Positions 1 to 64,000 of a stretch of 64,000 nt of DNA are shown here, in pieces; position 1 is the first letter of the stretch; each line of letters begins with the position of its first letter. The notes beneath the pieces are model-generated. The model had not been told where the DNA came from and made no database searches. It saw only the letters and a program-made list of their open reading frames with translations. Source of the stretch: Sphaerotilus uruguayifluvii (GTDB lineage Bacteria; Pseudomonadota; Gammaproteobacteria; Burkholderiales; Burkholderiaceae_C); the NCBI RefSeq assembly GCF_013294065.1, contig NZ_JABSNM010000025.1, positions 1-64,000 on the forward strand, in the 5' to 3' direction. The position numbers and the translations under genes are program-made.

Positions 1-93
1 CGCCTCCTGGACCGTGAACGCCGGGTAGCCGCGCGGCACCGGAACGTCGAACTGGCGCAGGATTTCCTTGCCTTGGTATTCGTGGATCTTCAT
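1..93 (-). CDS. sucC: Succinyl-CoA ligase (ADP-forming) beta subunit, N-terminal 31 residues
   Basis: The gene starts at 93 on the minus strand and runs out of the window. The visible start, [15 protein letters not shown] followed by [15 protein letters not shown], is the ATP-grasp N-terminus typical of proteobacterial SucC. SucCD interconverts succinyl-CoA and succinate in the TCA cycle with ATP formation. A GAGG-type ribosome-binding sequence lies about ten bases before the ATG. Succinyl-CoA is the product of the methylmalonyl-CoA mutase encoded 0.9 kb away, so the placement makes metabolic sense. The family is clear, but only the first 31 codons can be judged. Confidence 0.9.
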
Positions 94-221
94 CGGGGCG
101 ATCTCCTCGATCTTCGGGTGGTGAACCTGTGGGTGGATGCGGTGGGGAGCTGGTCTTCTCTGCGGGCAGGGGACGTTCAGGCCGCGCAGGCGCTGCGGCA
201 CTCTGCGTTCCCAAGCTGACC

Positions 222-890
222 TCAGGGTGACGCAGCCTCCAGGCCGTTCTCGAAGTGCTGGCGCATCAGCCGGCTCGCCGCCTCGGCATCGCGGCGCTCG
301 AGCGCTTCCATCAGCGCGCGATGCTCCTGCATCGATTCCTCGGGGCGACCCATCTTGAACAGCGAATGATGTCGGTTGAGCTTCATGACCTTGCGCAGGT
401 CGGTGACGATCTGCTGGCGCCAGCGGTTGCCCGCCACCGCCAGCAGCTGCATGTGAAAGGCCTCGTTGGTGGCGAAGAAGAACTCGCGCTGCCCGACCTC
501 GCGCTCGAGCCGCTCGTGCAGCGCGCGCAGCGTGGCCAGATCCTCGCTGGCGGCGCTGCGGGCGACCTCGCCGGCGGCGTCGCTCTCCAGCAGCGCGAGC
601 AGGTGGTAGACCTGGCGCACGTCGTCGGTCGACATCTCCGTCACATAGGCGCCGCGGCGCACCCGCATCGTCACCAGCCCCTCGACCGCCAGCACCTTCA
701 GCGCCTCGCGCAGCGGCGTGCGGCTGATGCCGTACTCGGCCGAGAGCTTCTGCTCGTCGATCCAGCTGCCGGGCTCGAGCTCGCGGTTGAAGATCTGCTG
801 GCGCAGGCGCTCGGCCACGTCCTGATAGAGGGCGCGTGGAGCCAGCGCGTTGTCTTGATCTGGGAGGGGCAGGCGCACGGTGGGCATCAT
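222..890 (-). CDS. GntR-family regulator, FCD subfamily
   Basis: This 222-residue protein has an N-terminal winged helix (about residues 20-90, with the recognition-helix sequence [19 protein letters not shown]) and a C-terminal all-helical FCD ligand domain (about 95-215) containing the usual Asp and His metal or ligand residues ([14 protein letters not shown]). FCD regulators bind small organic acids or acyl-CoA-like ligands. It is divergent from mcm, about 100 bp from the mcm start, and the gap holds AT-rich inverted repeats. It is therefore the best candidate to control mcm-meaB-pcc, and possibly prpE, which shares a 13-bp upstream motif. The ligand cannot be read from the sequence; a propionate or methylcitrate intermediate is inferred. 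A second Met follows the first directly, so the exact start is uncertain by one codon. Confidence 0.85.
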
Positions 891-931
891 TCAGAATCGG
901 GCCGGGATGATAGCTGACCGGGCTGCGGTCT

Positions 932-969
932 TGAATTCATAATTATGCATCATGTATCATGGTGATGCA
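932..969. promoter_or_regulatory. AT-rich operator region between the GntR gene and mcm
   Basis: The divergent intergenic gap is strikingly AT-rich against its surroundings. It holds TGAATTCATAATT (932-944), followed by the perfect inverted repeat TGCATCA (946-952) / TGATGCA (963-969) with a 10-base spacer. GntR/FCD proteins bind short AT-rich palindromes, usually in their own promoter. The 13-mer recurs in inverted orientation before prpE. Binding by the adjacent regulator is inferred. Confidence 0.55.
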
Positions 970-990
970 CTGCGTCAGGAACCCCACAAC

Positions 991-3150
991 ATGTCGAACT
1001 CCCCCGAATTCCAGCCTGCCTCGATGGAACAGTGGCTCAAGGCCGCCGCCAAGTCCGCGCCCGGCGGCAACGTCGATGCGCTGAACTGGGTCACGCCGGA
1101 CGGCATCACCGTCAAGCCGCTCTATACCGCGGCCGACGTGGCGGGGCTGCCCTTCACCGACACGCTGCCCGGGTTCGAGCCCTTCATCCGCGGTCCGCAG
1201 GCCACGATGTACGCGGTGCGTCCGTGGACCATCCGCCAGTACGCCGGCTTCTCGACCGCCGAGGAATCGAACGCCTTCTACCGCAAGGCGCTGGCCGCCG
1301 GCGGCCAGGGCGTCTCGGTCGCCTTCGACCTGGCGACCCACCGCGGCTACGACTCGGATCACCCGCGCGTGACCGGCGACGTCGGCAAGGCGGGCGTGGC
1401 GATCGACTCGGTCGAGGACATGAAGATCCTGTTCGACCAGATCCCGCTCGACAAGGTGAGCGTGTCCATGACGATGAACGGCGCGGTGCTGCCGGTGCTG
1501 GCGGGCTATGTCGTCGCGGCGGAAGAGCAGGGCGTGTCGCAGGACAAGCTCAGCGGGACCATCCAGAACGACATCCTCAAGGAGTTCATGGTCCGCAACA
1601 CCTACATCTACCCGCCGGAGCCGTCGATGAAGATCATCGGCGACATCATCGAGTACACGGCGCAGAAGATGCCGAAGTTCAACTCGATCTCGATCTCCGG
1701 CTACCACATGCAGGAAGCGGGCGCGAACCAGGCGCTCGAACTGGCCTTCACGCTGGCCGACGGCAAGGAATACGTCAAGACCGCGATGGCCAAGGGCCTG
1801 GACGTCGATGCCTTCGCCGGGCGGCTCAGCTTCTTCTGGGCGATCGGGATGAACTTCTATCTCGAGATCGCCAAGATGCGCGCGGCGCGCCTGCTGTGGG
1901 CGCGCATCATGAAGGGCTTCGACGCGAAGAATCCGAAGAGCCTGATGCTGCGCACGCACTGCCAGACCTCGGGCTGGTCGCTGACCGAGCAGGATCCGTA
2001 CAACAACATCGTGCGCACCACGGTCGAGGCGATGGCCGCGGTCTTCGGCGGCACGCAGTCGCTGCACACCAACGCGCTGGACGAGGCGATCGCGCTGCCG
2101 ACCGCGTTCTCCTCGCGCATCGCCCGCAACACGCAGCTGATCATCCAGGAAGAGACCCACATCACCAACGTCGTCGATCCGTGGGCCGGCTCCTACCTGA
2201 TGGAGTCGCTGACGCAGGAGATGGCCGACAAGGCGTGGGCCATCATCGAGGAAGTCGAGGCGATGGGCGGCATGACCCGGGCGGTCGATTCCGGCTGGGC
2301 CAAGCTGAAGATCGAGGCCTCGGCGGCCGAGAAGCAGGCCCGCATCGACTCCGGCAAGGACGTGATCGTCGGCGTTAACAAGTACAAGCTGGCCAAGGAG
2401 GATCCGGTCGAGATCCTCGAGGTCGACAACATGAAGGTGCGCGACGCGCAGATCGCGCGCCTGCAGCAGATCCGCGCCACGCGCGACGCCGCGGCGGTGC
2501 AGGCCGCGCTGGCGGCGCTGACCGATGCGGCCAGGACCGGCCAGGGCAACCTGCTGGATCTGGCGATCCAGGCGGTGCGCCTGCGCGCCACGGTCGGCGA
2601 GGTCTCGGATGCGCTCGAGGCGGTCTACGGCCGCCACCGCGCCGACATCCAGAAGGTCACCGGCGTCTACGCCGCGGCCTACGACTCGGCCGAGGGCTGG
2701 GAGAAGCTGCAGGGCGAGATCGCCGCCTTCGCCGAGGAGCACGGCCGCCGTCCGCGCGTGATGATCGCCAAGCTCGGCCAGGACGGCCATGACCGCGGCG
2801 CCAAGGTCGTCGCCACCGCCTACGCCGACCTCGGCTTCGACGTCGACATGGGCCCGCTGTTCCAGACGCCGGAGGAATGCGCCCGCCAGGCCATCGAGAA
2901 CGACGTGCACGCGGTCGGCGTCTCGACGCTGGCGGCCGGTCACAAGACCCTGGTGCCCGCGATCATCGCGGAACTGAAGAAGCAGGGCGCCGACGACATC
3001 ATCGTCTTCGTCGGCGGTGTCATTCCGCAACAGGATTACGATTGCCTGTTCGAAGCCGGCGTGAAGGGGGTCTACGGCCCCGGCACGCCGATTCCGGCCT
3101 CGGCCAAGGATGTTCTGGAGCAGATCAAAGCCCATGTGTCTGCGGCCTGA
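991..3150 (+). CDS. mcm: Methylmalonyl-CoA mutase, single-chain, AdoCbl-dependent
   Basis: This enzyme isomerises (R)-methylmalonyl-CoA to succinyl-CoA with adenosylcobalamin in the cytoplasm. The mutase TIM barrel fills about residues 20-540, with the family segments [13 protein letters not shown] and [11 protein letters not shown], and is followed by a C-terminal B12-binding domain (about 585-715). The base-off B12 motif is intact: DGHDRG supplies the axial His, then STLAAGH and VFVGG. At 719 residues it matches E. coli Sbm-type single-chain mutases. An upstream ATG at 952 is in frame, but it would put the operator-like repeats inside the gene; the start at 991 follows AGGA and gives the expected N-terminus. 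It heads the cluster that continues with meaB and pccBA. B12 salvage genes lie 32 kb downstream. Confidence 0.96.
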
Positions 3151-3177
3151 GGTGCGCCCATGACCCATCGGTGATCC

Positions 3178-3666
3178 ATGCAACCTCCCTCAGCCGCTTC
3201 TGCCGTCGGCACCCCGCATCTCCAGCTCACCCCTGCCGGTGAAGACGATTTCGAGGCCTTGCTGTCCTTGCGGATGGCGGCGATGAGGGAGAGCCTGACG
3301 CGGCTCGGCCACTTCGATCCGCAGCGGGTGCGCGAGCGGCTGAGCCGGGGCTTCAATCCGATCCATGCGCGCCACATCCTGCGCGACGGCGATCTGGTGG
3401 GCTTCGTCGTGGTGATCCCGCGGCCCGGGGACATGCTGCTCGATCACCTCTACATCCACCCCAGCGCGCAGGGCGAGGGCATCGGCAGCTGGGTGATGCG
3501 CCGGGTGCTGGCGGAGGCCGATGCGCGGTCGATGCCGATCTCGGTGACCGCGCTGAAGCACACCGCGGCGGCCTGCTTCTACGAGCGCCACGGCTTCATC
3601 CTGGAGGCCGAGGGCGAATGGGATCTGTATTTCCGAAGGCCGGCGCATCCGGCCAGCGATCACTAG
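3178..3666 (+). CDS. GNAT-family N-acetyltransferase
   Basis: This 162-residue protein has a GNAT fold. The acetyl-CoA pyrophosphate loop is visible as QGEGIGSWVMRR (about residues 97-108), preceded by the beta-4 strand LLDHLYIHP and followed by the ACFYERHGF strand-helix typical of the family's end. The substrate is unknown. It sits 27 bp after mcm, and its 3' end lies about 30 bp before the meaB start, so it is probably co-transcribed with the propionyl-CoA genes. It has no established role in that pathway; modification of a pathway enzyme or of a small amine is possible but unsupported. Confidence 0.82.
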   Translation: MQPPSAASAVGTPHLQLTPAGEDDFEALLSLRMAAMRESLTRLGHFDPQRVRERLSRGFNPIHARHILRDGDLVGFVVVIPRPGDMLLDHLYIHPSAQGEGIGSWVMRRVLAEADARSMPISVTALKHTAAACFYERHGFILEAEGEWDLYFRRPAHPASDH

Positions 3667-3698
3667 CGATCACACCGGGCGATCACTCGCCTCCTTCG

Positions 3699-4739
3699 AT
3701 GACCGACGACTTCTCCCACCTGCCTGCCTCCGAGCAGGCCCTGGCTGCCGGCATCGCCGGCACGCAGCCGGCGGTGCAGCGGCGCGCGATGGCCAAGGCG
3801 ATCACGCTGCTCGAGTCGACCCGGGCCGACCACCGCGCCCGCGCCGACGCGCTGCTCGACGCGCTGCTGCCGCGCACCGGGCGCTCCTTCCGGCTGGGCA
3901 TTTCCGGCGTTCCCGGCGTGGGCAAGTCGACCTTCATCGAGACGCTCGGGCTGCACCTGATCGGCCTGGGGCACCGCGTGGCGGTGCTGGCGGTCGATCC
4001 GTCGTCGAGCGTCTCCGGCGGCTCCATCCTGGGCGACAAGACCCGCATGGAGCGGCTGTCGGTGCACCCGCACGCCTACATCCGCCCCAGCCCGTCCTCG
4101 GGCACGCTCGGCGGCGTCGCCGAGAAGACCCGCGAGGCGATGCTGGTCGCCGAGGCCGCCGGCTACGACATCGTCATCATCGAGACGGTCGGCGTCGGCC
4201 AGAGCGAGACCGCGGTCTCGGGCATGACCGACATGTTCTGCCTGCTGCAGCTGCCCAATGCCGGCGACGACCTGCAGGCGATCAAGAAAGGCGTGATGGA
4301 GCTGGCCGACCTGGTGGTCATCAACAAGGCTGACATCGATCCCGACGCCGCCACCCGCGCCCGTGCGCAGATCACCAGCGCGCTGCGCCTGCTGGGCATG
4401 CACGCCCAGCACGGCCATCCCGACCGCGGCCACGACGGCGCGAGCCTGTGGCTGCCGCGCGTGATCCAGATCAGCGCGCTCAAGGGCGCCGGGCTCGACG
4501 ATTTCTGGGGGGCCGTCAGCACCTTCCGCGAACTGCAGCAGGCCAGCGGCCGGCTGGCGCAGCGCCGCCAGCAGCAGAACCTGGCCTGGATGTGGGAACG
4601 CATCGAGTCCGGCCTGCGCGAGCGCTTCCGCGCGCACCCCGAGGTGCGCGGCCAGCTCGGCGAGCTCACCGCCCAGGTGCGCGAGGGGCGCACCGCCGCG
4701 TCGGTGGCCGCGCGCCGGCTGCTCGACCTGATGACCTGA
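3699..4739 (+). CDS. meaB: MeaB/ArgK-type G-protein chaperone of methylmalonyl-CoA mutase
   Basis: This 346-residue SIMIBI-class GTPase has Walker A GVPGVGKST near residue 70, the DPSSSVSGGSILGDKTRM switch segment, the Walker B/switch region VIIETVGVGQSE, and the NKAD base-recognition motif. Family members load AdoCbl into methylmalonyl-CoA mutase, gate the cofactor, and remove damaged B12. An in-frame ATG at 3618 lies inside the preceding acetyltransferase gene, so the ATG at 3699, which gives the normal family N-terminus, is preferred. The C-terminal helical dimerisation region is present (about residues 270-346). It lies between mcm and pccB, its classical position. Confidence 0.95.
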   Translation: MTDDFSHLPASEQALAAGIAGTQPAVQRRAMAKAITLLESTRADHRARADALLDALLPRTGRSFRLGISGVPGVGKSTFIETLGLHLIGLGHRVAVLAVDPSSSVSGGSILGDKTRMERLSVHPHAYIRPSPSSGTLGGVAEKTREAMLVAEAAGYDIVIIETVGVGQSETAVSGMTDMFCLLQLPNAGDDLQAIKKGVMELADLVVINKADIDPDAATRARAQITSALRLLGMHAQHGHPDRGHDGASLWLPRVIQISALKGAGLDDFWGAVSTFRELQQASGRLAQRRQQQNLAWMWERIESGLRERFRAHPEVRGQLGELTAQVREGRTAASVAARRLLDLMT

Positions 4740-4813
4740 CTCCCCCCGACCCGCCCGACCTTTCCTGATTCCCGAACCGATTTCGAATCACGGACCCACC
4801 CGAGGAGATCCCC

Positions 4814-6346
<1,533 letters not shown>

Positions 6347-6371
6347 TCACGCGGCGCGAAAGCAAACCATC

Positions 6372-8447
<2,076 letters not shown>

Positions 8448-8461
8448 AGCCGGGAGCCCCG

Positions 8462-8926
8462 ATGCAAGCCAAGCCCTTCAAGATCCTCGGCATCCAGCAG
8501 ATCGCCATCGGCGGGCCGGACAAGCAGCGGCTGAAGAGCCTCTGGGTCGACATCTTCGGCCTGTCGGTCAAGAGCACCTTCGTCAGCGAGCGCGAGAACG
8601 TCGACGAGGACATCTGCGCGCTGGGCGACGGCCCGACCGCGGTCGAGGTCGACCTGATGCAGCCGCTCGACATCGAGAAGAAGCCGGCGGTGCACGCCAC
8701 GCCGCTGAACCACGTCGGCCTGTGGGTCGACGATCTGGCCCGGGCGGTCGAGTGGATGACGGCCAACGGCGTGCGCTTCGCGCCCGGTGGCATCCGCAAG
8801 GGCGCGGCCGGCTTCGACATCTGCTTCATCCACCCGAAGGGCAACGAGCAGTTCCCCATCGGCGGCGAAGGGGTGCTGATCGAGCTGGTGCAGGCGCCGC
8901 CCGAGGTGATCGCCGCGCTCGGTTAA
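8462..8926 (+). CDS. VOC-superfamily protein, putative methylmalonyl-CoA epimerase
   Basis: This 154-residue protein has two beta-alpha-beta-beta-beta VOC modules. The position directly after pccA suggests methylmalonyl-CoA epimerase, which converts the (S) product of PccAB into the (R) substrate of the mutase. The second module keeps a metal-type His in [11 protein letters not shown] and a Glu in LIELVQAP. In the first module, the His expected in an IDHIGIAV-like strand is replaced by Gln (GIQQIAIGG), which is unusual for this enzyme. A GTG at 8444 overlaps the pccA stop; the ATG at 8462 behind GGGAG is preferred. A glyoxalase-like activity remains possible. Confidence 0.65.
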
Positions 8927-8942
8927 GCTCGCCGACCTTGTG

Positions 8943-8982
8943 ACGGCCCGGTGTCCGTTGTCTGCGGATGCCGGGCCGTTTC
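8943..8982 (+). terminator. Hairpin between the propionyl-CoA operon and bioF
   Basis: A perfect 9-bp stem, ACGGCCCGG (8943-8951) with CCGGGCCGT (8971-8979), spans a 19-base loop and is followed by only three T. It is a weak intrinsic terminator or attenuator by appearance. It separates the pcc operon from bioF, which would make bioF-P450 a partly independent unit. Confidence 0.5.
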
Positions 8983-9003
8983 CATTCGGATTTGCCATCT
9001 TCC

Positions 9004-10236
9004 ATGCTGATCGATCACCTGAGCCAACAGCTGCAGCAGCGCCGCGAGCTCGGCCTCGAGCGGGTGCGCCGCATCGCCGAGGGGCCGTGCGCGCCGCACC
9101 TGCCGGTGAGCCGGCCCGACGCGGATGCCGACGCGCCGCTGCCGATGCTGGCCTTCTGCAGCAACGACTACCTCGGCCTGGCCGCGCATCCGGCGGTGGT
9201 CGAGGCGCTGGCCGAGGGCGCGCGGCGCTGGGGCGCCGGCAGCGGCGCCTCGCACCTGGTCTGCGGCCACGGCCGTGCGCACGAGCGGCTCGAGCAGGCG
9301 CTGGCCGAATGGCTGGCGCCGCTGTGGCCCGAGGGCGCGCGGGTGCTGGGCTTCGGCACCGGCTATCTGGCCAATCTGGCGCTGATGACCGCGCTGGGCG
9401 ATGCGCGCACCACGCTGTTCACCGACCGGCTCAACCACGCCTCGCTGATCGACGGCGCGCAGCTCGCGCGCGCCGAGGTGCGCCGCTATCCGCACAACCG
9501 CGTCGACCGGCTGGAGGCGATGCTGGCCGAGTGCGCCATGCCCGTGAAGCTGATCGTCACCGACGGCGTCTTCAGCATGGACGGCGACCTGGCGCCGCTG
9601 GACCGGCTCTTGGCGCTGGCCGAGCGCCACGACGCCTGGCTGGTGGTCGACGACGCGCATGGCCTGGGCGTGCTCGGCGAGGCCGGTCGCGGCAGCCTGG
9701 CGCACTTCGGCCTGCGCGGGCGCCGGCTGATCCTGATGGGCACGCTGGGCAAGGCCTTCGGCGTGGCCGGCGCCTTCGTGATGGCCGATCCGGTCATCGT
9801 CGAGTGGCTGCTGCAGACCGCGCGGCCGGGCATCTACACCACCGCCGCGCCGCCGGCGCTGGCCGAGGCGACGCGCGCCAGCCTGGAGATCATCCGCGGG
9901 CCGGAGGGCGACGCGCGGCGCGCGGCGCTGCAGGCGCGCATCCGGCAGCTGCGCGAGGGGCTGGCGGCGCTGCTGGCGGCGCATCCGGACTGCGGCTGGT
10001 CGCTGCCCGAGTCCGCCACCGCGATCCAGCCGCTGCTGATCGGCGACAACCACCGCGCCGCCGCGCTGGCCGAGCGGCTGCGCCAGGCCGGGCTGTGGGT
10101 GCCGGCGATCCGCCCGCCCACCGTGCCCGAGGGCACGGCGCGGCTGCGCATCACGCTGAGCGCGGCCCACACGGCGGCCGACGTGACGCGCCTGCTCGGC
10201 ACGCTCGCGTCGAGCCTGGCCCTTCCTTCCGCATGA
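9004..10236 (+). CDS. bioF: 8-amino-7-oxononanoate synthase (BioF), PLP-dependent
   Basis: This 410-residue alpha-oxoamine synthase has the family signature [12 protein letters not shown] near residue 55, the [13 protein letters not shown] segment, [10 protein letters not shown] with the PLP-binding Asp/His, and the Schiff-base lysine in [13 protein letters not shown]. BioF condenses pimeloyl-thioester with alanine in biotin synthesis. The start is placed at 9004 because the family N-terminus ([14 protein letters not shown]) begins there; an in-frame start at 8968 lies in the hairpin. The other biotin genes (bioA, bioD, bioB) are 38 kb away without a bioF, so this is probably the functional copy. 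Another acyl-CoA plus amino-acid synthase is a less likely alternative. Confidence 0.85.
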
Positions 10237-10246
10237 GCCCTGTCCG

Positions 10247-11590
10247 ATGAACGCCCCTGCCGACGCGGCCCTGTCCGCCCTCGAAGCCGCCGCCCGTCCG
10301 CGCGTGCCGGCCGGCCGCCTGTGGAGCGCGGCCGACCTGATCGACCCGTATCCGCTCTACGCCGAGCTGCGTGCCTCGGGTCCGATCCACTGGAGCGACA
10401 CGCTCTTCGGCGGCGCCTGGATCGTGGCGCGCCACCTCGAGGCCGAGCAGGTGCTGCGCGACGACGTGCGCTTCTCGGCGCAGCGCACCAACGGCTGGGT
10501 GGGCGGCGGCGACCGCGCCGCGGCGCAGGCGACCTGCGGCGACCACCGCCTGAGCCGCCAGGAGCTCTCGCCGCTGCAGCGCCTGATGGCGCAGGCCTTC
10601 CTGTTCGTCGACGCGCCTGACCACGGCCGGCTGCGCGGACTCATGCATGCCGGTTTCACGCCCTCCGGGCTGACGGCGCTGCGGCCCTGGCTGGTCGAGC
10701 GCATCGAGACGCTGCTCGACGGCCTGCAGGCGGCCCAGGCGGGCGAGCCGTCGCGGCCGGTCGACTTCATCGCGCAGGTGGCGCGGCCGCTGCCGGCCAG
10801 CGTGATCGCGCGCGTGCTCGGCCTGGCGCCGGGCGACGAGGCGCGGGTCATGGCCTGGTCCGACGAGATCGCGGTCTTCATCGGCGAGCCGGTGCCTGAC
10901 GCCGACACCACGCGCCGCGCCCAGCGCGGCCTGCTGCAGATGGCCGCCTTCCTGGAGCGCGAGTTCGCCGCGCGCCGCGCCGCCGGCATGCCCGGCGACG
11001 GGCTGCTGGGCCGGCTGCTTCGGGCCAGGGAACAGGGCGTCATCCGCGACGCGAACGAGCTGATGGCGCAGGCCGTCATGCTGCTCTTCGCCGGACACGA
11101 GACCACGCGCTACCTGCTGGGCAACCTGGTGCAGACGCTGCTGGCGCACCCGGCGCAGTGGCAGCAGCTGCGCGACGACCCCGGCCGCGTCCATGGCGCG
11201 GTGCGCGAGGTGCTGCGCGCCGAGTGTCCGGTGCAGTACACCGGCCGGCGCGTCGCGGTGTCGCACGACTTCGCCGGCCAGCGGCTGCGCCGGGGCGACG
11301 CCGTCATCGTGCTGCTGGGCGCGGCCAACCGCGACGCCGCGCGCTTCGAGGATCCGGAGCGCTTCGACATCACGCGCCGCGGCCGCGCCTCGCTGGCCTT
11401 CGGCACCGGTGCGCATGTCTGCATCGGGGCCTCGCTCAGCATGATGGAGGCCGAGCTGACGCTGGAGGCGCTGCTGCGCCGCTGGCCGGGCCTGCGGCTG
11501 GCCGAGGCTGCGCCGGCCTGGCAGGGCAATCCGCTCTACCGCGGGCTGCGGCGGCTGCCGCTGTGGCTGGACGGCGGCCCGGCCGCTTAG
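10247..11590 (+). CDS. Cytochrome P450
   Basis: This 447-residue soluble bacterial P450 contains the I-helix oxygen-activation motif FAGHETT (about residue 283), the K-helix ExxR motif in VREVLR, and the heme-ligand loop FGTGAHVCIG with the Cys near residue 388. It starts 10 bp after the bioF stop, so the two are almost certainly co-transcribed. By analogy with Bacillus BioI, which cleaves long-chain acyl-ACP to pimeloyl-ACP, a role in supplying pimelate to BioF is attractive but inferred. The stop codon TAG (11588-11590) is formed by the duplicated TA of the following insertion sequence plus its first base; the ancestral stop was TAA. Confidence 0.9.
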   Translation: MNAPADAALSALEAAARPRVPAGRLWSAADLIDPYPLYAELRASGPIHWSDTLFGGAWIVARHLEAEQVLRDDVRFSAQRTNGWVGGGDRAAAQATCGDHRLSRQELSPLQRLMAQAFLFVDAPDHGRLRGLMHAGFTPSGLTALRPWLVERIETLLDGLQAAQAGEPSRPVDFIAQVARPLPASVIARVLGLAPGDEARVMAWSDEIAVFIGEPVPDADTTRRAQRGLLQMAAFLEREFAARRAAGMPGDGLLGRLLRAREQGVIRDANELMAQAVMLLFAGHETTRYLLGNLVQTLLAHPAQWQQLRDDPGRVHGAVREVLRAECPVQYTGRRVAVSHDFAGQRLRRGDAVIVLLGAANRDAARFEDPERFDITRRGRASLAFGTGAHVCIGASLSMMEAELTLEALLRRWPGLRLAEAAPAWQGNPLYRGLRRLPLWLDGGPAA

Positions 11591-11611
11591 AGGGTGTAGA
11601 CAGAATCAACC
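11590..11611. repeat. Left terminal inverted repeat (22 bp)
   Basis: It begins GAGGGTGTAGACAGAATC and is a perfect reverse complement of 12796-12817. Confidence 0.9.
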
Positions 11612-11655
11612 AGACAGGAGCATGCTGTCGTCGGTCAAGCCCAAAGAAAGTCGAC

Positions 11656-12801
11656 ATGAGCCCGGCGCAGACAGATCAGACGATCGAGCGAAAGCGCGGA
11701 GGGCGTCCGCGGGCGTTGCGCGAAGAGCATGTGCTGGCCCTGAAGGAGATGGCCGCCGAGCATCCCGGGGCGACGCTGGATGCGATCACGCAGATGCTGG
11801 CCGAGCGCTGCGGGGTCAAGGTGTGCAGCCTGACGGTGCGCAAGGCGCTGAGGGAGGCTGGGGTCGTCAGGGTCAAGCCGCTGCGCCGAACCACTGAGGA
11901 TGATTCGGCCCGTGCAGCCCGGCGCTATGGCTACACCGCGGCACACCGGCGTGAGGCCGACGGGCGGGACTACGGCTGCAGCCTGACCGATGCGGAGTGG
12001 GCACTGGTGGCGGACCTGTTCGAGCATACGGCGGGCAGTCGCGGCATGCCACCTCGGCTGGATCGACGCACACTGGTGGATGCCTGCTGCTACGTCCTGC
12101 GCACGGGTTGTGCGTGGCGAGACCTGCCCCGGTCGTTTCCGGCCTGGACGACGGTCTACAAGTCGTTCAGCCGCTGGGCGGCGCTGGGGCGGTTCGAGCT
12201 GATACAGGAGCGGCTGCGCCAGCAGTGGCGCGAGCGGCTGGGTCGGCATGCGGGCCCGAGTGCGGCCGTGCTCGACTCGCAGTCCACGCGGCACTCGCCG
12301 CAGGGCGGCGAGGCCGGATTTGACGCCGGCAAGAAGGTCAAGGGGCGCAAGCGCCATCTGGTGGTCGACACGCTCGGCCTGCTGCTGGCCGTGACGGTGA
12401 GTGCCGCCAGCGTGCAGGACCGCGACGGGGCCGCGGCCGTCGTCGCACAGGCCTGCACCAAGGTGCCGACGCTGAGCGTGCTGTTCGTCGACGGCGCCTA
12501 CAGCGGCTCGTGCGCGCAGCGCCTGCAGGCGACCCATGGCCTGGACGTGCAGGTCGTGCGCCATCCCGGCAACGGCAACACGCATGTCTTCCATGACCTG
12601 CAGGCGGGCCGGCCCCTGCCCGTCGCCCCCAGGGGCTTTGTGCCTCTGCGCATGCGCTGGGTGGTCGAGCGCACCCACGCCTGGGGTGAACGCTGCCGCC
12701 GCCTGGTGATGCATCACGACCGCAAACTCAGCACGTCCACCGCATGGGTCTGGTTTGCTCAGGCTCAGATCCTTCTGCGCAGGTTGGCCTTGCCGGGTTG
12801 A
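11656..12801 (+). CDS. IS5-family transposase with an extra N-terminal helix-turn-helix domain
   Basis: This 381-residue transposase is read from the ATG at 11656; its stop lies in the right inverted repeat. Residues about 10-80 (GRPRALREEHVLALK through LTVRKALREAG) form a helix-turn-helix region resembling the N-terminus of IS630-type transposases. From about residue 100 it is IS5-like: the DUF4096 segment (CSLTDAEWALVADLFEH, CAWRDLPRSFPAW) is followed by an RNase-H-type catalytic core with probable DDE residues in AAVLDSQST, LFVDGAYSG and VVERTHAW. The reading frame is intact. The combination of an IS630-like head with an IS5 core is worth noting and agrees with the TA target. Confidence 0.88.
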   Translation: MSPAQTDQTIERKRGGRPRALREEHVLALKEMAAEHPGATLDAITQMLAERCGVKVCSLTVRKALREAGVVRVKPLRRTTEDDSARAARRYGYTAAHRREADGRDYGCSLTDAEWALVADLFEHTAGSRGMPPRLDRRTLVDACCYVLRTGCAWRDLPRSFPAWTTVYKSFSRWAALGRFELIQERLRQQWRERLGRHAGPSAAVLDSQSTRHSPQGGEAGFDAGKKVKGRKRHLVVDTLGLLLAVTVSAASVQDRDGAAAVVAQACTKVPTLSVLFVDGAYSGSCAQRLQATHGLDVQVVRHPGNGNTHVFHDLQAGRPLPVAPRGFVPLRMRWVVERTHAWGERCRRLVMHHDRKLSTSTAWVWFAQAQILLRRLALPG

Positions 12802-12817
12802 TTCTGTCTACACCCTC
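12796..12817. repeat. Right terminal inverted repeat (22 bp)
   Basis: It is the exact reverse complement of 11590-11611. The transposase stop codon (12799-12801) lies inside it, and a TA duplicate follows at 12818. Confidence 0.9.
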
Positions 12818-12893
12818 TAATGCAATCGCCCTGCCTGCTTGATGGGGCGGGCGGTAGGCTCTGGGCCTGACAACACGATTGCCCTATTCAAAG

Positions 12894-13697
12894 ATGGATG
12901 TTTTTTTTGCCAAGCCGCCGCCGGATTTGGCGCCGTACATAGACCGTTTCTGGGGGTGGCGCGCTGCGGCACATGAGCCTCTCTCGCTGCCCAGGCTGTT
13001 GCCGGGGACCGGCGCCGAGCTTCACATTCATTACGGCACGGCGTTTCGCACGGAGGCAAGCGTTGCACTGCCGGATGCCTATCTGCTGTGCCTGCGCCAG
13101 ATCAATCTGCCCCTGGCCGCTGCGCGCGGGGTGGGCTTTGTGGCAGTGCGCTTCCGGATCGGGCAGGTCCACCGCCTTGTGCCGCTGCCCCCAGCACTAC
13201 TGCTGGATCGGGTGCTGCCGGTGGACGCCTGCTGGGGGCAGGCCGGCCAGATCGTGGCCAGACGGGTGCAGGATGCGGCGGACTGGCCCCAACAGTGCAC
13301 GCTGTTGATCGACTTCTTTCGCCGCTGCCTGTGCGCGGGCGAAGAGGATCGGCTGATCGTTCATGGCATGGCAGCGCTCTATCGGGTCGGGGGGCAGCAG
13401 ACCATCGACAACCTGGCTGCCCACCTTGGCATTGGCCGCCGCCAGCTGGAAAAGCGGTGGCTGCGCTATTGCGGCCAGACCCCCAGCGAAACCAGGGGCG
13501 CGATCCGGTTTCAGCAGACGCTCAAGCGCATGCTGCTGAACCCCGGGCGCGATCCGCTCTCCCTCGCGCTCGATCACGGGTATTACGACCAATCCCACTG
13601 GATCCGCGACTTCCGCCAGCGCGTGGGCATGCCGCCGGCCAGCTACCTGTCAGCCACCCGCAGCAGGACGCATTTTTACAATCTTCCCGCAAGCTGA
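12894..13697 (+). CDS. AraC-family transcriptional regulator
   Basis: This 267-residue protein has an N-terminal ligand or dimerisation region beginning DVFFAKPPPDLAPYIDRFWG, similar to the DUF6597 domain common in AraC relatives. Its C-terminal AraC DNA-binding domain (about residues 160-255) has the first helix-turn-helix in TIDNLAAHLGIGRRQLEK and the second in DPLSLALDHGYYDQSHWIRDF, followed by the typical QRVGMPPASYL end. An upstream TTG at 12879 is possible; the ATG at 12894 is preferred. It lies 75 bp past the intact IS and 40 bp before two monooxygenase-like genes on the same strand, which it may regulate. Lower local GC (a T run near the start) fits acquired DNA. Confidence 0.85.
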   Translation: MDVFFAKPPPDLAPYIDRFWGWRAAAHEPLSLPRLLPGTGAELHIHYGTAFRTEASVALPDAYLLCLRQINLPLAAARGVGFVAVRFRIGQVHRLVPLPPALLLDRVLPVDACWGQAGQIVARRVQDAADWPQQCTLLIDFFRRCLCAGEEDRLIVHGMAALYRVGGQQTIDNLAAHLGIGRRQLEKRWLRYCGQTPSETRGAIRFQQTLKRMLLNPGRDPLSLALDHGYYDQSHWIRDFRQRVGMPPASYLSATRSRTHFYNLPAS

Positions 13698-13737
13698 CTG
13701 GGCAGACTGGCACCTCCATTTCCAAGAGGGCTGACCT

Positions 13738-14070
13738 ATGTTTGTTTTGCTGGTGGAGCTTGAAGCGGTTCCGGATCGACGCGAATCGCTTGTGCAGGCG
13801 CTGGAGTCGCTGGTCGCGCTGGCGCCTGAGGAGCCGGGGATCGATCTCTATGCGGTTCAGGTCTGCGCGGAAGACCCCAACCGCTTCTTCCTCTACGAAG
13901 TCTATCGGGACAAGGCCGCGTGGGAGGCGCACCTGCACTACCCCTCCGCCAAGGCGCTGCTCGATCGCTTTGGTGCGCTGCTGGCGCAGCCTCCGCGGCT
14001 GCTATTTGGTACGCGCTTGTCGGCCTTCGCTAGAGCCGGGGCCGGCGGCATGCCGGAGGCGCCGCGATGA
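13738..14070 (+). CDS. Antibiotic biosynthesis monooxygenase (ABM) domain protein
   Basis: This 110-residue protein has a single ferredoxin-like alpha+beta barrel of the ABM/YgiN type. Strand FVLLVELEAVPDRRESLVQAL, then EEPGIDLYAVQVCAEDPNRFFLYEVYRDKAAWEAHL, is the standard pattern; the His in EAHLHYPSA is common in the family. Relatives act as cofactor-free quinol or polyketide monooxygenases and usually dimerise. The next gene begins inside its stop codon (ATGA overlap), so translation is coupled to a second barrel protein. The substrate is unknown. Confidence 0.8.
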   Translation: MFVLLVELEAVPDRRESLVQALESLVALAPEEPGIDLYAVQVCAEDPNRFFLYEVYRDKAAWEAHLHYPSAKALLDRFGALLAQPPRLLFGTRLSAFARAGAGGMPEAPR

Positions 14071-14423
14071 TTGCCACCCTTGTCCAGTTCAGGCTCGGTC
14101 GGGCGATCACCATCGACGAAGCGCGGGAGGCATTTTCGGCCACCGCGCCGAAGTACCAGGCGGTTCCGGGGCTGCTCAGGAAGCACTACCTGCTGTCGAA
14201 GGATGGCGAAACCGCAGGCGGGCTGTATCTCTGGCAGAGCCAGGCGGATGCCGATCGCTTTTATTCCGACGAGTGGCGCGGCTTCATCCGGGAGCGATAC
14301 CAGTCGGAGCCGATGGTGGTGTGCTTCGAGAACCCGGTGGTGGTGGATAACGAGGCCGGCACCATCCGCGCCGATCTGCCTCCGCGCATTCTCCGGTGCA
14401 TCGCAGAGGGCCCGCAGACATGA
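14067..14423 (+). CDS. YdhR-like monooxygenase-family protein
   Basis: This 118-residue dimeric alpha+beta barrel-type protein has IATLVQFRLGRAITIDEAR followed by YQAVPGLLRKHYLLS and GGLYLWQSQADADRFYSDEW, which matches the YdhR/putative mono-oxygenase pattern rather than classical ABM. It overlaps the previous and following genes by four bases each (ATGA), so the three are translationally coupled. The pairing with an ABM protein suggests two small barrels acting on one substrate or forming a hetero-oligomer; this is inference. Confidence 0.7.
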   Translation: MIATLVQFRLGRAITIDEAREAFSATAPKYQAVPGLLRKHYLLSKDGETAGGLYLWQSQADADRFYSDEWRGFIRERYQSEPMVVCFENPVVVDNEAGTIRADLPPRILRCIAEGPQT

Positions 14424-14911
14424 GCCTGGAGATTGTCCGCACGCACGTGGCGCACTTTGAGGGCCTTTACACTGCCATCGACGAGGTGGCGAGGGAGAGG
14501 CGCTACCTGGCGTTTTTCCAGGCCCCGCCGGTCGAGGCGGCCTTCGGCTTCTTTCGGAGCATCGTCGAGAACGACCAGTGCCAGTTCGTGGCCCTCGACG
14601 GGCGCGCGGTAATCGGCTGGTGCGACATTCTTCCGAAGCCCTGGGATGCCTGCGCTCATGTGGGGGCGCTGGGGATGGGGGTTGTTCGCGCCGCTCGCCG
14701 GCGGGGCGCAGGCACACGGCTGCTGACGGCGGCCATCGACTGCGCCGAATCGAAGGGCCTGTCGCGGATCGAGCTTGCCGTGCGGGCAGACAACCGCGAC
14801 GCCATCGGGCTCTACACGCGCTTCGGGTTCGCGCTCGAAGGCATGAGCCGGCGGGCCTATCGGGTCGACGGCCAGTTCGTCGACGTCGCCACAATGGCGC
14901 GGCTCACCTGA
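14420..14911 (+). CDS. GNAT-family N-acetyltransferase
   Basis: This 163-residue GNAT protein has the acetyl-CoA loop RRRGAGTRLL (about residues 94-103) and the C-terminal DNRDAIGLYTRFGFALEG strand-helix. The sequence resembles RimI-like or YhhY-like small-molecule acetyltransferases. Its ATG overlaps the stop of the previous gene. It is the last of three overlapping genes probably driven from upstream of 13738. The substrate is unknown. Confidence 0.82.
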   Translation: MSLEIVRTHVAHFEGLYTAIDEVARERRYLAFFQAPPVEAAFGFFRSIVENDQCQFVALDGRAVIGWCDILPKPWDACAHVGALGMGVVRAARRRGAGTRLLTAAIDCAESKGLSRIELAVRADNRDAIGLYTRFGFALEGMSRRAYRVDGQFVDVATMARLT

Positions 14912-15010
14912 CGCCACGCCCACGCGCGGGCCGCCCCGCGCAGGTTTTCACCCCGGGGCCGGAGGACGGCCGCGCCTGACCTTCGCCCCCTTCAAACGGA
15001 TTCACTCACC

Positions 15011-16264
15011 ATGTTTCGTTCAAGTTTAGTGCCGGCGCTCGCCGCGGCGATTGTTTCGGGGGCTGTGCTGACTGCCTGCGGCGGGTCGGGCGACGATAAG
15101 GACGCCACCGCCTATGGCGTGGGGCGGACCAGCATCGAATGGCTGGACAGTTCGCGAACCGAGCGCTGCGGCAAGCAGGCCGGCAGCGCAACACGAAGGC
15201 TGAAGGCCTACCTGTGGTACCCATCGGATCCGCAGGCCAATGCGCGGAAATCGCCGCTGCTGACCCCCGAGATGGCCTCCTTTCTGGCCGACACCCAGGG
15301 AGTCTCTGCCGCGGTGCTGAAGAGCCTTCCCGGCGAGAGCTACGCCGACGCGCCCCTGTCCCGGCGCAGCACCTCCTACCCGGTGCTCCTCATGTCCCAC
15401 GGGGGCGGGGGCGGTTTTCCGGAACAATACGCGAGCACCGCCGAAGCGCTGGCGGCCAAGGGTTACGTAGTGGTCGGCCTGTTCCACCCGTATCAGAGCA
15501 TCGCCACTTTCTTCGCCAACGGCGACATCGTCACGATGGACTTCGCTTGCGACCCCATCGGTGCGCTTCCTGAGATTGGCGCAACCTCTTCCTATCAGGA
15601 CTTCACGGCCAACTGGCAATACACCGTCAGGCTGGACGAGTACGTATCGGCGGATTTCGCCAGCGCGCTGAATCAACTCGATCTCCTGAACAGCGGTAGC
15701 GCCAAGTTCGGTCATCGCCTCGAACTGGGGCGGGTGGGGGCATTCGGCCACTCCTTCGGCGGCGCCCACGCGTTTCGCGCCGCCCGTCACATTCCGCGGG
15801 TGGTCGCCGCAGCGAACATCGATGGCACGCTGTTCTCGGAGGACTACGCCCAGGGGGCCGGGGCGGGAAAGGCACTGCTCACGGTGCTTAGCGGCGACGG
15901 CATGGCGGGCGGGAACATCGCGGCGCGGGTGTCCCAACTGCAGGCCATGGGGATGACGCAGCCCCAGGCAAGTGCCGTAGCGAACCGGGGCGTGCCCCAG
16001 ACGGCCTACGCGGCCTCGCGCCCGGCCCATCTGCTGACCGTTCCCGGCGCACGCCACGCCAACTTCACCGACGCGGGGCTGTGGGCGGCTGCGGGCGTGC
16101 CGGTGGACGCCACCGCCGTCAACCTGGCCGACGCACGTGAGATCCTGAATGTCCAGCATCAGGTGCTGTCCGACTTCTTCGACCGCTACCTGCGGGGGCA
16201 GGCGGTCAGGCTCGGCGTGCCGGCCACCTCGCTCAAGGGCATCCGTCTGGAATCCCGGGAATAG
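15011..16264 (+). CDS. Alpha/beta-hydrolase lipoprotein (PAF-acetylhydrolase-like)
   Basis: This 417-residue protein has a lipoprotein signal with the lipobox LTAC at about residues 20-23, so it is predicted to be anchored in the envelope. The hydrolase core shows the oxyanion-hole segment VLLMSHGGGGG, the nucleophile elbow GHSFGG near residue 248, a probable Asp after the central strands, and a catalytic-type His in GARHANFTD. The arrangement resembles platelet-activating-factor acetylhydrolase or dienelactone-hydrolase-like esterases. It follows the acetyltransferase after 99 bp and precedes a broken IS. A natural substrate cannot be read from the sequence. Confidence 0.8.
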   Translation: MFRSSLVPALAAAIVSGAVLTACGGSGDDKDATAYGVGRTSIEWLDSSRTERCGKQAGSATRRLKAYLWYPSDPQANARKSPLLTPEMASFLADTQGVSAAVLKSLPGESYADAPLSRRSTSYPVLLMSHGGGGGFPEQYASTAEALAAKGYVVVGLFHPYQSIATFFANGDIVTMDFACDPIGALPEIGATSSYQDFTANWQYTVRLDEYVSADFASALNQLDLLNSGSAKFGHRLELGRVGAFGHSFGGAHAFRAARHIPRVVAAANIDGTLFSEDYAQGAGAGKALLTVLSGDGMAGGNIAARVSQLQAMGMTQPQASAVANRGVPQTAYAASRPAHLLTVPGARHANFTDAGLWAAAGVPVDATAVNLADAREILNVQHQVLSDFFDRYLRGQAVRLGVPATSLKGIRLESRE

Positions 16265-16356
16265 CCCCACGGCGCAGCCCGGGGTGGAGCGCCATAAGCT
16301 GGATGCCTCGCCCCCACCCCACAGCCCAACCCCACTTCCGCCCCGCACCTGTGCTA

Positions 16357-17205
16357 ACAAAACACAGTCGTCGCCATCGCTGTCTGAATCGTTGAAGGCC
16401 GATGAGAGACAAGGAAGTCAGCGCAGCCCTGTGGGAGAAGTTGGAACGGTTGCTGCCTGAGGCGCCGCGGCGCTCGGCCCAGGGAGGCCGGCCGCGAGTG
16501 GACGACAGGCGGGCCTTGAACGGCATCCTGTTCGTGCTGCGCACCGGGATTGGGTGGGAACACCTGCCGCAGGAGCTGGGCTACGGCAGCGGCATGACGT
16601 GCTGGCGACGGCTGAGAGCTTGGCAGGCTGCGGGCGTGTGGCACTGGCTGCATCTGGTGTTGCTGGCGGAGTTGCGCGGCGCGGGTCAGCTCGATTTCAG
16701 TCGAGCGTGTGTGGATGGCGCCAGCGTCGCCAGCCCCCGGGGGGCGAATTCACGGGGCCGAACCCGACGGACCGGGGCAAGCTTGGCAGCAAACGCCACC
16801 TCGTCACCGACAGGCAAGGCCTGCCGCTGATGTTCTGCGTGACAGGGGCGAATCGACATGACTCGGTGGTGTTTGAAGAACTGGTCGACGCGTTGCCGGC
16901 AGTGGCCGGGTTGCGGGGACGCCCCCGGCGGTGGCCCGACAGGCTGCACGCCGACAAGGGCTACGACTTCGAGCGCTGCCGCACCCATCTGCGGGCCAAG
17001 GGCATCAAGGTGCGCATTGCGCGCCGAGGTGTCGAGAGCCGGGAGCGACTGGGGCGTCACCGCTGGGTGGTCGAGCGCACCCATGCGTGGCTGGCGGCAT
17101 TTGGAAATGCTGCGCATCCGCTTCGAGCGTCAGGCCCAGACGCATGTCGCCTTGCTCAGGCTGGCCTGCTGCGTCATCTGCCTGCGCACGCTGATTCGGT
17201 TTTGT
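16357..17205 (+). mobile_element. Second IS5-superfamily element, about 0.85 kb, inactivated
   Basis: Short inverted ends ACAAAAC (16357-16363) and GTTTTGT (17199-17205) are flanked by TA on both sides (16355-16356 and 17206-17207), as in IS427-like elements. It is unrelated in its ends to the element at 11.6 kb. The transposase has two frame changes. It ends 8 bp from the stop of the minus-strand DUF2149 gene. The exact boundary is uncertain by a few bases. Confidence 0.7.
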
Positions 17206-17208
17206 TAA
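16402..17208 (+). pseudogene. Frameshifted IS5-family transposase
   Basis: The first frame (MRDKEVSAALWEKLERLLP, then RTGIGWEHLPQELGYGSG, then ACVDGASVASPRG) gives the DUF4096 head. At a C5G6 run (16734-16744) a -1 shift continues as GGEFTGPNPTDRGKLGSKRH and on to DDE-core motifs (LHADKGYDFERC, VVERTHAWLAAF). That could be programmed frameshifting, known in several IS5 relatives. Near 17095 a second, +1 shift is needed to regain LRIRFERQAQTHVALLRLA, and no slippery sequence is evident there, so this copy is probably dead. The stop is at 17206-17208. Confidence 0.78.
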
Positions 17209-17212
17209 CTGC

Positions 17213-17539
17213 TCACTCGGGCACGAACATCATGCTGCCGTCGGGCATCCGGTAGGCCACGCCGGCCCGCACGCCCTGGCTGCCGCCGCCATCCGAGCGC
17301 GGGGCCGGCTCGGCGCGGTAGTGCTCGATCTTCTGGCCCTTGCGGGTGATGATCTCCATGTCGGCCCGGCCGGGATGGCGGATCAGCGTGTAGTCGCCCT
17401 GCTGCGGGCCGGTGCCGGCCGGGTGCGGATTCGCCGCGATCATCAGCGCCGCGACCAGCACCAGGAAGACATCGACCAGGTTGACCAGCGAGAGGACCGG
17501 ATCGTCATCCTCCTCGTGGAGCAGGCGCTCGGCGATCAT
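17213..17539 (-). CDS. DUF2149-family, ExbD-like small membrane protein
   Basis: This 108-residue protein has a short N-terminal acidic segment (RLLHEEDDDPVLSLVNLVD) running into one membrane helix (VFLVLVAALMIAA) and a C-terminal periplasmic part, an ExbD/TolR-like layout. The Asp just before or in the helix could play the proton-path role seen in ExbD. It overlaps the ExbB-like gene by four bases. DUF2149 proteins are, to my knowledge, often found beside ExbB-like channels and CobN-like cobaltochelatases; no cobN is seen here. Its 3' end abuts the broken IS, so neighbouring genes may have been lost. Confidence 0.72.
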   Translation of the reverse strand: MIAERLLHEEDDDPVLSLVNLVDVFLVLVAALMIAANPHPAGTGPQQGDYTLIRHPGRADMEIITRKGQKIEHYRAEPAPRSDGGGSQGVRAGVAYRMPDGSMMFVPE

Positions 17540-18018
17540 GCGGCCTCCTGCGGCTGGAGCGCGATCAGCTCGGCGGCATACCAGCGCCGGCGCACCTGGC
17601 CGATGGCGTAGGTGATCGCCGCGGCCAGCAGCGCCAGGATCACCGCCGAGAAGGCCACGCCCAGCGCGCGGCCGACCTCGGTCATCTGGCCGCTGGAGAG
17701 CGCCTGCAGCGCCGGCCCCATCGGAATCATGGTCGCCACCAGGCCGAGCATCGGCGCCACGCGGGTGGCCACGCGCACGCGCTCGAGCCGCCGCAGCGCC
17801 AGCAGCTCCAGCCCGGCCGTCGACAGGCCGGGCGTGCGAGCCTGCTCCTGGCGCAGCTCGAAGCCGGCCGGGTGTCCGCGCCGGCGTTGCCAGGCTTGTA
17901 CCAGGAAGGCGCCCAGCGCGACGAAGGCGTGGGCGAACAGCAGGGCGATGGCCAGCAGCACCGGAAGCAGGAAGAGCTGGCTGACGCCGTACATGGCGTG
18001 CTCGACGGCAGTGTTCAT
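17536..18018 (-). CDS. MotA/TolQ/ExbB proton channel family protein
   Basis: This 160-residue membrane protein has an N-terminal transmembrane helix (about residues 14-36, FLLPVLLAIALLFAHAFVAL), a cytoplasmic stretch rich in Arg/Glu (40-80), and two closely spaced helices (about 85-105 and 118-140) containing the family motif APMLGLVATMIPMGPALQAL. ExbB-type proteins form the stator channel that uses proton-motive force to energise TonB systems. It is paired with the DUF2149 gene, its likely ExbD-like partner. The nearest TonB-dependent receptor is btuB, 17 kb away, so a link to cobalamin or corrinoid transport is only inferred. Confidence 0.82.
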   Translation of the reverse strand: MNTAVEHAMYGVSQLFLLPVLLAIALLFAHAFVALGAFLVQAWQRRRGHPAGFELRQEQARTPGLSTAGLELLALRRLERVRVATRVAPMLGLVATMIPMGPALQALSSGQMTEVGRALGVAFSAVILALLAAAITYAIGQVRRRWYAAELIALQPQEAA

Positions 18019-18057
18019 GGTCGTGACGGGGCAGGGGGGCAGTGGAGGGCAAGGGAT

Positions 18058-18822
18058 TCAGGCCGGCGTGCGGCGGGCATCGGCGCGACGGGGGCGCAGC
18101 TGCCGCGCGGCGCCCAGCACCGTGAGCATCGCCAGCCCCAGGCCGAACAGCAGGGCCTGCGGCGTGGCCAGCGCGGCCGGCAGCGCCGCCTCCACCCTGC
18201 GCAGAAGGCGCTGCGCAGCATCGTCCTGTCCTGGCGCGCTGCCCACGCCGCGACCGAAGGCGTCGCGCGAGGCGCTGTGGTGGCCGGTGCGCAGGAACTC
18301 GCGTGCATCCTCGCTGCCCTGGGCGGCGGCCGCCTCGAACCAGCGCCGTGCCTCGGCCTCGTCGCGCTCGACGCCGCGGCCCTCGTGCAGCGCGCTGGCG
18401 TAGTGCAGCTTGCCCAGCGCCGCATAGCCTTCGTCCTCGCTCTGCGAGGCCTGGCGAAGCAGCTCGGCCGCCCGGGCGAGATCGCGCGGCACGCCGTTGC
18501 CGTTCTCGAACATCTGCGCCTTCCAGATCATCGCGCCCGCATAGCCCTTGGCGATGCACTTGTCGAAGATGAGGTTGGCGGTGGCGTAGTCGCCGCACTT
18601 GGCCGCGAGGTAGCCCATGCTGCAGGTGACGAGGCCTGCGGGCTGGCGCGCCGCATGGGCCACGGAGAGGTCGCTGTCGGGGTCCGACAGGGCCTGGCCG
18701 CAGTGGCCGCTGCCCTCGTTCTGCGTCGCGGGCGGCTCCAGCGCCAGCGCCGGCGCGCCGGCCAGGGTCAGCGCCAGCAGCCAGGCGCCGTGTCGTGCCG
18801 CATCGGGGATGATCGTCGTCAT
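18058..18822 (-). CDS. Sel1-repeat periplasmic protein with C-terminal membrane anchor
   Basis: This 254-residue protein has a signal peptide (GAWLLALTLAGAPALALE), a short Cys-containing region, and two to three Sel1/TPR-like repeats (about residues 75-175: YATANLIFDKCIAKGYAGAM, ARAAELLRQASQSEDEGYA, EARRWFEAAAAQGSEDA). A C-terminal hydrophobic helix (about 220-240) is followed by Arg residues, like a tail anchor. It is first in a three-gene minus-strand run with the ExbB-like and DUF2149 genes, 39 bp before the channel gene. Sel1 proteins scaffold complexes; here it may assemble or gate the ExbB/DUF2149 unit. That role is inferred. Confidence 0.75.
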   Translation of the reverse strand: MTTIIPDAARHGAWLLALTLAGAPALALEPPATQNEGSGHCGQALSDPDSDLSVAHAARQPAGLVTCSMGYLAAKCGDYATANLIFDKCIAKGYAGAMIWKAQMFENGNGVPRDLARAAELLRQASQSEDEGYAALGKLHYASALHEGRGVERDEAEARRWFEAAAAQGSEDAREFLRTGHHSASRDAFGRGVGSAPGQDDAAQRLLRRVEAALPAALATPQALLFGLGLAMLTVLGAARQLRPRRADARRTPA

Positions 18823-18986
18823 GGGCGTTGCCGGGAAAGTGCATCGATGACGGGACGATAGGTCGCGCAGCGGCGATCCGCCCAGGGCGGCTTGCCCGTC
18901 GTGACGGGGGCAATCTGCCCGGCGCGCTGGCGTGGACGGACCGGTCGACGGCCGGTTGACAGCCGTCAGTCAGGTCGATCATTTTG

Positions 18987-18999
18987 AATTATGAATTCA
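18987..18999. promoter_or_regulatory. Candidate operator before prpE, shared with the mcm upstream region
   Basis: The sequence AATTATGAATTCA is the exact reverse complement of TGAATTCATAATT found before mcm (932-944). It contains the palindrome ATGAATTCAT when extended by one base. It sits about 36 bp before the prpE start in a gap of 212 bp that otherwise holds no gene. Binding by the GntR/FCD regulator is inferred. Confidence 0.5.
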
Positions 19000-19034
19000 T
19001 CGGATTCGCCGAACGCCGAGAAGGAGACAGACCC

Positions 19035-20927
19035 ATGCCGAACTACGCCGATTTCCACCGCCGCTCGATCGAGGATCGCGATGCCTTCTGGGGCGAGCAG
19101 GCCCAGCTGATCGACTGGCACAAGCCCTATGACCAGGTCTGCGACTACTCGAACCCGCCGTTCGCGAAGTGGTTCCCGGGCGGCCTGACGAACCTGTGCC
19201 ACAACGCGGTCGACCGTCACCTGACGGACCGCGCCGACCAGAACGCGCTGATCTTCGTCTCGACCGAGACGAACACCGAGAAGGCCTACAGCTTCGCCGA
19301 GCTGCACGCGGAAGTGAACCGCATGGCCGCGATCTACCAGTCGCTCGGCGTCAAGAAGGGCGACCGCGTGCTGATCTACATGCCGATGATCGCCGAGGCC
19401 TGCTTCGCGATGCTGGCGTGCGTGCGCATCGGCGCGATCCACTCGGTGGTGTTCGGCGGCTTCGCCAGCCACTCGCTGGCCAGCCGCATTGACGACGCGC
19501 AGCCGACCGTCATCGTCAGCGCCGACGCCGGCATGCGCGGCGGCAAGTCGGTGCCGTACAAGCACCTGCTCGACGAGGCGATCAACCTCTCCGCCCACAA
19601 GCCCGCCAAGGTGCTGATGGTCAACCGCGGCCTGGCCGACTTCGCCCGGGTCGAGGGCCGCGACGTCGACTACGCGACGCTGCGCGAGCAGAACCTGGAC
19701 GCGGCCGTGCCCTGCGAGTGGGTCGAGTCCACCCACCCGAGCTACATCCTGTACACCTCCGGCACCACCGGCAAGCCCAAGGGCGTGCAGCGCGACACCG
19801 CCGGCTACACCGTCGCGCTGGCCGCGTCGATGAAGCACATCTACATGGGCAACCCGGGCGAGACCTACTTCTCGACCTCGGACATCGGCTGGGTCGTCGG
19901 CCACAGCTACATCATCTACGGCCCGCTGATCAACGGCATGGCCACGATCATGTACGAGGGCCTGCCGATCCGCCCGGACGCCGGCATCTGGTGGAGCCTG
20001 GTCGAGAAGTACAAGGTCACCGTGATGTTCTCGGCCCCGACCGCCGCGCGCGTGCTCAAGAAGCAGGATCCGGCCTTCCTGACCAAGTACGACCTCTCGT
20101 CCCTGAAGGCGCTGTTCCTGGCCGGCGAGCCGCTCGACGAGCCGACCGCCACCTGGATCGGCGGCGCGCTGAACAAGCCCATCATCGACAACTACTGGCA
20201 GACCGAGACCGGCTGGCCGATCATGGCCATCTGCAACGGCGTCGAACCGGCGCCGACCAAGTTCGGCTCGCCGGGCAAGGCGGTCTACGGCTACGACGTG
20301 AAGCTGATCGACGAGACCACCGGCGAGGAGATCACCGAGGCCAACAAGAAGGGTGTCATTGCCGTCGAAGGCCCGCTGCCTCCGGGCTGCCTGCAGACCG
20401 TCTGGGGCGACGACAAGCGCTACGTCAGCACCTACTGGTCGAGCATCCACAACAAGGTCATGTATTCGACCTTCGACTGGGGCGTGAAGGACGAGGACGG
20501 CTACTTCTTCATCCTCGGCCGCACCGACGACGTGATCAACGTCGCCGGCCACCGCCTGGGCACCCGCGAGATCGAGGAGAGCATCTCCAGCCACCCGAAC
20601 GTCGCCGAAGTGGCGGTGGTGGGCGTGGCCGATCAGCTCAAGGGCCAGGTCGCGGTCGCGTTCGCGGTGCTGAAGGACCCGAGCAAGGTCGCCGGTCCGG
20701 ACGACGCCAAGGCGCTGGAGGCCGAGATCATGAAGGTGGTCGACGGCCAGCTCGGCGCGGTGGCGCGGCCGGCCTCGGTGCGCTTCGTCTCGGTGCTGCC
20801 CAAGACCCGTTCGGGCAAGGTGCTGCGCCGCGCCATCCAGGCGGTCTGCGAAGGCCGCGACGCCGGCGACCTGACGACGATGGAAGACCCGGCCGCGCTC
20901 ATGCAGATCAAGGATCTGGTGGCCTGA
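19035..20927 (+). CDS. prpE: Propionyl-CoA synthetase (acyl-CoA ligase)
   Basis: This 630-residue ANL-superfamily ligase activates propionate to propionyl-CoA through an acyl-AMP intermediate. It has the N-terminal ACS cap (YADFHRRSIEDRDAFW), the P-loop YTSGTTGKPKGVQRD (about residues 240-255), the adenylation motif YWQTETGWP, and the C-terminal lysine motif LPKTRSGKVLRR (about 595) that is the usual regulatory acetylation site. The PrpE-type segments DTAGYTVAL and TSDIGWVVGHSYI favour propionate over acetate. An in-frame ATG at 18984 exists; the start at 19035 follows AAGGAGA and fits the family. It stands alone but shares an upstream motif with mcm. Confidence 0.93.
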   Translation: MPNYADFHRRSIEDRDAFWGEQAQLIDWHKPYDQVCDYSNPPFAKWFPGGLTNLCHNAVDRHLTDRADQNALIFVSTETNTEKAYSFAELHAEVNRMAAIYQSLGVKKGDRVLIYMPMIAEACFAMLACVRIGAIHSVVFGGFASHSLASRIDDAQPTVIVSADAGMRGGKSVPYKHLLDEAINLSAHKPAKVLMVNRGLADFARVEGRDVDYATLREQNLDAAVPCEWVESTHPSYILYTSGTTGKPKGVQRDTAGYTVALAASMKHIYMGNPGETYFSTSDIGWVVGHSYIIYGPLINGMATIMYEGLPIRPDAGIWWSLVEKYKVTVMFSAPTAARVLKKQDPAFLTKYDLSSLKALFLAGEPLDEPTATWIGGALNKPIIDNYWQTETGWPIMAICNGVEPAPTKFGSPGKAVYGYDVKLIDETTGEEITEANKKGVIAVEGPLPPGCLQTVWGDDKRYVSTYWSSIHNKVMYSTFDWGVKDEDGYFFILGRTDDVINVAGHRLGTREIEESISSHPNVAEVAVVGVADQLKGQVAVAFAVLKDPSKVAGPDDAKALEAEIMKVVDGQLGAVARPASVRFVSVLPKTRSGKVLRRAIQAVCEGRDAGDLTTMEDPAALMQIKDLVA

Positions 20928-20978
20928 GGCACGAGTCCCGCTCGCCCGTCCCCAGGCCGGCACCCCGGCCTGCCCGCC

Positions 20979-21006
20979 AAGGCCCCGTGTCCCACGGGGC
21001 CTTTTT
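20979..21006 (+). terminator. Intrinsic terminator after prpE
   Basis: GGCCCCGTG and CACGGGGCC form a 9-bp GC stem with a 3-base loop, followed by TTTTT. It lies 50 bp after the prpE stop. The rest of the 243-bp gap shows no gene; it contains the inverted repeat GTTCA/TGAAC (21074-21093) and is relatively AT-rich near 21090-21140. Confidence 0.88.
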
Positions 21007-21170
21007 CATGCGTGCGTCGGCGCGGCCGGTCTCATGCATGCCGCGTGCCGCGTCGTCGGGGCCTTCATCCTGCGTTCAGGAAGAACAGTGAACTTCGTCA
21101 CAACTGATTACATAATCGACGGCAGATCTCATCACATCTTCAGGGACCCGTCGCAGGGCGGAGCTGTTCA

Positions 21171-21683
21171 ATGCCGCGCATCCACATCATCGCCGGCCCG
21201 CCGGGAGCGGGCAAGACGACCTTCGCGAAGGAGTACCTGCCCCAGGAAGCCGCCTGCCGCAATTTCGTCGATGCCGACCTGATCGCCGAGGGCCTGTCGC
21301 CGTTCGCGCCGGAGCGCATGACGATGCGGGCGCACAAGCTGATGCAGATCACGATGGGCGATCTGCTGCGCATGCGCGAGACCTTCGGCTTCGAGACGAC
21401 ACTGCGCAGCCGCGAGATGGCCAGCCAGATCCCGGAGTGGCGTCACCAGGGCTATGTGGTTCAGCTGGTCTTCCTGTCGCTGGCCAGCCCGGAGCTGGCG
21501 GTGCAGCGCGTCGGCGAGCGGGTCCGCCAGGGCGGGCACCGGGTGCCGCCGGACGCGGTGCGCCGGCGATTCGAGGCCGGACTGGCCAACTTCCATGGCA
21601 TCTACAAGGACCTGGTGGACCTGTGGGTGCATTTCGACAACTCGGGGCCGGCCCCGAAGCTGGTGGACTGGAGCGGCGCATGA
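21171..21683 (+). CDS. Zeta-toxin-like P-loop kinase
   Basis: This 170-residue protein has Walker A GPPGAGKTTFAKEYLP at about residues 8-23, then the zeta-type segment RNFVDADLIAEGLSPF, a FGFETTLRSREM strand like the substrate-binding region of zeta/UMP kinases, and RVRQGGHRVPPDAVRRRFEAG. The sequence places it with the zeta toxin/AAA_33 group, whose toxins phosphorylate UDP-activated amino sugars. The expected epsilon-type antitoxin is not upstream; a 92-residue gene overlaps its end instead. A housekeeping kinase role is also possible. The upstream gap is AT-richer than the flanks, consistent with acquisition. Confidence 0.8.
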   Translation: MPRIHIIAGPPGAGKTTFAKEYLPQEAACRNFVDADLIAEGLSPFAPERMTMRAHKLMQITMGDLLRMRETFGFETTLRSREMASQIPEWRHQGYVVQLVFLSLASPELAVQRVGERVRQGGHRVPPDAVRRRFEAGLANFHGIYKDLVDLWVHFDNSGPAPKLVDWSGA

Positions 21684-21958
21684 GCATCTTCTTCGGCAAG
21701 GACCGCCCGGGACGGGGCGAGTCGCGCAGCGTGGGCGACTATGTCGCGCCCGAGATCCTCGGCGCCTTCTCGGCGCTGAAGCGCTCGTCCGAGATCGCGC
21801 GCCAGATCGCCTTCCTGACCGGCACCGACGTGATCCTGATGCGCGACGAGCGCGTCGTGCGCGAGGCGGGCTCGGAGAGCGTCGAGCCGGCGCGCGAGCG
21901 CGGCCGTCCGGGCCCGGTCGCCGGCAATGTGCGACCGCTGAACCGGCCGGTGCGCTGA
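21680..21958 (+). CDS. Small protein overlapping the zeta-like kinase, possible partner
   Basis: This 92-residue protein starts inside the stop codon of the kinase gene (ATGA), so it is translationally coupled. It begins SIFFGKDRPGRGESRSVGDY, has a helical middle (EILGAFSALKRSSEIARQIAFLTGTDVILMRD), and ends in an Arg/Pro-rich tail. No family is recognised. Position and size suggest an antitoxin or accessory subunit, but the order (after the kinase) is the reverse of classical epsilon-zeta systems. Confidence 0.6.
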   Translation: MSIFFGKDRPGRGESRSVGDYVAPEILGAFSALKRSSEIARQIAFLTGTDVILMRDERVVREAGSESVEPARERGRPGPVAGNVRPLNRPVR

Positions 21959-21982
21959 GCCGGACCGGCGCGGCCGGACGCG

Positions 21983-22906
21983 TCAGCCGCGCGGCAGCGC
22001 GCCGAGCAGGCAGGCCACCTGCTGCGCGATCGGTGCGGGCACCGGCTGCGTGCCGGCCAGCACCTCGCGCAGGTGCGCGGCGGTGGTGGCGGCATCGATG
22101 CCGGCGGGCAGCACCGGCAGCTCGACCAGCACGCCGTCCTGAGGCGCCAGCGAGGCCTCGGCGTCGATCCGGCCGTCGCGGAAGACCTGCATGCGCGGCT
22201 GGCGGCGCGCATCGGCCACCGGCTCGCCTTCGGTGCCGCGCATCAGCACCGCGCAGGCCTGGCTGTCGCCCAGGTACTGCGTCAGGCTCACGGCGTATTC
22301 CGGGTGGGTGTGGTTCACCACCCGCAGCGCGCCGGGCAGCGCGGGCAGGATCTTCGCGACGGTGTGGCCGCTGTTGCGCAGGCCCAGCACCGGCCGGATC
22401 GCCAGCAGGCTGGCCAGCGGCCGGTTCAGCGTCTCGATCGCGACGAAGGCCGGCTGGCCGGCAGCCCAGCGCGCCGCCACCGTGGCGGCGTCGGGGCAGG
22501 GCGGCAGGCCCAGCTCGGTGAAGATCGCCGCGCTGGTGATGCGCCCGGTCGGGTCGCTGACCGCGCCGTGCACCAGCACCGGCACGCCCTCGCGGGCGAG
22601 CAGCAGCGCCAGCAGCGGCGTCAGGTTGGGCAGGCGGCGCGCGCCGTTGTAGGACGGCAGCAGCACCGCCGGCCGGCCTGGATCGGGCAGCGCCAGCGTG
22701 TGCGCCATCGTCGCGTCGACGAAGCCGGCGAGCTCCTCGGGCGTCTCGCCCTTGATGCGCATGGCCAGCGCGAAGCCGCCGAGCTCGAGGTCGGTGACGC
22801 GGCCGTCCAGGATGCGCGACATCAGGTCGCAGGCCTGCTCGCGGCTCAGCGAGCGGGCGCCGTCCTTGCCGCGGCCGATTTCCTTCAGGTAGGGGGCGAT
22901 GCTCAT
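21983..22906 (-). CDS. ybiB: YbiB-type glycosyl transferase-fold DNA-binding protein
   Basis: This 307-residue protein is related to anthranilate phosphoribosyltransferase (TrpD2/YbiB). The N-terminal helical domain (ILDGRVTDLELGGFALAMRIKGETPEE) is typical, and the core has YNGARRLPNLTPLLALLLAREGVPVLVHG in place of a standard glycine-rich PRPP loop, then GLRNSGHTVAKIL. YbiB binds nucleic acid and is linked to the SOS response in E. coli; no synthase activity is expected. It starts 21 bp after nasA ends and probably ends the nas transcript. Confidence 0.85.
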   Translation of the reverse strand: MSIAPYLKEIGRGKDGARSLSREQACDLMSRILDGRVTDLELGGFALAMRIKGETPEELAGFVDATMAHTLALPDPGRPAVLLPSYNGARRLPNLTPLLALLLAREGVPVLVHGAVSDPTGRITSAAIFTELGLPPCPDAATVAARWAAGQPAFVAIETLNRPLASLLAIRPVLGLRNSGHTVAKILPALPGALRVVNHTHPEYAVSLTQYLGDSQACAVLMRGTEGEPVADARRQPRMQVFRDGRIDAEASLAPQDGVLVELPVLPAGIDAATTAAHLREVLAGTQPVPAPIAQQVACLLGALPRG

Positions 22907-22926
22907 GGGCCGGATTGTGACCCGGC

Positions 22927-25755
22927 TCAGCCGGCCACCGGCACCAGCGGGATCGAGGCCTTCACCAGACCGCGCAGCACCGGCAGGCAGGAGCCGCAGT
23001 TGGTGCCGCATTTCAGCGCGCCCTGCAGCTGCGCCAGCCGCTCGTCGTCGCTGCCGTGGCAGCGCCCGAGCTGATCGACGATCTGCGGCTCGGTGACGTC
23101 GAAGCAGGTGCAGACCTGGCGGCCCCGGTCGGCGATCGCCACCGGCGGCGTCGCGCCCGGCGCCAGCAGCAGCCGGCCGAAGGCCTGCGCCGGGCGCTCG
23201 TCCTGCACCAGCGTGCGGATCCACGACTCGGCGCGGGTGTCGCCGGCCAGCAGCACGCCGCGCAGCACCCGCTCCGTGCCCTCGGCACCGTCCAGGCGCA
23301 CCCGGCGGAACTGGCCCCGGGCGCGGTCCTCGTAGTGCATCGCGCCGCGGTCGCCCTCCAGGCCGAGCAGCGCGGCGATCTCGTCGATCAGCGCGGCCTC
23401 GACCGGTGCGCTCGCCGAGGCCCGCCAGATCAGGCCAGACAGGCCGCGGGCATGCGGCTCGCGGCCGAAGGGCAGCACCATCGCGTGGGCGAAGCGCGGC
23501 ATCAGCGCCCGCAGGCGCTCGCGCACCTGCAGCGCCTCGTCCTGCGCCAGCCAGGCCAGGCCGACCATGCGCCAGGGCAGGTCGGCCTTCGCGATCGAGA
23601 CCGCGCAGTGCTTGAGCTCGGGCTGCTTCGAGCCCGGGCAGAAGGTGGGCAGCGTCAGGCCGTTGACGCCCAGGCGCGGCGTGCCGTCGGCCGCGGTGCC
23701 GCCGAGCACCTCCTCGCCCCAGTGCATCGGGATCGAGGCCTGGCGCGGCGCGATGCCCTCGCTGGCCTGCGCGGCCAGCACCAGGCTGCCGCGGCGCGAG
23801 CGCACCTCGACCAGATCGCCGTCGGCCAGGCCCAGCGCGCCCAGGTCGGCGGCGTTCATCTCGACCACCGGCTCGGGCACATGGCCGAACAGGCGGCCGA
23901 GCGTGCCGGTGCGGCTCATGCCGTGCCACTGGTCGCGCAGCCGGCCGCTGACCAGCCCGAACGGGTACGGCGCGTCGACCGGCTCGGCCACCGGGCGGAA
24001 GGCCGCCGCGGCGAAGCGGGCGCGGCCGTCCGCGGTCGGGAAGACGCCGTCCTCGTACAGCCGGGTGCGGCCGGCGAGGGCGCCCTCGGGCATCGGCCAC
24101 TGCTGCGGGCCGTGCTGCTCGAGGTGGGTCCAGCTCAGGCCGGTGATGTCCAGGTCGCGGCCGCGGGTGCTCTCGCGGTGCTCGTTCCAGATCGACTCGG
24201 CGTCCGCATAAGGGAAGAGCGTGGCCTGGCCGTGCAGGCGTTCGGGCAGCCGGTCTTCCAGGCGGCGGGCCACGTCGATGGCGATCTGCCAGTCGTGGCG
24301 GGCCTGGCCGGGGGCCGCCACCGCCGGGCGCACCCGGCTGATGCGGCGCTCGGAGTTGGTCACCGAGCCGATCTTCTCGCCCCAGGTGGTGGCCGGCAGC
24401 AGCAGGTCGGCGTGGGCGACGGTCGCGGTGGTGGCGAAGGCCTCCTGCACGATGACGAACTCGGCCCGCTCGAGCGCGCGGCGCACCATCGCCTGGTCGG
24501 GCATCGACTGCGCCGGGTTGGTGCAGGCGATCCACAGCAGGCGGATCTCGCCGTCGGCGGCCGCCTCGAACATCTCGACCGCGCTGCGCCCCGGCGTGGC
24601 CGGCACGTCGGGCAGGCCCCAGAGCGCGGCGACCTCGGCGCGGTGCGCCGGATCGGCCAGGTCGCGGTGGGCGCTGAGCAGGTTGGACAGGCCGCCGACC
24701 TCGCGTCCGCCCATCGCGTTGGGCTGGCCGGTCAGCGAGAAGGGGCCGGCGCCTTCGCGGCCGATCTGGCCGGTGGCCAGGTGCAGGTTGATCAGCGCGG
24801 CGTTCTTGTCGGTGCCGGCGGCGCTCTGGTTCAGGCCCTGGCAGTACAGCGACAGCGTCGCGCCGCCCGGCCGGTCGGCCTGCGCGAACCAGCGCGCGGC
24901 CTGGATCAGGTCGGCCTCGGCGATGCCGCAGACCTCGGCGGCGCGCGCCGGCGTCCAGCCGCTCACCGTCTCGCGCAGCGCCTCGAAGCCGGTGGTGTGC
25001 GCGCCGATGTAGCGCGCGTCCGTGAGGCCCTCGGCCAGCATGACGTGCAGCATGCCGTGGTAGAGCGCCACATCGGTGCCGGGGTGGATCTGCAGGAACA
25101 GGTCGGCGGTCTCGGCCGTCTCGGTGCGGCGCACGTCGACGACGATCCAGCGCTGGCCGGGGCGCGCGGCGCGGGCGTCCTCCAGCCGGCGGAACAGGAT
25201 CGGGTGCGCCCAGGCGGTGTTGCTGCCGCTGATGAAGACGGTGTCGGCGTGCGCGAAGTCCTCGTAGCTGCACGGCGGCGCGTCGGCGCCGAGCGTCTTC
25301 TTGTAGCCGGCCACCGCGCTGGACATGCACAGCCGCGAGTTGGTGTCGACGTTGTTGGTGCCGAGCAGTCCCTTGGCGAGCTTGTTGAAGACGTAGTAGT
25401 CCTCGGTCAGCAGCTGGCCCGACAGGTAGAAGCCGACCGCGTCGGGGCCGTGGCGCTCGACGACGTCGGCGATGCGGCCGGCCGCGGTGTCGAGCGCGCG
25501 GGTCCAGTCGATCGGCTGCGGGGTGGCGCCGCGCTGCAGCCGCAGCATCGGCTGCAGCAGCCGGCTGCCGCGCGTGACCGGCTCGGCGGCGGTCAGGTGC
25601 AGCGTGCTGCCCTTGGTGCACAGCCGGCCGAAGTTGGCCGGATGCTCGGGGTCGCCGCGCACGCCGGTGATCTGCGTGCCATCGGACTCGATGATCACGC
25701 CGCAGCCGACGCCGCAGTAGGGACAGGTGGAACGGGTCTGCTGGGTCTGCGTCAT
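22927..25755 (-). CDS. nasA: Assimilatory nitrate reductase, molybdopterin catalytic subunit
   Basis: This 942-residue protein begins with the [4Fe-4S] Cys motif CPYCGVGCGV (about residues 11-20), followed by CTKG completing the cluster site, then the molybdopterin oxidoreductase and dinucleotide-binding domains (about 60-700). The C-terminus carries a BFD-like [2Fe-2S] domain (VCTCFDVTEPQI, then GTNCGSCLP), as in NasA of several proteobacteria. It reduces cytoplasmic nitrate to nitrite. Electrons probably come from the flavoprotein encoded just upstream (92 bp). An overlapping open frame continues upstream past this start but is not coding. Confidence 0.93.
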   Translation of the reverse strand: MTQTQQTRSTCPYCGVGCGVIIESDGTQITGVRGDPEHPANFGRLCTKGSTLHLTAAEPVTRGSRLLQPMLRLQRGATPQPIDWTRALDTAAGRIADVVERHGPDAVGFYLSGQLLTEDYYVFNKLAKGLLGTNNVDTNSRLCMSSAVAGYKKTLGADAPPCSYEDFAHADTVFISGSNTAWAHPILFRRLEDARAARPGQRWIVVDVRRTETAETADLFLQIHPGTDVALYHGMLHVMLAEGLTDARYIGAHTTGFEALRETVSGWTPARAAEVCGIAEADLIQAARWFAQADRPGGATLSLYCQGLNQSAAGTDKNAALINLHLATGQIGREGAGPFSLTGQPNAMGGREVGGLSNLLSAHRDLADPAHRAEVAALWGLPDVPATPGRSAVEMFEAAADGEIRLLWIACTNPAQSMPDQAMVRRALERAEFVIVQEAFATTATVAHADLLLPATTWGEKIGSVTNSERRISRVRPAVAAPGQARHDWQIAIDVARRLEDRLPERLHGQATLFPYADAESIWNEHRESTRGRDLDITGLSWTHLEQHGPQQWPMPEGALAGRTRLYEDGVFPTADGRARFAAAAFRPVAEPVDAPYPFGLVSGRLRDQWHGMSRTGTLGRLFGHVPEPVVEMNAADLGALGLADGDLVEVRSRRGSLVLAAQASEGIAPRQASIPMHWGEEVLGGTAADGTPRLGVNGLTLPTFCPGSKQPELKHCAVSIAKADLPWRMVGLAWLAQDEALQVRERLRALMPRFAHAMVLPFGREPHARGLSGLIWRASASAPVEAALIDEIAALLGLEGDRGAMHYEDRARGQFRRVRLDGAEGTERVLRGVLLAGDTRAESWIRTLVQDERPAQAFGRLLLAPGATPPVAIADRGRQVCTCFDVTEPQIVDQLGRCHGSDDERLAQLQGALKCGTNCGSCLPVLRGLVKASIPLVPVAG

Positions 25756-25847
25756 GGCAGTCCTTCGGTGGGTCTTCCTGCGTCCGGCGGGAGCACAGGG
25801 GGCGGGGTCGTTCGGATCGGTTGGAGCGTTCGGGGCGGGCGGTGCGC

Positions 25848-27194
25848 TCAGGCGGCCAGCAGCGTGTCGGCGGGCGCAGGCCGCGGCGCCGCGGCACGCG
25901 CCGTCGCTTCGGCCGCCTCTGCCGCCTCTGCCGCCTCTGCCGCTTCGGCCAGGGCGCGGCCGAACATCAGCAGCTCGCGCATCGCGCCGATCGGCCGGCC
26001 CTGGCGGATCAGGTCGAAGTACCAGCTGCCGTCCGCGGTGTCGCCGTACAGGCAGGCGCCAGCCAGACGGCCGTCGCGCAGCACCAGCTTGCGGTAGACG
26101 CCGGCGGCCGGGTCGGCCAGCACGATCTGCTCGCTGTCGCTGCCGCCCATGAAGTCGCCGGCGGAGAACAGGTCGATGCCGGTGACCTTCAGCCGGGTCG
26201 CGGTCTGGCTGCCGGTGTAGCGGCCGACGCCGGTCTGGCCGAGGTGGCCGGCAAGCACGCGGCCCTGTTCGTACAGCGGCGCCACCAGGCCGTAGGCGAT
26301 GCCGCGGTGGCTGGCGCATTCGCCCACCGCCCAGATGCGCGCGTCCGTCACGGTCTGCATCGTGTCGGTGACGCGGATGCCGCCGCGGCCGTCGTGGTCG
26401 CACAGCAGGCCGGCCTCGCGCGCCAGCGTGGTGCTGGGCCGGATGCCGGCCGCCATCACCACCAGGTCGGCCGGGATCTCGCGGCCGTCCTTCAGCCGCA
26501 GCGCGCGCACCCGGCCGGCCTGACCATCTTCGGCGTCGCCCAGCAGCGCCTCGGTCTGCGCCTGCAGCGCGAAGCGCAGGCCGCGCGCCTCCAGCGCCTG
26601 CTGCAGCAGCCGGCCGGCGGTCTCGTCGAGCTGGCGGTCGAGCAGCCAGGCGCCCAGATGCACCACGGTGACCTCCATGCCGCGCAGCTTCAGGCCGTTG
26701 GCGGCCTCCAGGCCGAGCAGGCCGCCGCCGACCACCACCGCATGGCGGCGGGTGCGCGCCGTCTCGATCATGGTCTCGGTGTCGGCGATGTCGCGGTAGG
26801 CGATGACGCCCTCGAGCCGGTGACCGGGCACCGGCGGGATGAAGGGCGTCGAGCCGGTGGCCAGGATCAGCCGGTCGTAGCCGGCGCTGACCGTCGTGCC
26901 GTCGGCGCGGACGGCGCGGACCTGGCGGCGTGCGCGGTCGATCGCGGTGACGGTGGCGCCGGCGTGCAGCGTGATGCCGTGCTCGGCGTACCACGACAGC
27001 GGGTTCAGCACGATCTGGTCGAGCGTCTGCTCGCCGGCCAGCACCGGGCTGAGCATGATGCGGTTGTAGTTCGGGTGCGGCTCGGCGCCGAACACCGTGA
27101 TGTCGTAGAGATCCGGCGAGATCTTCAGCAGCTCCTCGAGCGCGCGCACGCCGGCCATGCCGTTGCCGACCATCACGAGCTTCATCCTGGGCAT
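25848..27194 (-). CDS. NAD(P)H-dependent flavoprotein, NirB N-terminal-like, nitrate reductase electron-transfer subunit
   Basis: This 448-residue protein matches the FAD/NAD half of NirB: MKLVMVGNGMAGVRALEELL, the PHPNYNRIMLSPVLAGE segment, GGGLLGLEAANGLKLRG for NAD(P)H, and GIDLFSAGDFMGG. It ends just after RELLMFGRALAEA with an Ala/Glu repeat tail; the BFD and siroheme-[4Fe-4S] sulfite-reductase-like domains of full NirB are absent. This matches the separate small reductase subunit of Klebsiella-type assimilatory nitrate reductases. No nirB/nirD is present in the window. ATG 27194 is preferred over 27185 because AGGAG lies six bases before it. Confidence 0.85.
   Translation of the reverse strand: MPRMKLVMVGNGMAGVRALEELLKISPDLYDITVFGAEPHPNYNRIMLSPVLAGEQTLDQIVLNPLSWYAEHGITLHAGATVTAIDRARRQVRAVRADGTTVSAGYDRLILATGSTPFIPPVPGHRLEGVIAYRDIADTETMIETARTRRHAVVVGGGLLGLEAANGLKLRGMEVTVVHLGAWLLDRQLDETAGRLLQQALEARGLRFALQAQTEALLGDAEDGQAGRVRALRLKDGREIPADLVVMAAGIRPSTTLAREAGLLCDHDGRGGIRVTDTMQTVTDARIWAVGECASHRGIAYGLVAPLYEQGRVLAGHLGQTGVGRYTGSQTATRLKVTGIDLFSAGDFMGGSDSEQIVLADPAAGVYRKLVLRDGRLAGACLYGDTADGSWYFDLIRQGRPIGAMRELLMFGRALAEAAEAAEAAEAAEATARAAAPRPAPADTLLAA
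25912..25947. repeat. 9-bp tandem repeat at the 3' end of the flavoprotein gene
   Basis: The unit GCCGCCTCT occurs three times perfectly, followed by a degenerate fourth copy. On the coding strand it gives the Glu-Ala-Ala repeat in the C-terminal tail. Length variation here would change the tail without a frameshift. Confidence 0.85.
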
Positions 27195-27280
27195 TGCGGA
27201 CTCCTGGTGGCCGTCCCTCCATGAGGAAGGACGCAAAAATTCAGTGGAATGAGTCGTGTTCCCATCCACAATGCCGACGC

Positions 27281-29005
27281 ATGAGCTTCGACGTCGACAT
27301 CGGACACACCAGCGCCAGCGGGGTGCGGGAACACAACGAGGATTTCGCCGCTGCCGTGCGCGCCGGTGCGCAGGAGCCGGGTCGCGGCCTGATCGCGGCC
27401 GTGGCCGATGGCGTGTCGGCCGGCGGCCTGGGGCGCGAGGCCGCGCAGACCACGGTGATGAGCCTGGTGCAGGACTTCCATGCCGCACCGGCCACCTGGG
27501 AGACGACGGTCGTCCTTGACCGCCTGATCGGCGCCCAGAACGCCTGGCTCGCCGACCACAACCGACGCCGTGGCGGCCCCGGCGGCGATCGTGCCTCCGG
27601 ACTGACCACGCTGACGGCGCTGGCCCTGCAGGGCCACACCTGGACGGTCGCCCACGTCGGCGACACCCGGGCCTGGCTGCTGCGTGCGGGCGAGCTGCAG
27701 CAGCTCACCCAGGACCATGCCATCGATCATCCCGACTTCCGCAGCCAGCTCACCCGCGCGGTCGGCCTCGACCTGGCGGTGCGCGCCGACTACCTCCAGG
27801 GCGAGCTGCAGACCGGCGACATCTTCATGCTCACCACCGATGGCGTGCATGGCGTGCTCCGGCCCGAGCAGATCCGCGGCCTGCTGGCGGCCACGCCAGC
27901 GCAGATCGCCAGCGAGGCCATCGTCAAGGCCGCACTGGAAGCGGGCAGTCAGGACAACGTCACGGCATTGGTCATGCAAGTTCTGGGCCTGGAGCCGGTG
28001 CGGCTGCAGGACACGCTGCTGCAGGCGCGCCAGCTGCCGGTGCCGCCGCGCATGCGTCCCGGCGACGTGCTCGACGGCTGGAGCATCACCGCGCTGGTGG
28101 CCGACACCGGCGTGCACCGGCTCTACCAGGCGCGCGATCCGGCCAGCCGCGAGCTGGTGGCGATCAAGACGCTGCACGAGTCGCGCGCCAGCGACCGCGA
28201 GGAGCAGGCGATGCTGGCGCACGAGGCCTGGCTGGGCCTGCAGGTGACCGACAGCGGCGCGCCCGGCTTCGTGCGGGTGCGCCAGGTCCGCGCGCCGAGC
28301 GCCTTCTACACCGTCTTCGACTGGCACAGCGGCCACACGCTGGAGCAGCTGCTGGCCGAGCAGGCGCGGCGCTTCGCGATCCCCGAGGTGGTGCAGGGCG
28401 GGCTGGCGGTGTGCCGCGCGCTCGGGCGGCTGCACCGCATTGGGGTGATCCACCGCGACATCAAGCCCGGCAACCTGCATCTGGGCGAGGACGGCCAGTG
28501 GCGGGTGCTCGATCTGGGCGTGGCGGTGTCGGGCCGCGAGCCGGCGTCCACGCGCACGCTGCATGCCGGCACGCCCAGCTACATGAATCCGGAGCAGTGG
28601 GAGGGCGCCGAGGGCCGGCCGGCCGACACCGGCAGCGACCTGTTCGCGCTGGGCGTGACGCTCTACCAGTGGCTGACCGGCCGGCTGCCCTATGGCGAGA
28701 TCGAGCCGTGGCAGACCGCGCGCTTCCGGCGCGATCCGGTGGCGCCCTCGCGCCTGCGCCCGGAGGTGCCGATCTGGCTCGACCATGTGGTGATGAAGGC
28801 GATCGCGCGCGATCCGCGCCAGCGCTTCGAGACCGCCGAGGAGTTCGCGCTGGCGCTCGAGCGTGGCGCATCCAGGCCGCTGAACGCGCCGGCGTCCACG
28901 CCGCTGGTGCGGCGCGACCCGGCCTGGGCCTGGAAGGTCACCTGCGTGATCTCGCTGGGCTTCAACCTGATGCTGGTGATCTGGCTGCTGTTCCTGCCGC
29001 GGTGA
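27281..29005 (+). CDS. Bifunctional PP2C phosphatase / Ser-Thr protein kinase, membrane-anchored
   Basis: This 574-residue protein has an N-terminal PP2C domain (about residues 1-235; REHNEDF, AAVADGVS, VAHVGDTRAW, LTTDGVHGVL, SQDNVT with the metal-binding Asp residues). It continues with a kinase domain (about 270-525; VAIKTL lysine, catalytic loop HRDIKPGNL, DLG in place of DFG, GTPSYMNPEQ) and a C-terminal transmembrane helix (SLGFNLMLVIWLLFLP). The glycine-rich loop is degenerate. Such fusions neighbour nitrate transport and reductase genes in several Burkholderiales, which suggests a role in controlling nitrate uptake or reduction. The target is unknown. It is divergent from the flavoprotein gene and convergent with narK. 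Confidence 0.9.
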   Translation: MSFDVDIGHTSASGVREHNEDFAAAVRAGAQEPGRGLIAAVADGVSAGGLGREAAQTTVMSLVQDFHAAPATWETTVVLDRLIGAQNAWLADHNRRRGGPGGDRASGLTTLTALALQGHTWTVAHVGDTRAWLLRAGELQQLTQDHAIDHPDFRSQLTRAVGLDLAVRADYLQGELQTGDIFMLTTDGVHGVLRPEQIRGLLAATPAQIASEAIVKAALEAGSQDNVTALVMQVLGLEPVRLQDTLLQARQLPVPPRMRPGDVLDGWSITALVADTGVHRLYQARDPASRELVAIKTLHESRASDREEQAMLAHEAWLGLQVTDSGAPGFVRVRQVRAPSAFYTVFDWHSGHTLEQLLAEQARRFAIPEVVQGGLAVCRALGRLHRIGVIHRDIKPGNLHLGEDGQWRVLDLGVAVSGREPASTRTLHAGTPSYMNPEQWEGAEGRPADTGSDLFALGVTLYQWLTGRLPYGEIEPWQTARFRRDPVAPSRLRPEVPIWLDHVVMKAIARDPRQRFETAEEFALALERGASRPLNAPASTPLVRRDPAWAWKVTCVISLGFNLMLVIWLLFLPR

Positions 29006-29047
29006 ATCCTGCCGAGCTGATCGGCAGGGCCGGCGCGGGCGGTCTCC

Positions 29048-30304
29048 TCAGGCGGCGCGGCGGGCGCCGGCCGGCGAGGTGCCGACGGTCGTCGGGGCCG
29101 TGCGGGCGCGGCCGCCCTTCTCGGCCCAGGTGCGGGTCCAGCGGATCTGCACGATGCGCAGCATCGCCAGCATGCCCACGGCCAGCACCGCGAAGGCCAC
29201 GAAGCCCCACAGGTAGGTGCCGGCATGCTGCTTCGACAGGCCCATCGCGTTCGGGATGAAGCCGCCGCCCAGCGCGCCCACCTCGCCGATCATCGAGCCG
29301 GCCACCGCGGTCGACAGCGGCCAGCGCAGCGGCACCAGCTGGAACAGCGCGCCGTTGCCCGCGCCCAGCGCGGCGAAGCACAGCATGAACAGCAGCGTCG
29401 TCACCGGCAGCGAGGTGCCCGCGAGGCCGCAGGCCACCAGCGTGATCGCCACCAGCACCAGCACGCCGCTGAGCGTGTTGATGCCGCCGATGCGGTCGGA
29501 GATGTAGCCGCCGACGACCCGCACGCCCGAGCCCATCACGGTGGCCAGCATCGTCAGCTGGCCGGCCTCGACCTTGGTGACCTTGAACTGGTCGTAGAAG
29601 TAGGTCGGCAGGAAGCTGGACAGGCCGATGAAGCCGCCGAAGGTCACGACATAGATCAGGCTGAAGGCCCAGCCGTCCTTCTCGAACAGGCAGGAGATGT
29701 GCTCGCGGAAGGTCTGGTGCTCGACATCGGGCGGCTCCTTCGCGGCGAACCACATCACCAGCATCGGCAGCACCATCGTGCACGCAGCCAGGCCGTAGAC
29801 GGTCTGCCAGCCGAACTTCGTCGCCAGCGGCGGCGCGAACAGCACCGCCAGCACGGTGCCGGAGTTGCCGGCGCCGGCGATGCCCATCGCCAGGCCCTTG
29901 TACTTCGGCGGGAACCAGCCCGAGCCCAGCGACAGCGCCACGCCGAAGGAGGCGCCGGCGATGCCCAGCAGCACGCCCATCGCCAGCACCTCGTCGTAGG
30001 TGTCGACCGCGAAGTAGCCGAAGGCCAGCGCGGCCATGATCAGGCTCATCTCGACCATCGCCGCGTTCTTGCGGCCGATGTACTGCGCCAGGATGCCGAG
30101 CGGGAAGCGCATCAGCGCACCGGCCAGGATCGGCACCGAGATCATGAAGCCCTTCTCGGCGGCGCTCAGGTGGAAGGTCTCGCTGATGAACGGACCCATC
30201 GCGCCGTTGAGCACCCAGATGGCGAAGCAGAAGTCGAAGTACAGGAACGAGGCGGCCAGGGTCGGCCAGTGCCCCGACTTGAGGAAAGTCTTGAAGTCGG
30301 TCAT
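29048..30304 (-). CDS. narK: Nitrate/nitrite transporter, NarK family (MFS)
   Basis: This 418-residue major facilitator protein has twelve predicted membrane helices. Nitrate-porter signatures include GIAGAGNSGTVLAVLFAPPLA in the first half and AALGAGNGALFQLVPLRW in the second. The MFS loop motif is present as AQYIGRKN. It imports nitrate for NasA. The short cytoplasmic C-terminal tail has several Arg/Thr/Ser residues that could be phosphorylated by the neighbouring kinase (inference). The promoter side has a sigma-54 sequence and a hairpin-rich leader. Confidence 0.93.
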   Translation of the reverse strand: MTDFKTFLKSGHWPTLAASFLYFDFCFAIWVLNGAMGPFISETFHLSAAEKGFMISVPILAGALMRFPLGILAQYIGRKNAAMVEMSLIMAALAFGYFAVDTYDEVLAMGVLLGIAGASFGVALSLGSGWFPPKYKGLAMGIAGAGNSGTVLAVLFAPPLATKFGWQTVYGLAACTMVLPMLVMWFAAKEPPDVEHQTFREHISCLFEKDGWAFSLIYVVTFGGFIGLSSFLPTYFYDQFKVTKVEAGQLTMLATVMGSGVRVVGGYISDRIGGINTLSGVLVLVAITLVACGLAGTSLPVTTLLFMLCFAALGAGNGALFQLVPLRWPLSTAVAGSMIGEVGALGGGFIPNAMGLSKQHAGTYLWGFVAFAVLAVGMLAMLRIVQIRWTRTWAEKGGRARTAPTTVGTSPAGARRAA

Positions 30305-30350
30305 GGGGTCGCGTCAGCTAGGGGGAGCGGGGCGGCACAAGGCATGCGCG

Positions 30351-30447
30351 CCTGCGGGACGCAGGTGTCACGGGGTGACACGGTCCGGCCCGTCATCGGG
30401 TCGGGCCCGGCCCTGCGGTGGGGCCGGCCGGTCGCGGCTGCGCGACC
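30351..30447 (-). promoter_or_regulatory. Hairpin-rich leader of narK, candidate antitermination target
   Basis: The leader on the minus strand holds three short hairpins: GGTCGC/GCGACC with a six-base loop (30430-30447), GTGTCA/TGACAC with a five-base loop (30365-30381), and CCTGC/GCAGG (30351-30365). A larger GC-rich stem sits between the first two. ANTAR regulators bind paired short hairpins with six-base loops, and such a regulator is encoded by the divergent gene. The loop sequence GCAGCC does not show the published A1/G4 pattern exactly, so the assignment is tentative. Confidence 0.45.
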
Positions 30448-30459
30448 ATTCGCGAATCC

Positions 30460-30476
30460 AAGCAAGCGTCATGCCT
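30460..30476 (-). promoter_or_regulatory. Sigma-54 promoter of narK
   Basis: On the minus strand AGGCATGACGCTTGCTT matches the -24/-12 consensus TGGCACG-N4-TTGC with correct GG-to-GC spacing and two mismatches. The predicted start near 30450 gives a leader of about 146 bases before narK. The remainder of the 318-bp gap (30477-30622) shows no gene. Confidence 0.65.
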
Positions 30477-30622
30477 GCGACGCCCCGGATCCAGGCCGGG
30501 CGGCGGGGCTGGCCTGAGGTCTGCTAGATGAGGGGGACGACTGCCGGGCCGCCTTCGTGCCGATGCCCGCAGCATGCCTACAACGATCCTGTCCATTCCT
30601 GTCCTCCCACCGGATTCCCGCC

Positions 30623-31897
30623 GTGCTGAAGATCCTTGCCGTGGCCCCTGCGCAGCCCGATGCGCCGACCCTCGTGACCGACCTGGAGTCCAACGGACTG
30701 CAGGTCTGTGCCCGCTGCACATGCGCCAGCATGGTGCGCGAAGCGGTGCGTCATGCACCAGACATGGTCGTCGTCTGGGAGCCTCACCCGGGCGAGGAGC
30801 TGTTCGAGGCGGCGCGGCTGCTCGAGTCGGCCGCGCCGGCGCCGGTGCTGGTCTTCACCAGCGACGTGCGCGCCGAGACGATGGAGGCCGCGATCGCGGC
30901 CGGCATCGACGGCTGGGTGGTCAACGGCTATGCGGCCGGACGGCTGCGCCCGCTGATCCAGTTCACCGCGGCGCGCCACCGCCAGGTGCGCCAGATGCGC
31001 GAGGAGCTCGGCGACCTGAAGCGCCGCTTCGAGGAGCGCAAGCTGGTCGACCGCGCCAAGGGCATCCTGATGAGCGCGCGCCAGATCAGCGAGGACGAGG
31101 CCTTCCGGCTGCTGCGCTCGGCCTCGATGCATGCGAAGCAGCGCATCGGCCAGGTCTCGCAGCAGGTCATCGACTCGGCCCACTATGCGGAGGCGATCAA
31201 CCGGTCCGGGCGGCTGCGCATGCTGTCGCAGCGCATCGTCAAGCTCTATGCGCTGGCGGCCGCCGGCGTCGAGTCGGCCGGCTCGCGTGCGCTGCTGGCC
31301 GATTCGGTGACGCAGGTCGAGCAGAGCCTGGCGGTGCTGGGACGCACGCTGTCGCGGCCGACCTTCGGCGACCTGCTCGATGCGGTGCAGCAGACCTGGA
31401 GCGCGGTGCATTCGAGCCTGGGCAGCGCGCCGGTGGCGCCGCGGGTGGCGCTGCTCGACCAGGAGGCCGAGCGGCTGCTGGACCTGTCCGACCGGCTGAC
31501 GCAGGCGCTGGAGAATGCGGGGCTGGCGCCGTCGCTGCATGTCATCAACGTCTCGGGGCGCCAGCGCATGCTCGCGCAGCGCCTGGCCAAGCTGGCGCTG
31601 CTGCGCGGCGGCCCGGCGGTGGCGGCCGGCGAGCCGCTGCCGGTCGACCTGGCGCCGACCGCCGAGGCCTTCGAGCGCGGCCTGGCCTATCTGCGCGAGA
31701 TCCCGCTGTCGACCCCGCTGATCCGCGACGGCCTGGCGCGGGCCGAGGCCACCTGGCGCGACATGCTCGCCGCGGTGCGCGCCGGCGCGCAGCAGGGCGC
31801 GCGCGTCACGCTGGCCGCCAGCAGCGAGTCGCTGCTGGAGCTGTTCGACGCGCTGACCCACGAGTACGAGCAGAGCATGCAGATGCTGATGGGCTGA
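30623..31897 (+). CDS. ANTAR-domain regulator with PilJ-like sensor segments (nitrate-responsive antiterminator)
   Basis: This 424-residue protein starts at GTG. Residues 1-115 resemble a response-regulator receiver lacking a clear phospho-Asp site. Residues about 130-190 form an ANTAR RNA-binding domain (ERKLVDRAKGILMSARQISE, DEAFRLLRSASMHAKQRI). They are followed by two PilJ-type helical segments, each with the marker NRSGRLRMLSQR or NVSGRQRMLAQR (about 205 and 310). This type of helical module, also seen in NarX-like sensors, is used to detect nitrate or nitrite. In Klebsiella NasR, a NIT sensor plus ANTAR lets transcription proceed through the nas leader. Position beside narK supports the same role here. 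Confidence 0.85.
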   Translation: MLKILAVAPAQPDAPTLVTDLESNGLQVCARCTCASMVREAVRHAPDMVVVWEPHPGEELFEAARLLESAAPAPVLVFTSDVRAETMEAAIAAGIDGWVVNGYAAGRLRPLIQFTAARHRQVRQMREELGDLKRRFEERKLVDRAKGILMSARQISEDEAFRLLRSASMHAKQRIGQVSQQVIDSAHYAEAINRSGRLRMLSQRIVKLYALAAAGVESAGSRALLADSVTQVEQSLAVLGRTLSRPTFGDLLDAVQQTWSAVHSSLGSAPVAPRVALLDQEAERLLDLSDRLTQALENAGLAPSLHVINVSGRQRMLAQRLAKLALLRGGPAVAAGEPLPVDLAPTAEAFERGLAYLREIPLSTPLIRDGLARAEATWRDMLAAVRAGAQQGARVTLAASSESLLELFDALTHEYEQSMQMLMG

Positions 31898-31996
31898 GCG
31901 AGGGGTCGGCCCGGGCGGTGACGGATTCACGCGGCATCCGGCCGCGGCAGCCCCGGTTCCTGTCGGGACCGGCGAGGGGCTGCTTATCATCTCCGG

Positions 31997-33007
31997 ATGA
32001 GCCTTGCCGACCTGCCGCCCGACGCCGCCGTCGCGTCCGCCGAACTCACCGCCGGACTGCTGGACCTGATCCGCGTCGACGGCGCGATGGTCACGCTCAA
32101 GCGCGCCGAGGACGGGCGCTACCTCTGGGCCAGCCCGGCCTGGTGCGACTGGGTGGGGGACGAGCGCCCGGTCGGCGGCGCCAGCGACCTGGAGCTTCTG
32201 CCGCAGGCGGCCGCCAACGCCATCCAGGCGGCCGACCTGCGGGCGCTGGCCGCGGCCGGGCCGGTCTCGGTCGATGACCATGTCTTCGAGCAGGGCGGGC
32301 GCGACCGGCGCGTCGAGTTCCATGCGGTGCGCCGGGTGCTGACCGAGCCCGACGGCGAGCGCCGGCTGCTGACGCTGTGGCGCGACGTGACGGTGCTGCG
32401 CCGCGAGGCGCAGCAGCTGCAGCAGGCGCTCGGCCAGATCGAGCGCCAGCACCAGGCGCTCGAGGCGATGCGCCGCCAGCACGAGCAGGGCCTGGACCGT
32501 CCGGGCGAGCTGTTCCGGCGCGAGCATTTCGAGGAGCACCTGCGCCGCGAGGCCGCGCTGTCGCAGCGCGAGCACCGCGAGTTCGCGCTGGTGCTGCTGG
32601 CGATCGACCGCATCGAGGCGCTGCGCCAGTCCCGCGGCGAGGCCGCGGTGCAGCGTGTCGTCGAGGTGATGGGCCACCTGATGCGCACCAACACCCGGGC
32701 GATGGACGTGCTGTCGCAGCTCGGCGACGGCCGCTTCGCGATCCTGCTGTCGGGCGTGGGCCTGGCGACCGCGCATGCGCGCATGGAGCACCTGCGCCGC
32801 GCCTGCGCCACGCAGGTGGTGGTGCAGGACGGCCAGAGCCTGGGCTTCGAGGTGTCGATCGGCATCGCGAGCTTCCCGCACACCGCGGCGAGCCTGTCGG
32901 AGCTCAGCCAGGCGGCGGTGCGGGCGCTCGGCGACGCGCGGCTGCGCGGCGGCAACCGCATCGCGCTGGCGTCGATCCGGCTCGGCGAGGCGGTGCCGAT
33001 CGAGTGA
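31997..33007 (+). CDS. PAS-like plus degenerate GGDEF protein
   Basis: This 336-residue protein has an N-terminal PAS-like region (about residues 25-130, ending TLWRDVTVLRREA), a coiled coil rich in Gln (130-165), and a GGDEF-fold domain (about 170-330; the DRIEALRQSRGEAAVQRVVEVM helix, then GFEVSIGIASFP). The active-site loop reads GDGRF in place of GGDEF, so diguanylate cyclase activity is unlikely; a binding or dead-enzyme role is more probable. Its N-terminal PAS could sense a ligand. It follows the ANTAR gene by 99 bp on the same strand. Confidence 0.75.
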   Translation: MSLADLPPDAAVASAELTAGLLDLIRVDGAMVTLKRAEDGRYLWASPAWCDWVGDERPVGGASDLELLPQAAANAIQAADLRALAAAGPVSVDDHVFEQGGRDRRVEFHAVRRVLTEPDGERRLLTLWRDVTVLRREAQQLQQALGQIERQHQALEAMRRQHEQGLDRPGELFRREHFEEHLRREAALSQREHREFALVLLAIDRIEALRQSRGEAAVQRVVEVMGHLMRTNTRAMDVLSQLGDGRFAILLSGVGLATAHARMEHLRRACATQVVVQDGQSLGFEVSIGIASFPHTAASLSELSQAAVRALGDARLRGGNRIALASIRLGEAVPIE

Positions 33008-33037
33008 TCGAGTGATCGAGTGATCGATTGATCGGGG
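32998..33037. repeat. 8-bp tandem repeat across the stop codon of the GGDEF-like gene
   Basis: The unit GATCGAGT occurs three times perfectly, then GATCGATT and GATCGGGG. The first unit provides the last codons and the TGA stop. Copy-number change would alter only the downstream spacer. Confidence 0.85.
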
Positions 33038-33061
33038 GCCGGCGCCGGCCCCGGGACCCGG

Positions 33062-33874
33062 TCAGCCCAGCGCCTTCCAGCCCATGTACAGCGCGAGCAG
33101 GTAGAGCACCAGCGCGAAGACGCGCTTGAGCTGTGCGACGTTCATCGCGTGGGCGGTGCGCGCGCCCAGCGGGGCGGTCAGCACGCTGGCGCAGGCGATC
33201 GTCGCCAGCCCGGGCAGCCACAGCCAGCCCAGCGCCCCCGGCAGCGGCGCGGGCATCGACCAGGCGCCGACGACGTAGCCGACGGTGTTGGCCAGCGCGA
33301 TCGGGAAGCCCAGCGCGGCCGAGGTCGCCACCGCCTGGTGCATCGGGACATTGCACCAGGTCATGAACGGCACCGAGATGAAGCCGCCGCCGGCGCCGAC
33401 CAGCCCGGAGACGAAGCCGATCAGCGAGCCCGCGCCGAGGCTGCCGGCCGGACCGGGCATCTGGCGCGATGCGGCCGGCTGGCGGCCGCGCAGCATCTGC
33501 GTGGCCGAGAAGGCGACGAAGACCGCGAACACCAGCGCCAGCGTCGTGCCGCGCAGCACCGAGAACACGCCGGCCCCGGCGATCAGCCCGCCGACGACGA
33601 TGCCGGGCGCGATCTGCCGCACCAGGTCCCAGCGCACCGCGCCGCGGCGGTGATGGGCGCGCACGCTCGACACCGAGGTGAACATGATCGTCGCCATCGA
33701 GGTCGCGATCGCCATCTTGACGGCCAGCGCCGACTCGACGCCGCGTGCCGACAGGATCAGCGTCATGAACGGCACGATCAGCATGCCGCCGCCGATGCCG
33801 AGCAGCCCGGCGAGAAAGCCGGTGCAGCCGCCCAGCACGAGCAGCTGCGCGACCAGCGGGAGGTCGATGGGCAT
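33062..33874 (-). CDS. TauE/SafE-family sulfite or organosulfonate permease
   Basis: This 270-residue integral membrane protein has seven to eight helices. The first repeat has the signature GFLAGLLGIGGGMLIVPFMTL, and the second has GFVSGLVGAGGGFISVPFMTW, which is the diagnostic duplicated TauE/SafE motif. Members export sulfite, sulfoacetate or similar anions, but the substrate here is unknown. The start at 33874 gives the usual N-terminus (PIDLPLVAQLLVLGG); an in-frame ATG at 33934 with AGGA upstream is an alternative giving 20 more residues. Confidence 0.88.
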   Translation of the reverse strand: MPIDLPLVAQLLVLGGCTGFLAGLLGIGGGMLIVPFMTLILSARGVESALAVKMAIATSMATIMFTSVSSVRAHHRRGAVRWDLVRQIAPGIVVGGLIAGAGVFSVLRGTTLALVFAVFVAFSATQMLRGRQPAASRQMPGPAGSLGAGSLIGFVSGLVGAGGGFISVPFMTWCNVPMHQAVATSAALGFPIALANTVGYVVGAWSMPAPLPGALGWLWLPGLATIACASVLTAPLGARTAHAMNVAQLKRVFALVLYLLALYMGWKALG

Positions 33875-33929
33875 GGTCGGAGGAAGGGGGAAAGGAGAGA
33901 GGAGGGGGTGTCCGCCGCGAGCCGAAGGC

Positions 33930-34055
33930 CGCATTCCTGAACCCAGGGGATTCAGGGGGGCAAGGTCAGAACGGCTTCGGGTTCATCTGACGCGAGACGA
34001 TCGCACCAGCCGGCCAATGTTCCAAGCCCGGGCTCGCAAGAGCATCGGTTCAAGG
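33930..34055 (-). ncRNA. Possible 6S RNA (ssrS) downstream of zapA
   Basis: The gap after zapA holds a TTATAT -10-like box and, on the minus strand, CCTTGAACCGATGC and GATGAACCCGAAGCC, then a stem CCTGAA/TTCAGG near the end. 6S RNA commonly follows zapA in beta- and gammaproteobacteria and contains similar CCTTGAACC-type strands. The segment is shorter than the usual 180 bases, and a full two-strand rod cannot be confirmed by eye. Call is based mainly on position. Confidence 0.35.
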
Positions 34056-34090
34056 AAATATAAGACCCCCGCGAACGCGACGGACAGGTG

Positions 34091-34429
34091 TCATTCTAGC
34101 CGCATTCCCTCCGGACCGAGTGCCGCCTCGAGCCGGTTGACCAGGCCGTCGACATCGATCGGGATCGGCGGCGGCGGGGGAGGCGGCGGCGGGGTCAGCG
34201 GCAGCACCGCACCGCCGGCGCGGCGCTGCTCGCTCAGCGAGTAGGCGATGTTCAGCGCCGCCAGCACGGCGATGCGCTCGCGCGCCTTGACGCGGCCGGC
34301 ATCGCGGATCGCGCACATCTCGCGGTCGACGCGGGTGACCGCCTCGGCCAGCACGGCGTCGCCGCCGTCCGGACAGGCCAGCACGTAGCTCTGGCCCATG
34401 ATGCTGACTTCCATCTGCTTCATGCTCAT
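34091..34429 (-). CDS. zapA: Cell division protein ZapA
   Basis: This 112-residue protein has the ZapA core: MEVSIMGQSYVLACPDG, then VTRVDREMCAIRDAGRVKARERIAVLAALNIAYSL, the dimer beta-strands and helix that bind and bundle FtsZ at the division ring. After the core comes a run of nine Pro residues and a C-terminal helix (VDGLVNRLEAAL). The start overlaps the stop of the preceding small gene. Two further in-frame Met codons (MKQ, MEV) lie close, so the first few residues are uncertain. Confidence 0.85.
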   Translation of the reverse strand: MSMKQMEVSIMGQSYVLACPDGGDAVLAEAVTRVDREMCAIRDAGRVKARERIAVLAALNIAYSLSEQRRAGGAVLPLTPPPPPPPPPIPIDVDGLVNRLEAALGPEGMRLE

Positions 34430-34659
34430 ACCCCGCCTCCCGAGGCGCCGCGGTCATGGGTGTCGACATCGCCGGCCGGCAGCCGCTCGATCAGCGCGTC
34501 GATGCGCGCCCGCGCGGCGGCCAGGCGCGAGCGCAGGTTGTCGCGCTCGGCGGCCACCGAGGTGAGCTGCTGCTCGAGCTGGGCATTGATGCGCTTGAGT
34601 TCTTCGTGACGAAGGATCAGCCGTTCGGCGCGGTCGGCGAGGTCTTCGAGTGTGGACAT
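34426..34659 (-). CDS. Small coiled-coil protein upstream of zapA (ZapB-like/TIGR02449 type)
   Basis: This 77-residue protein is almost wholly a coiled coil (LADRAERLILRHEELKRINA, then LEQQLTSVAAERDNLRSRLAAARARIDALI). It overlaps zapA by four bases. Small coiled-coil genes of the TIGR02449/ZapB-like type occur before zapA in beta- and gammaproteobacteria; a division-related role is inferred. Its start is 106 bp from the divergent cobalamin riboswitch. Confidence 0.78.
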   Translation of the reverse strand: MSTLEDLADRAERLILRHEELKRINAQLEQQLTSVAAERDNLRSRLAAARARIDALIERLPAGDVDTHDRGASGGGV

Positions 34660-34765
34660 TGCGCTGCGGTGTTGGCGGTCTCGGGTTTGGCTCGGACGCG
34701 ACAGGCGGTCGCCGATTCCCCGTCCGATTGTAGTGGTGCGCTGCCGCAACGTTTACAATTCACGC

Positions 34766-34980
34766 TGTTGGTGCTCGTGCCGCCAGTCACGGCGGTCGGG
34801 TTAAACGGGAAACAGGAAGGTCGAGACCCGCCGGGTCGGCCCAACCTGTGCTGCCCCCGCAACGGTAAGCGGACGGGAGCCTCGCGGCTCTCTGCCTTCT
34901 GCGCACGGTACCACTGGCGTCACTGCGATGCCGGGAAGGTCGCGGAAGGTTCGTCCGACAGCCCGGATACCGGCCAACGG
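34766..34980 (+). ncRNA. Cobalamin riboswitch
   Basis: Elements appear in the expected order: TTGGTGC at the start, GGGTTAAACGGGAAACAGG (34798-34816), the B12 box region CTGCCCCCGCAACGGTAAGC (34851-34870), CCACTGGCG, GGGAAGG, and the closing strand AGCCCGGATACCGGCC. It lies before btuB in a 419-bp gap (34660-35078). AdoCbl binding should lower expression of btuB and probably of the operon that follows. A possible -10 box TACAAT is at 34754-34759. Confidence 0.95.
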
Positions 34981-35078
34981 GGGGCCTGACGATGCCGCGA
35001 CTGCCGTGGCGCGACAGGCCGTGATGTGCGGCGCCTGCGGGGAAGCTGGCGTGCACGAGACGACCATCCGCTCCTCCC

Positions 35079-36974
35079 ATGTCCATCCTGTCCCGTGGCA
35101 GCCGTCTGCCCGAACCGCGCCTGCGCGCCACCGCCCTGGCCGCGGCCGTCCTGTCGTGCCTGCCGCTGGTCGCCGCCGCCCAGTCCGCACCTGCCGTGGC
35201 GACCGCCGCCGCCTCGCTGCCGGCCGTCGTCGTCACCGCCACCCGCACGCCGGTCCAGGTCGACCGCACCGTCGCCGACGTCACCGTGCTGAGCGCCGAC
35301 GACCTGGCGGTCCAGTCGGGCCGCACGCTCTCCGAGGTGCTGGCGCAGCAGGCCGGCATCCAGTTCAGCTCCAACGGCGGCCAGGGCAAGTCGAGCTCGC
35401 TGTTCGTGCGCGGCCTGGAGGCCCGTCATGTGCTGCTGCTGGTCGACGGGGTCCGCTACGGCTCGGCGACGCTGGGCACGCCGGACTTCGACAACCTGCC
35501 GCTGGGCGACATCGAGCGCATCGAGATCGTGCGCGGCCCGCTGGCCAGCCTGTACGGCAGCGATGCGGTCGGCGGCGTGGTGCAGGTCTTCACCCGCCGC
35601 GCCCAGCCCGGCCAGGGCCTGCGCGGCAACGGCTCGCTGACGGCCGGCAGCCATGCCTACGCCCAGGGCAGCGGCGGCCTGAGCTTCGACGACGGCCTGT
35701 GGAACGGCGCCGTCCAGCTGGTGCACACCGAGAACCGCGGCTTCTCGTCGACGAACGAGCGCGTGCTCTACGGCAGCCACAACGCCGATCCGGACGGCTT
35801 CAACCAGAACGCCGGCAGCGTGCAGCTGGGCCTGCGCCTGCCGCAGGGCTGGCAGCTCAACGCCCGGCTGCTGCAGTCGGAGGCCCGCTCGGCCTATGAC
35901 GACGGCCCCGGTGCCGACTCGCTGGCCCGCCTGCGCACGCAGGTCGCCTCGGTCGATGCCACCGGCCAGGTGCTGTCCGGCTGGACGACGCAGCTGCGTG
36001 TCGCGCGCAGCGCCAACGACTACGAGACGATGGCCTCGGCCTCGCCGTGGACCGACCTGGGCACGATCGCCACCGTGCAGCAGCAGATCAGCTGGGACAA
36101 CACCTTCGCGCTGCCGGTGGGCTCGCTGCTGCTGGTGGCCGAGCACCTGACGCAGAAGGTGTCCAAGCCGGCCCAGGACTACGACATCACCGAGCGCACC
36201 ATCCGCAGCGTCGCGCTGGGCTACAACGCCGTCGTCGGCGCGCACACCGTGCAGGCCAGCGTGCGCCACGACGCCAACTCGCAGTACGGCGACCAGACCA
36301 CCGGCAACCTCGGCTACGGCTATGCGCTGACCCCGGCGCTGCGCCTGACCGCGCAGGCCGGCACCAGCTTCGTCGCGCCGAGCTTCAACCAGCTCTACTG
36401 GCCGTCCTACGGCAACCCGCGGCTCGAGCCGGAGAAGGGCAAGCACGCCGAGATCGGCCTGCGCTACGTGCAGGGGGCGCACCAGCTGTCGGCCACCGTG
36501 TTCGGCAACCGCATGCGCGGCTACATCACCCAGGGCGCCAACCCGGTCAACCTGCCGTATGCGCAGAGCCACGGCGTGACGCTGGCCTATGACGGCCAGC
36601 TCGGTCCGGTGCGCCTGTCGGCCGCTGTCGACCACATGAACCCGCGCAACGACACCGAGGGCAGCACCAGCCAGGGCAATCTGCTGCAGCGCCGCGCACG
36701 CAACGACGCCAAGCTGTCGGCCGATGTCGAGCTGGGCGCCTGGACGGTCGGCACCGCGATGCAGGCCTACAGCCACCGCTTCGACGACGTCGCCAACACC
36801 CGCCGCCTGGCCGGCTATGCCGTCGCCGACCTGCATGCGCAGTGGCAGTTCCAGCGCGACTGGTCGCTGGGCGCGCGGCTGAACAACGTGTTCGACCGCC
36901 AGTACGAGACCGCCTGGGGCTACAACCAGCCCGGCCGCGAGCTCTACGTCACGCTGCGTTACAGCCCGCGCTGA
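35079..36974 (+). CDS. btuB: TonB-dependent vitamin B12 outer-membrane receptor
   Basis: This 631-residue receptor has a signal peptide (LAAAVLSCLPLVAAAQ), a TonB-box-like start (PAVVVTATRTPV near residue 50), a plug domain (about 60-165; SSLFVRGLEARHVLLLVDGVRYG, IERIEIVRGPLASLYGSDAVGGVV), a 22-strand barrel, and the C-terminal aromatic end NQPGRELYVTLRYSPR. Length and plug motifs match BtuB. It sits 98 bp after the riboswitch. No obvious ribosome-binding site precedes the ATG; the leader just before it reads CTCCTCC, the complement of a Shine-Dalgarno sequence, which could be part of the switch's expression platform. Confidence 0.93.
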   Translation: MSILSRGSRLPEPRLRATALAAAVLSCLPLVAAAQSAPAVATAAASLPAVVVTATRTPVQVDRTVADVTVLSADDLAVQSGRTLSEVLAQQAGIQFSSNGGQGKSSSLFVRGLEARHVLLLVDGVRYGSATLGTPDFDNLPLGDIERIEIVRGPLASLYGSDAVGGVVQVFTRRAQPGQGLRGNGSLTAGSHAYAQGSGGLSFDDGLWNGAVQLVHTENRGFSSTNERVLYGSHNADPDGFNQNAGSVQLGLRLPQGWQLNARLLQSEARSAYDDGPGADSLARLRTQVASVDATGQVLSGWTTQLRVARSANDYETMASASPWTDLGTIATVQQQISWDNTFALPVGSLLLVAEHLTQKVSKPAQDYDITERTIRSVALGYNAVVGAHTVQASVRHDANSQYGDQTTGNLGYGYALTPALRLTAQAGTSFVAPSFNQLYWPSYGNPRLEPEKGKHAEIGLRYVQGAHQLSATVFGNRMRGYITQGANPVNLPYAQSHGVTLAYDGQLGPVRLSAAVDHMNPRNDTEGSTSQGNLLQRRARNDAKLSADVELGAWTVGTAMQAYSHRFDDVANTRRLAGYAVADLHAQWQFQRDWSLGARLNNVFDRQYETAWGYNQPGRELYVTLRYSPR

Positions 36975-36994
36975 GCGTGAGCGATCATCGCGCG

Positions 36995-37561
36995 ATGACG
37001 ACAGGTCCGGACACCGAGCTCATCCTGGGCGGCCAGCGCAGCGGCAAGTCGCGCTGCGGCGAGCTGCGCGCGGCCGGCTGGCTGGCCGGCGCCCCGGGGC
37101 GCCGCGCGGTGCTGCTGGCCACCGCGCTGGGCGGCGACGGCGAGATGCGCGAGCGCATCGAGCGCCACCGCCTCGACCGCCTGGAGCGGGTGCCGGCGAT
37201 GGCGACCGACGAGGACTGCCTCGACCTGGCCGCCGCGCTGCGCCGCCATGCCGCGCCCGACACGCTGGTGCTGGTCGACTGCCTGACGCTGTGGACCACC
37301 CGCTGGCTGATGCCGCTCGAGGGCGAGCCGGCCGACGCGGCGCGCTGGCAGGCGGCCAGCGACGCGCTGGCCGCGGCGCTGGCCGAGGCGCCCGGCCCGG
37401 TGGTGCTGGTCTCCAACGAGATCGGCCTGGGCCTGGCGCCGCTGTCGCGCGAGGCCCGGCACTTCGTCGATGCGCTGGGCCGGCTGCACCAGCAGGTCGC
37501 CGCCGTCTGCACACGCGTCACGCTGATGGTGGCCGGCCTCGAGATGGCGGTGCGGCGGTGA
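36995..37561 (+). CDS. cobU: Adenosylcobinamide kinase / adenosylcobinamide-phosphate guanylyltransferase
   Basis: This 188-residue bifunctional enzyme (CobU in Salmonella, CobP in Pseudomonas) phosphorylates adenosylcobinamide and forms its GDP derivative. Walker A GGQRSGKSRCGE is at about residues 12-23, followed by ATALGGDGEMRERIERHR with the GMP-accepting His region, then VLVDCLTLWTTRW and VLVSNEIGLGLAP. The stop overlaps the btuF start. Confidence 0.93.
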   Translation: MTTGPDTELILGGQRSGKSRCGELRAAGWLAGAPGRRAVLLATALGGDGEMRERIERHRLDRLERVPAMATDEDCLDLAAALRRHAAPDTLVLVDCLTLWTTRWLMPLEGEPADAARWQAASDALAAALAEAPGPVVLVSNEIGLGLAPLSREARHFVDALGRLHQQVAAVCTRVTLMVAGLEMAVRR

Positions 37562-38445
37562 GCGGCGGGCTGCGGCGGACGCTCCTGCGGGTCGGCCTGC
37601 TGGCGGGCCTGATGCTCGCCGGCGCGGCGGCGGCCGCGCCGGTCACGCTGCACGACGACCGCGGCACCGAGCTGCGCCTGCCCGGACCGCCGCAGCGCAT
37701 CGTCACGCTGATGCCCTCGCTGACCGAGACGGTCTGCGCGCTGGGCGCCTGCGACCGCCTGGTCGGCACCGACCGCTATTCCGACTGGCCGGCCGAGGTG
37801 ATGCGCCTGCCGCGGCTCGGCGGCATGGACGACGCCCAGGTCGAGCGCATCGTCGCGCTGCGTCCGGACGTGGTGCTGGCCTCGCCGTCGACCCGCGCGG
37901 TCGAGCGGCTGCAGTCGCTCGGTCTGAAGGTGGTGGTGATCGAGTCGCGCACCGCCGACGAGGCCCGCCGCATGGTCGCCACGGTGGCGACGCTGCTGGG
38001 CCGCCCGGCCGACGGCCCTGCGCTGTGGTCGCGCATCGATGCGCAGGTGCAGCGCGCGGTGGCGCGGGCGCCGGCTGCCTGGCGCGGGCGCAGCGTCTAC
38101 TTCGAGGTCGACTCCGCGCCGTACGGCGCCGGCCGCGCCTCCTTCATCGGCGAGCTGCTGCAGCGCTTCGGCCTGATCAACATCGTGCCCGCCGAGCTCG
38201 GGCCGTTTCCCAAGCTCAACCCGGAATTCATCGTGCGAGCCCAGCCGGACGTCGTCATGGCCGTCGAGCGCCAGATCGCCGACATGCCGCGCCGCCCCGG
38301 CTGGGGGGCGCTGCAGGCGCTGCAGGCGCGGCGCACCTGCGCCTTCGCCGACGGGCGCTACGACACCCTGGTGCGGCCGGGGCCGCGCCTGGGCGAGGCG
38401 GCCGACCTGATCGCCGACTGCCTGGGCGCGCTGAAGCAGAGATGA
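37558..38445 (+). CDS. btuF: Periplasmic cobalamin-binding protein BtuF
   Basis: This 295-residue class III binding protein starts at GTG overlapping the cobU stop (GTGA). A signal peptide with several Ala residues (GLMLAGAAAAA) is followed by the mature domain (APVTLHDDRGTELRLPGPPQRIVTLMPSLTETVCALG). The two lobes are joined by a long helix near residues 130-150. It delivers cobalamin and corrinoids to BtuCD. The next gene, btuC, overlaps its stop by four bases. Confidence 0.92.
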   Translation: MSGGLRRTLLRVGLLAGLMLAGAAAAAPVTLHDDRGTELRLPGPPQRIVTLMPSLTETVCALGACDRLVGTDRYSDWPAEVMRLPRLGGMDDAQVERIVALRPDVVLASPSTRAVERLQSLGLKVVVIESRTADEARRMVATVATLLGRPADGPALWSRIDAQVQRAVARAPAAWRGRSVYFEVDSAPYGAGRASFIGELLQRFGLINIVPAELGPFPKLNPEFIVRAQPDVVMAVERQIADMPRRPGWGALQALQARRTCAFADGRYDTLVRPGPRLGEAADLIADCLGALKQR

Positions 38446-39446
38446 GCCAGCAGGAAATGCGTCGTCGTCGGCTGCTGGCCCGCGCGCTGGCGCTGGTCAC
38501 CATGCTGGCGCTGGTCGCCGGGCTGCTGGTCGGCAGCGACGGCATGAGCCTGCACGGGCTGGTCGCGCTGGTCGACGACGGTTCGGCCGGTCTGGTGATC
38601 GGCCAGATCCGCCTGCCGCGCACGCTCGGCGCCTGGCTGACCGGTGCGCTCTTCGGGCTGGCCGGCGCGATCGCGCAGGGGCTGTTCCGCAATCCGCTCG
38701 CCGATCCCTATCTGCTGGGCTCGGCCGCGGGCGCCTCGCTCGGCGTGGTGCTGGTGCTGTCGGCCGGCTCGCTGTCGCTGGGCGCGATCGGCTGGATGTC
38801 GCGCTTCGGCCTGGTGGCGGCCGCCTTCGCCGGCGCGCTGGCCGGCGTCGCGCTGACGCTGTCGCTGGCACGCGGGGCGGCGCGCACGACGCGGCTGCTG
38901 CTGGCGGGCATCGTCGTCGGCGTGGTGCTCGGCGCGATCAACGACCTGCTGACCACGCTGGCGCCGGAGGCGCTGCGCGGCAAGCAGGCCTTCCTGCTCG
39001 GCACGACCGGCTTTCTCGGCTGGCCCTCGTGCGCGCTGCTGCTGCTGGCGCTGGCGCTGGTGCTGCCGCCGGCCTGGCGGCTGGCGCGGGTGCTCGACGC
39101 GCTGTCGCTGGGCGAGGACAGCGCCGCCAGCCTCGGCCTGGCGCTGCCGCAGCTGCGGCTGATGATGGTGGTGCTGATGGCGCTGGCCACCGGCACCGCG
39201 GTGGCGCAGGCCGGCATGATCGCCTTCGTCGGCCTGGTGTCGCCGCACCTGGTGCGGCGCTGCGTGCAGGCCACGCACGGCTACCGGCTGATGGCCAGCG
39301 CCGCGATGGGCGGCACGCTGCTGACGCTGGCCGACGTGCTCTCGCGCTGGCTGGTGGCGCCGCAGGAGCTGCCGGTGGGCGTGCTGACCGCGGTGCTGGG
39401 CGGGCTCTACCTGCTGTGGCTGCTGCAGCGCCGCGAGGACCACTGA
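38442..39446 (+). CDS. btuC: Cobalamin ABC transporter permease BtuC
   Basis: This 334-residue permease of the FecCD family has about ten membrane helices. Family motifs are visible: RLPRTLGAWLTGALFGLAGAIAQGLFRNPLADPYLLGSAAGA in the first half and GMIAFVGLVSPHLVRR, which contains the coupling region to BtuD, in the second. Start ATG overlaps the btuF stop. Confidence 0.93.
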   Translation: MSQQEMRRRRLLARALALVTMLALVAGLLVGSDGMSLHGLVALVDDGSAGLVIGQIRLPRTLGAWLTGALFGLAGAIAQGLFRNPLADPYLLGSAAGASLGVVLVLSAGSLSLGAIGWMSRFGLVAAAFAGALAGVALTLSLARGAARTTRLLLAGIVVGVVLGAINDLLTTLAPEALRGKQAFLLGTTGFLGWPSCALLLLALALVLPPAWRLARVLDALSLGEDSAASLGLALPQLRLMMVVLMALATGTAVAQAGMIAFVGLVSPHLVRRCVQATHGYRLMASAAMGGTLLTLADVLSRWLVAPQELPVGVLTAVLGGLYLLWLLQRREDH

Positions 39447-39447
39447 C

Positions 39448-40254
39448 ATGGGGCCGGTGCCGGTGCGTCCTCCGATGCTGGTCGCCCACGGGCTGCAGGT
39501 GCGGCTGGGCGAGCGGGTGGTGGTGCGCGGCATCGACCTGGAGTTCGACGCCGGCTGGACCGCGGTGGTCGGCCCGAACGGCGCCGGCAAGTCGACGCTG
39601 CTGCGTGCGCTGGCCGGGCTGCAGCCGCTCGAGAGCGGCGAGGTGCGGCTCGACGGGCATGTGCTGTCGGCCTGGTCGCCGCGCCAGCGTGCCTGCCGCC
39701 TGGCCTGGCTGGCGCAGCAGGGCGATGCCTCGGGCGAGCTGACGGTGCACGACGTGGTGCGGCTCGGGCGCCTGCCGCATGTCGGCCTCTTCGGGCATCC
39801 CTCGCGCGAGGACGAGCGCGCGGTCGAGCGTGCGATGGCCGACACCGGCTGCGTGCCCTGGCGCCACCGCCGGCTGGGCGAGCTCTCCGGCGGCGAGCGC
39901 CAGCGGGTGCTGCTGGCACGGGCGCTGGCGGTGCAGTCGCCGGTGCTGCTGCTCGACGAGCCGACCACCCACCTCGACCCGCCGCACCAGATCGCGCTGG
40001 TGCGCCGCATGGCCTCGCTGGCCCGCGACGAGGGCCGCACCGTCGTCAGCGTGCTGCACGAGCTGAGCCTGGCGCTGGCGGCCGACCGGCTGGTGGTGAT
40101 GGCCGCCGGCCAGGTGCATGCGGTCGGCCATCCGGGCGATCCGCTGGTGCAGCGCACGCTGGTCGAGGTCTTCGGCGGCGCGATCCGGATCGAGTCGGTG
40201 CCGCGCAGCGACGCGCCCGACATGGTGCAGTGGGTCGTGCTGCCGCGGCTGTGA
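39448..40254 (+). CDS. btuD: Cobalamin ABC transporter ATPase BtuD
   Basis: This 268-residue ABC ATPase has Walker A GPNGAGKSTLLRALAG, the ABC signature LSGGERQRVLLARALA, Walker B LLLDEPTTHLDP and a switch His (VLHELSLAL). It couples ATP use to corrinoid uptake with BtuC. It starts one base after the btuC stop; 56 bp separate it from cobO. Confidence 0.93.
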   Translation: MGPVPVRPPMLVAHGLQVRLGERVVVRGIDLEFDAGWTAVVGPNGAGKSTLLRALAGLQPLESGEVRLDGHVLSAWSPRQRACRLAWLAQQGDASGELTVHDVVRLGRLPHVGLFGHPSREDERAVERAMADTGCVPWRHRRLGELSGGERQRVLLARALAVQSPVLLLDEPTTHLDPPHQIALVRRMASLARDEGRTVVSVLHELSLALAADRLVVMAAGQVHAVGHPGDPLVQRTLVEVFGGAIRIESVPRSDAPDMVQWVVLPRL

Positions 40255-40310
40255 CGGGCCCGTCTCCGCCACCTTCCGCTTTCTTTCCCGCCTGATCCAG
40301 GAGACACGAG

Positions 40311-40880
40311 ATGCAGATCGAGAACCCGCCGACCGAACGCGAGCGCCAGGCCCCCGAGGGCGAGCGCCGCGGCCTGGTCCTGGTCCACACCGGCGACGGC
40401 AAGGGCAAGAGCACGGCCGCCTTCGGCCTGGCGCTGCGTGCGCACGGCCGCGGCAGGCCGGTGAAGATCTACCAGTTCATGAAGGTGCCCAGCGCGCGCT
40501 TCGGCGAGCACCGGATGTTCGAGCAGCTCGGCGTGCCGATCGAGGGCCTGGGCGACGGCTTCAGCTGGAAGAGCAGGGATCTGGAGCATTCCGCGCAGCT
40601 CGCCCGCGACGGCTGGGCGCGCGCCGAGGCGACGATCCGCGCCGGCGAGCACTTCCTCGTCGTGCTCGACGAGATCATGTACCCGCTGCGCTACGGCTGG
40701 GTGCCGCTGGAGCCGGTGCTGGCGGCGCTGCGCGAGCGCCCCGCCCATGTGCATGTGGTACTGACCGGGCGCAATGCGCCGCAGGAGCTGGTCGACCTGG
40801 CCGACACCGTGACCGAGATGCGCCTGGTCAAGCACCACTACCAGGCCGGCGTGCCGGCGCAGCGCGGCATCGAGGACTGA
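40311..40880 (+). CDS. cobO: Cob(I)yrinic acid a,c-diamide adenosyltransferase
   Basis: This 189-residue protein of the CobA/BtuR/CobO family adds the 5'-deoxyadenosyl group to cob(I)alamin-type corrinoids. The ATP-binding loop [19 protein letters not shown] is at about residues 27-45; [13 protein letters not shown] and [16 protein letters not shown] are also typical. It turns imported cobalamin or cobinamide into AdoCbl, the mutase cofactor. An AGGAG site precedes the ATG. Confidence 0.93.
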
Positions 40881-40885
40881 TCGCC

Positions 40886-41875
40886 ATGCCGCTGCCGGAG
40901 CCGCTGACCGCGCTGCTGGGCTCGCCCTGGCCTTGGCCGCTGCTGCAGGCCGGCGCGCTGCTGCTGGCCTGGGCGCTGGACCGCCGCTTCGGCGAGCCGC
41001 CGGACCGCTGGCATCCGGTGGCGTGGCTCGGGCGGCTGCTCGGGCCGGTCGGGCGTTTCTGGCGCGATCGTGCGCCGGCGCCGGCCTTCGCGGGCGGCGC
41101 GCTGTCGTGGCTGCTGATCGCGGCGGCGCTGGCGGGTGCGGCCTGGGCGCTGCAGCGCTGGATCCTCGCGCTGCCGGGGCCGGTGGCGCTCGTGCTGCTG
41201 GCGCTGGCGCTCAAGCCGCTGTTCGCCTGCCGCATGCTGTGCGACGAGGTCGCCGCGGTGGAAGCGGCGCTGGCGCAGTCGCTCGAGGCCGGGCGCGCCC
41301 GGCTGGCCTGGCTGGTCAGCCGCGACGTGACGCGGCTCGACGCCGGCGAGGTGCGCGAGTCGGCGATCGAGACGCTGGCCGAGAACCTGAACGACTCGGT
41401 GGTGGCGCCGCTGGCCTGGTTCGCGCTGGCCGGGCTGCCGGGGGCGGTGCTGTATCGCTTCGCCAACACCGCCGACGCGATGTGGGGCTACCGCGGGCGC
41501 TGGGAATGGGCGGGCAAGTGGGCCGCGCATGCCGACGACCTGCTGTCCTGGCCGACCGCGCGGCTGACCGCGCTGCTGCTGCGCCCGGCCTGGCGTCCGC
41601 GCGAATGGTCCCGGCTGGCCCGCGAGGCCGCATGCACCCCGTCGCCCAACGGCGGCTGGCCGATGGGCGCGATGGCGTTACGTCTGGATGTCAGATTGCG
41701 CAAGCCGGGCGTCTATGCTCTGCACGCCGCAGGACGATCTCCCGAGGCCGCGGACCTGGACCGGGCGCTGCGGCTGGCCCGGTCGGCCGCGCGGATCTGT
41801 ACGGGCGTGCTCGCGGGGGGACTGGGGGGCGGGGCGCTGATCACGCTGACACGGCTGGCCGGGGGGCCGCTCTGA
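40886..41875 (+). CDS. cbiB: Adenosylcobinamide-phosphate synthase (CbiB/CobD type)
   Basis: This 329-residue integral membrane protein attaches aminopropanol (phosphate) to adenosylcobyric acid. The N-terminus LDRRFGEPPDRWHPVAWLGRLLGP is the family signature; later segments include SRDVTRLDAGEVRESAIETLAENLNDSVVAPL and YRGRWEWAGKWAAHADDLL. It follows cobO by 5 bp and is followed by cobD after 3 bp. Confidence 0.93.
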   Translation: MPLPEPLTALLGSPWPWPLLQAGALLLAWALDRRFGEPPDRWHPVAWLGRLLGPVGRFWRDRAPAPAFAGGALSWLLIAAALAGAAWALQRWILALPGPVALVLLALALKPLFACRMLCDEVAAVEAALAQSLEAGRARLAWLVSRDVTRLDAGEVRESAIETLAENLNDSVVAPLAWFALAGLPGAVLYRFANTADAMWGYRGRWEWAGKWAAHADDLLSWPTARLTALLLRPAWRPREWSRLAREAACTPSPNGGWPMGAMALRLDVRLRKPGVYALHAAGRSPEAADLDRALRLARSAARICTGVLAGGLGGGALITLTRLAGGPL

Positions 41876-41878
41876 TTC

Positions 41879-43012
41879 ATGACGCCTCAAGACGACAACG
41901 ACCTCTCGCTCGCGCTGGCGAGCACCCACGGCGGACCCGACGCGCATGGCGTGCCGCGCTGGGACTTCTCCACCAATGCCAACGCCTGCGGGCCGGCGCC
42001 GATGGCGCTGGAGATGATCCGCCAGGTCGACGCGCGCCGCTATCCCGATCCGACCTTCACCGCGCTGCGCCGCCAGCTCGGCCAGCTGCACCGGGTCGAT
42101 CCGGCGCGCATCGTCATCGCGGCCAGCGCCAGCGAGTTCATCCGCCGCATGACGCTGGCGATCGCGATGCTCAAGCCGGGCGCACGGGTGCAGGTGCCCG
42201 ACTATGCCTACGGCGAATACGCGGCGGCCGCGCAGGCGCTGGGCCTGCTGCCGCTGCGCGCGGCCGAGATCGACGCGACGGTGCCGCCCTACCTGATCTG
42301 GCACACCGAGCCGGGCAGCCCGGCGGGCGATGCGCGCGAGGCGCCGCTGTTCGACCCGACCGACTCGGTGCTGGTCATCGACCGCGCCTACGCGCCGCTG
42401 CGCCTGGACGGCGAGGCGCCGGCGCTGTCGCCGCAGGCCTGGCAGCTGTGGTCGCCGAACAAGGCGCTCGGCCTGACGGGCGTGCGCGGCGCCTACGCGA
42501 TCGCGCCGGAGCGCGACCCGGTCACCGCCGAGCTGGTCGACTGGCTGGTGCTGCAGCTCGAGCGGCTGGCGCCGTCGTGGCCGCTGGGCGTGCATGGCGT
42601 GGCGATGCTGAGCGCCTGGGCCGGCGAGGAGGCCCAGTCCTGGGTGCGCGCCAGCCTGCACATCCTGCGCAGCTGGCGTCGCCAGCAGCTCGAGATCTGC
42701 CACCGCCGGCTCGGCTGGACCTGCCAGGCCAGCGTCACGCCCTTCTACCTGGCGCGCTGGGGCCGCTGGGACGAGTCGGGGCAGGCCGCCGACGATCCGG
42801 CCCACCCGGCGCGGCTGCTGCCCGAGCTGCGCGCGATGGGCGTGAAGCTGCGCGACTGCAGCTCGATGGGGCTGCCGGGCTGGGTGCGCGTCAGCGTGCA
42901 GGCGCCGCCCTCGCAGCAGGCGCTGTCGCAGGTCTGGCGCCAGGTCATCGGCGAGTCGACCTTCGTGCCGACGGTGCGCCAGTCGGGCTTCCAGTCGCTG
43001 TCGACCTACTAG
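41879..43012 (+). CDS. cobD: Threonine-phosphate decarboxylase (CobD/CobC type), PLP-dependent
   Basis: This 377-residue fold-type I PLP enzyme produces (R)-1-amino-2-propanol phosphate for the nucleotide loop. It starts DDNDLSLALASTHGGPDAHG, with FSTNANACGPAP as in family members; the PLP-lysine lies in SPNKALGLTGVRGAYAIAP. The substrate could be called from context alone: it is between cbiB and cbiP. It is called CobD in Salmonella and CobC in Pseudomonas. Confidence 0.88.
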   Translation: MTPQDDNDLSLALASTHGGPDAHGVPRWDFSTNANACGPAPMALEMIRQVDARRYPDPTFTALRRQLGQLHRVDPARIVIAASASEFIRRMTLAIAMLKPGARVQVPDYAYGEYAAAAQALGLLPLRAAEIDATVPPYLIWHTEPGSPAGDAREAPLFDPTDSVLVIDRAYAPLRLDGEAPALSPQAWQLWSPNKALGLTGVRGAYAIAPERDPVTAELVDWLVLQLERLAPSWPLGVHGVAMLSAWAGEEAQSWVRASLHILRSWRRQQLEICHRRLGWTCQASVTPFYLARWGRWDESGQAADDPAHPARLLPELRAMGVKLRDCSSMGLPGWVRVSVQAPPSQQALSQVWRQVIGESTFVPTVRQSGFQSLSTY

Positions 43013-43024
43013 GACACCAGGACG

Positions 43025-44503
43025 ATGACAGGCAAGGCGATCATGGTGCTGGGCACCACCAGCGGGGCGGGCAAGAGCTGGCTGGCCACCGCGCTGTGCC
43101 GCTGGTATGCGCGGCGCGGTCTGCGGGTGGCGCCGTTCAAGGCGCAGAACATGAGCAACAACGCGCGGGTCGTGCCGGCGCCGGACGGGCGCATGGGCGA
43201 GATCGGCAGCGCGCAGTATTTCCAGGCGCTGGCGGCGCGTGCCGTGCCCGAGGTGCGCCACAACCCCGTGCTGCTCAAGCCCGAGGCCGACACCCGCAGC
43301 CAGGTCGTGGTGATGGGCGAGGTGCGCCGCGACCTGGCCGAGGTGCCGTGGCGCCGGCGCAGCGAGGCGCTGTGGCCGCATGCGCGCCAGGCGCTGGCCT
43401 CGCTGCAGGCCGAGCATGATCTGGTCGTGATCGAAGGCGCTGGCTCCCCTGCCGAGATCAATCTGCACGCCAGCGACTACGTCAACATGCGCACCGCGCG
43501 CGCCGCCGAGGCCGCCTGCCTGCTGGTGACCGACATCGACCGCGGCGGCGCCTTCGCGCACCTCTACGGCACGCACCAGCTGCTGCCGGTGGAGGAGCGC
43601 GTGCTGATCCGCGGCTTCGTGCTCAACCGCTTCCGCGGCGACGCGGGCCTGCTCTCGCCGGGGCCGGAGATGCTCGAGCAGCTCACCGGCGTGCCCACGC
43701 TGGCGGTGCTGCCGATGTGGCGCGAGCACGGCCTGCCGGAAGAGGACGGCGTCTTCGACGACCGCAGCACCGGCGCCTCCGCGGCGGCACGCCCGCTGCG
43801 CGTCGCGGTGGTGGCCTATCCGCGCCTGAGCAACCTCGACGAGTTCCAGCCGCTGCGCAACCTGGCCGGCGTGCGGCTGAGCTGGGCGCGCCATCCGCAT
43901 GATCTGGACGGCGTCGACTGGATCATCCTGCCCGGCTCCAAGCACACCGGCGCCGACCTGGCCTGGCTGCGCGCGCAGCGGCTCGACGCGGCGATCGCGC
44001 GCCATGCGGCCGCGGGTGGCGTGGTGCTGGGCATCTGCGGCGGCCTGCAGATGCTGGGTGAGGCGCTGGTCGACCTGCACGGCATCGACTCGCCCGGCGG
44101 CGAGAGCAACGGCCCCGGCCTGGGCCTGCTGCCGCTGGTGACGCTGTTCGAGCCCGACAAGCTGCTGGCGCCGACGCAGGCCACCTTCGCCGCGCTGTCG
44201 GGCCCGTGGGCCGCGCTCTCGGGCGTGCGCTTCGACGGCTACGAGATCCACCACGGCCGCACCGCGCCGCACGCCGATCTGCCCGCGCCCGCAGTGGCGC
44301 TGCGCAACGCTGCCGGCGAGGTGCTGGGCTGGCAGCGCGGCCCGGTGCTGGGCCTGTACGCGCACGGCCTGTTCGAGTCGCCGGCGGTGCTGCGCGCGCT
44401 GTTCGGCGCGCAGGTGCGCACGCTCGACGCCGTCTTCGACGGCCTGGCCGACTTCCTCGACCGCCATGTCGCGCCGGACACGCTGGACGCGCTGATCCGC
44501 TGA
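43025..44503 (+). CDS. cbiP: Cobyric acid synthase
   Basis: This 492-residue amidotransferase (CobQ in Pseudomonas) amidates adenosylcobyrinic a,c-diamide to cobyric acid. The N-terminal dethiobiotin-synthetase-like domain has MVLGTTSGAGKSWLATALCRWY and APFKAQNMSNNA; the C-terminal class I glutaminase-like domain has GICGGLQMLGEAL with the nucleophile Cys near residue 338 and the IHHGRT His. Because it works before CbiB, its presence means cobyrinic diamide or early intermediates are available, or de novo genes exist elsewhere. Confidence 0.93.
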   Translation: MTGKAIMVLGTTSGAGKSWLATALCRWYARRGLRVAPFKAQNMSNNARVVPAPDGRMGEIGSAQYFQALAARAVPEVRHNPVLLKPEADTRSQVVVMGEVRRDLAEVPWRRRSEALWPHARQALASLQAEHDLVVIEGAGSPAEINLHASDYVNMRTARAAEAACLLVTDIDRGGAFAHLYGTHQLLPVEERVLIRGFVLNRFRGDAGLLSPGPEMLEQLTGVPTLAVLPMWREHGLPEEDGVFDDRSTGASAAARPLRVAVVAYPRLSNLDEFQPLRNLAGVRLSWARHPHDLDGVDWIILPGSKHTGADLAWLRAQRLDAAIARHAAAGGVVLGICGGLQMLGEALVDLHGIDSPGGESNGPGLGLLPLVTLFEPDKLLAPTQATFAALSGPWAALSGVRFDGYEIHHGRTAPHADLPAPAVALRNAAGEVLGWQRGPVLGLYAHGLFESPAVLRALFGAQVRTLDAVFDGLADFLDRHVAPDTLDALIR

Positions 44504-44557
44504 TCCGCGCTTTTCCTGTTTCCCCTGTCCCCCCGAGAAGCACAAAGGACAAGACCG

Positions 44558-45628
44558 ATGACGATGGACCTCTCCTCCGCCCGCGCCGCCCTGGCCGGGC
44601 TGCTCGATGTCGCCGACCTGCATGACGAGGCGCTGCAGGCGCGCGTGCAGCTCGCGCTCGACCGCAAGACCAAGCCGCAGGGCTCGCTGGGCCGGCTGGA
44701 GTCGCTGGCGCTGAAGCTGGCGCTGATCCAGGGCCTCGAGCGCCCGCAGCTCCAGCATCCGCAGATGGTGGTGTTCGCCGCCGACCACGGCCTGGCCGCG
44801 CGCGGCGTCTCCGCCTTCCCGAGCGACGTGACCTGGCAGATGGTCGAGAACTTCCTGGCGGGCGGCGCGGCGGTCAGCGTGCTGGCGCGCCAGCACGGGC
44901 TGGCGCTGTCGGTGGTCGACGCGGGCGTCAAGCACGAGTTCGCGCCGCGCCCGGGCCTGATCTCGCGCAAGATCGGCTGGGGCACCGCCGACGCGCTGCA
45001 GGAGCCGGCGATGTCGCTGGCCGAATGCGTCGCCGCGATCGAGACCGGCGCCGGCGTGGTGCGCAGCCTGCCGGGCAACGCGCTGCTGCTGGGCGAGATG
45101 GGCATCGGCAACACCTCGGCGGCGGCGCTGCTGATGGCGCGGCTGACCGGCGAGTCGATCGACCGCTGCACCGGCCGCGGCACCGGCGTCGACGGCCCGG
45201 CGCTGGTGCGCAAGACCGAGATCCTGCGTCAGGTGCTGGCGCGCCATGCCGACGCGACCGACGCGCTGGCCGCGCTGGCAGCGCTGGGCGGCTTCGAGAT
45301 CGCGATGATGGTCGGCGCGGTGCTGCAGGCCGCGATGGAGCGCCGCGTCATCGTCGTCGACGGCTTCATCGTCAGCAGCGCGGTGCTGGTCGCCTCCCGG
45401 CTGGCACCGGCGGTGCTGCAGCGCTGCGTGTTCTCGCACCAGTCCGACGAGAGCGGCCACCGGCTGATGCTCGCCCGCCTGGAGGCCGAGCCGCTGCTGG
45501 CGCTGGGCCTGCGCCTGGGCGAGGGCTCGGGCGGTGCGCTGGCCTGGCCGCTGCTGGAATCGGCCTGCCGCATCCTGGCCGAGATGGCCAGCTTCGAGGC
45601 GGCTGGCGTGTCCGACCGCGAGGCCTGA
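44558..45628 (+). CDS. cobT: Nicotinate-nucleotide--dimethylbenzimidazole phosphoribosyltransferase
   Basis: This 356-residue CobT-family enzyme activates the lower ligand base to alpha-ribazole phosphate. Signature segments are QGSLGRLESLALKLALIQG, VVFAADHGLAARGVSAFPSDVTWQMVENFL, the GEMGIGNTSAAALLMARL substrate segment, and KTEILRQVLARH. AAAGGACAAG precedes the ATG. The next gene starts 16 bp later. Confidence 0.93.
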   Translation: MTMDLSSARAALAGLLDVADLHDEALQARVQLALDRKTKPQGSLGRLESLALKLALIQGLERPQLQHPQMVVFAADHGLAARGVSAFPSDVTWQMVENFLAGGAAVSVLARQHGLALSVVDAGVKHEFAPRPGLISRKIGWGTADALQEPAMSLAECVAAIETGAGVVRSLPGNALLLGEMGIGNTSAAALLMARLTGESIDRCTGRGTGVDGPALVRKTEILRQVLARHADATDALAALAALGGFEIAMMVGAVLQAAMERRVIVVDGFIVSSAVLVASRLAPAVLQRCVFSHQSDESGHRLMLARLEAEPLLALGLRLGEGSGGALAWPLLESACRILAEMASFEAAGVSDREA

Positions 45629-45644
45629 GCGTGGACACCGCCCG

Positions 45645-46436
45645 ATGAGCCTGCTGCTGCACGAGCTGCGCCTGTTCTTCGTGGCGCTGCAGTTCTTCAC
45701 CCGCGTGCCGGTGCCGGCCTGGGTCGGCTGGTCGCCGGAGTGGATGCACGCCAGCTCGCGCCACTATCCGCTGGTCGGGCTGTGCGTCGGCGCGGTCGGC
45801 GCGGCGGTGCTGCTGGGCGCGGCCGGGCTGTGGCCGCTGCCGGTGGCGGTGGGCCTGTCGATGGCGGCCACCGTCTGGATGACCGGCGGCTTCCATGAGG
45901 ACGGTCTGGCCGACACCTGCGACGGCCTGGGCGGCAGCGTCGGCCGCGAGCGCGCGCTCGCCATCATGAAGGACTCGCGCCTGGGCAGCTATGGCGCGCT
46001 CGGCCTGGTCGGCGTGCTGGGGCTGAAGGCCGCGGCGCTGCACGGGCTGGCCGCGCAGGACCTGACGGCCGCCGCGCTGGCGACCGCCTGGGCGCATGGC
46101 CTGTCGCGGGTGGCGCCGGTGCTGCTGCTGCGCGCGCTGCCCTATGCGGGTGACCCGGAGCACGCCAAGGCCAAGCCGATGGCGCAGCAGATCTCCGGCG
46201 GCGGCCTGGGCTGGGTGATCGCGGTGGCGCTGGCGCTGTGCGCGGGCGCGGCGGCGTGGGTCGGCGCGCGGCCCGTGCTGGCCGGCGCCTGCGCCACGGC
46301 TGCGATGACGCTCTGGTGCGCGCGCTGGTACCGGCAGCGCCTGGGCGGCTACACCGGCGACACGCTGGGCGCCTCGCAGCAGCTCGGCGAGGTCGCCGGC
46401 CTGCTGGGCTGGCTGGCGGCGCTGGGCGGGGCCTGA
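45645..46436 (+). CDS. cobS: Adenosylcobinamide-GDP ribazoletransferase (cobalamin synthase)
   Basis: This 263-residue membrane enzyme joins AdoCbi-GDP to alpha-ribazole phosphate. The N-terminal segment FFVALQFFTRVPVPAW and the active-site motif MTGGFHEDGLADTCDGLGG, with acidic metal ligands, are diagnostic; the KDSRLGSYGALGL segment follows. Several hydrophobic helices match the inner-membrane location. Confidence 0.93.
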   Translation: MSLLLHELRLFFVALQFFTRVPVPAWVGWSPEWMHASSRHYPLVGLCVGAVGAAVLLGAAGLWPLPVAVGLSMAATVWMTGGFHEDGLADTCDGLGGSVGRERALAIMKDSRLGSYGALGLVGVLGLKAAALHGLAAQDLTAAALATAWAHGLSRVAPVLLLRALPYAGDPEHAKAKPMAQQISGGGLGWVIAVALALCAGAAAWVGARPVLAGACATAAMTLWCARWYRQRLGGYTGDTLGASQQLGEVAGLLGWLAALGGA

Positions 46437-46447
46437 CGGGGGGACGC

Positions 46448-46993
46448 ATGAACGAACTGCACATCTGGCGGCACCCCAAGCCGGTCGGCGCCTCCGGCCG
46501 CTGCCTGGGTCGCACCGACCTGCCGGTCGATCCTCGCAAGGCCCGCCGCCTGGCGCACCGCATCCGCCAGCATGCGCGCCGCCACGGCCTGCCGCGCGAG
46601 ATCCTGACCTCGCCGCTGCGGCGCGGGCGCGAGGTCGGGCGCTGGCTGCGCCGCTGGGGCTGGACGCACCGCATCGAGCCGGGCCTGATCGAGCTGGACT
46701 TCGGCACCTGGGACGGCCGGCCCTGGCGCGAGATCGCCTGGGCCGAGGTGGCGGCGTGGGAAGCCGACTTTGCCGGCCATGCGCCCGGCGGCGGCGAGTC
46801 GCTGGACCGGCTGCGCGAGCGGGTCGCCGGCGTGCTGATGCTGCTGGCCGCGGCCGGCCGGCCGGTGCTGGCGGTCGGGCACGCCGGCTGGATGAACGCG
46901 CTGGCGCTGCACGGCCGACGGGACGCGCCCACCGCCGCCGACTGGCCCGCGCCACCGCGCCATGGGGCCATTCGTGTGGCGACCCTTTTGTGA
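46448..46993 (+). CDS. cobC: Histidine-phosphatase-fold alpha-ribazole phosphatase
   Basis: This 181-residue protein has the catalytic RHP motif (IWRHPKPVGASGRCLGRTD) where most members have RHG. Later motifs are TSPLRRGREVGRWLR, IELDFGTWDGRPW with the acidic residue, and VGHAGWMNAL with the second His. It is probably the CobC-type phosphatase of the nucleotide-loop pathway, given its place after cobS, and all catalytic residues except the Gly of RHG are present. It is the last B12 gene in this run. Confidence 0.85.
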   Translation: MNELHIWRHPKPVGASGRCLGRTDLPVDPRKARRLAHRIRQHARRHGLPREILTSPLRRGREVGRWLRRWGWTHRIEPGLIELDFGTWDGRPWREIAWAEVAAWEADFAGHAPGGGESLDRLRERVAGVLMLLAAAGRPVLAVGHAGWMNALALHGRRDAPTAADWPAPPRHGAIRVATLL

Positions 46994-47093
46994 TTAATAA
47001 TTACGGTCGTCCGACTCGACCGGACTGCGGCGAATCGTCCCGCCAGCCGTTACCATCCGCCGCCTCCGACCGACTCATCCGACCCCGACCGCC

Positions 47094-47489
47094 ATGTTCC
47101 GCACGCTGCTGAAGTCCAAGATCCATCGCGCCACCGTCACCCACTGCGAGCTGCACTACGAAGGCTCCTGCGGCATCGACGAGGACCTGATGGACGCCGC
47201 CAACCTCTGCGAGAACGAGCAGATCCACATCTGGAACATCAACAACGGCGAGCGCTTCGTCACCTACGCGATCAAGGCGCCGCGCGGCAGCGGCATCTTC
47301 TCTCTGAACGGCTCGGCGGCGCGTCGCGCCTCGGTCGGCGACCTGATCATCATCGCCGCCTTCGGCCTGGTGGCCGAGGAGGGCGTGGCCGCCCACGAGC
47401 CCAAGCTCGTCTTCATGGACGAGAAGAACCAGGTGAAGGAGCTGCGCTCGCATCCGGAGAACCCGGAGCAGACCTCGCCGCTGCGCTGA
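47094..47489 (+). CDS. panD: Aspartate 1-decarboxylase (pyruvoyl-dependent)
   Basis: This 131-residue proenzyme makes beta-alanine for pantothenate and CoA. The self-cleaving Gly-Ser pair is in YEGSCGID (residues 24-25), where Ser becomes the pyruvoyl group. [30 protein letters not shown] and [12 protein letters not shown] are family segments. It starts 100 bp after cobC in a gap with an AT-rich patch (TGATTAATAATTAC, from 46991), which may hold its promoter. Confidence 0.95.
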
Positions 47490-47519
47490 GCCGACGACCC
47501 CGACCGGACCGCCTTGCCC

Positions 47520-48932
47520 GTGAGCCTGAACGACGACTGGCGCGCCCGCAGCCTGCGCGCGGTGTGGCATCCCTGCACCCAGATGAAGCTGCACGAGGGC
47601 CAGCCCGGCGGCCGCCCCGGCCTGCCGCTGGTGCCGGTGGTGCGCGCCGAGGGCGTCTGGCTGCATGACGCCGAGGGGCGCCGCATCCTCGACGGCATCA
47701 GCTCCTGGTGGGTCAACCTGTTCGGCCACAACCACCCGGCGCTGCGCGAGGCGCTGGTCGACCAGCTCGGCCGGCTCGACCACGTCATGCTGGCCGGCTT
47801 CACCCATCCGCCGGTGGTGGAGCTGTCCGAGCGGCTGGGTGCGCTCACCGGCCTGGGCCATGCCTTCTACGGCAGCGACGGCGCCTCGGCCACCGAGATC
47901 GCGCTGAAGATGAGCGCGCATGCCTGGCGCAACCAGGGCGAGCCGGACAAGACCCGCTTCGTCGGCCTGGCCGGCGGCTACCACGGCGAGACGGTGGGCG
48001 CGCTGGCGGTCACCGACCTGGGCATCTTCCGCGACGCCTACGCGCCGCTGGTGCGCCTGGCCGCCACCGTCGACAGCCCCGATGCCCGCGGTGCCCGCCC
48101 GGGCGAAAGCGCCGCCGACGTGGCCGAGCGGGCCGCCGCCGCACTGGCCGTATGGCTGGAGGCGAACCACGCGCAGACGGCCGCCGTCATCCTGGAGCCG
48201 CTGGTGCAGTGCGCCTCCGGCATGGCGATGCACGATCCGGTCTACCTGCGCCGGGTGCGCGAGCTGTGCGACCGCTGGCGGGTGCATCTGGTGCTCGACG
48301 AGATCGCGGTCGGCTTCGGCCGCACCGGCACGCTGTTCGCGCACCAGCAGGCCGGCATCCGGCCGGACTTCCTGTGCCTGTCCAAGGGCCTGACCGGCGG
48401 CATGCTGCCGCTCTCGGCCGTGCTGACCACCGACGCGGTCTACCGCGCCTTCTGGGACGACGAGGTCGCGCGCGGCTTCCTGCATTCGCATTCCTACACC
48501 GGCAACCCGCTGGCCTGCCGTGCGGCGCTGGCGGTGCTCGACCTCTTCGAGCGCGAGGCGGTGCTGGCGCACAACCGCGAGACGGCCGCCGCGCTCGACG
48601 CCCGGCTGGCGCCGCTGCATGCGCACCCGCGGGTGCGCCACGCCCGGCGCACCGGCATGATCTGGGCCTGGGACATCGACACGACGCTGCCCGACTTCGC
48701 CCGCCGCTACGGCCGCGCGGCGCTGGAGCGCGGTCTGCTGCTGCGCCCGATCGGCCGCACGCTCTACCTGATGCCGCCCTATGCGATCGATCCTGCGGGC
48801 GAGGACGGCAGCGGCGCCTTCCTGGCGCGCACCGCGCTGGAGGCGCTCGAGGCCACGCTGGCGCAGGAGGGCGAGGTCGCGCCCGCGCCCTCGGCCGCCC
48901 CGTCCGGCACCGGAGCCATCGATGCGGTCTGA
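47520..48932 (+). CDS. bioA: Adenosylmethionine--8-amino-7-oxononanoate aminotransferase
   Basis: This 470-residue class III PLP aminotransferase converts KAPA to DAPA using SAM. HPCTQMKLHEGQ, GISSWWVNLFGHNHPAL (a BioA-specific segment), FYGSDGASATEIALKMS, LDEIAVGFGRTGTLFA and the PLP-lysine CLSKGLTGGMLPLS are visible. GTG at 47520 is preferred; a TTG at 47514 is possible. Its 3' end overlaps bioD by 11 bases. Confidence 0.94.
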   Translation: MSLNDDWRARSLRAVWHPCTQMKLHEGQPGGRPGLPLVPVVRAEGVWLHDAEGRRILDGISSWWVNLFGHNHPALREALVDQLGRLDHVMLAGFTHPPVVELSERLGALTGLGHAFYGSDGASATEIALKMSAHAWRNQGEPDKTRFVGLAGGYHGETVGALAVTDLGIFRDAYAPLVRLAATVDSPDARGARPGESAADVAERAAAALAVWLEANHAQTAAVILEPLVQCASGMAMHDPVYLRRVRELCDRWRVHLVLDEIAVGFGRTGTLFAHQQAGIRPDFLCLSKGLTGGMLPLSAVLTTDAVYRAFWDDEVARGFLHSHSYTGNPLACRAALAVLDLFEREAVLAHNRETAAALDARLAPLHAHPRVRHARRTGMIWAWDIDTTLPDFARRYGRAALERGLLLRPIGRTLYLMPPYAIDPAGEDGSGAFLARTALEALEATLAQEGEVAPAPSAAPSGTGAIDAV

Positions 48933-49638
48933 TCAGTCTGATCTGCGCTCCGTCTTCGTGATCGGCACCGACACCGGCGTGGGCAAGTCGCTGGTGAGCG
49001 CGGCGCTGCTGCGCGGCGCGGCGCAGGCCGGGCTGCGCGCGGTCGGCATGAAGCCGGTGGCCGCCGGGCTCGACCTGCAGCCCGACGGCTCGCGGGCCTG
49101 CGGCGACGTGCTGGCGCTGCAGGCGGCCGGCAACGTCGCGGCCGATCCGGCGCTCGTCAATCCGTTCTGCCTGCCCGATCCGCTGTCGCCGCATCTGGCG
49201 GCGCGCCGCGCCGGCCGGCGCATCACGCTGGCGCCGATCGTCGCGGCGCACCGCGCGCTGTGTGCCCAGGCCGACCGGGTGATCGTCGAGGGCGCCGGCG
49301 GCTTTCTCGTGCCGCTGGACGAGGGCGATGGCGATCCTGCGCCCGGCGCGCCGCTGCTCACCGGCGCCGATCTGGCGCAGGCGCTGGGCGTGCCGGTGGT
49401 GCTGGTGGTCGGCCTGCGCCTGGGCTGCCTGAACCATGCGCTGCTGACCGCCGAGGCGGTGCGCGCGCGCGGCCTGACGCTGGCCGGCTGGGTCGCCAAC
49501 CGCATCGACCCGGCGATGGCCTGCGCCGACGAGAACCTCGATTTCCTGCGCCGGCACATCCCGGCGCCGCTGCTGGCCGACGTGCCGCACGCCTCGCGCT
49601 GGCCCCAGGGCTGGCAGCCGAGCCTTTTCCTGTCCTGA
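48922..49638 (+). CDS. bioD: ATP-dependent dethiobiotin synthetase
   Basis: This 238-residue P-loop enzyme carboxylates DAPA to dethiobiotin. Walker [19 protein letters not shown] is at about residues 15-32; [12 protein letters not shown], the substrate region and [11 protein letters not shown] follow. It overlaps bioA by 11 bases. No bioF is present between bioA and bioD, unlike common bioAFDB orders. Confidence 0.94.
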
Positions 49639-49697
49639 TCCGTCCGATCTGTCCTGACCTGTTGCGCGCTTCTTGTTCCCGCGCTGGAGATTCCCGA

Positions 49698-50735
49698 ATG
49701 AGCCTTGTCCAGAACCCGTCCGCCTGCGCCGCCCCGTCCGCCGACGCCTCGCAGCCGATCACGCTGGTGCGGCCGGCGCGCGCGGCCGAGCCCGCCGCGG
49801 ACGCCCGCTGGAGCGTCGAGGCGATCGAGGCGCTGTTCGATCTGCCCTTCAACGATCTGCTCTGGAAGGCGCAGCAGGTCCACCGCGAGCACTTCGACGC
49901 CAACGAGGTGCAGCTCTCGACGCTGCTGTCGATCAAGACCGGCGGCTGCCCGGAGGACTGCGGCTACTGCCCGCAGTCGGTGCACCACGACACCGGCGTC
50001 GAGGCCGGCAAGATGCTCGACATCAAGGCGGTGCTGGAGGCCGCCAGCTGCGCCAAGGGCCAGGGCGCGACCCGCTTCTGCATGGGTGCGGCCTGGCGCG
50101 CGCCGAAGGACCGCGACATCGAGAAGGTCGCCGAGCTGATCTCGGGCGTGAAGGCGATGGGCCTGGAGACCTGCTGCACGCTGGGCATGCTGAGCGAGTC
50201 GCAGGCGCACACCCTCAAGGACGCCGGCCTCGACTACTACAACCACAACCTCGACACCGCGCCCGAGGCCTACGGCCGCATCATCTCCACCCGCGACTAC
50301 CAGGACCGCCTGGACACGCTGGAGAACGTGCGCCGCGCCGGCATGAACGTGTGCTGCGGCGGCATCGTCGGCATGGGCGAGTCGCGCCGCGAGCGCGCCG
50401 GGCTGGTGGCGCAGATCGCCAACCTGACGCCGTACCCGGAATCGGTGCCGATCAACGAGCTGGTGCAGGTCGAAGGCACGCCGCTGCACGGCACCGACAA
50501 GCTCGACCCGCTGGAATTCGTGCGGACCATCGCGGTGGCTCGCATCACGATGCCGACCGCGCGCGTGCGCCTGTCGGCCGGCCGCGAGCAGATGGGCGAG
50601 GCGGTGCAGGCGCTGTGCTTCCTGGCCGGCGCCAACTCGATCTTCTACGGCGACAAGCTGCTGACCACCGGCAACCCGCAGTCCGAGCGCGACCGCGCGC
50701 TGCTGGACAAGCTCGGGATGAAGACCCGCGCCTGA
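49698..50735 (+). CDS. bioB: Biotin synthase (radical SAM)
   Basis: This 345-residue radical-SAM enzyme inserts sulfur into dethiobiotin. The [11 protein letters not shown] motif (CxxxCxxC) is near residue 85, [14 protein letters not shown] and [19 protein letters not shown] follow, and [19 protein letters not shown] carries the [2Fe-2S] ligand Cys residues. It ends the bioA-bioD-bioB run and is convergent with the LysR gene. Confidence 0.95.
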
Positions 50736-50756
50736 GCGCGGTGGCCTGGGCGCGGT

Positions 50757-51689
50757 TCAGGACGCCGCGTCGGGCCCGAACAGCCCGGCCAGCCAGTCCA
50801 TGAAGCTGCGCACGCGCCGTGGCTGGTGGCGCCGGTGCGCGTAAAGCAGCGTGACCGGCATCGGCGCCGGCCGGTGGTCGGGCAGGATCTCGACCACCGT
50901 GCCGGCCGCGATGCGCTCGCGGGCCCGGGCGCGCGGGATCTGCACGATGCCCAGCCCGGCTTCGCAGGCGGCCATGTAGCCTTCGCTGTTGTTGACCGTG
51001 ACTGCGCCCGGCATCGCGATCGAGCGGGGGCGGTCGTCGCCGGGCGCGCCATCCGGGTCGACGAACTCGAAGCCCGCCGGCCGCACACCCGGGTTGGGCT
51101 GGTAATGCACCAGCCGGTGCCGTTCCAGATCGGCCAGGCCGGTCGGTACGCCGTGACGGGCCAGATAGGCCGGACTGGCGATGTTGACCATCTCCAGCGC
51201 CCCGAGCGGCCGGGCCACCAGCCCCTCGGCCACCACCGGACCCACCCGCAGCACGCAGTCGAAGCCCTCGCGCACCAGGTCGACGCGCCGGTCGGTGCTG
51301 CACACGTCGATCTTCAGCGCCGGATGCCGGGCCAGGAACTCGGGCAGCCGGGGCAGCACCTGCCCGCGGGCGACGCCCAGCGGCATGTCCACGCGCAGTC
51401 GGCCGGTGAGCTGCGCCGGATCGTGCTGGAACAGCGTGCGCAGCTCGTCCAGGTCCGCCAGCACGTCCTGGCCGCGCTCGGCGAAGGCCTGGCCATCGGG
51501 CGTGAGCTGCACGCGGCGGGTCGTGCGGTGCAGCAGCCGGGTGCCCAGGTGCGCCTCCAGCCGCTGCACCGCCGAGGACACGGTGGCCCGGGGCAGGTCG
51601 AGCTGGCGCGCGGCCTCGCTGAAGCTGGCCAGCGCGGCCACCCTCAGGAAGACGCGCAGGTCGTCCGGCGAGAAGGCGGGAGAAGTCAT
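50757..51689 (-). CDS. LysR-family regulator divergent from an SDR gene
   Basis: This 310-residue LysR regulator has an N-terminal winged helix (FLRVAALASFSEAARQLDLPRATVSSAVQRLEAHLGTRLLHRTTRRV) and a C-terminal periplasmic-binding-type ligand domain from about residue 95. It is divergent from the SDR gene across a 130-bp gap, the usual layout for LysR target control. The inducer is unknown. Confidence 0.9.
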   Translation of the reverse strand: MTSPAFSPDDLRVFLRVAALASFSEAARQLDLPRATVSSAVQRLEAHLGTRLLHRTTRRVQLTPDGQAFAERGQDVLADLDELRTLFQHDPAQLTGRLRVDMPLGVARGQVLPRLPEFLARHPALKIDVCSTDRRVDLVREGFDCVLRVGPVVAEGLVARPLGALEMVNIASPAYLARHGVPTGLADLERHRLVHYQPNPGVRPAGFEFVDPDGAPGDDRPRSIAMPGAVTVNNSEGYMAACEAGLGIVQIPRARARERIAAGTVVEILPDHRPAPMPVTLLYAHRRHQPRRVRSFMDWLAGLFGPDAAS

Positions 51690-51819
51690 GCCCGATCATG
51701 CCCGATTCCGGCCGGATTGGACGATGAGGCGAGACAGTGTGATCGAAGAGATGAGGTTTGTCCGGATCGGGCGCCTGAATAGAGTGGCGACCTTCTTCCT
51801 TCGTTCCCAGGAGCCCCCG

Positions 51820-52611
51820 ATGAGCACCGATTCTTTCCTCTCCCCGCGCCGCGTCGTTCTCGTCACCGGCGGCAGTCGCGGCCTGGGCCGCTCGGCCGTG
51901 CTGCACCTGGCCCGCGATGGCTGGGACGTGGTGTTCACCTACCACCAGCGCGTGGATGCGGCCGATGCGCTGCGCGCCGAGCTGGCCGCCGATCCGCGCA
52001 CCTCGGACCGCCGAGTCGCCGCGCTGCGGCTGGACACGTCGAGCACCGCCGGCTTTGCCCGCTTCGTCACCGAGCTGAGCGAGGTGCTGGCGCGCGATTT
52101 CGGCGGTGCGGCGCTGGATGCGCTGGTCAACAACGCCGGGTTCGGCGTGCACGCCCCGCTCGCCGAGACGACCGAGGCGCAGTTCGACGCGCTCGTGAAC
52201 GTGCATCTGAAGGGCGTGCTCTTCCTGACGCAGGCCCTGCTGCCCCTGCTGCGCGACGGCGGCAGCATCCTGAACGTCTCCAGCGGGCTGGCGCGATTCA
52301 GCCTGCCGGGCTACGGCGCCTACGCGATGATGAAGGGTGCGGTCGAGGTGATGACGCGCTATCTGGCCAAGGAGCTGGGCGGGCGTCGCATCCGTGTCAA
52401 CACGCTGGCGCCCGGCGCGATCGAGACCGACTTCGGCGGCGGTGCCGTGCGCGACAACCAGGCGCTCAACGCGATGATCGCGTCCCAGACCGCGCTCGGG
52501 CGGGTCGGCCTGCCCGACGACATCGGCGCTGCCGTGAGCGCGCTGCTGTCCGATCGCACCGGCTGGATCAACGGCCAGCGCATCGAGGCGTCGGGCGGCG
52601 TGCTGCTCTGA
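51820..52611 (+). CDS. SDR-family oxidoreductase
   Basis: This 263-residue classical short-chain dehydrogenase has the NAD(P) loop TGGSRGLG (about residues 17-24), NNAG (about 107), the catalytic Ser in ILNVSSGLARFS and Tyr-x-x-x-Lys in YAMMKGAVEV, and the usual C-terminal GWINGQRIEASGG end. The Arg after GGS and the loop sequence favour NADPH. The substrate is unknown. Transcription likely depends on the divergent LysR regulator. Confidence 0.88.
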   Translation: MSTDSFLSPRRVVLVTGGSRGLGRSAVLHLARDGWDVVFTYHQRVDAADALRAELAADPRTSDRRVAALRLDTSSTAGFARFVTELSEVLARDFGGAALDALVNNAGFGVHAPLAETTEAQFDALVNVHLKGVLFLTQALLPLLRDGGSILNVSSGLARFSLPGYGAYAMMKGAVEVMTRYLAKELGGRRIRVNTLAPGAIETDFGGGAVRDNQALNAMIASQTALGRVGLPDDIGAAVSALLSDRTGWINGQRIEASGGVLL

Positions 52612-52654
52612 AGGTCGCGGCGCCGGCCGGCCGGAGCGCCTACCATGACGCCCC

Positions 52655-53479
52655 ATGCAAGCAGCCGCCTCTCTTTCCTCCGACCTGTTCCCCCGCCGCA
52701 TCGTCTGCCTGACCGAGGAGACGACCGAGACGCTCTACCTGCTCGGCCAGGAGGAGCGCATCGTCGGCATCTCCGGCTACACCGTGCGCCCGCCGCGCGC
52801 GCGTCAGGAGAAGCCGAAGGTCTCGGCCTACCTGAGCGCGAAGATCGACAGGATCCTCGACCTGGAGCCCGACCTGGTGCTGGGCTTCTCGGACCTGCAG
52901 GCCGACATCGCCAGCCAGCTGGTGCGCGCCGGCGTGGCGGTGCATGTCTTCAACCAGCGCACGGTGGCCGAGATCCTGCGCATGATCGCGATGGTCGGTG
53001 CGATGGTGGGCGCGCAGGCGCAGGCCGCGGCGCTGCTGGCCGAGCTGCAGCAGGGCCTGGATGCGGTCGCCGCGGCCGGCCGTGCGCTGCCGCGCCGCCC
53101 GCGGGTCTACTTCGAGGAATGGCACGAGCCGATCATCACCGGCATCGGCTGGGTGTCGGAGCTGATCGGGCTGGCCGGCGGCGAGGAATGCTTTCCCGAG
53201 CTGGCGGGGAAATCACTGGGCAAGGACCGCATCGTCGCCGACCCGCTGGAGGTCGTGCGGCGCGCGCCGGACGTGATCCTCGGCTCCTGGTGCGGCCGCA
53301 AGTTCCGGCCTGAGCAGGTCATGGCTCGGGCCGGCTGGGAATCCGTGCCGGCGGTCGTGAACGCGCAGGTGTTCGAGATCAAGTCGAGCGAGATCCTGCA
53401 GCCCGGGCCGGCCGCGCTGACCGACGGCGTGCGCCAGATCCAGCGCCGCCTGCAGGACTGGGCGCGGCTTCACGCCTGA
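52655..53479 (+). CDS. BtuF-like cobalamin-binding protein without a signal peptide
   Basis: This 274-residue protein has the class III ABC-binding fold (RIVCLTEETTETLYLLGQEERIVGISGYT, IDRILDLEPDLVLGFSDLQADIA, FEEWHEPIITGIGWVSELIGLAGGEECF). No signal peptide or lipobox is seen, so it may be cytoplasmic. Such BtuF relatives are common in Proteobacteria and may bind corrinoids or other metal complexes, but the ligand is not known. It is separate from the main B12 operon and overlaps the nth 3' end by ten bases (convergent). Confidence 0.7.
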   Translation: MQAAASLSSDLFPRRIVCLTEETTETLYLLGQEERIVGISGYTVRPPRARQEKPKVSAYLSAKIDRILDLEPDLVLGFSDLQADIASQLVRAGVAVHVFNQRTVAEILRMIAMVGAMVGAQAQAAALLAELQQGLDAVAAAGRALPRRPRVYFEEWHEPIITGIGWVSELIGLAGGEECFPELAGKSLGKDRIVADPLEVVRRAPDVILGSWCGRKFRPEQVMARAGWESVPAVVNAQVFEIKSSEILQPGPAALTDGVRQIQRRLQDWARLHA

Positions 53480-54108
53480 TCGGTCTTCGCGTCGAAGTCG
53501 CAGCAGTCCGCCACCGCGCAGGCGCGGCAGCGCGGCTTGCGCGCCTGGCAGACGTAGCGGCCGTGAAGGATCAGCCAGTGGTGCGCGTCCTTGGCGAACT
53601 CGGCCGGGATGCGCGCCAGCAGCTTCATCTCGACCTCGTAGGGCGTGCGCCCCGGCGCCAGCCCGGTGCGGTTGCCGACGCGGAAGATGTGGGTGTCGAC
53701 CGCGCAGGTCGGCTCGCCCCAGGCGACGTTGAGCACCACGTTGGCGGTCTTGCGCCCGACGCCGGGCAGCGCCTCGAGTGCCTCGCGGCTGCGCGGCACC
53801 TGGCCGCCGTGCTGGTCCAGCAGGATCTGCGCGGTCGCCACCAGATTCTTCGCCTTGTTGCGGAACAGGCCGATGGTGCGGATGTAGGCCTCGACGCCTT
53901 CCACGCCCAGCGCGACGATCTTCGCCGGCGTGTTGGCGACCGGAAAGAGCCGGCGCGTCGCCTTGTTGACGCCCACGTCGGTGGCCTGCGCCGACAGCAG
54001 CACGGCGGCGAGCAGCTCGAACACCGAGCTGTATTCCAGCTCGGAGGCGGGTTGCGGATTGGCATCGCGCAGCGTGACAAAGAAACGCTTGATCGCGTCG
54101 GAGTTCAT
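53470..54108 (-). CDS. nth: Endonuclease III (base excision repair)
   Basis: This 212-residue DNA glycosylase/AP lyase removes oxidised pyrimidines. The helix-hairpin-helix LPGVGRKTANVVLN has the catalytic Lys (about residue 120) and the Asp in VDTHIFRVGNRTGL; the C-terminal [4Fe-4S] Cys set CQARKPRCRACAVADCC is intact. ATG 54108 is preferred over an upstream in-frame start at 54135. Confidence 0.95.
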   Translation of the reverse strand: MNSDAIKRFFVTLRDANPQPASELEYSSVFELLAAVLLSAQATDVGVNKATRRLFPVANTPAKIVALGVEGVEAYIRTIGLFRNKAKNLVATAQILLDQHGGQVPRSREALEALPGVGRKTANVVLNVAWGEPTCAVDTHIFRVGNRTGLAPGRTPYEVEMKLLARIPAEFAKDAHHWLILHGRYVCQARKPRCRACAVADCCDFDAKTDQA

Positions 54109-54196
54109 CGGAGAGCTTTCAAGAATCCCGTGCATGAGGGGACATCATCGAACCGGGGGATGCAGTCGCACCGATTGTGTGCCGAGAATGGAAATC

Positions 54197-54589
54197 ATGA
54201 GCTCGCGCCCGACTCCCCGCCCCGTTCCGATGCATCGTCATCCTCCCGAGCTGGCCTGCATCGCCTGGGCCTTCATCGGCATGGCCGCGCTTCAGGCCTG
54301 CGCCGAGCCGGCCTCGGTGGCGCTGACCGCGGTGCTGGGCGGCACCGGGCTCGGGCTGATGCGGCTGCATTTCTGGGCTCGCACCGCGGCCGTCACGCTG
54401 CTGCTGGCGCTGATCGCGCTGCTGGCGCTGCCGCTGGGGCCGCAGCCCGGCGTGCTGGCGACGCTGCTGCCGGCGGCGATGCTGCTGCGGCTGCTGTCGC
54501 CGGGCATGCGCCGCCACTTCGCGCTCGAGGCGCTGGCGCGTGCCCGCCACACCGCTCAGCGGCTGCGCGAGAGGTCGCCGTCGAGGTAG
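54197..54589 (+). CDS. Hypothetical membrane protein
   Basis: This 130-residue protein is predicted with two to three hydrophobic helices (ACIAWAFIGMAALQAC; ASVALTAVLGGTGLGL; AAVTLLLALIALLALPLG) and a basic C-terminus. No family is recognised. Its 3' end overlaps the ychJ 3' end by 34 bases on the opposite strand. ATG 54188 or 54197 could both serve. Codon use and hydrophobic pattern suggest a real gene, but support is limited. Confidence 0.5.
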   Translation: MSSRPTPRPVPMHRHPPELACIAWAFIGMAALQACAEPASVALTAVLGGTGLGLMRLHFWARTAAVTLLLALIALLALPLGPQPGVLATLLPAAMLLRLLSPGMRRHFALEALARARHTAQRLRERSPSR

Positions 54590-54960
54590 TACCAGCGGCC
54601 GTCGATGCGCTCGAAGCGGCTGACCTCGTGCAGCCGATGTGCCCGGCCGCCGAGCTTGCTGCGCGCGACGAACTCCACCGTCGCATGGTCCGCGTCCTGG
54701 CGCTGGTGGCGCTTGACCTCCAGGCCGAGCCAGCGCAGGCCCGGCTCGTTGGGCTCGATCGAGGCCGGACGCGTGTCCGGATGCCAGCTCGCCAGCAGGT
54801 AGTCGAGCCGGTCGAGCACGAAGGCGCTGTAGCGCGAGCGCATCAGCGCCTCGGCGTCCGGCGCCTGGCCGGCGAGCTCGCCGGCGTGGTAGCGGCCGCA
54901 GCAGGCCGGCAGGGGGCGGCCGCTGCCGCACGGGCAGGGCAGGGTGTCGGGCGTGTCCAT
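54556..54960 (-). CDS. ychJ: YchJ-family SEC-C metal-binding protein
   Basis: This 134-residue protein begins with the SEC-C zinc motif PCPCGSGRPLPACCGRYH and continues with the NTF2-like segment MRSRYSAFVLDRLDYLLASWH typical of YchJ/UPF0225. The function is unknown. It is divergent from yaaA across about 90 bp. Confidence 0.88.
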   Translation of the reverse strand: MDTPDTLPCPCGSGRPLPACCGRYHAGELAGQAPDAEALMRSRYSAFVLDRLDYLLASWHPDTRPASIEPNEPGLRWLGLEVKRHQRQDADHATVEFVARSKLGGRAHRLHEVSRFERIDGRWYYLDGDLSRSR

Positions 54961-55051
54961 CGGCGCGATTGTCCGCGGGATCGGCGGGCCGGGCTGCTAC
55001 GCTGCAGGCTTCCGACGCTTCATCCCGCCTGATTTCGCCTGCGCTCCCGTC

Positions 55052-55825
55052 ATGCTGTTCCTGCTCTCGCCCGCCAAGTCGCTCGACTACGAGACCCCGG
55101 TGCCCGCGGCCCTGCGGCCGACCGTTCCCCTGTTCAACGACGAGGCCGCCGCGCTGATCGAGCAGCTGCGCGGCCAGACGCCCGCGCAGCTGGCCACGCT
55201 GATGGCGCTGTCGGACAAGCTCGCCACGCTCAATGTCGCCCGCTACGGCGCCTGGCAGACCGAGGCCACGCCCGACAACAGCAAGCCGGCGGTGCTGGCC
55301 TTCGACGGCGATGTCTACGACGGCCTGCAGGCCGGCTCGCTCGACGCCGAGGCGCTGGCCTGGGCGCAGCAGCATCTCGTCATCCTGTCGGGCCTGTACG
55401 GCGTGCTGCGCCCGCTCGATGCGCTGCAGCCCTACCGGCTGGAGATGGGCACGCGCTGGCCCAACCCGCGCGGCCGCGATCTCTACGCCTGGTGGGGCGA
55501 CCGCATCGCGCAGCACCTGAACGAGCGTCTGGCGGGTGACGCCGTGCCGGTGGTCGTCAACCTGGCTTCCCAGGAGTACGCGAAGGCGGCGCTGCGCCCG
55601 GCGCTGCGGGCCCGGGTGGTCGAATGCGTGTTCGAGGACTGGAAGGGCGGCGCCTGGAAGATCATCAGCTTTCACGCCAAGCGGGCGCGCGGGCTGATGA
55701 TGCGCCACGCCATCGAGCATCGCCTGGCCACGCCCGAGGCGCTGCGCGGCTTCGACCGCGACGGCTACGCCCATGCGCCGGAGGTCTCGACGTCGGACCG
55801 CCTGGTGTTCCGGCGCCGCGCCTGA
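55052..55825 (+). CDS. yaaA: Peroxide stress protein YaaA
   Basis: This 257-residue UPF0246 protein begins MLFLLSPAKSLDYETP and has the family segments DVYDGLQAGSLD, ILSGLYGVLRPLDALQPYRLEMGTRW, and VNLASQEYAKAA. E. coli YaaA lowers free iron and protects DNA from peroxide damage. Length and motifs are normal. Confidence 0.93.
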   Translation: MLFLLSPAKSLDYETPVPAALRPTVPLFNDEAAALIEQLRGQTPAQLATLMALSDKLATLNVARYGAWQTEATPDNSKPAVLAFDGDVYDGLQAGSLDAEALAWAQQHLVILSGLYGVLRPLDALQPYRLEMGTRWPNPRGRDLYAWWGDRIAQHLNERLAGDAVPVVVNLASQEYAKAALRPALRARVVECVFEDWKGGAWKIISFHAKRARGLMMRHAIEHRLATPEALRGFDRDGYAHAPEVSTSDRLVFRRRA

Positions 55826-55925
55826 GCGCGTTTCGATACCTGTCGTCACACCAGGAAACAAATCGCCACGGATGGCTTGATGTGGGGCAGCCCGAAGCTC
55901 CGCTCGACGCTGACAGAATCGCAGG

Positions 55926-56792
55926 ATGACCACCCAGATGAGCATGCAGACGGCCACCCCCGAACTCCGCCAGTGGATTCTCGAGCAGGCGCAGGCCGGC
56001 CACACGCCGGATGCGGTGCTGCAGGCGATGGTGCAGTCCGGCTGGGACGAGGAGGTCGCGCTCGAGGCGCTCGAGCAGACGCTCTCGGGCTTCCTGGCCG
56101 AGCGCGGCGCGGCGGGCGCGGGCCTGCCCGAGCCGGTGCCGGTGCCCGAGCCGCGCCTCGACGGCCGCACGCGGCTGCGTCTGCCCGACGGGCACGAGGT
56201 CGTGGTGGCGCTGCAGATGCACGAGCCGCGTGTCGTCGTCTTCGCCGGCTTTCTCTCCGACGGGGAATGCGACGCGCTGCGCGACCTGGCCGCGCCGAGG
56301 CTGGCGCGCTCCGAGACGGTGGACAACGTCACCGGCGGCAGCGAGGTCAACGAGGCCCGCACCAGCGCCGGCATGTTCTTCGCGCGCGGCGAGACCGCGC
56401 TGATCGACCGCATCGAGCAGCGAATCTCGGCGCTGGTGAACTGGCCGGTCGAGAACGGCGAGGGCGTGCAGGTGCTGCACTACGGCCCCGGCGCCGAGTA
56501 CAAGCCGCACTACGACTACTTCGACCCCTCGCAGCCGGGCGCGCCGAGCATCCTGCGCCGCGGCGGCCAGCGTGTCGGCACGCTGGTGATGTACCTGAAC
56601 ACGCCCGAGGCGGGCGGCGCCACCGTGTTCCCGGATGTCCGGCTGGAGGTCGCGCCGGTCAAGGGCCACGCGGTCTTCTTCAGCTACGACCGCGCGCATC
56701 CGGTCAGCCGTTCGCTGCATGGCGGCGCGCCGGTGATCGCCGGCGAGAAGTGGGTCGCGACGAAGTGGATGCGCGAGCGTCGCTTCGACTGA
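55926..56792 (+). CDS. 2OG-Fe(II) oxygenase, prolyl 4-hydroxylase type
   Basis: This 288-residue protein has an N-terminal helical UBA-like segment (residues 10-60, LRQWILEQAQAGHTPDAVLQ then SGWDEEVALEALEQT) and a C-terminal double-stranded beta-helix P4H domain (about 100-285). The iron ligands appear as His and Asp in YKPHYDYFD and the distal His in YDRAHPVSRSLHGG, with the 2OG-binding Lys or Arg near WVATKW. The target is unknown; free proline or a peptide are alternatives. It lies 100 bp after yaaA. Confidence 0.88.
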   Translation: MTTQMSMQTATPELRQWILEQAQAGHTPDAVLQAMVQSGWDEEVALEALEQTLSGFLAERGAAGAGLPEPVPVPEPRLDGRTRLRLPDGHEVVVALQMHEPRVVVFAGFLSDGECDALRDLAAPRLARSETVDNVTGGSEVNEARTSAGMFFARGETALIDRIEQRISALVNWPVENGEGVQVLHYGPGAEYKPHYDYFDPSQPGAPSILRRGGQRVGTLVMYLNTPEAGGATVFPDVRLEVAPVKGHAVFFSYDRAHPVSRSLHGGAPVIAGEKWVATKWMRERRFD

Positions 56793-56897
56793 CCGGCGCA
56801 TGCCGCTGATGCCTCCGACGCCGCTGGCGTCGCCCGGCCTTCCGGCCTTTTCCCTTCCGCCTTTCTTCCCGCATCCGACCGACAGGAGACCTTCCCG

Positions 56898-57578
56898 ATG
56901 CCCTCGCTGATCCCCGCGCTTGCCGCCCTCCTGCTGGCCGCCGGCGCGCAGGCCCAGACCTCGACCGGCCAGACGCCGATGCCGATCACCACGCCGGCGC
57001 TGCCGGCCGCCTCGGCGCCGGTCTCCCGGCCCGACCCGGCCACGCTGCGCGATCCTGCCGCGGTGGCAAGTTCGCCCCGGCTGAAGGCCGAGCAGGCGCT
57101 CGCCGAGCGCGAGCGCGCCCGCCAGGCGGCGGCGGCCGAGAAGCGCAGCCACCAGCACAAGGCTGCCGACAAGACCGAAAAGGCTGAAAAGGCCGAGAAG
57201 ACCGCCAGGGCGCTGAAGGCGGACAAGGCTGCCGAGAAGGCCGCCGCCCGGAGCGCGAAGGCGGACAAGGCCGAGAAGGCCGCCGCCGCGCACAAGGACA
57301 AGCCGCGCGCCGAGCATGCGACCCGGGCCGAGCAGCGCAAGGCCGAGCGTCAGGCGCGTGCCGAGAAGCTGGCGGCAAAGGCCGAGAAGACCGAGAAGGC
57401 CGCCAAGGCCGAGAAGTCGGCCAAGGTGGCCAGGGCCGAGCGGGCCGACAAGGCGGATCGCGTCGCTGCCCGCAAGGCCCGCGAGGAGCGGGTCGCGGCG
57501 CAGCGCGCTGAAAAGACCGCAGCCCGCGCCGAGCGGGTCAAGGCCGCGGCCGCGCTGAACGACGGCTCGCGTCCCTGA
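56898..57578 (+). CDS. Lysine/alanine/glutamate-rich low-complexity exported protein
   Basis: This 226-residue protein has an N-terminal signal peptide (LIPALAALLLAAGAQAQT), a short Pro/Thr linker, then about 170 residues of KAEK/RAEK-type repeats (KTEKAEKAEKTARALKADKA and later stretches), a predicted extended coiled coil with high positive charge. No family is recognised. It resembles histone-H1-like or TolA-like basic helices, but the signal peptide favours the periplasm. It is convergent with rhlE. Confidence 0.65.
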   Translation: MPSLIPALAALLLAAGAQAQTSTGQTPMPITTPALPAASAPVSRPDPATLRDPAAVASSPRLKAEQALAERERARQAAAAEKRSHQHKAADKTEKAEKAEKTARALKADKAAEKAAARSAKADKAEKAAAAHKDKPRAEHATRAEQRKAERQARAEKLAAKAEKTEKAAKAEKSAKVARAERADKADRVAARKAREERVAAQRAEKTAARAERVKAAAALNDGSRP

Positions 57579-57587
57579 GCCCGGGAC

Positions 57588-59006
57588 TCAGCCGCCGCGG
57601 CGGCCCGAGCCCGACGAGGGCGGACGCGGGCCGCCGCTCTTCGGTGCACCGGACGGGCGCTGCGGCGCCTGGGCGGCGCGCGGCGGACGGCCACCGGCCG
57701 GCGCGGCCGGGCGGCCGCCACCTGCGGGAGCCGCCGGACGACCGGCGCCCTGGCCTCCGGGGCGACCTCCCCGGCCCGAGCCGGGCTGCGCGCCGCCCTG
57801 GCCGCGGGCCGAGCCGTTGAGGGTGCGGCGACCGATCTGGATCGGCTCGGCCCGCTCGCCGGCCGGCGCCTCGAAGCCGGCGATCGCCTCGCGCGGGATG
57901 CTGCGCTTGATCAGCTTCTCGATGTCGGCGAGGAAGCCTTCCTCGTCCAGGCACACCAGCGACAGCGCCTCGCCCTGCGCGCCGGCGCGGCCGGTGCGGC
58001 CGATGCGGTGCACGTAGTCCTCGGGGACGTTGGGCAGCTCGTAGTTGATGACGTGCGGCAGCTGGTCGATGTCGATGCCGCGCGCGGCGATGTCGGTGGC
58101 CACCAGCACGCACAGCTCGCCGCTCTTGAACTCGGCCAGCGCCTTGGTGCGCGCGCCCTGGCTCTTGTTGCCGTGGATCGCCATCGCGGTGATGCCGGCC
58201 TTCACCAGGTGCTCGCACAGGCGGTTGGCGCCGTGCTTCATGCGCGTGAACACCAGCACCTGATGCCAGTCCTGCGACTTGATCAGGTGGATCAGCAGGT
58301 CCTTCTTCTTCTCGCGGCCGACCGGGATGACGCGCTGGGCGATCGTCTCGGCGGTGGTGTTGCGGCGGGCCACCTCGATGACGCGCGGCTGGTTCAGCAG
58401 CCGCTCGGCCAGCGCCTTGATCTCGTCGCTGAAGGTGGCCGAGAACAGCAGGCTCTGCTTCTGCTTGGGCAGGATCGCCAGCACCTTCTTGATGTCATGC
58501 ACGAAGCCCATGTCGAGCATGCGATCGGCCTCGTCGAGCACGAAGAACTCGACGCGGCTCAGGTCGAGCGTGCCTTGGCTGTGGTGGTCGAGCAGCCGGC
58601 CCGGCGTGGCCACCAGGATGTCGACGCCGCGCTTGAGGCGGTCGATCTGCGGGCCCATGCCGACGCCGCCGAACATCACCATGCTGGACAGCTTCAGGTG
58701 CTTGCCATAGGTGCGCACGCTTTCCTCGACCTGGGCGGCGAGCTCGCGCGTCGGCGTCAGGATCAGCGCGCGGATCGCCCAGCGGCCCTTGCTGTCCTTG
58801 ACCGGGTGAGTGGAGGCCAGGCGGTGCAGCAGCGGCAGCGTGAAGCCGGCCGTCTTGCCGGTGCCGGTCTGCGCGCCGGCGAGCAGGTCGCCGCCGGCGA
58901 GGACCGCGGGAATCGCCTGCTGCTGGATCGGGGTGGGGGTCTCGTAGCCTTGTTCGCGGATGGCGCGAAGGAGGGGCTGGGCCAGGCCCAGTTCGTCAAA
59001 CGTCAT
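57588..59006 (-). CDS. rhlE: ATP-dependent RNA helicase RhlE
   Basis: This 472-residue DEAD-box helicase has the Q motif and motif I ([29 protein letters not shown]), [23 protein letters not shown] in [16 protein letters not shown], and the C-terminal [11 protein letters not shown] Gly/Pro/Arg-rich tail of about 85 residues follows. The ATG at 59006 ([12 protein letters not shown]) is preferred to an upstream start at 59024. It helps ribosome and RNA remodelling. Confidence 0.93.
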
Positions 59007-59243
59007 GAAGAGGCACCCTGACAACGGGTGCTGGCGGCACCGCCTGCCGTCTTTCCTTCAAGGAAAGCGCCAGTCGTGGGCGGCGCGGATTGCGATTCGA
59101 GTCCGATGCGACCCCCGGCACCCTGACTGGTGCAGGTGCCGGGGCCGCGATTGTAGCGGGGGGACCGGCCGGTCCATCGCCGTATCCGTGCGGCGCACCG
59201 GGCTGATGGGCGTGAACGATGCATGCACCACATCAATGCGCAC

Positions 59244-59258
59244 GCACCAAGGGTGTGC
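59244..59258. promoter_or_regulatory. Candidate NtrC-binding site upstream of amtB
   Basis: GCACCAAGGGTGTGC matches the NtrC palindrome GCACC-N5-GGTGC with one mismatch. It lies about 100 bp upstream of the sigma-54 promoter, the usual enhancer distance. The gap from 59007 to 59488 (482 bp) holds no gene; it contains this site, partial GCACC half-sites and the promoter. Confidence 0.5.
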
Positions 59259-59352
59259 TCGCCGTCTGGCGGCAACATGCCACGGATCGCCAACATGGTG
59301 CCTCATCACGGGGCATGCGGCCGTCCGATGGGCCGACCAGAATGCACCAATT

Positions 59353-59367
59353 TGGCATGGAATGTGC
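59353..59367 (+). promoter_or_regulatory. Sigma-54 promoter of amtB
   Basis: TGGCATGGAATGTGC matches the -24/-12 consensus TGGCACG-N4-TTGC with correct spacing and two mismatches. It lies about 120 bp before the amtB ATG. It implies activation by NtrC under nitrogen limitation. Confidence 0.65.
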
Positions 59368-59488
59368 TTGCATGGTGCGCTTCGCGCGATCCGTGTGCGC
59401 CTCATGCCGGTGCGGCGGGTGACATCCGGACGACGCGAGGGTTCCACCTTTTCGTCCCCTTCACCCCTCATCCGGGAACAAGACAACC

Positions 59489-60691
59489 ATGGACACGTTG
59501 AAACAGGGCGCCGATGCGCTCTTCATCCTGCTCGGGGCCATCATGGTCCTGGCGATGCACGCCGGCTTCGCCTTCCTCGAGCTCGGCACGGTGCGCAAGA
59601 AGAACCAGGTCAATGCGCTGGTCAAGATCCTGGTCGACTTCGCGATCTCGACGATCGCCTATTTCTTCGTCGGCTACACCGTGGCCTACGGCGTGGACTT
59701 CTTCAGCGGGGCCGAGACGCTGGCGCAGAAGAACGGCTACGAGCTGGTCAAGTTCTTCTTCCTGCTGACCTTCGCCGCGGCGATTCCCGCAATCATCTCC
59801 GGCGGCATCGCCGAGCGCGCGCGCTTCCATCCGCAGTCGCTGGCCACCGTGGTGATCGTCTCCTTCGTCTACCCGCTGTCCGAAGGCGTGGCCTGGAACC
59901 AGCGCTTCGGGGTGCAGGCCTGGCTGAAGGGCACCTTCGGCGCCGAGTTCCACGACTTCGCCGGCAGCGTGATCGTGCATGCGGTCGGCGGCTGGATCGC
60001 GCTGGCGGCGGTGCTGCTGCTGGGCGCGCGCTCGAACCGCTACCGCAAGGATGGCGCGATGTCGGCGCATCCGCCCTCGAGCATTCCCTTCCTGGCGCTG
60101 GGCGCGTGGATCCTGGCGGTGGGCTGGTTCGGCTTCAACGTCATGAGCGCGCAGACGCTCGACAAGATCTCCGGCCTGGTCGCGGTCAACTCGCTGATGG
60201 CGATGGTCGGCGGCACGCTGGTGGCGACGATGATGGGCCGCAACGATCCCGGCTTCTCCTACAACGGCCCGCTGGCCGGCCTGGTGGCGGTGTGCGCGGG
60301 CTCCGACCTGATGCATCCGGCCGGTGCGCTGGTCGTCGGTGGCGTGGCCGGCGCGATCTTCGTCCAGCTCTTCACGCTGACGCAGAACCGCTGGAAGATC
60401 GACGACGTGCTGGGCGTTTGGCCGCTGCACGGCCTGTGCGGCGCCTGGGGCGGCATCGCCTGCGGCCTGTTCGGCCAGAAGGCGCTGGGCGGCATCGGCG
60501 GCGTCAGCTTCATGAGCCAGCTCGTCGGCACGACGATGGCGGTGGCCTGGGCGCTGGCCGGCGGCTTCGCGGTCTACGGCGCGATCCGGACTTTGGTCGG
60601 TTTGCGCCTGAGCCCGGAAGAGGAATATGAAGGCGCCGACCTGTCGATCCACAAGATCGGTGCGACGCCGGACCGGGAGGTGAGCTGGTAA
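59489..60691 (+). CDS. amtB: Ammonium transporter
   Basis: This 400-residue channel-like transporter has eleven predicted helices. Family features include FAFLELGTVRKKN, the ammonium-binding region AIISGGIAERARF, the conserved twin His (IVHAVGG and LHGLCGAWGG), and DVLGVWPLHG. No glnK is adjacent, although amtB is usually paired with glnK in proteobacteria. The N-terminal signal is uncleaved. Its promoter region indicates nitrogen control. Confidence 0.94.
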   Translation: MDTLKQGADALFILLGAIMVLAMHAGFAFLELGTVRKKNQVNALVKILVDFAISTIAYFFVGYTVAYGVDFFSGAETLAQKNGYELVKFFFLLTFAAAIPAIISGGIAERARFHPQSLATVVIVSFVYPLSEGVAWNQRFGVQAWLKGTFGAEFHDFAGSVIVHAVGGWIALAAVLLLGARSNRYRKDGAMSAHPPSSIPFLALGAWILAVGWFGFNVMSAQTLDKISGLVAVNSLMAMVGGTLVATMMGRNDPGFSYNGPLAGLVAVCAGSDLMHPAGALVVGGVAGAIFVQLFTLTQNRWKIDDVLGVWPLHGLCGAWGGIACGLFGQKALGGIGGVSFMSQLVGTTMAVAWALAGGFAVYGAIRTLVGLRLSPEEEYEGADLSIHKIGATPDREVSW

Positions 60692-60743
60692 GCCGGACTG
60701 CCGCGTGAAATCCTGCCGGCTTGGAATGTGCCAGCCGCTCCTG

Positions 60744-60761
60744 GGGGTATCTGTATACCCC
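60744..60761. repeat. Inverted repeat in the amtB to PEP-CTERM gap
   Basis: GGGGTAT and ATACCCC are separated by CTGT, a perfect 7-bp inverted repeat. A second repeat, GGAAC-GTGA-GTTCC, lies at 60796-60809. Both are in the 242-bp gap before the PEP-CTERM gene and could be operators; the gap otherwise shows no gene. Confidence 0.55.
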
Positions 60762-60933
60762 TGGAACAGGGGGTGAGAATAAATGCCGCGAACTAGGAAC
60801 GTGAGTTCCGGCGGACCACCCCCTTGTTCTCGGGGGAATAGGCTTCTTTTCGAGGTCTGATCCAGATACAGTAAAACTGAAATCTCGCCCAAACCATCGA
60901 CGCGAGGTCGTCGAAAATTCTCAGGAGTGCATC

Positions 60934-61674
60934 ATGCTGAAGAAATCCGTCTACGCACTGGCGCTGTGCGGCCTCGTCTCCGGACAGGCCTTCGCGCTGA
61001 CCAACACCGGCTTCGAGGCCGGCACCGGCGCCAATCCGGCGGGCTGGATGGCCCTGGGCGCCGAAGGCGTCATGACCTCGGTGGCGAGCGGCACGACGCT
61101 CTACACCGTCAATGACGAGACCGGCACGGCCTTCAGCTATCCCCATGACGACGGCGTTGCGGGCACCGGCGTGCTGGCTGCCGACGGCAACAACTTCGGC
61201 ATGCTGGAGATCTGCCCGGCCTCGACGCTGGCGCCGAACTGCGGCAGCGCCCTCGGCGCCACTGCCACCTATGGCCTGAACCTGGCCGGCCCGGTCTCCA
61301 ACGGCGGCGACATCATGTGGCTGCGCCTGATGACCGAGGACTACTCGGTCGGTTCGCTCTACGACGACAAGATCTCGGTGTCCTACTACGGCGCCTCGTC
61401 GACGAGCGCCCTGGCGACCGACTCGCTGTCGGTGTCGGGTCTGGCCAGCCAGCACATCTACTACGACTCGGGCTGGGTGGGCTTCGCCGTTCCGGTGGGC
61501 ACGCAGAACCTGATCGTGTCGCTGACCAACGCCGACCCGTACAACCGTCCGATCGGCCTGCTGGACTACACCGCCGCTCCGGTGCCGGAAGCCGACTCGG
61601 TCGCGATGATGATGGCCGGCCTGGGTGTCCTGGGCTTCGTGTCGCGTCGCCGTCGCGCCGGCAAGGCCGCCTGA
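60934..61674 (+). CDS. PEP-CTERM sorting-domain exported protein
   Basis: This 246-residue protein has an N-terminal signal peptide (KKSVYALALCGLVSGQAFA), a secreted beta-rich body with Gly/Ser/Thr and low Lys, and a C-terminal sorting tail: VPEADSVAMMMAGLGVLGF followed by SRRRRAGK. The tail is a variant of the VPEP motif with PEA. Such proteins are processed by an exosortase in EPS-producing bacteria. The exported body shows no recognised domain. The CpsB-type gene nearby fits an EPS locus. Confidence 0.85.
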   Translation: MLKKSVYALALCGLVSGQAFALTNTGFEAGTGANPAGWMALGAEGVMTSVASGTTLYTVNDETGTAFSYPHDDGVAGTGVLAADGNNFGMLEICPASTLAPNCGSALGATATYGLNLAGPVSNGGDIMWLRLMTEDYSVGSLYDDKISVSYYGASSTSALATDSLSVSGLASQHIYYDSGWVGFAVPVGTQNLIVSLTNADPYNRPIGLLDYTAAPVPEADSVAMMMAGLGVLGFVSRRRRAGKAA

Positions 61675-61702
61675 TTCTCCTCGGGCGTCCGCGTCCGATG
61701 GC

Positions 61703-61734
61703 AAAGGGCCCGCTTCGGCGGGCCCTTTCCTTTT
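61703..61734. terminator. Intrinsic terminator between the PEP-CTERM and TPR genes
   Basis: GGGCCCGC-TTCG-GCGGGCCC forms an 8-bp GC stem with a UUCG tetraloop, with A-rich bases before and TTTCCTTTTT after. It is placed between convergent genes and can act in both directions. Confidence 0.93.
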
Positions 61735-61767
61735 TCGAGGCCTTCCTTTTCGTGGGCAGCGAAGGAT

Positions 61768-62385
61768 TCAGCGCGCTGCGGTGTCCTGCATCCGTTCCGA
61801 GAATCCCGGGCGGCGTGCCTCGACCCAGGCGCGGACATCTTCCGGCGCGATGCTCCAGGTCTCGCCGGCGAGCATGACCAGCGTGTTCTCGACATCCTCT
61901 TCCCTGGGGCCGAGGCGAGCGGCTTCCCGCCAGGCCTTGAACAGCGCCTCGGGCGTGTCGTTGACCGCGAAGTGCATCAGCGCCAGGTTGGCCCAGGCCA
62001 TCGCGTGGGTCGGTCGCAGCTCGATCGAGGCCTGCTGGTACTTCATCGCATTGCGATAGGCCTCGATCTCCGGCGAGCCTTCGGCGCCGGTGGTCCAGAC
62101 GGCCTGTCCCTGCAGGCTGTAGAGCTGGGCCATCGCGTCCTGCAGCGTCGCGTCCTTCGGCGTGAGCGCGATCGCCTCGATCAGCTCGTCATGCGCCTGC
62201 TGCCAGCGGGTGTCGTCGAAGTCCTCCTTGCCGGCGGCCCAGCGGGAAAGGTTGTGCCGCGCCACCGAGGAGGACCAGTCGGCCGCCATCAGGACGCCGG
62301 CCTGCTGCACGACGCAGGCCGCCATCACGCACAGCGTCGTGGCCAGCAGGCCGTTGAGGACCTTGTGTCTGACAGGAATCGCCAT
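61768..62385 (-). CDS. Membrane-anchored TPR-like protein
   Basis: This 205-residue protein has an N-terminal membrane anchor (VLNGLLATTLCVMAACVVQQAGVLMAA), possibly a lipoprotein Cys in AAC, then TPR-type helices (about residues 60-170; QAHDELIEAIALTPKDATLQDAMAQLYSLQ, AYRNAMKYQQASIELRPTHAMAWANLALMHFAV). It resembles small TPR proteins in EPS/PEP-CTERM loci but has no clear family. It starts 15 bp after the end of the CpsB-type gene, so the two are probably one transcript. Confidence 0.72.
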   Translation of the reverse strand: MAIPVRHKVLNGLLATTLCVMAACVVQQAGVLMAADWSSSVARHNLSRWAAGKEDFDDTRWQQAHDELIEAIALTPKDATLQDAMAQLYSLQGQAVWTTGAEGSPEIEAYRNAMKYQQASIELRPTHAMAWANLALMHFAVNDTPEALFKAWREAARLGPREEDVENTLVMLAGETWSIAPEDVRAWVEARRPGFSERMQDTAAR

Positions 62386-62400
62386 CGATCAGGACTTTTA

Positions 62401-64000
62401 TCAGGACTTGTTGCGAGGCTTCAGGAAAGGCAGATCCCTCAGCCTGAAGCCCCGGGGCTCGCCGACGGGCGGCTCGGTGGCGGGGGGCATGGCGGCAGGT
62501 GCGGCCGAGGTCATGGGCGCGGCGCGGAAGGGCGCTCCCTGGCGGGGCTGCGCCGCCGACTCGGGCATGGTGGCTCCGCGCAGCGGCGCTGCCGCTGTCG
62601 CTGCGGCCGCCATGCGTGCTCCGCCGGCGGGCGTGCCGAGCACCGGCGACAGGGCCGTCAGATCGCTCAGGCGCATGCCGCGCACGGAGGTTTCCGGCGG
62701 CGCCAAGGCGACAGGCTCCGAGGCCAGGGCGACCGGCTCGGGCATCGGGCGCGGCTCTGGTGCTGCGGTTTCCCTGGCGAGGGCGGGCGCAGGCGCTGCC
62801 ACAGGCGAGGGCATCGCTGGTGTGGTGCTCTCCGGCAGCTCGACGGGGGGCTGCGCCTGGAGGGGCGGCCGTTCCTCGGCGGCGGGCGGCGCCGCCGGTG
62901 CCGTGACAGGCGCCGCCTCGCTCGGCTCGAGCATCTGGCGCAGCCGTTTCAGCGGTCCGGCAAAGAGCTTCGCGGGACGTGCGGCGTCCGCCTGTTCGTC
63001 GGCCTGCGTCTGGACAGGCGCCGACTCCGCAATCGCGGCGGCTGTCTGCCTCGTCTCCGCGACCGGTGCGCTCCTGGGTCGGGCCGGGGCAGCAGGTGGC
63101 GGGCGGACCGGCTCCGGACGGAACAGCAGCTCGTCGCGCAGGGGCTCATGCGCAGGCTGGGGGGCGGGCACCACGGGCGCGACCTCGGGCTCGGCAGGCG
63201 GCCGTGCTGCTGCAGCACCGAAGTCAGGCAGCAGCCAGTCCTCGTCCGAGGCCGGCGGGGCCGCAGGGGGCATGACATCGCCCAGGGTCTCGGCGGCCGG
63301 TGCGCGCGTGTCGGACGGGCCGGGGGCGCCGGCCTGCAGCGAGGCCTGGTTCAGGTCCTCGACGACCGCATCGATGCGGAAGTCGGTCAGCGTCCAGCGG
63401 CCGTGGGGCGACTCCTCGGCATCCTGCCGTGTCTGCGGTTCCGGATTCCGGCCGAAGAGAGCGTCGGGGCTGCGGGCGGGCTCGAAGGCCGGCAGGTCGG
63501 TCAGGTCGCCGAGTCCGCTGCGCCAGGCCGAGTCGTCCTCGGCCTGCGCATGCTGGGGCAGATCGCGGAAGACCAGCTTCTGGCCTGCCGTCTCCATCGA
63601 GAACGAGCTCACGCCGGCGATGCGCTGCGGCGTCGTCACCGTCATCCGCTCGGCCAGGGCCGCGTCGTAGTTCTGCTCGAGCCACTCGCGGGCGGCGCGC
63701 ATGCGCGGCCGGCGCCCGGACAGGTTGTGCGCGTCGGTGGCCAGCACGTCGACCCAGCCGGCGTCGAGCAGCTGGCGGGCGCTGGCCTGGGCCCGGCTGC
63801 CGAACTCTCCCAGCACGGACGCGGCGGTGAGCTGGAACAGGCAGCCCATGCGGCGCAGCGGCTCCAGCCGGGTGTGCAGCTCCATCACCGCCTTGTTGCG
63901 CTCCGGATGGGCGATCAGCGGCGTGATGCCGTGGTCGAGCAGCAGTCCGGCCAGCTTGTCGGTGCCGACCGGGATCTGCCCGTCGGGCAGCTCGATCAGC
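62401..64000 (-). CDS. CpsB/YwqE-type PHP-domain phosphotyrosine phosphatase with a long Pro/Ala-rich tail, partial
   Basis: The gene enters from beyond 64000 and reads in frame to 62401. The visible start of the segment, LIAHPERNKAV then LFQLTAASVLGEFGSRAQASAR and VLATDAHNLSGRRPRM, is the C-terminal half of the PHP-fold, metal-dependent tyrosine phosphatase domain, with His residues in IAHPE and TDAHN. In EPS systems it dephosphorylates the BY-kinase. The domain should end near the codon for RIAGV (about 63600). About 390 further residues follow, rich in Pro, Ala and Glu, with no recognised domain, ending RGFRLRDLPFLKPRNKS. This extension is unusual for the family, whose members are near 250 residues. 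Confidence 0.85.
   Translation of the reverse strand, partial: LIELPDGQIPVGTDKLAGLLLDHGITPLIAHPERNKAVMELHTRLEPLRRMGCLFQLTAASVLGEFGSRAQASARQLLDAGWVDVLATDAHNLSGRRPRMRAAREWLEQNYDAALAERMTVTTPQRIAGVSSFSMETAGQKLVFRDLPQHAQAEDDSAWRSGLGDLTDLPAFEPARSPDALFGRNPEPQTRQDAEESPHGRWTLTDFRIDAVVEDLNQASLQAGAPGPSDTRAPAAETLGDVMPPAAPPASDEDWLLPDFGAAAARPPAEPEVAPVVPAPQPAHEPLRDELLFRPEPVRPPPAAPARPRSAPVAETRQTAAAIAESAPVQTQADEQADAARPAKLFAGPLKRLRQMLEPSEAAPVTAPAAPPAAEERPPLQAQPPVELPESTTPAMPSPVAAPAPALARETAAPEPRPMPEPVALASEPVALAPPETSVRGMRLSDLTALSPVLGTPAGGARMAAAATAAAPLRGATMPESAAQPRQGAPFRAAPMTSAAPAAMPPATEPPVGEPRGFRLRDLPFLKPRNKS

Follow-up and report, generated by a model that had tools for sequence, protein, structure and literature searches.

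Two genes that diverge from a shared intergenic region in Sphaerotilus uruguayifluvii, one for a nitrate/nitrite transporter (narK) and the other for a protein with an ANTAR domain, raise the question of whether the second controls the first through its RNA leader, and, if so, which signal it reads and what its binding accomplishes. The DNA considered here, referred to as the window, is the entire stretch of 64,000 nucleotides that was analyzed. An initial annotation, based on these nucleotides alone, proposed that narK is under the dual control of NtrC/sigma-54 initiation and nitrate-responsive antitermination.

The narK locus and its relatives

The two genes of interest are:

29048 to 30304, minus strand: narK, encoding a NarK/NasA-family MFS nitrate/nitrite transporter (TIGR00886 and PF07690 profiles)
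30623 to 31897, plus strand: regulator gene, 424 amino acids, GTG start at 30623, with the order pseudo-receiver, ANTAR, PilJ, PilJ

The narK product matches PF07690 with an E-value of 1.5e-38 and TIGR00886 with an E-value of 5.2e-71 and a score of 239.7 bits, the latter lying under the family cut-off of 311.7. Downstream of narK, and convergent with it, is a PP2C phosphatase-kinase gene. Farther downstream on the minus strand lie nirB-like and nitrate-reductase-like genes, which we take to be nirB and nasA. The nirB-like reading frame of the window spans 445 amino acids versus 811-869 for the nirB reading frames at the relatives' sites found with the covariance model R1, described below. Among the named relatives compared that carry the regulator gene, the closest are Sphaerotilus natans ATCC 13338, with a regulator identity of 91%, and S. 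sulfidivorans, with 90%.

Sixty-two related loci were fetched, 55 through a search of the family and seven through the genus. A narK- or nirB-like gene is present at every one of them, and at 58 of these loci it is divergent from the regulator gene across an intergenic distance of 84-453 bp. The regulator gene and the narK leader are considered to be a real, conserved regulator-target pair.

The promoter and leader of narK

The elements of the intergenic region, all read on the minus strand, are:

30461 to 30476, minus strand: sigma-54-type promoter sequence AGGCATGACGCTTGCT, GG-N10-GC, with a predicted transcription start at 30450
30430 to 30447, minus strand: P1, a hexaloop hairpin with arms GGTCGC and GCGACC and loop GCAGCC (G1 and G4), conserved in position and loop in relatives
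30407 to 30427, minus strand: PM, a hairpin within the P1-P2 linker with arms CCGGCCC and GGGCCGG and loop CACCGCA, identified by a half-swap test and pairing probability
30385 to 30404, minus strand: P2, a hexaloop hairpin with arms CCGACCC and GGGCCGG, one A-C mismatch and loop GATGAC (G1 and G4), identified by covariation of the aligned helix
30365 to 30381 and 30352 to 30364, minus strand: two extra predicted hairpins, GTGTCACCCCGTGACAC and CTGCGTCCCGCAG, with no T-run
30307 to 30318, minus strand: GCTGACGCGACC, immediately before the narK start codon, with a sequence complementary to P1's 5' arm

Standard consensus sequences were taken for sigma-54 and NtrC sites, and +1 was placed from the -12 element by the usual rule. 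In agreement with the initial annotation, the GG and GC of the promoter are spaced as expected, and a start at 30450 gives narK a leader of 146 nt. A sigma-54-type site scoring at least 19 was observed in 60 of 61 loci, the window included, and the source genome encodes sigma-54 itself (PF04552, E 1.6e-63). The NtrC half of the dual-control proposal is not supported. The best upstream match in the window agrees at eight of 12 positions, and among the 31 leaders described below a match of 11/12 occurs only in L109 and L110, and one of 10/12 in L077 and L081; enhancers farther away may exist.

In the leader, where three short hairpins were originally noted, more than three are predicted. The leader region is more stable than its shuffled counterparts (z -3.06), with two of 200 shuffles equally stable; the stretch tested includes 12 bases before +1. 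By sequence the two downstream hairpins, at 30381-30352, are the most eye-catching. They were rejected as an ANTAR site given their 3-nt loops and a conservation that, by eye, extends for the first of them only to L111.

Conservation of a hexaloop hairpin pair

From the 63 loci (the window and 62 relatives), L083, for which no divergent start was found, and L105, which has negative spacing and too short a sequence, were removed to leave 61. One additional locus has no sigma-54 site scoring 19, and thus 60 entered the P1 test. Hairpins were required to have a stem of at least five unbroken pairs, and P1 was sought with no reference to the letters of its loop, such that the test is unselected in that respect. 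Of the 60 loci, the window included, 53 have P1 at their best sigma-54 site, as compared to 4.5 ± 2.1 (maximum 11) in 200 dinucleotide shuffles. The sigma-54/P1 arrangement is beyond chance. When any site scoring 19 was allowed, P1 was found in 55 loci, and in 54 of these the fourth loop position is a G and, likewise in 54, the first is an A or a G. Under the same strict rule P1 and P2 occur together in 21/60 loci versus 0.46 for shuffles (maximum 4), and with a purine at position 1 and a G at position 4 in both loops the count is 19/60 versus 0.0 (maximum 0). The P2 of the window fails this rule because its seven-position stem contains the A-C mismatch.

P2 could be read in 31 of the 61 loci, and these leaders, 30 of them distinct, form the alignment designated A1. 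Within it the order is constant: the sigma-54-type site, the first hexaloop 17-22 nt past its end, and the second hexaloop 40-47 nt farther on (44 in the window), with P1 beginning at approximately the +1 of the sigma-54 transcript in the relatives. Pairing is retained in 98.3% of the P1 cells and 92.4% of the P2 cells, and 14 of the 19 pairs change on both sides versus 10.5 in shuffles, with five of 500 shuffles reaching 14; these counts lean towards structure since the leaders were picked partly by a loop bonus and by eye. The covariation measure is 0.444 versus 0.219 for shuffled and at most 0.149 for slid alignments. A lack of conserved hairpins had been named at the outset as evidence against the initial proposal, and conserved hairpins are present. 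The leader, in our view, carries a real ANTAR-type hairpin pair. Rfam provided no match to positions 30280-30640 of the window at E≤5, and none at the gathering threshold for the leaders of five family loci.

Both loops of the window have a G at position 4 and a C-G closing pair, as do the two hexaloops of the EutV RNAs. They differ from the latter in beginning with G rather than the canonical A, and no overlapping terminator was found. In the EutV and NasR work, A1 of the hexaloops is reported to matter. Among the 31 aligned leaders position 1 is an A in 17 of the P1 loops and 20 of the P2 loops, and a G in 14 and 11, respectively.

Whole-leader thermodynamic folding was carried out for 30 of the 31 leaders, L063 being too long. 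The probability of P1 is below 0.5 in seven of them (0.00 in the window), and that of P2 in eight. Folding energies alone would therefore miss the element, and if it is functional, either co-transcriptional folding or a bound protein must favor it. For the full leader of the window the minimum free energy is -73.8 kcal/mol, as opposed to -69.4 kcal/mol with P1 forced, and GCTGACGCGACC is a possible competing partner for the 5' arm of P1. This alternative pairing is a weak lead.

A third hairpin between P1 and P2

The P1-P2 linker measures 24-29 nt by its anchors and tends to form a hairpin of its own, PM. In the MAFFT alignment A1, PM occupies no single register, and for this reason an anchor-based test was employed in which the halves of the linkers are swapped among loci. 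With 20 non-redundant loci the helix score was 5.55 for the native linkers versus 3.92 ± 0.24 (maximum 4.9) in 1000 swaps. When seven independent nirB leaders were added, to give 27 loci, the values were 5.48 and 4.06 ± 0.22 (2000 swaps, maximum 4.79), and for these seven linkers by themselves 5.29 and 4.10. The pairing probability of PM in the window is 0.52-0.98. The evidence for PM falls short of that for P1 and P2, with 64% paired in one fixed register, and eight of the 27 linkers score at most 4, no better than the swap mean (L059, L063, L067, L073, L079, L114, L191 and L195). A column-wise matrix for the 27-locus set yielded small excesses only, column-wise support being weak because the helix slides in register.

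According to published work, the linkers of the Enterococcus faecalis eut RNAs read by EutV are 5-12 nt in length, a 14-nt linker is harmful in vivo, and antitermination in vitro was lost when the linker was lengthened by 20 nt. The linker here, in contrast, is ∼24 nt and mostly able to form a hairpin of its own. PM acting as a folded spacer would reconcile this length with the published limits. The literature search returned no paper describing a hairpin between P1 and P2, although supplementary alignments may hold such cases. The nirB leaders of other class genomes (30 loci, 36 genomes searched), considered as a comparison with canonical spacing, were uninformative: the first scan gave two chance-like places, and the second one place versus 0.28 expected.

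The output step

What binding at P1 and P2 would accomplish can be formulated in two ways. The first is classical ANTAR antitermination, in which protein binding would disable a U-poor or Rho-dependent terminator located downstream of or overlapping P2. We give it slightly less than an even chance. Its strength lies in precedent, the mechanism having been demonstrated for EutV and NasR (PMC3369931, PMC8934654 and PMC7496416), and in many leaders RNAfold predicts hairpins downstream of P2. Intrinsic termination as implied in the initial annotation, however, is not borne out by the leader of the window, in which the prediction tool located no terminator-like site. A looser rule supplies a candidate in 12 of the 31 leaders, including that of the window, but shuffled leaders give 8.2, such that there is no clear enrichment, and the sole candidates that overlap P2, in L060 and L081, are P2 itself.

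The second is translation control, whereby the stretch following P2 masks the Shine-Dalgarno sequence or start of the first downstream reading frame and ANTAR binding changes the masking. It was proposed for terminator-less matches in PMC3369931. Ten of the 31 leaders, versus 0.03 in shuffles, combine the motif RTR.YCTC, with one base free, no more than 30 nt past P2 with GGAG ahead of a start codon. This expectation is not independent since the pattern was read from the same leaders. In L059 and L064, CATGTGC is set against GCACATG at the start codon. Against this, GGAG before an ATG is an ordinary ribosome site, and neither the window nor the six genus leaders tested with it have the CTC stretch together with GGAG; L055 has the CTC stretch alone. 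Translation control is regarded as unlikely, and antitermination is ranked above it only because it has been demonstrated for other ANTAR systems.

Domain organization of the regulator

The domains of the regulator are encoded as follows:

30623 to 30985, plus strand: receiver-like domain with a Trp in the phospho-Asp column (predicted fold, profile alignment)
31013 to 31171, plus strand: ANTAR domain (PF03861)
31181 to 31894, plus strand: tandem PilJ repeats with IN..G..RM..QR boxes and a predicted NIT-like fold (PF13675, structure comparison)

The ANTAR domain (E 9.7e-19, 67.3 bits versus a curated cut-off of 27.3) and the two PilJ stretches (E 9.5e-28) had been recognized from the start; the receiver-like domain preceding them had been missed. 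Eleven inspected ANTAR columns are retained in 60-63 of the 63 sequences. The receiver family PF00072 gives a sub-threshold sequence match only (E 0.14), the receiver fold being seen in the predicted model. In the profile alignment an otherwise conserved Trp lies opposite the phospho-Asp of Rv1626 and KdpE. This column contains Trp in 30 and Asp in three of the 63 sequences, in a region that aligns less surely and where the adjacent column is Asp in 11. Phosphorylation of the receiver is thus improbable in most members, and the sensor half is the most likely point of entry for the signal.

The full receiver-ANTAR-PilJ-PilJ architecture was found in no genome outside the family among 274 genomes of the class, and its receiver-ANTAR and tandem-PilJ parts are present there as separate proteins. 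On this basis the regulator would appear to have arisen by fusion. Secreted-looking tandem-PilJ proteins were also observed in some nitrate clusters of the class genomes. No paper on a receiver-ANTAR-PilJ protein was retrieved by the literature search, supplementary alignments being a place where cases may be held.

The predicted sensor fold and its ligand

A full-length model was calculated with AlphaFold2 from ten orthologous sequences (mean pLDDT 89.7, pTM 0.66). At its N-terminus it displays a receiver fold, from which a long helix runs into the ANTAR domain. Its top structural match is NasR (4akk_B), with a Z-score of 18.4 over 252 residues, model residues 170-425 being placed on NasR residues 13-284, which correspond to the NIT part of NasR. 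Residues 1-188 match the RNA-bound EutV structure 6ww6_B with a Z-score of 16.9. The tandem-PilJ module folded by itself (pLDDT 89.8, pTM 0.87) again has NasR 4akk_B first, with a Z-score of 17.1 over 254 residues, tied with PilJ 7zjr at 16.2, the latter covering a single repeat. Single repeats also match the nitrate receptor McpN (6gcv, Z 14.4), holo NarQ (5iji, 13.6) and NarX (12.8). Helical bundles readily yield high Z-scores, and the Foldseek E-values for the module are weak, at 8.1e-3 for PilJ, the best, and 2.2e-2 for NasR 4akk.

The regulator shows no Pfam match to the NIT family up to an E-value of 1, and to this extent the original description of PilJ-like segments in place of the NIT sensor stands; the predicted fold, with a NIT module as its top match, suggests that the tandem PilJ is hardly an alternative to NIT. 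The protein is NasR-like in parts, built in the order pseudo-receiver, ANTAR, sensor, and the NasR analogue of different build first envisaged here does lie beside a sigma-54-led leader with a conserved ANTAR-type hairpin pair.

A ligand other than nitrate or nitrite for the PilJ pair is improbable. Single repeats do resemble four-helix sensors of other kinds (LytS, TorS, PcaY and YvaQ, Z 13-16; entries 5xsj 15.8, 9a65 14.4, 6s1a 14.2 and 3o1i 13.8) as closely as they resemble nitrate sensors. The GxxR boxes are nevertheless kept, with Gly in 63/63 and Arg in 63/63 sequences for repeat 1 and 57/63 and 63/63 for repeat 2, the window included. NasR is the sole match above a Z-score of 12.2 that spans both repeats, and, as noted, a narK- or nirB-like gene accompanies the regulator at all of the relatives' loci.

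Distribution of the element

Genomes were searched with the covariance model R1. In the source genome the narK leader is the best site, at an E-value of 7.5e-6 and 51.2 bits, although it belongs to the training set. The next match is at 0.08, and those from 0.08 upward were taken as chance. In the genus an R1 site at E<1e-3 occurs in eight of 13 genomes, in all eight at the regulator-narK locus; seven of these are training sites and one, G301, is untrained. Expressed by gene content, a site is present in eight of the 10 genomes with the regulator gene and in none of the three without the full gene, the latter having no site at E<0.02. The remaining two gene-bearing genomes, G304 and G305, one of them 83% complete, have no R1 site at E<0.1; their loci, L112 and L113, encode proteins 79 and 78% identical to the regulator, and the intergenic regions measure 84 and 93 bp.

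Across 299 genomes of the family, R1 found 36 places at E≤1e-3, of which 27 are training sites and nine are new. All nine lie in narK or nirB leaders: before nirB in G056, G091, G097, G103, G109, G129 and G276, and before narK in G096, while in G271 a narK-like fragment and then nirB come after the element. Three further matches (G165, G143 and G267:C7, E 0.0017-0.0082) lie outside nitrate leaders, in line with the three that chance would give for 299 genomes at E 0.01. Among the 274 class genomes, apart from two known family members, a single weak match (E 0.0084) came from a different family.

In six of the nine genomes with new sites (G091, G097, G103, G109, G129 and G276) the element occurs without the full-length fused regulator, and hence it is not the private target of that protein. 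Receiver-ANTAR matches are listed for G091, G103 and G276; G097, G109 and G129 have only weaker matches (E 8.5e-11 to 5.9e-21) with no places listed, and at L194, in G109, an ANTAR match lies 3.5 kb from the element. The fused regulator probably shares the element with NasT-type regulators. In G056 the fused gene is next to narK and the R1 element is at nirB, more than 2 Mb away, an arrangement that fits action in trans. A rival reading, in which sigma-54 alone controls narK and the hairpins have nothing to do with the divergent ANTAR protein, is very improbable. In its favor are the nirB elements of six genomes lacking the full-length protein and the two genus orthologues lacking the element. 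Against it, the purine and G4 of the P1 loop emerged unselected in 54/55 loci each, the site follows the gene in the genus, and three of the six exceptions have receiver-ANTAR matches.

Proposed mechanism and comparison with known systems

The probable reading of these data is that of a one-chain nitrate/nitrite sensor and RNA-binding regulator that acts on P1 and P2 of the narK leader. Binding of nitrate (or nitrite) in the NIT-like tandem-PilJ module would free or re-orient the ANTAR domain, which could then bind the two hexaloops at the 5' end of the sigma-54-initiated transcript and permit narK expression after initiation, through either antitermination or translation release. The pseudo-receiver would serve as a structural, phosphorylation-independent part, and PM, by folding the ∼24-nt linker, may bring both loops within reach of one ANTAR dimer.

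As in NasR of Klebsiella oxytoca, a NIT-ANTAR protein that acts on the nasF leader, a one-chain ANTAR regulator lies beside nitrate-assimilation genes, and NIT is the top match of the predicted sensor fold. The order is reversed, however, with the sensor C-terminal to the ANTAR domain; there is an extra pseudo-receiver, and the sensor is read by Pfam as two PilJ repeats rather than NIT. In NasT/NasS a receiver-ANTAR protein is paired with a separate nitrate-binding protein. The N-terminal half of the regulator is similar, receiver-ANTAR matches covering residues of about 20-190 in many relatives, and the targets again belong to nitrate assimilation, but here a single chain carries the sensor as well. 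The source genome has one more ANTAR match, a receiver-ANTAR-like protein with histidine-kinase-like genes next to it, and no others. PF13379 (NasS/NrtA-type) has six matches in that genome, and the neighborhood read, that of the top match, is an nrtABC-like operon. EutV shares the receiver-ANTAR fold. The sensor domains of McpN, NarX and NarQ are periplasmic and dimeric. Like the PilJ repeats they are four-helix modules with a GxxR box (the Z-scores given above being to nitrate-bound or wild-type entries), whereas the regulator carries two tandem copies on a chain that begins with a receiver fold. Further literature consulted comprises PMC8199190, PMC5424462 and PMC7074706.

We tentatively suggest that the leaders represent a distinct class of ANTAR RNA, in which hexaloops ∼45 nt apart are held at a dimer-compatible distance by a co-evolving spacer hairpin and begin at the sigma-54 +1, with the fused pseudo-receiver-ANTAR-NIT-like protein as reader and, in part of the family, translation release rather than antitermination as output. 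The regulator suggests how a two-part nitrate switch, NasT and a separate sensor, can be turned into a single protein when a NasR-like sensor is fused to it with the order reversed. Its target would offer a natural test of the spacing rule for ANTAR RNAs, in that the linker is about as long as the 20-nt extension that abolishes antitermination in published work and yet is largely foldable.

Genes surrounding narK and the regulator

The window carries three further features besides narK and the divergent pseudo-receiver-ANTAR-PilJ-PilJ regulator gene.

27283-29005, plus strand: PP2C phosphatase-Ser/Thr kinase fusion, within the nitrate cluster and convergent with narK
31997-33007, plus strand: PAS-GGDEF gene, directly 3' of the regulator gene
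34752-34992, plus strand: cobalamin riboswitch (RF00174, 78.8 bits)

Kinase matches are found at 42 of the 62 fetched related loci, and a relative of the PAS-GGDEF gene is present in 30 of them. Such a relative also adjoins the lone elements before nirB in three family loci (L190, L191, and L195). The riboswitch is positioned 5' of an open reading frame, 35079-36974, that by eye is TonB-receptor-like.

Other loci

The same genome encodes a second ANTAR-like protein.

L002 (contig C23) 1453-2298, minus strand: ANTAR-like protein, 29 bits

As judged by eye, it contains a receiver with a DIRM-type aspartate followed by a short ANTAR-like end, and histidine-kinase-like reading frames adjoin it. 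An operon for an nrtABC-like nitrate ABC transporter is located on contig C8 (L207); the 15 own-genome matches listed for R1, the covariance model of the P1-P2 element, include none on that contig.

Four stand-alone tandem-PilJ proteins, with nitrate genes a few kb away, have N-termini that by eye resemble secretion signals.

L062:10199-10891
L073:2989-2285
L093:10271-10945
L095:741-61

In the genus loci L112 and L113, narK lies just 84 and 93 bp from close regulator orthologues, and the P1-P2 element was not found there. The leaders of L058, L069, and L078 contain, between P2 and narK, short reading frames with their own ribosome-site-like GGAG, which by eye are possible leader peptides.
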